Origin: Antedon mediterranea
Lineage: Eukaryota; Echinodermata; Crinoidea; Comatulida; Antedonidae
Direction of reading: 5' to 3'
Length of the DNA: 64,000 nt
Assembly: GCF_964355755.1 (NCBI RefSeq)
Contig: NC_092675.1
Span: forward strand, 27,926,912 to 27,990,911
The translations under genes and the position numbers were made by a program. The first letter of the stretch is position 1; each line of letters starts with the position of its first letter. Shown in pieces: positions 1 to 64,000 of this stretch. The notes below the pieces were generated by a model. That model was not told the DNA's origin. It made no database searches and worked only from the letters and a program-made list of their open reading frames with translations.

Positions 1-2225
1 AATAAAATTGTTAAATTAATAATCGAACATATTTTTCCAAATTATAAATATATAAACATACTTTTAATTCCTTTACTTTCTCATATTATTGCGATCATTG
101 TAAAGAAAATTGCTAATAGATATATGCAGCTCAACATTGCTAACTAAAAAAATAGTTAAATGTTGGCAGCCATCCTCATAAAACTAGAATAGACATATGT
201 TTCTTAACTTTTCAACTCATGAAATATGAATAGATAGAAAATCCTTCTGCATTGCATTTTAGTATACTGAATAGTAGACACCCAAATGCATGTTTGATCT
301 TTTTTAAATATAACTTTTGTCATACTTATAAATGCATCTTGTTGGTTTCTTTTGTGACACTTCAGTTTCTCTTGAGGTTCCGACTAGTTCAATGCCGAAT
401 AAGCAAAGACAAAGGCAAAGTTTGAATCTTGAAATTCTCAATTGTAAGTCAGGGATTGAATCGTAATTTAATGCTTTTAACAGAAAAAAAACCACTAATT
501 TTATCTTTTAAATGAATATATTACTATATTTAAAGAATATAATACAATTTTTTTCTTTGGTAATTTATTTTGCTGAATTACTCACAGAATGTTGTTTTGC
601 TTTTTAATCCAATATTTAAACATAATTTACTGATTTATAAACATTAATTAAAATTACAGATAATTACCAATAAGGAATTGTAAATAAAATAAAGTAAAAT
701 CTTGATTTTGATACTTATAATTTAGGTTCAAACTAAAAAGGTCTAATTTATGATGAACCCAAAGTAATCATTACATAATAATAGAATGCTGTACCTCCTG
801 AAATTTTAAAAACAGAAAACAAAAATTGTTCTAAACTTATAGAATGAATAGATAAGAGTGTGTCAGTTGATTGGTTAATTATGCATCACATGTCGTTCGG
901 TATTTATAGTTCTACCCAACAGGAAAATGATAATATTTTTTCCACAATAGTATTAACACTGATAATGTGCATTACCTATTATATTTTAGTTATGCATGCC
1001 TTTGTTTTATGATATTATTGAAATTTATATGGTGTTTCTGCACAAGAACACATTTTTTTCTTTACCTATTATTTTTGCGTTCACCAAGCCTTGCTTGTTT
1101 GCTACTATAATTATTTTTTACCTTTCCACCACATTTTATTGCCATAGCTTTTAATGACATTGAAGTTGTCGAAAGTAAGTAAAATAAGACACAGTTTATA
1201 TGATATATGCTATGGTATTTGCATTAAAAGTAATGTTATATTTAAATGTGGGACTACATATAAATGTTGCTAGGGTTGTTTTATTGTAGAAAAGGTGAGA
1301 TAATCAATTTTACTACTGCAGCAACCGACCTATTATTGAATCATGGTTGTAAAGAATACTAGATTGAAATTATTATATCTGATGTTAGCTTGTCCTTGTC
1401 TATGTTTTATTTATGTATTTATTTCTATTATTGATTTAAGTTCTTTTTTCGTTAGCGCATATCATTATGTTGCCATATTATGTATTGTTGTAATATATTT
1501 GTAATGAGAATCAAGGAATTAGGAGATATCACCACGTAGTTTTTGGCTTGTTTAAATTACTAGGCAACCATATCTTTATTTGTTATATATAATTTCATAC
1601 TATTATCTTTTTTTTTTTTACTTTGTGCAAATTGTTATCAATATTAGCAGCATACAAAAATGGATATCATTGTAATTTTCTATAAAATATCTGATAGAAA
1701 GCAAACAAAAATAGCATTTTATTACATACCTCAATTTCAATTATGACAACATCGGTTTTCTTTATTTACTCAAACACTACTATGGAAAATACATAAAAGC
1801 CATTTCAATTGAATAAAGTTGGACTGGCATTTCCAAATATTCGTAAGCAAAGTATGGATTTTTTAAGTTGCTCAACCTCTTGCTAGTTTGTTTTATATTA
1901 CAATATTATAACTGTACATCTGAGGTTGTGTTTACCCTGGCTGATTATTTTATTGGCCTATATTAATATATATTAAACAGATGGGGAGATAATTTTTTTT
2001 AAAGGTTTTTTTAAAATATATTCTTAATAATAATAACTAAAATATGTTGTTTATTGATTTTTTAATATTTTTTTTATTATTTGTAATTAATAATTTTATC
2101 CAGTTTTCATATTTTTATGTTTTATAATCGCCTGCTATATTTCTTTGTTTTATGTTCTTATCAATTTTTGTTTGTTATGCTTTGGGTATGCTATGTTGAA
2201 TTACATAACAAACAGCGAATGCTAA

Positions 2226-2356
2226 AGCTTGGTTTCCACTACGATACAACGCAACAACGTAAGCGCAACACAACAGTTCGAATATTCCATCGGTTGTGAT
2301 TGGTCAAGTCATGTTTTTGTCGAAGTCGTTACGTTGAATCCTAGTGGGAACCAAGC
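2226..2356. mobile_element. Small MITE (family 1), probably PIF/Harbinger-like
   Basis: The ends are inverted repeats: left end AGCTTGGTTTCCACTACGAT, right end reading ATCCTAGTGGGAACCAAGC. It is flanked by TAA on both sides, which fits a 3-bp TWA target duplication. A second, shorter copy with the same ends lies at 31292-31384 in PUM3 intron 5. It has no coding capacity. Confidence 0.65.
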
Positions 2357-2649
2357 ATAACTAGTCATATACATATCTTACTGTAAAGCAAGTTATATTT
2401 ATGGTAAGATTTACAATAAGGTACTGTATAGCTAACCTAATAGTTATGCTCGTTGACATTTTGTAGAGAATAGAATGCTTGTTGACATGAATAACATGTA
2501 GATAAGCTAACAAACTGATTTTAATACAATTGTATTCAGTTTAAATTAGTAAGTTTTCAAAACTGTTTTGATGCTTCCAGTAATACAAAAGTATTAAGAA
2601 TTGTGGATCCATTAAATAAATATTTCAGTATTATTCCAATATTATCATT

Positions 2650-2941
2650 GACATCATTATCAACATTTCCATCAACATTGCCATCCACATTTTCATCAAC
2701 ATTGCCATCAACATTTCCATCAACATTGTCGTCAACATTGCCATCAGCATTGTCATCAACATTGCCATCAACATTTCCATCAACATTTCCATAAACATTG
2801 CCATCAACATTGTCATCAACATTGCCATCAACATTGTCATCAACATTGCTATCGATATTGCCATCAACATTGCCATCAACCTTGCCATCAACATTGCCAT
2901 CAACATTTTCATCAACATTGCTATCAACATTCCATCAACAT
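2650..2941. repeat. 12-bp minisatellite (CATCAACATTGC-type units)
   Basis: About two dozen imperfect copies of a 12-base unit, CATCAACATTGC or variants ending TTGT, TTTC or TTGT, lie head to tail. Because 12 is a multiple of 3, the array is open in several frames on both strands and gives low-complexity Ser/Thr/Pro and Met/Leu/Ala open frames. These are not evidence of a gene. Confidence 0.9.
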
Positions 2942-3045
2942 CATCAGAAAAACAATACAAATTTACAAATTGAATTGTTTGATTTTAATATACCAACTTC
3001 TAACTTAACGTGTATTAATTTTTTATGGAATTTTTTACACCACAG

Positions 3046-18757
<15,712 letters not shown>

Positions 18758-19093
18758 AAATGTTGAATTATCGTAGAAAGTATTATATTGTGCCTGGAGA
18801 AATTAAAGATATTTGAACCTGCCTTATTCATATGCTGCACTATGTGTTGTTGTTTGTGAATGTTAGTGTCTGAAGATACAATAGTGCTGTTTAAAAGAAT
18901 GTTTGATTTGTTTAGAAAATTGACTTTTCTGTTATGTTGTGAATAATATGTGCGTAATCTCAGAGTAGAGGTACTTATGACGACCATACCGACTCACACA
19001 CACACACACACTTCAGTTGGTGGTGATCATGCGATATGCCATTTTTTTAACGCGGGTGGGGGAGGGGGGAGTAAAGACTTTCTGAGTGAGTGC

Positions 19094-19099
19094 AATAAA
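19094..19099 (+). terminator. Likely DOCK polyadenylation signal (AATAAA)
   Basis: AATAAA lies ~340 bases after the DOCK stop codon and is followed within 15 bases by a GT-rich stretch (AGTGTGTGGGTGTGTGTTTG). That arrangement is the usual signal plus downstream element. Confidence 0.6.
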
Positions 19100-20694
19100 G
19101 CACATAGTGTGTGGGTGTGTGTTTGTTTTATAATTTTTCTTTTGTTTAAAAGTATTAATGACCGACCAAGTTGTGATAAAATGGTCATATGTCACAATCT
19201 ATTTGTTATATAATAAGGTGAAACCTACTGTTGTTTGTAACTTTTTAATATTTTTTTGAAAACTTGTTTTAAATGAACACCTAAAAAAACTAACACGCAC
19301 TAAGTATTGCATGTTCTTTTAGTATTATAGTATTATCTTTATGAAACTAACTGTCAACAATATGACTAGCCCATAAATTCTTAAGTTAAAAATTTCTTTT
19401 TTTTGTCAATATTATTAATCTCAAAAGCAAAATAAGCAATATACTCTTTTAACATTTTACTAATTATGCAAGTCATTACTAACTGCCTTATCACCTCAAA
19501 ACCAAATGTTTTGACCAAAGTTTAAATACACATTTAACAATGTATATAAGATTTTGTTTATTTTATTATAGAAGTAACTATTGAACATTATTGTATCAAA
19601 TTGTCAAATTGTGTTTGTTTATTTTATTATAGAAGTAATTATTGAACATTATTGTAGCAAATTGCGTTTGTTTATCTTATAGCCTAGAAGTAATTAGTAT
19701 TGAACGAACAAAAATTGTTTTTTTTTATTAAAGTATATAAGTAATCAGGTTATTAAAAACATATTTTATAATGTTATTTTATAATATGAGGCGTTAATTT
19801 ATCTAAGATTGTTATATAGGTGCCAATAAAAAACAAATATATTTTCTTTAGATACATAAACTAATATCCAATCATGTAACTGGGTCAAATAATCTAATAT
19901 TAATATTTGACCTAGAAAATTGTTATAACCTAACATGGAAGTACTGTTGTCTTAGAAAACACCAGTGTCATAGATAATTGAATATTCTTAAAGTATTTTT
20001 AATGATTTATTATTATTATGCATAAATGAAAACTATAGGTTATCAAAGAATTATAGACAAATTATTTTGCAAATTAACATATGAAGCAATGACAACCAAT
20101 ATAAGTATACAATTACTGATTTGGCCATAATTCCACCCTAGTGGTGCGTATGAAAGGTTCCTTGAGAGTATAAAGTAAAACATTGCATTTAGTCCTTTGG
20201 TATAAGCCCCTCCTCAAAGTGGGTTACACCCACCTCAATATAGTACCTTTAATTCCTATTTTTAAATGATAAAGTAGAAGCCTTTCTGCCAATACTGTCC
20301 CAAACCATAAACCAAAGCACATAATATGCCTTTAATATTGACCTGTCATTACTCTAATATTACTGTGGGGTGTCAAAATAATTCACAATGCAAATAAATC
20401 AGTTATAATCCATAGTAATATGTTAATAATCTTTATTGGAAAAAGACACCTTTATATCAAGTGGCACTTGTGTCAACAGTGCGTCCTTACAAGGTGAATA
20501 TAACAAGAAATAATCTTCAACCTTAGTAGAGCAAGTAAATTACAGATAACCACTTATATATTTATAAATAAGTGTAATATTTTATTTATAGGAATCATTG
20601 TTTTTTTTTATATACAGTATTGTTGTTTTTAAACAATTTACAATTGTCTTTATTAAGAGATACATTACATACATGTTTTCAATGTCTGCCTAGT

Positions 20695-20790
20695 CGTATC
20701 AAACGAGTTGACGTGCCCAAATATGATATGATGTCATCCACTGTGTCCATATATGGGCACATAAAGTTTGAAAGTGTAGACGAAGCTTAA
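20695..20790. mobile_element. MITE (family 2), short copy
   Basis: It ends GTGTAGACGAAGCTTA and contains GTGCCCAAATATGATATGAT and CCATATATGGGCACAT. On the opposite strand this matches the family-2 element at 9900-10164. The left end is unclear. Confidence 0.5.
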
Positions 20791-21126
20791 ATCATAAGTA
20801 ATTTGGTGCTGTGAATATTTTCTTTATGTTGTACAGTTCGTGGTATACCATACCTTAGTCAAGCTTTTATTTAACAGCAGCATTTAATTAATGCCTTTAG
20901 TATTTATTTTGTATTATTTTGCAATCAATTAATGTATATACATTCATGCTTCATAAAATAAATAACATTACAGATTTTTGATTACTGTTTTTAATTGTCT
21001 AACTTCCAAGTAGTAAAATTGCATCCTTATTTTAAAATAATACCATAAAGTCTCGCGTTGTCTACAGTACATATATCAAGCAGAAACCAACTCATGATTT
21101 TCTCATTGTTCAGCAAATCATAGAAC

Positions 21127-21243
21127 TCGACACAAAGGGACCCTTAGGGGAGTAGAAAGTTGTGGTATGTGTCGTCTACACCTGTGTGCAATTCAGCCCA
21201 GTAGGCTGCAAGTCACAGGTTATTCCCCCATTTACATTTACAA
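21127..21243 (+). repeat. 3' part of the tRNA(Ser/Leu)-derived SINE
   Basis: It starts GGGACCCTTAGGGGAGTAGA and ends in TTATTCCCCCATTTACATTT. These are the reverse complement of the blocks at 9005-9105. Only the 3' half of the family is present. Confidence 0.6.
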
Positions 21244-21648
21244 GCATTTTGAACCATATTCAAGAGGCAGATGTCCATATCTTATTTGTTGCCCTATTAT
21301 TATTTCATTCTCATAAGTTCCCAATAAAAAAACAGATACAATACAAACATCTTCATAAAGGCATATTGTGTTTATCTACACAAAATTTGGTTCTTTAGAT
21401 AAAAAGGTTTAACATTTAGTACTCCTTAGATAAAAATTTCTTAATAAATAATTTGGTCAATCAAAATTATCATAATCATATCACAAAAATATACGGTATA
21501 TAGATCTACTTAAAACACCTTGTGTATCTTTTCATTGGATGATCACGTATTTTCACGATTAGGTGTTACAGGTTCAGGAGTCGTAAAAATGTTGAGAATA
21601 TTATGCAAGGCCTGTAGTAGGCTCCATTTCAGCACAAATAGGAATCAT

Positions 21649-27147
<5,499 letters not shown>

Positions 27148-30100
27148 ATGGAAAAGAAGAAAAGTAGATCTGTTGCAAGCACAGGAAAGATCAAAATGAA
27201 AAAGAAGTTTGCCAAGCAAGGTAAAGTGAAGAAAGAAAATAGGAGTGCAAAGAAATCAACTTCTGGAATAAAGAAAAAGAAAGACAAAACGTTTGAGGAA
27301 AAATCTGAAAAGTTTGTGAAAATGGACTTTGAAGAAATGGTGGCTGCAGAAGGAGATGACAATGAAGAGGAAATAGAAGCTAAGGAATTAAAAGAAGCAA
27401 AGAGGGAGAAAGGAGACAAGCTGGAAAAAGGAAAGAAACGAAAAGCAGAAGGTATTATTAATGAAATAAAGTGCTATTTTTGGTGGATCAGACCTTGATT
27501 TATAAATATAAGAGGAGAGCTCCTAATGGCTCTCCTCAATATGTTGAGGAGAGCCATTATTTTGATTAAGTATTCGAGGCACAGGCCCACCATGGTTGGG
27601 CCTGTGGCGAGCCGAATTTTGATAAATGACACCTCTAGATGGCCGGAAATGGTACTCTCGCAGCTCGCACGTAAAATTCATCGTAGGTCATTGTTCTCTG
27701 AACGTAGTCTACGAATACGATTTATTGTTATGATAATTATCTATGCGTCGATTGTAGGGTGGTTCGTAGAATCGTAGGGTTAGCAAACACCATTGTCATC
27801 GCCTTTAGAAGCATGGACAATGCAAACTATTGTTTGCTAATTAAAATCCTATCTAAAGATAGTAGACGTCAATTTTTGTAGCCACCCTAGCTAGGCCTAC
27901 GCATCGGTTATCCTAATTTGGACAGAAATCCGCCGACGAGACAACATCGGGTCCGTGGACCTCAGCTCACGCAGAGAGAGAGTCAAGGCTATCTAGGCCT
28001 AGTCTAGTTTCGGCGGCCTACACTATAAATTATTTAATCCTACCTTGGGTTAGCGAATTATAAAAACAACGACACCTAGACTAGGACACCAACAAAATAA
28101 ATATATATTCCATATATTATTAATTACTTTAAGATTTAACATAAAGGCCTTTTAAAATGATTACGACATGTGTATAAGAAAAGGCCCGACCAGAATTTGG
28201 AGGGGAAAACATGTGAGCAGATCAGAGAGAGTATTATGTTTCATGTCATGTGACACAAAATCCAGGTACACGATCTTAATTACTGTTTATCGTCGGCAGC
28301 CACCCTCTCGTACTGAGTTTAAAAAAAACATGTGAGATGTTGCGGTAAAGCAGAGAGTATCGCGTTTCATGCCATGTGACCAAAAAAATTAGGTCTGTAC
28401 AATTACGGTCTTCTGTCGGCAGTCTTTTTGAGCGACCGATTGAACGTTCTGATACTATATTTAGAATGAATTGTTTACGATATTTTTCTCGCAACATCAA
28501 AGATCGTTTGCGCGCCTAGCCTATCGGGGGTAGCCATAACAAAGATCGTTATAGGCTAGACTGCGTGTTGTATTCGGGGTTAATATTCTTATCAGAGCGC
28601 CAAGGAGCGTCAGCGCCATGGCGCTCCTTTTAAATCAAGGTCTGGTGGATATAAAAAAAAATGTTGATTTTACTGTGAAAAGAAACCAATCTTTACAAAT
28701 ATCATTAATGAATAATAACATAACGATTGAAGGTATTTATTTTGTATTATTGTCAACAGATTCAGATAAACCAGATCTTTTGCAAATGAGTAAGAAACAG
28801 CGAAAAGATGTACGCAAACAAGTGAAAACAAACTATGAATTGTCTCAGAAAACCAAGAAAATGTGGGAAGTCTTAAGACAGTAAGTTATTTAATAAACAA
28901 ATTCATCTTTTATTATCTTTATTTATTATATTAATTATTATTTATTTATCTTCAGTAAAAGAGGTCAGACAGTGGCTGTGTGTGTACTAGTATAGTACAT
29001 CAGGGTAACCCCCTACTCGTCTCGAAAGATATACTACTACTCTTTAAGGTGCACATGAGCTAGATGTGTACACTGGACCTAAATTTTTACAGCCCTTAAT
29101 CTGAAAAAAACTTGTTCTACTGTACCACCAGAACCATGGAGCGAGTGAGCCTCTAACCCTTGGCTACATAATTACGGTTCAACTGCTCGGCCACTCACTC
29201 GCTTGTTTACTCACAGCATAACTACTAATAATCACAGTCTCTATTGTTCAGTAGTTTCTTTTGTTGGTCCAGTGTTACTGTACCTCTTTAAAACGTTGTG
29301 ACAGCGTTGTTCCATACCAATATATTTCTAACTTTCTTAAGGTCTAAAAGTTTCCAAATTGTTACTATTAAAAACACATACTAGACATATTAGTCTAGCA
29401 CAAGTGTGTCCGGTAATGGGACAGTTGACTTTCAACAACATAACATTACCATACAATTTTTTTTAAATGTACAGTATAATATTTAATTAAAAATATAAAA
29501 CACATGGGCTTTACTTAACTTTATTTATTTTATTTTTTTCAGAGAAAAATGTAGCAAAGAAAAGCGTAAAGAAATCCTTGACGAATTAAAAGAACTTGTC
29601 AAAGGAAAAGTGTTAGAGGTACAGTACATATTTGGGCACATCATACTTTTTTTTGTCAAACAGTTACTGCATTATATGTCTGTATGAGTGTCTAAACCAT
29701 TTCTTTCTAAATAAATCTGATAAATTTAATGATATATTTTGTTGTAGCTTGTGTATGCTCATGATTCTGTGCGTGTAGTACAATGTTGTTTAAAGTTTGG
29801 AGATGGAAGTTTACGTACTGACATGTTTAATGAGGTTAAAGGTTAGTCATTGATAACAATATGTATAATAATTAAATTTTTATTAGTCCAATATAAATGT
29901 TAAGTACTGCCCTCTACGTGTAGCACAATGTTAAAGTTTGAAGATGAAATCTATATGTTTAATCCGGTTAAAGATTAGTAATTGGTATAACATTTATTTA
30001 CTAATTTGATTACTATAATATAACATATTTAATACTGCCCTCTATACATGTAGCACAATGTTTAAAGTTTAAAGATGAAATCTTTGTGCTAACCAGTTTA

Positions 30101-33100
30101 ATCAGGTTAAAGATTAGTAATTGGTAAAAAATGTATTTACAAATTTGATTAGTCTAATATAAATGTTTAATACTGCCCTCTACGTGTAGCACAATGTTAA
30201 AGTTTGAAGATGAAATCTATATGTTTAATCCGGTTAAAGATTACAGTAGTAATTGGTATAACATTTATTTACTAATTTTATTAGTCTAATATAAATACTG
30301 CCCTCTGTATGTCAATTTTGACGAAGAAATCTTTGTACTAACCAGTTTAATCCGGTTAAATTAAAGATTAGTGATATAATATTTACTAATTTGATTACTA
30401 TGATATAACATGTTGAATACTCCCTCTATGCATTTAGAACAATGATAAAGTTTGTAGGTGGATGTCTATGATGTATATGTTTAATAATGATGTTAAAGGT
30501 TTAACATTAAAGCATTGGTTACATTTTATTATTTGCAATTACAGTTATTTTATTAAACTTTAAATAATATACAATGTTGAATAATCCCTCTATCATGATC
30601 ATGTATAAAGTTATACTGTAAATTGTTTTATACAATGTACTTATATTGTTTTATTTTCTATCTTTTTTAATAAAAAATAATATGTTTCAAAAATAAAACC
30701 TACATTAATAATAACAATATTGTGTGGATAATATTGTGATTATTACATGTATGTTTTATTATATTATTAAAAACATATACCATTACCAGACATATTAGGC
30801 TAACCCAAGAGTCTAGTTCATTTCAATGTGAAGCGCCTTGTCACTTAAGTTAAAAGCGCTATATAAATTATTATTATTTAATGGGACAGTTGACTTTATA
30901 AGGATAATATTGTGATTATTATGTATGTTTTATTATTTCACAGATCATATCCTAAATATGTCGAAATGCAAGTATGCTAAATTTTTTGTGAAGCAAATGT
31001 TACGATACGGAACCAAGGAACAGCGCAATCATATAATGATTGCATTTCACGGTAGCGTATGTAAAATGGTCCGACACAAAGAAGCGTCAGAAGTAATTGA
31101 GATGGCGTACAATAACCATGCAAATTTAAAACAGAGATTGAAATTACTTGAAGAGTTCTATGGTCCTTCATTTGCTGTATTTAAGGTACTATAAATACAA
31201 ACAATTTTAATAATTCCAAAAATAATTTAAAAAGAAATAAATAAATTTTCTACTGACAAACTCAAGCAAATTTTGTTCCGAAGTACTCTTAAAGCTTGAT
31301 TCCCACTTGGATGTAACGTAACGACGTCGCATCACCACAAATAATGACCAATTATGACGCGGTGGATCAAGTGGGAACCAAGCTTAGGCTTAACAAATTG
31401 TGTTTCTACTATATAAAATAATTAAACACAAAATCGGTTAATCTGTGAGAGAATCTGTGACAATATATCTTATTCACAAGCTGCAAATTTGGTTTACTTT
31501 ACAGAAAGAAGGCATTGAGAGTCTGGATGATATTATTAAGGCAGAGCCTGAGAAGAAACGTCAAATCACAGAATTCATGGCAAATACACTAACATCTATG
31601 ATAGACAAGTGAGGATTATTATTAATTAATTAATTTTTATATATAAGTTTTTACAAACACAGTACAAGGTAGAACAATAACAATGTTCAATTATCAATTT
31701 TTGTGTATTAATTTGTTTATTTTTCTCTTGCAGGACTGTTATTAAACATAGTTTAATACACAAAGTTTTGTATGATTTCTTTCTACACGCAAGACCACAG
31801 CTGAGATCAGTAAGTAGGCATATTTTGGTGTAAAATAATACATTTTGTATTAAATGTAGCAATCCATTCACACACAAGTGAGACTTAATACGTGACCACA
31901 ACCTAATCTTTCTCTTAATATGCTCATCAATTTTTATGTAAATGGTTTTCTTTTTTACTTAAAAGGCTGATAAAGATAACGATTCATTGCCGTAATGATA
32001 AAAATAAGTATTTATTAGTACTTTAAGGTTTAAAAAACAGTGATTTGTTTTGCTTTTATTTCTAAAATGATGAAATTAAAGAAAACCAAAAATGTTTTAT
32101 ATGAGTATCTCTTACTATTTGTTTTATAATGACATATTTTAATATGTTTTTCATGTGAAAACTAAAGTTATTGGAGCATAATTATAATAAAGATATTAAA
32201 TTATGATAATTATTATTATAATTGCACATTATAACTACAATAACTTTATCAGGTGTATTTCATTTTAGATTTACAGGAACTTTTGGTTTTGTTTTAATAT
32301 TATTTACTGTACATACTGTTATGAAATATATAATCTATCTATAAATTTAGTACAATGTGTATTAATGTTTAGATGGCGTGACAGTCAAAGATATTAAATT
32401 TAAGTTTTCTTTTTAACAACTTTCTCATTAAATTTCAGTTTTCGTTTTCATTTTTCATACCATAAATTTTCTGTGTCTAAATATTGATACAGACATGTAA
32501 ATGTTTGACCAAAATAAATTGTACCAGCTTTTTAGTACCCTCTGATTTTAAGCATTTTATTTATAATTAGTCATACGCAATTTGATTTTATTTAATAGAT
32601 CAGCAAAATGATAAATGTTTTGTATTCATTGAATGGGGAAAGTATCATAAGTTGAAATATTGACTGTTGAAATATTCAAAGAAGTAAAAACTATTATTTC
32701 TATATTAATTATACTTTTTTTTATATTTTTAAAGGACATGATAGAATCCATAAGAGAGGTCGTAGTTCAAATTCTTCACACACACGATGGTGCTCGTGTT
32801 GCTATGCAGTGTATTTGGCATGGCACAGCAAAGGTATAAATATATTATAACATATACACAGGCGGTATCCACATAGTCACATCATCAAGAGAGAGATTAA
32901 ATCTAAAGCCAGTTTTCCAATAAGCCATCAAACATTGATTGATTTTTTGTGCATTCTTTACCATCACAAAAATTATAAAGTGCATACAAATGGAAAGAAA
33001 CCAGTGATGTAAAGCCGAAAGTGATTCCAACAGGAGGGGGAACCAACAAGATGGTGGCTGTAAATGTGTTCAAAAACATTATTTAATATAAAAAATCTAA

Positions 33101-36100
33101 TATAATACATTAAAAGGTGCGGGGAAAAAATTTCTATTGATCATACATTCCAATAATTATCGATCTATAGTTTCCCCTATGTTTCATAATTTTTGGGATT
33201 TTATTTGTGTTAAACAAGCTTGTTGAAAATAAACACTTTCTTATCAGTGGGGGGATAGTTCAAATTACACAGTAAAATCTCTATTCTTTTGTACACAAAT
33301 TTTGTAAATAGAGAGGCATTTTAAAAAGCTATGAAAATAAACGGTGTGGTAAAAAAGTTAATACTAAATATAGGTAAAATAACTTGAATTTTACATTTCT
33401 AGTACTTTTATTCAACTTCACATTTTTTTTCATGCTATAGGAAAAATTATCCACCGTATATCCACATCTTTTTTCACCTTCTAGGGAGTCACCAGACATG
33501 TTATTACAATAGGTTAAAATACCTAACTACTGAAAAAAGGTCTTCCTGGTTTTTATAGCAGAATTTTGCCAAATTTTGTATTTGACCATATTAAGGGAAA
33601 TTCATGTTTTTTCATCTTGATTTCTGTTACAAATATTTGATTTATGTACAATTAACCAGATATTATATTTAAAATTCATGCCTGTATCTGAGCTTTAAGA
33701 CCACATAAATTACAACACATATTCTTGCCAAAGCACAGTGAAATTTTTATAAAATTAAATATATTGTTAAGCACAATGGAATTAATAATTTCTTAGTAAT
33801 CTAGAATTTTTTTGTATGCGAGGATCGTATAGAATGCGTTCGCGTTATACGCTTAACACGCTGTGTTGCGTATCGTTCTCACGCAGATAGGCTCAACACA
33901 AGCGTATAGCAGGGCATATCTGATTGGTCGATTACAGCCGCCATCTTGTTGGTTCTCTCTCCATGGAGAATCACTTTTTGAACTGCGATAACATTGTTCT
34001 TTGCAATCTAGCCTTCGGCTATATAAATCTTTGAAAGAAACTCAAATAGATTCCCTTATAGTCGAAAACAGGCTTTAGACAAAGGTTGTACAAAAATCAA
34101 ACACACATTATAATAGTCCAATTTCACTAATGTTTTGAACAAATACTTAACTCATGTCAGTTTATTTTATTTTCTGGTTTTTATGTTAAGTATGTCCATC
34201 AACAAGCTGAATTCCAATTTATAGCATAGCATCTGCATAATTTATAAAATAAAGCATTTAATTATACACATTTAATTGTTGTTAATAACTTGGTAATTTA
34301 TTATTTGAATTGATGTAGGATCGTAAGGTTATTATGAAATCTTTCAAGACGTATGTTTCCAAGATATGTCGTGAGGAGTACGGCCATTGGGTCATGTTGG
34401 CATTGTTTGATTCAGTTGACGATACAAAGCTTTTGGCAAAGATTATTCTGACGGTATGTGTTATTAATTAATTGAAATATCCCAGAAGTCAAAATGATAA
34501 GCATAGCAGTGAGATAGTTTTTGAATTTTTACAACTTTATAAAACACAAAACTTGCATCTAGGTTTGGCCCTCAAAGAAGTAATTGGCTGGTAACTGCTT
34601 TACATTGCATAAAGTTGTAAAAGAAACTTATGAACAAATATTAATTACATTTTAATTGTTAATGTCATATATTACAGTATATATGATTTATAATGGCTTA
34701 AATGAAATCAGAACCTTTATTTCACTAAACAAAAATAGAGTATGCATGTACATATAGTACATTATATTTTTTATTTATTCAATTTTCTGCCATATACAAT
34801 ACAAAGAAGACAAAACAAATAAAAGGCAAGGAAATACCAAACAGGTGCTAAACACCTATGATAGTTGGTCAACCCAGAACAGAGCACAGAAATAAAACAA
34901 AAACAATTTATTTTCTACAATTAAAGCATCTACAAGAAAGCGACCAACTACACATACACATTATATGGAACATAATGCTGATTTCTATTTACTGTACCTA
35001 CAAGAATTAGGTAGATTGTAACAGCATTGTGTTGCAAAAAGTAAATATGATTAGTGATAATTGTGTCATAAATACTGATAGTGATTTTACTAAACAAATA
35101 AATTTGGTACTTGCTATTAACCATTATAGGGAGGTTTCGCAACCTTACGAATACGATAACGAAAACAGATACGTCATACATTTGTGAAACTTTTGAGCTG
35201 ATCCCCATTTCATATTCGTAAGGCGTATTCGTGTTGACGAATATCACCAGTCATATTCGTAACTACAAAACGAGTATAGTTTTTGATCTATTTGCACATT
35301 TTGCATTTGAATCAGGAATGATTCTAGATTATAATATAATTATAGATTTATTGAAAGTAATTTACTAAAGTAATTTACTAAAATGCCAAGTCAATTTTGA
35401 TAAATAGCAGTTTTTAAAGTCCTCACTCGCTTTGATGTTACGCTAGGCCTAGGCAGCCAAGCACCACCAAGCAACACGTACCTGCGCTTCGCTCAAATTT
35501 ACCGCAGTCATATTTTGGACGCGCCTCAATATTTCGTTGCCATGCGAAACAGATTTTTTTATGACTTACGTAAACAAATACGTGTGCGTGACGTATCCGT
35601 TTTCCTTATCGTATTCGTAAGATTGCGAAACCTCTCTAATGTTAGACTTTAGACACCTTTTATGGATGATATGAATTTTTTTATATAATACTGATGTTTT
35701 TACTCCAATGGGTACAAAACCTTGATATTTTTTTAATACATTATCTATTTTTCAATAATTTTAAGTGTATGTAAATGTATACATTTTTTACTGCTATTTT
35801 AAAATGTTAAATAATGATATATTCAATTAAAAAATAATAATTACATGTCATATATTACAGTATATATGATTTATAATTAATTAATGGCTTAAATGAAATC
35901 AGAACCTTTATTTAATATTATAGGAAATGATGAAGTGTTTAAGTGAAATCTGTGAAGATCAATATGGTAGAAAGGTGTTGTTGTACATCCTGTGTCACAG
36001 ACATCAACAACACTTCCATCCTCACATCATTGAATTACTGAAGAAGGGTGATGGCAATGCACATAGGTTAGTACAATTATTTATATTATATTTGTAATTG

Positions 36101-38501
36101 TTTTGAAATCATAATGATATTATCATCGTCATAATTTATATTATACTTTCATGGATAAATAACAATTGCGGAAGTTTTTATTTTTAATCCAAGTTTCAAT
36201 GTAAACAAATTTCTGATTTATTGATAATGCAAATATATTCATGACCATGTTATTTTTACATTTGTTGTACTATATTTTTGTACAAGCGGTAAAAAAGGTT
36301 TTGTTGTATAACAGTCATTTATTGCAACGCACACCATTTTTACTCCACAGAAAGTTGACTGATATAGATTGTACTTTTGTTTCAATAAAAAACAATAACA
36401 AAAATGCTTTTTGGTTTTTAATTCATGATCAATCATAGAATTCCATCAAATTGCACATAATTAATGTTGCCCAACTCTGACGTCATTAAAAAATAGGAGG
36501 TTTCCAAATAGAAAATATTATGCTTTTATGTTTGACCAACAAATGGCAGAAAGAAAGAAGAATAATATGAAAAAATAAGATGATCCTTGGCAATCACAAT
36601 GGTTATCCATTATGTGTGGATAAACAAAAAAGTCTTTGTTAAAATAATATATATTTAATCTTTTAAAGTAAGAAAGATGCAAACACTCGGAAACAAGAGT
36701 TAATAGAATCTGTTTCAAAACCATTGCTGGAACATGTAAAGAATTTTGCCAGACAACTTGTACGTAACAAACAAACATGTCTTCTTGTTACGGCCATCTA
36801 CCAAAATACTATTGGTAAGTTTTACATCACACCTTTAAACTGTTTTGTTGATGTCTAGACTATATAATATATATACTCTACATGTGATGTATTCTTAAAT
36901 TTATTTCATCTTGGACACATTCGTCAATTGGTTCAATATTCTTTATTAAAATATGAAAAATAAATACTTGGTATTATCTAAGTTTTGTCTCAGCAAAGGT
37001 AGTAAAGCATTAGATGTTTAAAACAATGAAGCATTATTAAACTTGTTACTTTTTCCAGGTGATAAGAACCCCCTAATGGAAGCTATCTGTGGGTTAGCAT
37101 CAGAAGACTTGGTAGCAGTTCCAAGAGATTCAAAAGATGCACTTGATAAGGTAATCGGCCGTGGCTAAAACAATTGTTCTTGAATTAAACTTCTTTTTTT
37201 TATTTTCCTGGATGAGGCAAGATTATTCTAATAAAGTCATCTTTAAGAGTGTGTCAAATCTAGTTTTTAGTAAGTACCTATGGAGTTCCACTGTACATTA
37301 AATATGATGGGTTTGGTGCATTCAACTAATCTCTTCAACATTGTTTCTTTTAGATGCATATCATTGAGCATCCAGCTGGGCATTTAGTATTGAAGAAACT
37401 AATACAACTAGACAAGGACACACAAGATACAGGTTAGTAACTTAGATCAGTAGTGAAAGGTCTAGTGGATCTGCATGCAATTCTGATGATGAATGTGGAA
37501 CAGACAGATATAATCTGTCTGTTCAAGTTTAAATATCACCTTCAAAGTTGCAAAACATTTATTTACATACTGTATTCTGACAAAAGATAAGTAGGTACAA
37601 TGCAATACATTATTGATATAAGGTATGAAGGAAAGATTTAGGTTTGTTTAGCTACATGTTGATGTACCCACATCAACTGTCTGTGATAACTACACCTAAT
37701 GATAGAATGTTTTTTTGTTTTGTGTTTTTTTTACCATATTTAATGAGGGTGATCCATTCATTGCTGAACATTAGGGACCCTCAGAGGTTCACAAGATAAA
37801 TAAATATATATATATATTCAAGATGCTCTATAAACAAAGTCTTATTACAAGTCTTTGGGAGTGGAGTTGTAATTTTGTCCTTAGAAATAATCCTGACATG
37901 TTACAGGACTTGAACCCAAGACCCTTGGAGTGGTAGCCAAGCATCATAATCACCAAGCCACAACTCCACTCCATAACAGAGAATGTTAACAGATATAATG
38001 TATCTGCATCTAATAAGATATAATAATAATGTACATATTAGATAAAATATTGATTTATAATTCATTATTTTTTTACTTGATTACATAACTTGTATTTTAC
38101 TTGTAAAGCAGTTGTATAGATGGGATCTGATGTAATCGCAAAAAAATCTGCACTGTATTTTTTTTTTTTGTGTAGTTTTCTGTAAGATGTTGATTAAAAA
38201 AGTTGGCACAGATAAGATAACAACATGGAGCACTATAAACAGAGGAGCTTTTATACTTGTTAGGTGAGTGAATTCATTGATTGTTGGGCTGTCTGTCTTT
38301 TGCTTATAAATCCTTTGTCTGGGTTAATGAGAATACTTTTTGAAAAAAATAATGATTATGTGTTCATATTTCAGTTTAATGGACTGCGGAAATGATGATG
38401 TGAAAAATATTATTAAAGATGCTATGACACCTCTAATTAAGAAATTACAAAAAGCTGAGTTCAAGGGAGCTGAAGTATTGCAACAAAAATTAGAATCTTA
38501 A
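27148..38501 (+). CDS. PUM3: Pumilio homologue 3 (Puf-A / Puf6 family), complete
   Basis: Nucleolar RNA- and DNA-binding Puf protein. The family has about eleven Puf-like repeats, binds nucleic acid without strict sequence preference, and acts in 60S ribosome assembly (yeast Puf6 also in ASH1 mRNA repression). Fifteen exons join in phase to 641 residues, close to the human ~648: 27148-27451, 28760-28880, 29543-29618, 29748-29841, 30944-31185, 31505-31608, 31734-31809, 32735-32833, 34319-34453, 35924-36066, 36669-36814, 37059-37150, 37354-37432, 38176-38263, 38375-38501. Residues 1-100 are Lys-rich (nuclear/nucleolar targeting). Signature runs include AHDSVRVVQCC, VIKHSLIHKVLYDFF, THDGARVAMQCIWHGT, YGRKVLLYIL, IEHPAGHLVLKKLI and STINRGAFIL. 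The start ATCATCATGG has a fair Kozak context. An alternative acceptor at 28765 for exon 2 keeps phase. A decayed copy lies at 56060-61640. Confidence 0.95.
27524..27610. repeat. Two adjacent perfect hairpins in PUM3 intron 1
   Basis: AATGGCTCTCCTCAA and its exact complement TTGAGGAGAGCCATT are separated by four bases (27525-27558). A second palindrome, CAGGCCCA-CCATGG-TTGGGCCTG, follows at ~27582-27605. They could be a foldback element or a structured intronic RNA; nothing shows which. Confidence 0.6.
28204..28430. repeat. Direct duplication (~125-bp units) in PUM3 intron 1
   Basis: The blocks GAGAGAGTATTATGTTTCATG...CATGTGAC...GGTACACGATCTTAATTAC...GTCGGCAG and AGAGAGTATCGCGTTTCATG...CATGTGACC...GGTCTGTACAATTACGGTC...GTCGGCAG recur in the same order. 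An AACATGTGAG block precedes both. Confidence 0.55.
28970..29205 (-). repeat. tRNA(Ser/Leu)-derived SINE in PUM3 intron 2
   Basis: On the minus strand it begins GCGAGTGAGTGGCCGAGCAG and carries TTTCGAGACGAGTAGGGGGT, as in the copy at 15003-15237. The family 3' end beyond GTACTAGTACAC is absent. Confidence 0.65.
29889..30500 (+). repeat. Tandem, decaying duplications of PUM3 exon 4 and adjacent intron
   Basis: Units of ~125-138 bases recur, each with TACTGCCCTCTA (tgcc at 29908, 30036, 30174, 30299, then a weaker one near 30420). After that come a decayed copy of the 3' half of exon 4 (GTAGCACAATGTTAAAGTTT, GAAGATGAAATCT, GTTTAATCCGGTTAAAG; real exon: GTAGTACAATGTTGTTTAAA, GGAGATGGAAGT, GTTTAATGAGGTTAAAG) and intron sequence TAGTAATTGGTAACATTTAT. 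Coding frame is lost in the copies. Confidence 0.8.
30826..30884 (+). repeat. Conserved SINE/LINE 3' tail (GCGCTATATAAATTATTATT)
   Basis: GTGAAGCGCCTTGTCACTTA followed by AAAGCGCTATATAAATTATT and ATTATTATT is typical of the 3' end of widespread non-LTR elements in animals. Only the tail is recognisable, just before PUM3 exon 5. Confidence 0.5.
31292..31384. mobile_element. Small MITE (family 1), copy 2, in PUM3 intron 5
   Basis: Left end AAGCTTGATTCCCACTTGGA and right end TCAAGTGGGAACCAAGCTT are inverted repeats; TTA flanks both sides. It is the same family as 2226-2356. Confidence 0.65.
32990..34020. mobile_element. ~1-kb DNA element with YY1-like terminal motif, PUM3 intron 8
   Basis: Inverted repeats face each other: at ~33010-33065 AAAGTGATTC...GGAACCAACAAGATGGTGGC TGTAA, and at ~33933-33985 the complement TTACAGCCGCCATCTTGTTG GTTC...GAATCACTTT. 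The corresponding intron in the PUM3 pseudogene (59700-60035) lacks this block and runs straight from the AAGCAAGTTTTCCATTGGGC region to GGCTTTAGACCAAGGTTGTA. So it is an insertion. Exact ends are uncertain. No coding region is seen. Confidence 0.65.
35128..35637. mobile_element. ~510-bp MITE in PUM3 intron 9
   Basis: Left end GGGAGGTTTCGCAACCTTAC GAATACGATAACGAAAAC and right end GTTTTCCTTATCGTATTCGT AAGATTGCGAAACCTCTC are long inverted repeats. TA flanks both ends. The interior also carries CATATTCGTAAGGCGTATTC motifs. There is no transposase. Confidence 0.7.
37735..37975 (-). repeat. tRNA-like SINE in PUM3 intron 13
   Basis: On the minus strand: GGAGTTGTGGCTTGGTGATT, then CTTGGGTTCAAGTCCTG (B box), then TTACAACTCCACTCCCAAAG, ending in an A-rich tail. 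The family is shared with 7625-7850. Confidence 0.65.
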
Positions 38502-39729
38502 ATAGTATTGAGATTCTTTGAAATTGAGTTTTTACCACTGATGTAAAGCTTCCATCACTGTAATGCAGATAATGTAAACAAAAATAAACGAAAAAGAAAA
38601 CTATATATAGACAGTCTTTGTATTATAGTTTTATTTACACTCAAAAGACTCGACCTTTGATTCATTGTGTTTATGCTGACGAATATGTCGACAACTTTTT
38701 AGATAAAATCAATGTAAGTAAAGCTACAATCACAATCATTATCCTGTCTATAGTCAATATTTACCCAGTTTATAGCAAAATAGTAGAAACCAATTTAGTA
38801 GCAAACATTAGTATGTAAAGGCATAACTCATTTGAGGATTCATCGACGCAGGTCGAACGAGTTGAGGATTTCAGTAAATCATAAACGTAAGTTTGCCTAA
38901 GTTTAAATCTTGTTTATCTTTCCTTCAGTTTGTTCATATTATCAGTGATTTTTTCCCAGTCTCATAAGCTTCATGTCTCCCAATGAAGAATCGCTTTTCT
39001 TTTCTACATTGTGTTCAGTTTTATTTGTTGTTTCTTGAAATGTTGCCAATTCGTATACAGTGGTCCAGTGTCCATCGGGTCCTCGAGTTTTTACACAATG
39101 CAGTTTGATCATGGTGATCAAACTTGAAAGAATTGTTATTAAACTTACTTAATAACGATACTATTTTACTTCGATAAATTATTGTTTAAACTCACTCTTT
39201 AGTTTTAAGTCGTTGAGCAATAGGATAAACTTTGATTTTAAGATACCAGTGGTGCGCGCGCCCTTCTCGTATTAGCCACACGCGCCTTGGTTTTGTAAAA
39301 GTTCCCGCTCTTTGTATTCATAACACAATTCGAAAAGTACTTTGATTATTGATGTTATACAATGCTCGCACTCTCACCAGAATAAGGATTATGACGTAAT
39401 CACACTTTTGTACACAGACTGTAGTGATGCGCGCAACCGATTTTTTAAAATGCGTTAGAGTTGGACAAGGAATCAAAATTGGTAGCGGCGGATTGGTCAG
39501 TGCATTAAATGTACACTCCTAAATCAAAGTTATCCTTGCATAACTCATCTCTGTAATCACGTGTCTTTAGTTGAGATTTGTCTTTGAAGTGTGATCATTG
39601 GAGACGCAAGATAAACAGGGTAATTGTCACGAGAAGGTCCAGTATCAACCATTGATCAAAATTCAGTTTGCAGCAACTTCCATCAATAGTTTTTACAAGT
39701 GTTTGGTCTAAAGTGATCGATATTGAAAT
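38502..39729. other. PUM3 3' UTR and intergenic DNA before the Ig cluster
   Basis: The likely PUM3 polyadenylation signal is at 38583. The rest shows no conserved coding sequence and no clear repeat. The stretch before 39730 should contain the promoter of the first Ig gene; I see no TATA box there. Confidence 0.55.
38583..38588 (+). terminator. PUM3 polyadenylation signal (AATAAA)
   Basis: AATAAA lies 82 bases after the PUM3 stop codon, with a T-rich GTCTTTGTATTATAGTTTTA stretch ~30 bases on. Position and context fit the end of a short 3' UTR. Confidence 0.6.
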
Positions 39730-40854
39730 ATGCCAAACAACACTGTATTGTTCATGCTTTGTAGTATCGTAATATTGCTGTTTTCTGTTGTAAACTCTGT
39801 TAACGGTAGAGACAATATGTGTTGTTATCCAGTTGATAGAATTGATGCTTTTATTGGTCAAAATGTCTCCATCAGTTGCTCTATAACAATTCAACCAAGT
39901 TCATCCAACAACGTCACCATTACTGCTAAGTGGATTCACAATAAACAACGTGTCGCCAAAAGCGAGTATATACACTTACCGTTAAATAATACTGTTCATA
40001 AATTTAATATTTCACTTATTTTTACTAATTTAAGTGAATCAAACCATGGCGAATATGTATTATTTGTTACCGGCGGTACCTCGATTGAATTACTTTTCCC
40101 ATCTACCGAAATATTTGTTTGGTCACCGCCATCTGTAAAAGTATGCAACGCATCTAAATCGCATTACTCCAATAGTGATGTAGCTACATTGAATTGTGCA
40201 GTAACCTCTCCAGCTAGATATTCTTTGCATTGGTTAATTGAGCCAGAGATGCATGACAGACCATTGGTTTACACTAATAAAGATAAGGTTGCAAGTTTAA
40301 AATTCAACGTAACATCGCTGCTTGAAAAGAATGCCTTTATCTGTTTCATAAAAGGAGTGAATTCGTTAGACAGGCAAATGTTGTGTAAATTACAACTAAC
40401 ATCAACTGTGGTCAGAAACAGCCTGCGTATTGATGTTTCATCTTTGTTTGTTATTGGACAGAAGACAACGGTAAAATGCAAGTTTATTGAAAGCTTCTCT
40501 TTAAAGTTTGTTAGTGGAGGTGATGAAGTCTTTTCGAGTGTTGAAAAGGCAAACCAATATTGGATCTCAAATAATTCTGCAATAAACAAACAAATAAATA
40601 ATAATAACACAAGCACGTTGCTTATTGAGAAAGTTTCTCCTGACATGAACAACAGTGAAATTACTTGTATAGTTGACCAATGGAACATTTCAAAAGTAAT
40701 ACAAGTTTCAACAAGGTATGCAACAACTATACAACCGACACATTCCAGTATTGAGACAATCAAACTTAGAAACTACATTTTAGTTGCCGTCAGAACAAGT
40801 ATGCTAGTAGCGACTATTATAATGTTTACTTATTTTAGTGTACAAACAACTTAA
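39730..40854 (+). CDS. Ig-superfamily membrane receptor, short tail, arginine in membrane segment (Ig1)
   Basis: One uninterrupted frame of 374 residues. Residues 1-26 are a signal peptide (VLFMLCSIVILLFSVVNS). Three Ig-like units follow: D1 (SISCSI...AKWIHNK, F-strand GEYVLFV without the usual Cys), D2 (TLNCAV...LHWLIEP...AFICFIKG) and D3 (VKCKFIE...SEITCIVD). About a dozen N-glycosylation sequons are present. Residues ~349-370 (YILVAVRTSMLVATIIMFTY) form a membrane helix interrupted by Arg355, with only a few residues after it. It is therefore a type I receptor without its own signalling tail; a charged helix residue is how many vertebrate receptors recruit ITAM adaptors. The neighbouring paralogue at 42763 shares ~83% of the first 260 residues. 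A potential donor (ACAAG|GTATGC) at 40714 means a spliced form with a different 3' end cannot be excluded. Ligand unknown. Confidence 0.8.
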   Translation: MPNNTVLFMLCSIVILLFSVVNSVNGRDNMCCYPVDRIDAFIGQNVSISCSITIQPSSSNNVTITAKWIHNKQRVAKSEYIHLPLNNTVHKFNISLIFTNLSESNHGEYVLFVTGGTSIELLFPSTEIFVWSPPSVKVCNASKSHYSNSDVATLNCAVTSPARYSLHWLIEPEMHDRPLVYTNKDKVASLKFNVTSLLEKNAFICFIKGVNSLDRQMLCKLQLTSTVVRNSLRIDVSSLFVIGQKTTVKCKFIESFSLKFVSGGDEVFSSVEKANQYWISNNSAINKQINNNNTSTLLIEKVSPDMNNSEITCIVDQWNISKVIQVSTRYATTIQPTHSSIETIKLRNYILVAVRTSMLVATIIMFTYFSVQTT

Positions 40855-41315
40855 ATTTAAACCTACTGCAACGTCTAGTAACTAAGTACCAAGTGCCGAT
40901 ACTTTAATTCTTTTGAAAAAATTAGACCTTCTGTAGTAAGTATGAGATGTTTTGTTTAACTGAAGTTTGACTGCGCCACTATCTCGTGTTGTTACAAACA
41001 AAGAATAATTTCAATGAGTATATTTGTTTAACTGCACCTTATTAATAAGCTGTTGGACGTTTGCTGGGTTATTGCCAACATTTTTGGTCAGCAGACAACC
41101 TAATTCTTTTTACCATTATATTGTTGTATTGACCATTCCATTACGTTTTTAAGTTTAACCGTATCCACAGCGAATGTATCAAATCGATACCCATTGTTTC
41201 ATTTAGTTTTGTTAGACCTACTTTCAATTTACATTGTAGATATTCTTATCAGATGTTAACCACTTCAGTTCGTGTGTCTGTCATTCCAAGTTTTGAATTG
41301 ACAGAAATTATTTGG

Positions 41316-41321
41316 AATAAA
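41316..41321 (+). terminator. Ig1 polyadenylation signal (AATAAA)
   Basis: AATAAA lies 460 bases after the Ig1 stop codon and is the first good hexamer downstream. A TAAACTCTATCTATGTCCC stretch follows. Plausible but untested. Confidence 0.4.
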
Positions 41322-42610
41322 GTGAATTGAATTAAACTCTATCTATGTCCCTACATGGCATTTTCATCAAACGCAGGCATTACATAGGCTTTACAAAATA
41401 CGCAATAATGTTATTTTCTTTCTCCTTAACATATTTTCACATTGATTAATTTATAAATTTACACACACCTTGTCAACACATAAAGACAACTAATACTTTG
41501 GCAGACAGAATTGATAAAGACATGACGTTTTAATTATAACTCTGATTAGTGGGGAGGGAGAAAGTGTGGTAGGCGTAATTGTCTCTCCCTCCTCACTTAT
41601 ACAGTGAGTAAGCCTAGCATTAGAATAGTAGGCCTACTAGGACCGAGACAATATAGATTATGTTCACGAGAAACTACTTTTATTTATAAGAATTTAATGA
41701 GAAAAGGAAGTGCTGATAATGTTTAAAATAGTACTGGAATCTAGGCCTATATATCATGTTTATTTGATTCCACTAGTATGCTGTTTTACTTTCGTGAGTG
41801 ATAGCATATTCATTTATGTATTTCAAATGATAACATGAACGTTTTATAATCTCTTACAAACATAATCGTTTATCATACTTGTTTATAATAGCTATTATAT
41901 TCTTTCCTGGACTTAGTCACGTATTGATATTTAGAGAGACTTATTTCGCCTATTTAAAATATTATATAAACCATAGAAATATAATATACATAATCCTAAC
42001 AGTATCAAACAAATACATACACTATTTCTCATTTCTGAGTCAGTTTTTTTTCTTCAAATGAATACTTCATATTTTTTTAAGGCTTCATACAGTATTACAA
42101 AATTAGTAATAATGCCTATCAAAGATACGTATAGAAATAATGGACGGAGACCACAAAAAGTAAAAATGTTGCCATCATCCCTGGTTAGCCTTGAAGTGGT
42201 CCAGATTTGGGATCCTGGTCCGGATTGGCTCTAAAATGTATGGAGTAATTTGTTGCTAGCCTATATACGGTTTCAGTAGTTTAAATTTGATAAAGATCCG
42301 TCTGAATTAGTGAAATATTTTAAAAAGTAGTTCAGAGTTGGGATCCTGATCCTCTAAAATCGTTTGTTGCTATTATTATAGCCTACCTTCAATGGTTTCA
42401 ATTTGGTAAAGATCATTCTATGAAATGCCATGTGTGCCAAAATACTTATTATTTTACCAATGTTAAGTTGAAATGTAGTCAAGAACTTACGACTAACGAC
42501 TAAGTATAACGTCATAACACTGATAACGTCCTTAGTCATAATTATACTTTAAGTAGTGGACACCCGTTATCGAAATGTCCAATCAGGACCTGTCTTTGTT
42601 TTTACTTTGT

Positions 42611-42620
42611 CTATATAAGT
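42611..42620 (+). promoter_or_regulatory. TATA box of Ig2
   Basis: CTATATAAGT lies ~145 bases before the Ig2 ATG at 42763, a fitting distance for a short 5' UTR. Nothing comparable is seen before Ig1. Confidence 0.45.
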
Positions 42621-42762
42621 GTAATCGCACAAGATAACTATAACCAATGTCACACGTAGGTCTAGTGTAGAGTATGGATATATTTGTTTCAAGCACTAAT
42701 AAGTTTTAGAAAGTGTGTTTTACACTACTGGCACATTTCATCTACAGATTTATTATTGAATT

Positions 42763-44513
42763 ATGCCAAACAACACTGTATTGTTCATACGTTGTAGTAT
42801 CGTAATATTGTTGTTTTCTGTTTTAAACCCGGTTAACGGTAGAGACAATATTTGCTGTTATCCAGTGGATAGAATCGATGCTTTTATTGGTCAAAATGTC
42901 TCCATCAGTTGCTCTATAACAATTCAACCAAGTTCATCCAACAACGTCACCATTACTGCTAAGTGGATTCACAATAAACAACGTATCGCCAAAAGCGAGT
43001 ATATACACTTACCGTTAAATTATACTGTTCATAAATTTAATATTTCACTTATTTTTACTAATTTAAGTGAATCAAACAATGGCAAATATGAATTATCTGT
43101 TACCGGTAACTCGACTGAATTACTTTTCCCACCTACCGAAATCTTTGTTTGGCCATCGCCATTTGTAGAAGTGTGTGACGCCTCTAAATCGCATTACTCC
43201 AATGGTGATGTAGCTACATTGAATTGTGCAGTAACCTCTCCAGCTAGATATTCTTTGACTTGGTTAATTGAGCCAGAGATGCATGACAGAGCATTGGTTT
43301 ACACTAATAAAGATAACGTTACAAGTTTAAAAGTCAACGTAACATCGCTGCTTGAACCGAATGTCTTTATCTGTTTCATAAAAGGAGTAAATTCGTTAGA
43401 CAGGCAAATGTTGTGTAAATTACAACTGACAGCAACTGTTGCCATAGACAACCTGCGTATTGTTTCATCTTTGATTGATATTGGGCAGAAGGCAACGTTA
43501 GAATGCAAGTTTATTGAAAGCGTCTCTTTAAAGTTTGTTGATGGAATTTCTCCAAGTGATGACTTCTTTCCAAGTGTTAAAAAGACATCCAATATTGGAT
43601 CTCAAATAATTCTGAAATAAACAAACAAATAAATAATAATAATAACACAAGCACGTTGATTATTGAGAAGGTTTCTCTTGACATGAACAACAGTGAAATT
43701 ACTTGTATAGTTGACAAATGGAACATGTCTAAGGTCATAAAAGTTAAGAAAAAAAGAAATTCATTAAAAAAAAATTTCACCAAATGAAGAGCCAACTTAA
43801 ATCTGGTTTTGATGTTATGCTATCCATTACCGTTGGTTCGCTAGTATTGACGTCTGCCATTATACTTGCATGTTGCATATACACATGATGTATGTCGGAA
43901 ACGAAATTCTGCCTTATCTCAAAGCTCAGAAAGTGTGCCAAACTCACCAGTTAATCAACACATGTCTCCAGGTGGAATCGCTACAAACCAATCAACTTTA
44001 ACCCTAAGTACATTACCATTAGAATACCATACGTTGAATGACAGTTTTGAAACTATTTATGACGAGATCAAAGATTTGATGCCAAATCGGGATTGCAGTA
44101 ACACAGTGCCGTTGCAATGCAATGAATCGGTTGAATTCCGTTTTAATCATACAGACGAGAACTCTGAAATACTTGAATTAATATCAAGTCCACAATACGC
44201 CGAAGTCAACATCGATCACGAAAACAGTGCTAAAGATACAGTGAAACAGAAAGGAGATGAAGTAACAGAGATATCTTCAATTACTTACGACCAACTGAAG
44301 ACCCATAACCCTGATGGAGATGACGATTTTACAGAGGATTCATTATATGCAATACCGAACAAGGTGAAACAGAAAGGAGATGAAGTAGACCTAACAGAGA
44401 TATCTTCAATTACTTACGATCAACTGAAGACCCATAACCCTGATGGAGATGACGATTTTACAGAGGGTCCATTATATGCAATACCAAACAAAACCAAATA
44501 TAGTTTTCGTTAA
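42763..44513 (+). pseudogene. Ig-superfamily receptor with ITIM/ITSM tail (Ig2), frame broken three times
   Basis: Paralogue of Ig1 with the same start, signal peptide, Ig layout and missing D1 F-strand Cys. The frame is intact from 42763 to about 43587, where one base is missing relative to Ig1 and a stop follows at 43618-43620. D3 continues in the next frame (SEITCIVDKWNMSKVIKV). After a run of nine A (43769-43777) the membrane helix is in a third frame (MLSITVGSLVLTSAIILACC), and near 43885 another one-base shift leads into a 200-codon tail open to 44513. The tail carries LEYHTL, ETIYDEI, QYAEV and two copies each of ITYDQL and LYAIP. LEYHTL and ITYDQL fit the ITIM consensus and TIYDEI fits ITSM, so the ancestral product was probably an inhibitory receptor recruiting SH2 phosphatases. 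Three shifts in 300 bases could be real decay or assembly errors; the long clean tail favours recent loss or error. Confidence 0.75.
44241..44492 (+). repeat. Tandem duplication of a 41-codon ITIM-bearing tail unit
   Basis: The unit VKQKGDEV...TEISSITYDQLKTH...GDDDFTE...LYAIPNK occurs twice in phase (44241-44363 and 44364-44492). The second copy has a two-codon insertion (Asp-Leu). Each unit carries one ITYDQL and one LYAIP tyrosine motif, so the duplication doubled the docking sites. Confidence 0.85.
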
Positions 44514-44683
44514 ACTTGATTCCAGCTACGATTTATAAATAGGTAATGCTCCTTGATAATACATTTGTACAGACATATTGAGAGAATGTTGACTATTATT
44601 CTTCTGTATTGTGTATTAGCATATATTAATGTTTGTAAATTTGTATTCGTTTACTGAATTTTGCTAAATTGTACACGTTTCTA

Positions 44684-44689
44684 AATAAA
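44684..44689 (+). terminator. Ig2 polyadenylation signal (AATAAA)
   Basis: AATAAA lies ~170 bases after the end of the Ig2 tail frame and is the first hexamer downstream, in a T-rich setting. Confidence 0.45.
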
Positions 44690-45216
44690 ATTGATGAATT
44701 CGAATGCTCCAATGTGGTCCGTCGCAACATCTAAATTTTAACCAATATTTTAATTTTGTTTGGCGTAACTAGATTTGAAATGGACGAATCTGTGAATTTA
44801 ATTGCGTGCGCTTCCAGAATTCTTTTATAGAGGAGTGGGTCGAGAAAACGCGTCATAGTTCATTTTCTATTGGTTGTACAATTGTTCGCTTCACAAAAAG
44901 TAGAAACAATTCGAACTACAAATTTCCCTGAAGCGAAAAACTCAAGAAACTAGAATTCGTCGCAGAGCGGGATTTGAAAGATGGAAACATGAATATTCAC
45001 TGACGCTTTCAATTCGCTCAGCGGAAAATCGGCTTTAATGCTTATTTAACAACTTTATTAAAAATTTTCAAATTAACATATCATTTAAAAAGACATTGAC
45101 ATATTTTAATAATTGTTATTAATAATAAATGTTATTCTTTCAGGTGTGATCAAATAATTGGTACATATAGGCCAACAAGACGTGAATATAAGAAGAGAAA
45201 TATAATAACAAACATC

Positions 45217-45297
45217 ATGGCAGCCGTTACTGTATTCTTACTAACGTGTTTGTACATTCCCGTAATTAGTGGATGTTCTCTAGTCCAGTCAATCTAA
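45217..45297 (+). pseudogene. Orphan signal-peptide exon, probably the 5' end of Ig3
   Basis: The frame beginning at the ATG in CATCATGGCAGCC encodes MAAVTVFLLTCLYIPVISG, a typical signal peptide, and stops after 26 codons. It lies just upstream of the left arm of the inverted repeat at 45281. The third Ig gene resumes beyond the right arm (49218) without its own signal sequence. Linkage of the two pieces, with the transposon inside an intron or as a disrupting insertion, is inferred; I could not find a donor/acceptor pair that keeps phase. Confidence 0.45.
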
Positions 45298-48200
45298 TGA
45301 TATACCCACCACAAATTGCAATAGTAACAAAGCTAGTATTTTTGAATTCGATATAATTTGTAGAACGACATACTAAAAGTCACCGAAAATCCAAGCATTG
45401 GGTCAAGGGGTCAGAGGTCAATAAAGGTAATTTTATGTCAAAATTAATATGCCCCATTAATTACATATATTTAACCATTTAAAATACATTATATACAAGT
45501 GGGATTTATGTCATCCGAAAGCTTATTAAATTTCCTATTCAGTGATATCAAACTTATAGTCATAACATTTTATTTAGAATGTCAATTTTGCGAAAAAACA
45601 CAACATAATGTGTCAATTTTGGCTAAAAATGTTGTTTTCGCTGTAAACAACAATGGTATACACACAGGGATTCCCTGGGGTGAACATTTCAGTCCAACGC
45701 GATACACATGACCAGTTCAAGATGCAGATGAGTGACATCTCCGTTCCTGTTGCTTCTGGATGATCTACATTCCATTTTTTCCAGTTGGCATTTGTGTTGC
45801 CATGGTTACAGTATTTATATTGGAATGTATAAGTATTTTTTAACTAGAAATACAAAGATATTCAACAGCAGTTTGACAATGACCTCCATGTTGTATGACG
45901 TTCGGACCATCTGGGCTGGATTGTCAACAGACCTGCAGGTGATTGAAAAAGTTTCTATGAGAAGCCTCAAAGAAAACAAGAGGTTTGACAAGAAAATATA
46001 GGAATGCGTACATCCAGACCAAATCTGCGCTGAAATGTATGTAATGCCTTGTAATAGTATCAGGGCGTTACTCCAGAGCAGCAGCGGCCAACATAAGACC
46101 TTATGGCAACACGTCAGGAACACAATGGCAATTGAAAAATCCATTTGGTTACGACTCAGAGACTTCATACCATTGACACGGGAGTTACTGCAGGTGACTC
46201 GGAATATTAGCAATGTGGTATTAAGCATTGAATATTTTGGTCAGAAAGTCTTCCAATGTATTCAAGATCCTGGCAATAAAGTCATATGTGTGCATCAATC
46301 CTACAGTTCCAGAGGAGACTCGAGGTGACTTTGTTATCCACCACCACTTTTTGAAACTACCAACTTACAATACTTTCAGCTAATAAACCAACATGATGCC
46401 ACGTGGAAACAACTTCTTCTGAAAAGTCTAATACATCCAACTCACTGAATGATGTCCAGTAGGCCTATATTTTAGATGGTAGTGCTCTACTGCACAGCAT
46501 TCATATGGAATAGTGTAGAGATCTGTAAAAAATATTGCTCTGCATAGTCTTTGATAATTATGAAAGCGGCTCGTCCACCAAAGACGGCGCACATGGTAAG
46601 GCGGGTCAGGTGGTAGTGTCCCTGTACATTTTACCAGTGACATGTTCCACAAAATAGGATCACTTTCGTAACAAACAACAATTTATAAATCTTCGTAACT
46701 AGTATTTGAACAACATGGCAATGAGTGAATGCAGCTGCTGATGCAGATGTTCTTTCGGATAGTACAAAAAACCATTGAATCAGCAAACAGGAAAACAGCT
46801 GTCATTATCCGATGACACGGATCTACTAGTGCTCCTCTGCAGTCAAGCATTTAAAACATCTTGTGATATTCTTTAGACTGGAGCTGAGATGCTGGACTAT
46901 CAAACTGGTTCAAACAGTACATTTTTGAGAGACATCTGTGATAACCTTCTGTTTGCTCATGCGATACTGGTGACACAACATCCAGAGTTTTCGGAATTGG
47001 AAAACAAGTGGCTTTAAAAAAAGCTTGTCATTGCACTTATTTCTGACATTATGCTGTAGTCTTCAAATGCAAACAAGCTACAAAGGATGACATTGTGGTT
47101 GCTAGAGAAAATGGTTCAGTGTGTCTGTACAATGGACTACCTGTACAACGTGGAATGCCTTTGACTCCATCCCATCTACAAGTACAACCTTGCATATCGC
47201 CAACTTCATAATCGTACCACAACCAAGGTACTTAACATCAGGTTCAAGTTCAAGTTATCTTTTAGCAATGGAGTGGGGTTGATATGTGTACCGAGGATTG
47301 GGGATGGAAGATCAGATGATGGAAACATGGTTCCTCTACACACAGACTTAAAGCCAGAGCCTGAGTATCTCCTTGAAGCATTCAGGGGTAACTAGAACTA
47401 CATGTGGTGAATGCAATGGCATTGCACTGTACTAATACCCGAACAAGAAAGTGATACTGATGACATATAAGTTGTGAGTCCTAGTTCAAGAATTTAAGAG
47501 TCGGATGGCAACTGGCAAAAACGAATTTCTTTTCCAGTTTGTTCTACATGCCGGGCATTGAAAGCGACGCCCATGAGGCATGAGCTCGAAATCACTGAAC
47601 AAGGCATGGTTAACATTTTTTAGAATAGCTCTACTTTTTTCTAGAGTGTGCATGTCACAGAAGGAAGACAAGCTACGAAGTTGACAACCTATTAATTATA
47701 AATAAACAACTTTGTAGTGAGTTTCTCTCTTTGACCCTAAGACTAAAAAACCAGCATATAAAGGAAAAAAGTTAAAACATTCTCAATAAAGGAATTATAA
47801 AAAACCATGAGAATTACTTTATTGACATTAAAATGGTTCAGCTTCCTTAACAGATAAAGTCTCTGGTGTCCTTTCTTTACTATTGCCTCTGTATTTAATT
47901 CCCAGCTGAGATTGTCCTCAAATATAGTACCTAGGTATTTAAAGGAATGGACAATATCGCTGGTTCGTCATTTGTGGGGGATACCAGAGGGCTGCGTCCT
48001 TTCTCCTTCCTAAAATCTACAATTATCTCCTTGGTTTTGGTGACATTGAGTTCCAAGTAGGAGTTTCCACAAAATTGGATAAAACCATCTAATGCTGAAC
48101 CATGACCGTCCTGTGAATTTTGAAGGAGAGACAGCAAGACAGTGTCGTCAGCAAATTTAAAAAGATTGTCCTGTTTGCTCCGACAGTCATCCGTGTATAT

Positions 48201-49259
48201 AATATACAAGAGAGGAGAGAAGACGCAACCCTGCGAAGATAAAATACTTCTCATTACGTACATTCGTTGATACTAAAATTATCAAAAATCTATCTATAGT
48301 AAATCATGAGTTGATTCCAAATTATCAAGACTCATTAATTAATCATCAATAGTACATACCGCCGCTAATGAATTTCAATTTTCTTCTAGCTAGTATAATT
48401 TTTCCTATTTCATGACGATACAATAGGTACAAGAAAAACATTATTTGCACCAAATACTTCCAAAATATAAATATAATATATATAAACATAATTTAGTTTT
48501 ACGCTATTTTAAGAACATTTGAGTTTTTGTAAAAGGTCAATGACCTTTTGACCTCTAGTTACGTATAACTGTTATTAATTGTTTTTTAATGTATATTATT
48601 AGTAGGATATATATACTCTACACATTGGTACTAAAGCTATTTAGATATGATTATAAAACAATGGATTATAGGCATAAACGCTACCCCCTACCCCAAAATT
48701 GTTTACATTACATTTGATCAAGAATCAATTTCAATAAGAATAGTACATCATTACTTTTAAAATTCTTCTAGTTAACATCATGTTTGCTATTTTATATATC
48801 GATAGGTACAGATAAAACACAATTTTGATTAAATGCATATACAATTATGGCACAATATTACAGTTAATCATTTTTTTAAGAAAAAAAATGAGTTTTTGTA
48901 AAAGGTCAATAACCTTTTGACCTCTAGTTATATAAATAAATGTTGTATTTTGTTTTTGTAAATTGCATATTAGAAAAAAATGTATATATTCTACACATTG
49001 ATATCAAGATTATTGAGATTGGATTATAAAACCACAAGTTATGGGCATAAATGTTACCCCCTACCCCAAAATATTTATGGAATAAAATCACTATATAGTT
49101 GTTGAGATTACGTAAAAAATAATGTGTTCCAATGCTTCAATTTTTGGTGACTTTTAATATGTCATTATAAACTACATTTGGAATGAAAAAATTAATGTTT
49201 CGTTACTATTCCAATTTGTGGTGGGTTTACCTCTAAATATCACTAGATTGACTGGACTA
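45281..49259. mobile_element. ~4-kb DNA transposon with ~140-bp inverted repeats, degenerate inside
   Basis: Left arm: TAGTCCAGTCAATCTAATGA, then ACCCACCACAAATTGCAATA GTAAC, then ACTAAAAGTCACCGAAAATC. Right arm, read on the other strand: TAGTCCAGTCAATCTAGTGA, ACCCACCACAAATTGGAATA GTAAC, ATTAAAAGTCACCAAAAATT. Alignment continues for ~140 bases. The inside holds scattered frames from 45732 to 47100 that look like broken coding sequence (for example 45896-46000 and 46035-46328), a LINE fragment on the minus strand (47486-48263), and a ~370-bp direct repeat (48520-48720 and 48885-49075, both with TTGTAAAAGGTCAATRACCT). Superfamily not identified; target duplication unclear. Confidence 0.65.
47486..48263 (-). 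mobile_element. Non-LTR retrotransposon fragment (reverse transcriptase palm to C terminus)
   Basis: Minus strand 48263-47931 reads SSQGCVFSPLLYIIYTDDC, then FKFADDTVLLSLL (the RT catalytic FADD box), then LELNVTKTKEIIVDFRK. It continues to about 47750 with FKYLGTIFEDNLSWELNTEA and RLYLLRKLNHFNV. After a break, 47671-47486 reads ILKNVNHALFSDFELMPHGR RFQCPACRTN...SFLPVAIRLLN, a usual C terminus of such RT proteins. The fragment is 5'-truncated and frameshifted. It lies inside the ~4-kb transposon. Confidence 0.8.
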
Positions 49260-50127
49260 CCTCCTGATTTCAACAATACTGTAGTAGAAGGTAATCTCTT
49301 ATCCATGCACTGCGTGTTTCGCTGTCACAAGAATAGAGATGTATTGGGTCTTTGGACTAGAGAGGACTCTAAGGTTATGAATACGGAACGGATAAAGGTA
49401 ACAACAATTACTCAAAGTGCACGCGGCAATGTAGTAAGAACATCATTGACAATTGGGGATACTAGATTAGACGACGAGGGTAAATATCGATGCCTTTTAA
49501 AAGATCTTACTTTAGATGTAAACATAGGGACGTCATCCGGATTTCAAGTACATGTGCTGAAGCCACCAATCTTTCCTATCATCATCCACCAGTCTTGGAA
49601 ATAAGGTAATGCTAGCAACCTGCGTCACGGAGAAGACTGTGCCCAAACCTCAGCTTACTTGGCTCGATCAAACGGAGCCGCATTATGCTGACAATGCAAC
49701 ACACATAATGATACAGAAAATATCTAAAGTTGATGAGGAAGTCGTTTGCATTATGCGTTGGTATAATGAAGCACCGCGAGTTCACACCTTTAGATCTGGT
49801 ACGGGACAAGATAACACAGATGGGTATAGGCCTACCTCAGATAATGATAGCAAGCAACTTCAATCCTCATTGGCACCAGTGACGTCAGCATGGGAACCTG
49901 AAAATGACAAGCCAGAAAAACCCATCAACCTTAACATAGTAATTTTTATAATCATAAGTTTCCTCATATTATTTACAGCTTTTAGTATTACATGTATTTG
50001 TATTCTTTGTGGCATGTGGCGCCAAAATAAAGAAACTGACATAGAATATGACGAAGTGTATGAAATGAATTTTGAAACCGTATCTATGCCCCAATTATCC
50101 TGTTCCACCATGGATTCACACATTTAG
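49218..50127 (+). pseudogene. V-type Ig receptor with ITIM tail (Ig3), one frameshift
   Basis: The first frame (to 49604) encodes an Ig V-type domain: MHCVFRC, then GLWTRE, then DTRLDDEGKYRCLL, the classic Cys-Trp-DxGxYxC pattern missing from D1 of Ig1/Ig2. A one- or two-base shift near 49560-49580 moves into the frame of 49609-50127: a second Ig domain (VMLATCVTE...QLTWLDQ...EEVVCIMRW), a stalk, a membrane helix (IVIFIIISFLILFTAFSITC) and a cytoplasmic tail with IEYDEVYEM. IEYDEV matches the ITIM consensus. No start codon or signal peptide belongs to this piece; 45217-45297 is the candidate. It may be a pseudogene, or a gene with an assembly error. Confidence 0.65.
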
Positions 50128-50505
50128 ATTTGGTACGGGACAGGTTAAGACAGATGGGTATACCACAGATGATGATGATAACAAGCAACTTAGCCTAAAT
50201 CTTCAATGGCACCACTGACATCAGCATGGAAACCTGAAAAAAGTGACAAGCCAGAAAAACTTAGCAGCCGTGAAATAGTAATTTTTACATTCATAACTTT
50301 ACTCATAATATTGCTTGCATGTTTTTGTATAATATCTAGTGGGATTCTTGTTTGCGCAATGTGTCGCAAAAGATGTTGTAAACAAAAAGGCAATGGGGAG
50401 TCACGGGAACCTCTTAATGGTTACATTGTTGAGCGTAAAGATAATAAAGAATTTGAAATAGAAGGGAAAATTTATGAATTAGTTTTAAAAAATGATAGTG
50501 TGTAA
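50128..50505 (+). pseudogene. Tandem copy of the Ig3 stalk, membrane helix and an alternative tail
   Basis: From ~50127 the DNA repeats the Ig3 stalk at an offset of ~338 bases (TTTGGTACGGGACAGG, ACAGATGGGTATA, AAGTGACAAGCCAGAAAAAC). The open frame from 50206 gives a helix (IVIFTFITLLIILLACFCII) and a different tail, CRKRCCKQKGNG...NGYIVERK...KIYELVLKND. It could be an alternative terminal exon giving Ig3 a second tail (a TTAG acceptor-like site precedes it at ~50190) or a leftover duplication. AATAAA follows at 50582-50587. Confidence 0.5.
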
Positions 50506-50581
50506 TATATCTGCCAGAAATATTGGTCTCAACTGCGTAAAGCAAAGTCATGAGATATTAAATAATTTACGTTACAAACAT

Positions 50582-50587
50582 AATAAA
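50582..50587 (+). terminator. Candidate Ig3 polyadenylation signal (AATAAA)
   Basis: AATAAA ~80 bases after the last Ig3-related stop codon. Several AT-rich hexamers are nearby, so this is only the first reasonable one. Confidence 0.35.
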
Positions 50588-51220
50588 TGATGTTAATATA
50601 ACGATAATATTATGAATAATAACTACTAACTTAATTTCGATGAAATAATGTGTCTAAATATAAGAATATCAAACCAGATTAATTGTAAATCCTTGAATAT
50701 AATTGAAACAAGTAGTTACTATATATTCGTTTAAATTTTCTGTTGATTACGATTACTCTTTACTGTTCACACCCGAGTCTAATATTCCAATAACATTGTT
50801 ATAACAAAAAGAAATTGCCCTTTAAATCTTATGTAATAGTAATGGCATATGTTTGATTTAATAGTTTTATCATAGTTTTAAGATTATCACAAACATGGGC
50901 CTATATTAGGTCCATAATGCAAACATGGGGGAAGTACAAAAGTATGATGGTTGTTAAAAGTTGAAATTTGAGAATGTTAATGATTTAGATACGGGTCCCA
51001 GTCAAAAAAGGTCCCGGCGCTGGTTTTATATTGTATATATATACATACAATATTTTACTTTTTGTATATATAAAAATATGCGACAAATTGAACTGTTGTC
51101 GACGGCGACGTTACAGTATTTGTCTGCATTGTTAACATTATTATTAGTATATGCATTGTACAGTATTATCTGCATTGTATTATATATACAAAGATACAAT
51201 TTTTCTAGAATTTTTTTTTT

Positions 51221-51341
51221 ATATACGGTCATACAGCGTTGAAACACCGGTTCTCGTCAAATCACCGAAGTTAGGCAACGTTGGGCGTTGGTCGCATTCT
51301 GGATAGGAGACCGTCTGGAATCGCTGCGGGTTCTGTATATA
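51221..51341 (+). rRNA. 5S-rRNA-like sequence (divergent copy, pseudogene or SINE head)
   Basis: Over ~120 bases the order of 5S features is kept: TACGGTCATAC, CCGGTTCTCGTC, CACCGAAGTTAGGCAACG (box A region), GGGCGTTGGTCGCATTCTGG and GGATAGGAGACCGTCTGGAA (box C), then GCTGCGGGTTCTGTATAT. The ends TATATAC and GTATATA can close helix I. Mismatches to conserved 5S positions and the lack of a T-run terminator right after it argue against an active gene. A 5S-derived SINE head is the alternative. Confidence 0.65.
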
Positions 51342-51950
51342 CGACCTAATCCAAATTTCCTCAGTTTCTAGTTAAGCTTTAAGGACAAAATATAAATACC
51401 TTATGTAGGCTATATTTAAATTGCATTTTAATTTTACTACTTTATTTTAAACTATTTTGTGATTTATGTGTTACATTGGACTCCACCGGCTAGTGTGACA
51501 CTTCGTGTTCATGTTATATAAGACTATATGCATAGACATAATGTTATTATAATCAAAGCAAAAAGAAGTGAATCAAATAAATGAAATAACAACTAGGAAG
51601 TTGAATTTATTATTGAAACTGCGTTTTTTTTCTGTAATCTGAAATCTGTAATCCAGTTTTCAGTAGTCAAAACCTTCATCTTCATCAGTAGCCTATACCA
51701 CACTAACAACTAACGTTACTATTACGTCACTATGTTGCTGCCCTTATGTGCTGCTTATCTACCAAATTCGGTTGAGTTTGTATGCAGTAAAAATCAATTA
51801 AACAAATTGTAAAAACGGATTACTGTTATATGCATATCATACTATAAATTTCAAGACAAATATAACTGTCATTTGAAATTAGTTTTAAATATGCACTTTA
51901 TGTAAGATAAAAATGTCATAAAATATTAACTGGGAATTACAATAGGTCTA

Positions 51951-52152
51951 AGCAAGGCAATCTAACAGGATGCTGAGCTCCGGAGATCAAAGTGTTTATC
52001 TGTGGCTGCGACACGATCAGTTCCACGCCCCTTATTAGTTAGTACAGCACTGTGGCATGGTATTTGTCGCAGCCAGACATAAGATCAAATGACTGTTACG
52101 AGTTCCTATATTTTCAAGGCGAGCTCAGTGTCCTGTAGTTAGATTGCCATGG
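51951..52152. mobile_element. MITE (family 3), copy 3
   Basis: Ends AGCAAGGCAATCTAACAGGA and CCTGTAGTTAGATTGCCATG are inverted repeats; the interior keeps GTCGCAGCCAGACATAAGAT as in copy 2. It is the best-preserved of the three copies in the window. Confidence 0.8.
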
Positions 52153-52497
52153 TCTAACGGAGTTTCCCAGATTACTACTTAGATCGTGTCAGATTTCTAG
52201 AGATAGTTTTATTATTACAGGAGGGTACCATAAATGTCCGATCCGACGGCATTGTCTTCTTCATGATATGATGGTCAAAGAAGATCGGATCGACTATAAA
52301 TGGAGTTATTCAAATCATAGACCACTGGCTGGTTATGAAGCTTTCTTTTATACTACTGGATGGACCATATAGGCTACCATTTAACCGATTGTGTACGTGT
52401 TATCATAAAATATTGCCCTTGTGGTAGGCCTAACTTTTTTCGTTATTGAGAATCCTAACTTCCAAAATCATAACCCTTTAAAAAGTAATAGTCCAGA

Positions 52498-54731
52498 TCC
52501 CTATGTCAAAAAAAGTGCCTTCGTGTGCAGATCATGGGGAAAGTGTAAACATTGTGTTTTATGAATATTTGAATCATGCTGGTTATAAAAACCCATGTTG
52601 TCAAATTTCTAAAATTCATCTTTGACCTCTGACCTCAATTTGAATGTTTTGACCCATTGAAAACAAAATGGTTCTATCTTTGCAACGCTTAGATTAAATG
52701 AAATAATTTTAGTGTCAAATTATTTGAGAGATGCATATTAATATTCGTTCTAATGGAAAAGTTTGTCCAAAAATGGCTGGAAGTATGATTTTTGGCATAT
52801 TTGACCTTTGACCTACATATCATATAACTCCGTAACTAATAGATGGAACAATTTTAAATAGGGCTCAAATTAATCTGAAGGTATATGTTTCTATTCAGTC
52901 TAATAAGAACTTTTTCAAGCAAATGACCCGAAATATTTTTATTGACCTTTGACCTGTACTGGTAGTACACATTTCTATAATCTCAAAAACTATTGGCCGT
53001 AAAATGGTTGTTTTTGTGAAATGGTTCGAAAAATTTACATTTATATGTTGTATAATAACAATATTTTATAGAAATGTAAAATAATTCTATTTATGATCAC
53101 TAACTTTGTAATTTATTAACATCACTAGCATTTGTTATAATATTAAAATGTGTTATATTTGCTGATTTTAAGCAATTCACATAAATTTATCTGAATTATG
53201 TGTATTTAATATAAAGTTTTGTTTTTTTTATATAAAGAAAATTTAATTATCTATCAAATAAGACTATTTTCAAATTATTATGGCTAAAACTTAATTAGAT
53301 ACAGGCAAAAAAGTGTATTTTTACTTGTGTGAACAGCGCCCTCAATCTTTATTTTTTCCCAAAAAATACCACATTTTTATGTGGTTTCATAAACTTAGCT
53401 GGTTGTAACTTTTTAAAAGATTTGTTGTCAGTGACGTGTAACTTACATACACCTTCTACCATATACTAATAAAAAAGATTTTGATTTTGTGCTAAAAATC
53501 CATCTTTTTGGTCCAGTACAAACAATCTTGTACAGCCATTCTTACACAATCAGCATATTTTTTTGGAAAGATAATCATAATATCTATCCAATAAAATATG
53601 AATTGTGTGTATTAATATCTGCTAGATTGCTTTTATTAAACCAAAAAGATGGACTTTTAGCTCAAAATTAAAATATTTTTTTGGTGTGTATCATGTAATA
53701 ACCTCAACAAAAATATCAAGCTATCGGAATATTTTTCTAAATTTTTTTCAGAAACTGACCTAGTACGTTATAAAAGTGGTATGTAAATTACCGGTTACTG
53801 TAAAAAGTCTTTAAAACAAAGTAATAACCTGTTAAGTTCAGGAAACCAAATAAAAATGTGGTATTTTTTGGGAAAAAATGAATATTGAGGGCGCTGTTCA
53901 CACAAGTAAAAATACACTTTTTTGCCTGTATCTAATTAAGTTTTAGCCATAATAATTTGAAAATAGTCTTATTTGATAGATAATTAAATTTTCTTTATAT
54001 CCAAAAAAAAAACTTTATATTAAATACACATAATTCTGATAAATTCATGTGAAGTGCTTAAAATCAGCAAATATAACACATTTTAATATTATAACAAATG
54101 CTAGTGATCTTAATAAATTACAAAGTTAGTGATCATAAATAGAATTATTTTACATTTCTATAAAATGTTGTTATTATACAACATATAAATGTAAATTTTT
54201 CGAACCATTTCACAAAAACAACCATTTTACGGCCAATAGTTTTTTAGATTATAGAAATGTGTACTACCAGTACAGGTCAAAGGTCAATAAAAAATGTTCG
54301 GGTCATTTTCTTGAAAAAGTTCTTATTACACTGAATAGAAACATATACCTTCAGATTAATTTGAGCCCTATTTAAAGTTTTTCCAACTATTAGTTACGGA
54401 GTTATATGATATGTAGGTCAAAGGTCAAATATGCCAAAAATCATACTTCCAGCCATTTTTGGACAAACTTTTCCATTAGAACGAATATAAATATGCATCT
54501 CCCAAATAATTTGAAACTAAAATTATTTCATCTAATCTAAGCGTTGCAAAGATATGACCATTTTGTTTTCAATGGGTCAAAACATTCAAATTGAGGTCAG
54601 AGGTCAAAGATGAATTTTAGAAATTTGACAACATGGGTTTTTATAACCAGCATGATTCAAATATTCATAAAACACAATGTTTACACTTTCCCCATGATCT
54701 GCACACGAAAATACATAGGGATCTGGACTAT
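52498..54731. repeat. 2.2-kb near-palindrome with ~885-bp arms
   Basis: The left arm (52498-53383) and right arm (53848-54731) are reverse complements over their whole length with few differences. Outer edge: ATAGTCCAGATCCCTATGT on both; inner edge: TACCACATTTTTATGTGG on the left and its complement on the right. The ~465-base centre contains a smaller inverted repeat (AAATCCATCTTTTTGGT at ~53497 and its complement at ~53640). There is no significant coding frame. It is probably a foldback-type DNA element. Each arm carries three AGGTCA-N-AGGTCA motifs. Confidence 0.85.
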
Positions 54732-56059
54732 AATGCCGTGATAGATGTTCGCACAGGATCATCGGTGCTGTATCTGTATCATCTGTCATCAGCTGTATCA
54801 TAGGCAAATTCTGTGATACAGCCTGTGTTTCTCACGTGGTGCCTGTATCATGAAAATCTGAGGTACAAGGGGTTAGGTTAGTGTCTATAACTGGTGTTAA
54901 GTGAAACAAATGAGATGCTGTATCACTGAATTTCCCTATGATACTCTGGAGAACCTTAGTACAGAGCAAGACACTGACAGCACAATGATCCAACAAAAAG
55001 TAATATAAAGGTCTAGCAAATGCTCCTTCTAAAAATGTACCGCAAGCTTGAAGATAACATGACATTATTGTATACTAAGAATAGCACTCGTTTCAAAATT
55101 TTCATCGTCATCATTTAGGCTAGTTAAAATCACACCACACTCTTGGTACAAAAAATATTTCTTAACCGTTATCATTCGTTTTTTGAAATAAAAAAATAGG
55201 GCCAATTTAAAAAGTCATTTACATTAAAATTAGTAGTTCCTCGTAAACTATTTGTAATCCATTGGCTAGCAGCCAATTTGACCATTTTTTGCTTTAAATT
55301 AAAATTTTTTCCTGTAAATACATTTTTTTTTCGATCCAATTTTTTGTCAAAGTGGATAAATATTATGTTACATTAAAATGGAATATTTTAAAAAAAATGT
55401 ATTAAGAATAATTTTTTCAGGGGGACAATACATAAGTGGACGTCAACGTACGTGTCATATTATTGATGTTGTGATTCTCTGTGTTTAGATAAGGATGCTT
55501 TAGACCAGGTCCGCCTTATATTATTAGCCAATCAAAATCGTATAAATTTTGGAGGGAAAATGTTATCCTCCTCTGAAGCCTAAAATTTGCATGTCCAGTA
55601 TAAAAGTGGAATGTAATAGATATTAAAGGAAGAAGAGAGAATAAGATCAGAGTAGATAAACGGAAAGATGATAAAGAAAATAAGGCTTGACTGGTAGTGG
55701 TAGAAAGATGTATTAATTGAGTTACAAGGAATAAAAGTTCTAGTTGAGTTAAATATACTTTTTGTATGAGTTATCATTCAGTGACAGCTGTGTACGTCGC
55801 GTGGAAATATATACGCCTGAGAAAGCTCGGAACCAACTAATATATTCACTACAGTACAGAACAAGCGGTACGAGTAATTTCGCCCTTTTTTAAATAGTAA
55901 TGTTTAGGCCTACACGTCCTTAAATTTAATTCCAAAAACTAATTAATAATCTCTTATTTATTAAGTAAATTCGTAAGCATGTATAGTTTTTAGTAATCAA
56001 ACGTTTATTTATTTAGTCTGAGTCAGAATTATTGTCTTATATAGAATTTGTTTCTAATT
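54732..56059. other. Intergenic, no gene seen
   Basis: There is no conserved coding sequence. At ~55200-55440 there is a diverged right half of the element at 58915-59463 (both share a CAATTTTTTGTCAAAGT-like block and end GGGACAATACAT). Otherwise AT-rich single-copy-looking DNA. Confidence 0.5.
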
Positions 56060-56928
56060 ATTATTGTATAGGCCTAAGCCTAGATTTAGCAGAAAAGGGG
56101 CAGGTCCATTGCAAACACAAGAAAGATTAATTTAAAGGAATTTGGCCAAGCCAGGTAAGGTGAATAATTACAAAGAAATCAACCGGGAAAAAAATTGTGA
56201 ATGGACATAGGCCTGGACCTATTAGAGGAAGGGTGGATTTAGAATGTGATAACAAGATGAAATAGAAGCAAAAGGGAGAAAAGAAACAAACTGGAAAAGG
56301 AAAGAAACGAAAGACCGAAGGTATTAATGAACATTTGTGGAAATTCCTAATAAATATCTGTATTCTGTTTAAAGTACAGTAATAATGTTTGGTGGATTGT
56401 CAAAACAATCTTTAATTTCAACAGATATTCCAGATCTTTTGTAAATGAGTATGAAACAACGAAAGGATGTGCGCAAACACAATCTATGAATGTTTGGAAC
56501 ATTTTTATAAAAAGTAGTATCGTTTTGTAAGCTCTTCGATGTTGTTTCCTTTCCTTACTACTCTTTAAAAGTTGTGACCGGGTGTTGCTGTTACGTAACA
56601 GAATGTTTCGTTCCAAGGTGTTTATAATCTTGAGTAGTAGCTCTTTCAGTAATAATGTACATTGCCAAATTCTTTTTTACCGTTCGGTATTTGATTTTTG
56701 ACTGACTTTATAAGATTGTTTTATTTCTTTCCTTCCCCATAATTAAAACAATTTACCACTTTATTTAACTTTAAATATTTTGTAGGGTTTTTTTCTTCTA
56801 GAGAAAAATGTAGCAAAGTAAGAAAGAAAAGTAAGTAATACTGGATGAATTGAAAGAACTTGTCAAAGGCAAAGTGTTAGATGCACTATTGTTCTTTATG
56901 TTGTATACCGTTATATAAAGTTATTCAC

Positions 56929-57440
56929 TGCCCTCTATACATGTACTGACACGTTTAATGAGGTTAAAAGGCTAGTAATTGGTAACATTTATTTACAAAT
57001 TTGATTAGTCTAATATAAAATGTTCTATACTGCCCTCTATACATGTACTGACACGTTTAATGAGGTTAAAAGGCTAGTAATTGGTAACATTTATTTACAA
57101 ATTTGATTAGTCTAATATAAAATGTTCTATACTGCCCTCTATACATGTACTGACACGTTTAATGAGGTTAAAAGGCTAGTAATTGGTAACATTTATTTAC
57201 AAATTTGATTAGTCTAATATAAAATGTTCTATACTGCCCTCTATGCATGTACTGACATGTTTAATGAAGTAAAAAGGCTAATAATTGGTAACATTTATTT
57301 ACAAATTTGATTAGTCTAATATAAAATGTTGTATACTGCCCTCTACACATGTACTGACACGTTTAATGAGGTTAAAAGGCTAATAATTGGTAACATTTAT
57401 TTACAAATTTGATTAGTCCATGGAGGAAAATAAATAATTT
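56929..57440 (+). repeat. 102-bp tandem array, five units, derived from PUM3 exon 4/intron 4
   Basis: TGCCCTCTA recurs at 56929, 57031, 57133, 57235 and 57337, exactly 102 bases apart. Each unit has ACTGACACGTTTAATGAGGT TAAAAGGCTAGTAATTGGTA and AATTTGATTAGTCTAATATA. The first three are almost identical, so the expansion is recent. The unit is a deleted form of the longer repeat in the parent PUM3 intron 4. Confidence 0.9.
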
Positions 57441-57456
57441 ATTTTTTCCTCCATGA
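57418..57456. repeat. Short perfect hairpin inserted in the last array unit
   Basis: CATGGAGGAAAATAAAT and its complement around ATTTATTTTTTCCTCCATG form a hairpin with almost no loop. It interrupts the array between TTGATTAGTC and the duplicate GATTAGTCTAAT. It may be a small foldback insertion or a repair product. Confidence 0.7.
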
Positions 57457-58914
57457 TTAGTCTAATAATAGCACGTTGTATATTGCCCTCTATGCACGTA
57501 GCACAATGATGTTAAAGTCTGAATATTCTACGTACTATTTATGAGGCTAAATGCTTTAAAGCATTGGTTGCAATTGATTATTTGCAAGTACAGTAACTGT
57601 AAATATTAATATATGAATACTCCCTCTATAATGAATTGTTATCTATAAATTGATACTGTGTATTGTTATTACAATGTATTAATAATATTTTGTTTTATTT
57701 CATATCATTTTCAGTAAAAGAATAATTTCTTAGATCATATTCTAAAATATGTCGAAATACAAATATGCTAAATTTTTCGTGAAGCAAATGTTACCGTACC
57801 ATACGGAACAAAGGAACAATGCAATCATTATAATGACCACATTTCACGGTAGCGTCTGAAGTAATTAAGATGGCATACAATAACCATGCAAATTTAAGAG
57901 TTCTACGGTCCTTCATTTGCTCTATTTAATTCATTTTTCCAGTAATTCCAAGAGTGGTTAAAAACAAACCGGAAAAATTATTTGAATATTGTATTCATAA
58001 GTACCCTTAACTACATTTAATACAGTGTAAAGCAGGCAACATTTTAATGCAAAAGGACTGACAAAGGCGAATATATATTTCTTACGGATATACTCAATGA
58101 TTTAATAAACATAATTAACTCAAAGTAATTTTTATTAATATTCATTTTTCATGTTTTTGGGGGACAATTATACATTTTTAATAGGTGACCACAACTCAAC
58201 TAATCTCTTACCATGCTCATCAATTTTTACGATGCACCAGTTTGTTGTTTTTGTTGACCTTATCTTCTATTTTAAAAACTGACCAGATATTACTGATAAA
58301 GATACCGAAACATTTCTGTAATGATAGTTTCAAGTATTTATAACCACAGTTAGTACATTTGATGTTTAGAAAACAGCGATTAATTGTTCTTTTCTTTTGA
58401 AAAACTTATGAAATCAAAGAAAACCGAAAATGTTCTATAGTCGTTGTTATGGGTATCTCTAACTATTTGCTTTATAATGACATATTTTAATATGTTTTTC
58501 ATGTGAAAACTAAAGTTATTGGAGCATAATTATGATAATTATTATTATAATTGCACATTATAACTACAATAACTTTATCTGGTGTAATGTTTAATTTTAG
58601 ATTTACAGGAACTTTTGGTTTTGTTTGATATTAATACTGTACATACTTTTAGGAAATATATAATCTATCTATAAATTTACCATAGTGTGTACTAATAATT
58701 AGATGGCGTGACAGTCAAAGATATTAAATTTAAGTTTTCTTTTCTCACTAAATTTCAGTTTTTGCTTTCATTTCTCATAATTCATCAATTGTCTGTGTCT
58801 AAATAAATACAGAAATTTAAATGTTTGACCAAAATAAATTGTACCAGCTCTTTTTAGTACCCTCTGACAACCATTTTATTTATAATTATTCTTACGTAAT
58901 TGGAATTTACTTAA

Positions 58915-59463
58915 AGATGTATTGTCCCTTGAAACACAAAAAATGAAAAAAAAAAATTCTAAATTTAAATTGGCCATATCAAAGTAATATTAAAGTTATT
59001 CACTTTAAGTCGAAAATTCGAGCCAAAAACAACAAGTTTACGTAATTAACAGGTAAATTAATTTGATTACATTTCGTCTGGAAAATCGTCACGAGCAAAA
59101 GTAAACAAAGATTTCAAATCATTAGTATGCATTATGCATGATGCTACTTAGGATTGTTTACAACTTGTCGCAGTTAGTTGAGAAGGTTTTTTCACACAGA
59201 TCGCGAAGAAGTTTTATGAATATGCATACAGAGTAGCCAAACAAGCGCGTTGCATTATGAGATATGTTTTGATCGAAAATTTTGACTGGAAGTCAAAGTT
59301 ATTTTTTTAACAAAAAAACGTCTGTATTTTGGTTAAATTATTTTTTTTCCGACTAATTTTTTGTGAAAGTTAATAACTATTATGATACTTCAAAATGACC
59401 CACTTTTTTCGAAATATTAAAAAAAAATTTTTTTTTTGAATTAGTCAAAGGGACAATACATCT
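58915..59463. mobile_element. 549-bp MITE with TTAA target duplication, inside the PUM3 pseudogene
   Basis: Ends AGATGTATTGTCCCTTGAAA and GTCAAAGGGACAATACATCT are inverted repeats, flanked by TTAA at 58911-58914 and 59464-59467. The parent PUM3 intron 7 has the uninterrupted site (TTATTTAATAGATCAGCAAA near 32590-32610), so this copy inserted after the duplication. No transposase frame. Assignment to piggyBac rests on the TTAA duplication. Confidence 0.85.
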
Positions 59464-60254
59464 TTAATAGAACAGCAACATGATAAATGTTTTGTATTTG
59501 TTGAATGCGGAGAATATATTCATAAGTTAAAATAATGACTATTAAAAGATTTGAAAATGCATTATTTCTGTATTATATACTTTTTTTTTCTATTTTTAAA
59601 GGACATGATAGAATCCATCGTCGTCGTAGTTCAAATTCTTCACACACACGATGGTGCTCGTGTTGTTATGCAATGTATTTATTTGGCATGGCACAGCAAA
59701 AGTATGAAATATATAAATAATACAGACACATAGATTAGATCTAAAGCAAGTTTTCCATTGGGCCAATGAAACATGATTCCTGCATCGCAAAAAATAGATG
59801 GGATCTATCTCAAATAGGCTTTAGACCAAGGTTGTACAGAAATCAAACAAACATTACAATTAAATTGCCTAATTTAGCTCATGAAAGTTGCACAAATACA
59901 ATATAATTGCAAGTTTGCTGGTGATTTTGTTAAGTAAATCCCAGCAACAATCTGAATTCTAATTTATATCATATCCTCTGCTTAATTTATAAAATAAAGC
60001 ATATATGCATTTAATTGTTATTAATTGCTTTTTAAAATCTTTCAAGACGTATTTTTCCAAGATATGTCGTGAGGAGTATTGTCATTGGGTCATGTAGGCA
60101 TTGTTTGATTCAGTTGACGATACAAAGCTATTGGCAAAGATTATTCTGACGGTATGTCTTATTAACATTAATTGAAATATGTCAGAAGTCAAAATGATAA
60201 GTAGCAGTGAGAGAGATTAACTGAAAAATTTCTTTTAGATACTAATAGTGAATG

Positions 60255-60846
60255 GGTGTCAAACATTCACTAAACAAACATATAGCATTACATGTTAGAT
60301 TAGACTACTTTTATGCAACACAATACTCGTTTTTATTTGCTTATAAAAGTAATTACTGTAGATAGTAAGTAATTACTGATTAAATTGCGTCAGTGGTGGC
60401 GCCAGGTTTTGCCCGATACATATTATTTGAACACATTTCACTTATGTCGATAGATAGATAGATAAATATTTAGCTATCTATCTATTTATCTATATGTATC
60501 AGTATTTATGACATAATTAAATAATTCAGGGCGGCAGATGGTAAATTCTCTTTGAGGCAAAGGTTGCACTTTTTGTTTGCGCTACCAGGCCTATATGTTT
60601 TAGTAGATGACAAGATGCGTCACGAGATTGAATATTACTAATTATATTAACTTTATGCAGCACAATGATGTTATTATCTACTAATAAGAAATAAGCTTCC
60701 ATAAAATTGTCTAAAGTCCAACTAACATGAACTTACTATCTACAGTATTTTATAAGTAAATAGAAGCAAGCATTGTGTTGCATAAAAGTTGTCTGAAGTT
60801 CAATCTAACATGTACTGCTATTGTTTGTTTAGTGGATGTTTGGCAC
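60255..60846. mobile_element. ~590-bp MITE with ~110-bp inverted repeats, inside the PUM3 pseudogene
   Basis: Left end GTGTCAAACATTCACTAAAC then AAACATATAGCATTACATGT; right end on the other strand GTGCCAAACATCCACTAAAC then AAACAATAGCAGTACATGTT. Both continue through TTTTATGCAACACAAT to CTGTAGATAGTAAGT. A GATA/TATC hairpin lies inside (60455-60495). No coding capacity. Confidence 0.75.
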
Positions 60847-61640
60847 GAGGGGAGAGTGTGCCCAATTAAGGATTTTCAACTTTAAAAGCGACTAAAACTA
60901 CCCTCAAATTAATGTCTAATATCATCTGGAGTTTCTGGAGGCTCCACCCATGTAGCGTAATAGGCGAGGGAACAGGTGTCCCCCGACGGATTTTACCGGG
61001 CTGGAAAATTTGTACCAGACTGGATATAGAAGAAAAAAAAGAGTTGGGAAAGACAGGGGAAGGAAATAAAAAATGGTTTATTGTAGATCAAACTTGTACA
61101 TACTTGTATCGATAGTATTACATCAATGACACTTTCTAGATATGACAACGTTAGCATAAATTCAGTATTTTAAAAGGAAAATTCCCGGAAGCTATCATCG
61201 AAAACCCACGCAAATACTCTGTATTTTTATTTATACCTGTAGTTGGTTGCGACGTATCTAAAATCAGGCCTATTTTCCATCCCAATATAACCTGACATTT
61301 TTAAAGTATAAATAGTGCATTCCGGGGACCTCAGCTCTATTTTTTTAAATGTTCTCACCTCAGCCAATAAATATTACTTACTTACTAGCCCCAACCACGA
61401 TGGAGCTAAATTCTTGTAGAGTGGTTTTTTTTTTTGTTCGTTTTGGGCAGTTTCCTACACCAAGTCATAGATTAATAACCCACAAATTATTATCTTTGCA
61501 CACCCTGACCCAAGACCTGTTATGCGGCTGGCTCCGCTTATTCAGTTTTTTGTAAGATGTTGATTGATAAAGTTGGTACAGATAAGATATCAGCATGGAA
61601 CACTATAAACAGAGGATCTTTTATACTTTTTAGGCGAGTA

Positions 61641-62822
61641 AAATTCATTCGTTTTCAGAGCTACTGTATTTGTTTCTTTGTATATAAATTTAAATTTATG
61701 GGCTGATCACAATTAGCAACGACTGTGACAAAGGTTACATTCATACCTGACGTGATGTTGTTTGAATAAAATAGATAATCACAGAATAAATAACAGAACG
61801 TTTTATACCAGGCTGACATGCAAGTAACATGTAGGTGAGAGAAATTGTTAACTAACAATTCAAAGGTACAATTTAGACACCATCACGCATGACCTCAATT
61901 CAGTGGCCACTCATAATTTGTCCTACATGTTGTCAATATTTACTATAGAGGCCTATATATATGTTGTACAGCTTAATTGTCAATCCTTTCCCGCAGGTCG
62001 GCCGTACGCATGGTAAGTTAAGGATTTTTTTAGTAAATTTGTAAACATAGGCTTGTAATACATATAATCTGTTCAATGCGAACTGTTGATCAGATCCTGC
62101 AATCAGAATTAACACCCAAAACATCTGCGCTACATCTTTTCTTCTGACGTATTGTATTTAGCAAGTGCATTTGTACTCAAACCCACGATATGTCGGTCTT
62201 TATAAAAATAATCTTGATAAATTATATACGATAAAGTTCAAATAATTAATTTGTATTTAAAATTGCACTAAGCAGGACTATTTAAGTAGGAGTTTCTACT
62301 GTTGTTTAATTCCATTATTTTTACGTTTGTTTTTAAGTTTATTTACTGCAATAATTCAAACTCAACCGGATTCACTATTCAATGAGCGAATCTCAAATAT
62401 CATACACACCAGATAATATAGTTTATTTTAATTCGTCAGTAATAGCGATTTTTGTGGCAGGTCCTTAACTCGAACTTTCTCATTTGATACTTTTTTTTTT
62501 TGTCTTATGTAGGATCGACCCACTTTTATTTCTTCATCAATAAAATGTTCGTTTACAATGAGTACATTGAGCACATGAGTAATGTAATGATACAATACAA
62601 TATAATTGACATTAACTAACTTTCAGTACAACTGATATCTCACTCCTACCATTGCATTTTATATATAATAGTATAAGGAAAGAAAAAAAAATCCTCTATG
62701 TTATACACTCTTTACACGTTTTTCAATTCTTAACAATGTACGTATAATTTACCACAGAATTCTTAATTTTATAACTCTTTTTATCTCTTTCAGGCAATCA
62801 AAAAAAAAAGTTATATTTTACT
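61641..62822. other. Intergenic DNA and 3' region of the terminal LINE
   Basis: No conserved coding sequence is seen. The right part is the 3' UTR of the minus-strand LINE; a T11 run at ~62490 (A-tail on the minus strand) may mark its 3' end. Confidence 0.45.
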
Positions 62823-64000
62823 TTACCTAATATCAATTTTATAAACGTTAATTTTATACCTTGCTAAATTGTTACGGTCCATATCTGACCACATTTTTTT
62901 TGCCTTTTCTTTATTTATTAAAAACTCACAATTGATTATATCTTCTAACTCCGCAGTGAACATTAACCATGGACATTTTTTAACAAGTCCTAGTCTGTGT
63001 TTGACTTTATTTTTATAAACACAGAAAGTTAAAATGGAAAATATTTCATTAATTTTGACATCATATTTTCCAAGTAAAATTTTCTCCCATGTAACTTCCT
63101 GAGTAAATGCAAAACATGTTTTCAGCATAGCGCAACATTTTACCCAGCAATGTTTTACTTCTTTGCATGTAAATAACATATGCTTTTCATTTTCAACCTC
63201 CTCATTACAATATTCACAATAATTACTGTTTGACAAATTCCATAATTTTAGCTTACACCTAGTTGGTAAAATTTTATGTAGCAACTTAAAATTAAAGAAA
63301 GCCACTCTTTTTATGTGCAACATACTCTTAACTTTGTTTTTCCAACATAGATTCCAGTCGATAAAACAATTTTGAAGTTGGTTTTCCCATTTATCCTGTG
63401 CTTTTGGTATGCACGCTTTATATGCTACATCGGTAAAAGTGGAATAGAATTGTTTGACAGTTGTATAATTTGAAGTAACATTAACATTTTTGTCTATTGT
63501 ATCAACCTCTTTATGTATATAACAATAGGGTTTCTCAACCACTATAACTTTCCAGTTTCTTGGAATAGCGTCAATTAGTGCCATATATTTTAAAAATGCA
63601 TTTTCCCTTCGTTTCAACAGTGGAGTTATTTCATTAATATGCTTAAATCTAGACTTATCCATAATATCTCCTACTGTTTTTATACCTGATTTCACCCAAG
63701 ATTTACAGAATAGTGATTTTTTGTTATGCATGACATATATATTCTCCCATAACCTCTGAGTTTTTATTTCACATATACATTGAGGTTTTTTAGTATAAAT
63801 ATTACTAAACCGTATGCAGGCTTTAAGCAAATTTATATAGAATGTATTCACATATTTGAGTGCATTATGCTTCTCAAAGTTTGCTTCCGTCATACTTAAT
63901 GTATAATCAATTGGATATAAATTGTATAATGGAATACATTTCCACTTTCCTGGATCCGGGCTTAGTAAACGTTTTACCCAGCCTAACTTTAAAGATTCAA
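62823..64000 (-). mobile_element. C-terminal part of a Tx1/L1-like LINE ORF2, open to the window edge
   Basis: The frame is open from the window end (ESLKLGWVKRLLSP...GKWK) to a stop at 62823, nearly 390 residues. It contains FFNFKLLHKILPTRCKLKLW followed by CEYCNEEVENEKHMLFTC, a CX2CX8HX4C zinc-binding motif (zf-RVT) found after the reverse transcriptase of Tx1/L1-clade LINEs. Phrases such as LKLGWVKRLL and WEKILLG are also typical. The endonuclease and reverse transcriptase should lie beyond the window. The absence of stops suggests a fairly young copy. The visible methionine at 63893 is internal, not a start. Confidence 0.8.

Follow-up and report, generated by a model that had tools for sequence, protein, structure and literature searches.

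The window analysed here is a 64-kb stretch of genomic DNA from Antedon, a feather star (crinoid, echinoderm), in agreement with the invertebrate deuterostome host supposed in a preliminary description of the same DNA; the species was assigned through AK3. It exhibits two tandem receptor genes on the + strand, Ig1 and Ig2. Ig1 (39730..40854) is a single-exon type I receptor of 374 aa in one open frame, with a Pfam Ig_3 match (E-value = 7.8e-08) and three Ig-like domains in a structure model. At the base composition of the window, 374 open codons in a row are expected by chance with p ~1.3e-13 per start. The start ATG of Ig1 and that of Ig2 each lie two codons past an in-frame TGA. Nucleotide identity between the two genes is 90.7% over 39721-40707 and 42754-43745 and ends there, and their ectodomains share 83.7% of amino acids over 270 codons. 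The preliminary description had reported an ectodomain about 83% shared from the same ATG and a sharp drop of similarity in the stalk (40706 versus 43745); both observations are reproduced. The two genes cannot be taken for haplotype copies in the assembly, given their tandem placement and different 3' ends. Between Ig1 and Ig2, dN/dS reaches 0.92 for the whole comparison and 2.01 within a stretch of 41 codons of domain 3, values that fit relaxed or diversifying change; the other whole-ectodomain and stalk-plus-helix comparisons gave 0.23-0.69.

The membrane helix of Ig1 (ILVAVRTSMLVATIIMFTYFS, 40777..40839, + strand), as read from the sequence, contains an Arg encoded by AGA at 40792-40794, and the protein stops 4 residues past the helix. 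Ig1 is thus a short-tail Arg-helix form with an intact frame, ending just after the charged helix as had been proposed. An Arg also occurs in L009, in L010 and, within clade 3 of the ectodomain tree, in the short forms of C9 and C2. Stalk and helix exhibit a dN/dS of 0.26-0.69, and the helix with its Arg has the look of conserved coding sequence. A GT at 40716..40717 (+ strand; 40714 in the preliminary description) could serve as a splice donor and is not required for an intact product. Splicing at this site into another 3' end was considered and set aside: it is not needed, homologous in-frame helices occur in L009 and L010, and the low stalk-plus-helix dN/dS speaks for the unspliced reading. 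With such signs of a conserved, coding Arg helix, an unrelated spliced end for Ig1, named earlier as a refuting outcome, seems unlikely.

Ig2 is the long-tail partner. Its open part (42763..43620, + strand) encodes 285 aa, and as assembled the gene stops at 43,620. Alignment with Ig1 locates a frame change in Ig domain 3 at 43581..43590, where Ig2 has one base fewer. The remainder of domain 3 continues in a second frame (43590..43754, +; tblastn with Ig1, 81.8% over 55 aa), an uncharged membrane helix lies in a third frame (43814..43885, +), and the long cytoplasmic tail returns to the second (43851..44513, +), so that frame shifts flank the helix on both sides. The tail is related to that of the intact relative L011 (blastp E-value = 1.7e-15 among 10 tails). 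With three frame changes, one of them at an A9 run, Ig2 as a single clean gene is rejected. The uncharged helix and the tail with ITIM/ITSM motifs described earlier are both present; the single open frame they would call for is not. Since Ig1 and the intact relatives read require no intron, splicing is unlikely to rescue the Ig2 frame.

Downstream on the + strand lies a 2-Ig-domain gene, also broken. A probable signal-peptide start (45217..45280; sequence and a weak tblastn match, E-value = 0.07) is cut off by an insert, and the remainder (49263..50127) changes frame near 49,580-49,605. Two stalk/helix ends belong to this gene, the first at 49781-50026 and its duplicate at 50115-50371. The damage to it and to Ig2, with the A9 run at one of the three Ig2 frame changes, could be taken to mean that Ig2 is a dead relict or a product of assembly errors and that Ig1 stands alone in this haplotype. 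We find this very improbable; it is moreover silent on the family, in which the frames of L015b/L017 and L010/L011 are open.

Ig1 and Ig2 belong to a large, apparently lineage-specific family of intron-free type I receptors with three Ig domains in Antedon. Searching the Antedon genome with two family queries gave 21 and 90 matches, and the intact members read are single-exon. The clusters carry nearly the same outer part joined either to the short charged-helix form or to a long signalling tail. Both forms, the further copies of which were to be sought genome-wide, recur in three ectodomain clades. Two protein searches, against a database with at least some A. mediterranea proteins, returned no family member and so gave no sign of annotation or expression. 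Several genes are disrupted (Ig2, the 2-Ig gene of the window, L021 and C9:6182727), a birth-and-death pattern.

An Arg is present in 13 of 44 helices read (after four fragments, L049_314, L051_2270, L062 and L064, were dropped beforehand), each time with a tail of 3-34 aa, and in none of the 18 rows labelled long (Fisher p = 4e-4, with rows treated as independent despite their kinship). L067, with a long-type helix, a Gln label and a 46-aa tail, was counted as short in this test and as long in the clade test below. In two clades the Arg is kept through the codons AGA, CGG, CGA and CGT. It is present in the three clade 1 short members and in each clade 3 short form with its helix read; clade 2 short forms exhibit a Gln in its place, which also occurs in three long-type helices of the 28.9-Mb cluster. 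Within the Ig1/Ig2 cluster, L009 and L010 are short with a VRT helix, and L011 (733 aa, open throughout) is the intact long form read. A basic residue in the membrane helix of a short-tailed form is the arrangement known from paired receptors.

Helix and tail do not follow the ectodomain. Each of the three ectodomain clades contains a long form as well as a short form with a polar helix, and the tree requires 5 changes of tail type. A first tree of 45 rows drew long-branch warnings. The tree used for the clade test, which omitted 7 rows (L061, L035, L038, L039, L040, L055 and L051_2867) and still drew warnings on two long-branch joins between clades, rejected a single ectodomain clade of long forms (p = 4.7e-5), and one common ectodomain lineage for all long forms is rejected accordingly. 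On these trees, tail and ectodomain histories differ. The intact neighbours L015b (short) and L017 are identical at 956 of 963 ectodomain nucleotides and differ in helix and tail, the L017 tail matching those of the 28.9-Mb cluster (blastp E-value = 1.5e-14 among 10 tails; genome search E-value = 8.8e-5). Like Ig1/Ig2, they lie in tandem and combine near-identical ectodomains with unlike helices and tails. In three pairs identity stops at the stalk. L053 and L060 pair up by ectodomain, yet do not adjoin. The recurrence in three clades, the L015b/L017 pair and the rejection of a long-form clade together support a paired-receptor architecture beyond the window, as judged from gene layout and predicted protein.

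An ordinary tandem family for adhesion or self-recognition (allorecognition-like), its tail type varying by duplication and decay without opposed signalling, would account for the birth-and-death pattern with its four broken genes, for clusters that seem to lack one of the two forms among their members read (only long-type at 28.9 Mb, only Arg-short in C9) and for fold matches to adhesion proteins such as nectins and IgLON5. The conflict between tail and ectodomain histories and the confinement of Arg to short tails make such a family improbable.

The Ig2 tail contains the ITIM-type LEYHTL (44019..44036), the ITSM-type TIYDEI (44052..44069) and two copies of the ITIM-type ITYDQL (44280..44297 and 44409..44426), one in each unit of a tail repeat (44241-44362 / 44364-44491), all on the + strand by motif scan. 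It has three strict ITIMs where shuffled tails average 0.39, at least three being reached in 0.6% of 2000 shuffles. Strict ITIM counts exceed shuffles in this one tail of 10; L011 has one and L017 two, neither above chance, and L060 (the clade 3 long form, 85-aa tail) has none. YxxPhi exceeds shuffles at the 5% level in 7 of the 10 tails, L011 and L017 included, four of the seven being near-copies. Tyrosines at ITAM spacing occur in two tails, Ig2 (YHTL-x7-YDEI, from 44025) and L011 (YDEI-x6-YSRI). The term "inhibitory" for the long form would rest on tyrosine motifs with which activation or the docking of adaptors is compatible as well. Of the activating/inhibitory design first proposed, the tandem short-Arg/long-tail layout holds, with short and long forms mixed in three clades; inhibition does not follow. 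It is conceivable, if unlikely, that the long form activates, its tail being an ITAM of its own or an adaptor-docking site, and that the short form is a decoy or silent partner whose Arg only steers assembly. The two ITAM-spaced tails, the prevalence of YxxPhi over strict ITIM and the Gln of clade 2 are in its favour, as is a search for ITAM adaptors that found none (the best PF11628 score was 20.2 bits, below the cut-off of 25, and PF02189 gave no match), a weak test, since neither profile gave a match in any of 14 control genomes. Decoys, however, need no buried charge, the Arg persists across the three clade 1 short members and each clade 3 short form read, and Ig2 has its three strict ITIMs.

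We consider it rather probable that the Antedon family is built as pairs of a short Arg-helix form and a long tyrosine-tail form. The short form carries its Arg about five residues into the membrane helix, and the long form has a helix devoid of Arg followed by several tyrosines of SH2-docking type. Both may be displayed on immune or contact cells, where they would recognise identical or similar ligands. Signalling by the Arg form would run through an ITAM-type adaptor with an acidic helix, and the long form would recruit SH2 proteins, most likely phosphatases, to set the threshold. Gene conversion or recent duplication may keep neighbouring ectodomains alike while helix and tail modules persist, and ligand recognition would therefore stay matched. 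A wider proposal is more tentative, and we hold it to be possible rather than probable: that a large, intron-free system of paired Ig receptors arose in crinoids separately from that of vertebrates. Its activating forms would have the Arg helix and use some kind of adaptor, its regulatory forms would have the tyrosine tail, gene conversion would match the ectodomains while helix and tail modules are exchanged, and the interleaved 2-Ig genes might serve as co-receptors. If so, the activating/inhibitory paired design also emerged on a genome-wide scale outside the chordates; convergence in setting self/non-self thresholds could be tested in an animal that lacks adaptive immunity, and single-exon genes would allow the homogenisation of ectodomains and the exchange of tails to be followed. 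Echinoderms are better known for expanded TLR families. The literature listings likewise feature their expanded SRCR and 185/333 families, and among the open-access matches listed no paired Ig receptor system is described for any echinoderm.

Sequence searches gave no clear kinship of the family to known receptors. A protein search with Ig1 was empty and PDB sequence matches were weak. A profile search gave weak matches to 7 distant Ig proteins (one fish Siglec-16-like, two CEACAM-like), none named KIR or LILR. The NxxR motif, which according to the available part of PMC2413239 marks the start of the activating helix in KIR/LILR/XFL, is absent from the helices, which read NYILVAVRT, LYILIFVRT and KSILLIRS. 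With NxxR absent and vertebrate profile matches weak, the "ancestral" half of the "independent or ancestral" origin suggested earlier has little support; convergence with vertebrate paired receptors would be the simpler reading, a distant kinship being conceivable. Structure prediction, proposed as a check, recovered three Ig-like ectodomain domains (pLDDT 73.6, pTM 0.51) and no assignable family, as Siglec, SIRP, nectin, OTK and antibody rows score alike in Foldseek. Siglecs (CD22, MAG) and SIRP, among the top rows, share the V-type first domain and three-domain layout; at 12-17% identity and TM-scores of ~0.2-0.4 the likeness is one of fold.

In organisation the closest counterparts are the vertebrate KIR, LILR/PIR and SIRP and the Xenopus XFL, which are likewise tandem genes with near-identical ectodomains, where a basic, short-tailed helix is opposed to an uncharged helix with a YxxV/L/I tail. 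The basic residue lies near the outer helix end, as in FcR-gamma partners (XFL pattern from PMC2413239, in part). In contrast, the Antedon receptors lack NxxR, lie whole in one exon, have no clear sequence kinship to the vertebrate receptors and come from a genome where the adaptor search gave no match. Among other invertebrate receptors of the IgSF, Hydractinia Alr and oyster CgIgIT2 also have ITAM or ITIM motifs; the source excerpts mention no pairing of short and long forms with an Arg helix. Botryllus FcoR differs in domain content (V-Ig, sushi and two C2 Ig domains) and in swapping ITIM and hemITAM by alternative splicing at some loci, and no short Arg-helix form is mentioned in the available part of PMC12065747. 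The Antedon family is intronless and without sushi: above Pfam cut-offs, Ig families are all that Ig1 and the open stretch of Ig2 match. The same excerpt of PMC12065747 nevertheless describes, for Botryllus fester/FcoR, an invertebrate deuterostome system of clustered receptor pairs with ITIM or activating tyrosine motifs and a second gene type beside the receptors, the place held in Antedon by the 2-Ig genes.

Ig1 (39730-40854) can be read as one uninterrupted frame encoding 374 aa; an in-frame stop lies two codons upstream of its start, and it ends four residues past a hydrophobic helix containing an arginine. Its tandem neighbor Ig2 starts at 42763 with the same arrangement. A DNA block of 90.7% identity extends from nine bases upstream of the ATG to 40707 in Ig1 and 43745 in Ig2, and the 270 codons compared show 83.7% amino acid identity (dN 0.078, dS 0.085). 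The tandem pair proposed in the preliminary description is retained, except that Ig2 is not the one frame assumed there: it is open just to 43620. The frame changes near 43,581-43,590, and the Ig2 helix (43814-43885) shares its frame neither with the remainder of domain 3 that precedes it nor with the tail that follows. Ig families are the only Pfam matches above cut-offs in Ig1 and Ig2. A structural model built with 19 aligned relatives exhibits three Ig-like regions, the first of which resembles the V domains of antibodies and TCRs, with an rmsd of 2.0-2.4 across 85-91 residues in four of the matches listed.

Searching the genome assembly (354 Mb, 18 contigs) with the Ig1 ectodomain gave 21 matches, all on contig C6 (50 of 50 candidates scored), the contig on which the window occupies 27926912-27990911. 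L015b, a short-tailed relative, gave at least 90 on C2, C3, C6, C9 and C10 (124 of 188 scored); both counts are of matches rather than genes, certain genes yielding two. The C3 and C10 members may represent other branches. Intact members read are intron-free open frames running from signal peptide through helix to tail. The order in the 28.0-Mb cluster is Ig1 (Arg helix, short tail), Ig2 (long tail, broken frame), L010 (Arg helix, short tail), L011 (long tail, open frame of 733 aa) and L009 (Arg helix, short tail), with two-Ig genes interspersed.

The helix was read in 44 members. Arginine lies inside it in 13, all with tails of 3-34 aa, and in none of the 18 members with long tails (80 aa or more). 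Glutamine marks eight of the 44, seven short forms and L067, which has a long-type helix; it is also present in two further long-type helices (L063, L065). Five short forms have neither residue, three of them carrying lysine at the inner helix end. The arginine codon varies by member (AGA, CGG, CGA, CGT), and an additional Arg helix adjoins a frame-broken copy on C9. Short Gln forms exhibit VQS at the site of VRT in Arg forms of the local cluster. Between local Arg forms the dN/dS of stalk plus helix is 0.26-0.69, so that this end looks coding.

One pair is formed by the adjoining genes L015b and L017, with ectodomains identical at 956 of 963 nt and tails of 14 and 325 aa, respectively. Ig1/Ig2 and the non-adjacent L053/L060 show the same pattern, and identity drops at the stalk in all three pairs. 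The short member lies 5' of the long one in Ig1/Ig2, L015b/L017 and L010/L011, the last with ectodomains of 60% identity. The ectodomain tree (38 rows) needs five tail-type changes (5th-95th percentile 5-5 over 200 bootstrap trees); a single ectodomain clade of long forms was rejected on this tree (p = 4.7e-5). Comparison of ten tails by blastp, run without composition correction, related the L017 tail to those of the 28.9-Mb cluster (E = 1.5e-14) and the L011 tail to those of Ig2 (E = 1.7e-15) and L020_4035 (E = 6.5e-5 and 1.2e-4). A genome search with a 28.9-Mb tail likewise recovered the L017 tail (E = 8.8e-5). Since tail kinship crosses ectodomain clades, ectodomain and tail have differing histories, a mismatch that would be expected of pairs held matched via conversion or repeated fusion.

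In seven of ten tails, YxxPhi motifs are more numerous than in shuffled sequences (5% level; exceptions L023, L020_926, L020_4035), four of the seven being near-copies (L018, L024, L019 twice). By the strict ITIM count, Ig2 alone of the ten stands above shuffles, and the L060 tail has no ITIM. Ig2 and L011 each contain one ITAM-spaced pair (2% and 4.7% of shuffles, respectively). The L011 tail contains three copies of a unit LLSS[P/S]xYxE[V/I], a multiplied phosphotyrosine motif, and Ig2 has one copy, ISSPQYAEV. On its motif content the long form would thus seem to signal through its tyrosines, and we infer that it may be inhibitory.

Ig1 had no protein-database match at E 1 among 1401 candidates, limited to 0.55-1.75 times the query length so that fused gene models would escape; the database includes at least some A. 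mediterranea proteins, and the family seems unannotated. Of 7085 candidates compared with a 15-member profile, seven matched; all are distant Ig proteins, one of them a fish Siglec-16-like protein and two CEACAM-like. Whole-ectodomain and stalk-plus-helix comparisons gave dN/dS of 0.23-0.69, which argues that most of these genes are probably in use; the exception is Ig1-Ig2 (0.92, and 2.01 in part of domain 3).

The second receptor type is a single exon with two Ig domains, located between three-Ig genes in two C6 clusters. It gave 19 genome matches (88 of 88 candidates scored), and is found at 49263-50505 of the window, as L068, L069 and L070, and at C6 5.74-5.88 Mb and C3 32.49-32.51 Mb; possibly these genes encode co-receptors. 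In the window's copy the stalk-helix part is tandemly duplicated (49781-50026 and 50115-50371, 76%), providing two alternative ends. A mobile-element-like insert of about 4 kb (45281-49259; inverted ends of 23 nt at 96% and 110 nt at 75%), containing a reverse-transcriptase fragment (47931-48272, minus strand), seems to split this gene downstream of the signal peptide. Around the receptor genes lies a diverged segmental duplication (28.7-38.3 kb and 56.4-61.6 kb, pieces of 64-89% identity) that includes a PUF-like exon at 30.9 kb. The window also holds a large inverted repeat (arms 52488-53458 and 53771-54731, 94% alike over 973 columns), a 5S rRNA-like sequence exceeding the Rfam gathering score (51221-51341), perhaps a 5S-derived SINE, a LINE-type ORF end with a Pfam zf-RVT match (62823-63893, minus strand) and adenylate kinase 3 exons. 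Joined by eye, these exons match Antedon mediterranea at 99%, which places the DNA in a feather star (class Crinoidea), this species or possibly a sister species within Antedon.

Near-identical ectodomains would recognize a common ligand. The Arg form would require a partner with an acidic helix, given its conserved buried arginine and the vertebrate precedent (PMC2413239). Two family searches of the genome found no adaptor of this kind, but both also matched none of 14 control genomes, so that this negative carries little weight. The motif excess suggests that the long form would dock SH2 proteins.

No description of such receptor pairs in an echinoderm appears among the matches listed in the open-access literature, or in the portions available of PMC12065747, PMC11999971 and PMC2413239. 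Botryllus FcoR (PMC12065747) has sushi domains, which the Antedon receptors lack. The NxxR motif of KIR/LILR/XFL is absent and kinship is not established, and we therefore do not file the Antedon family under KIR/LILR/XFL. By analogy, the family would nevertheless work like the paired receptors of vertebrates.
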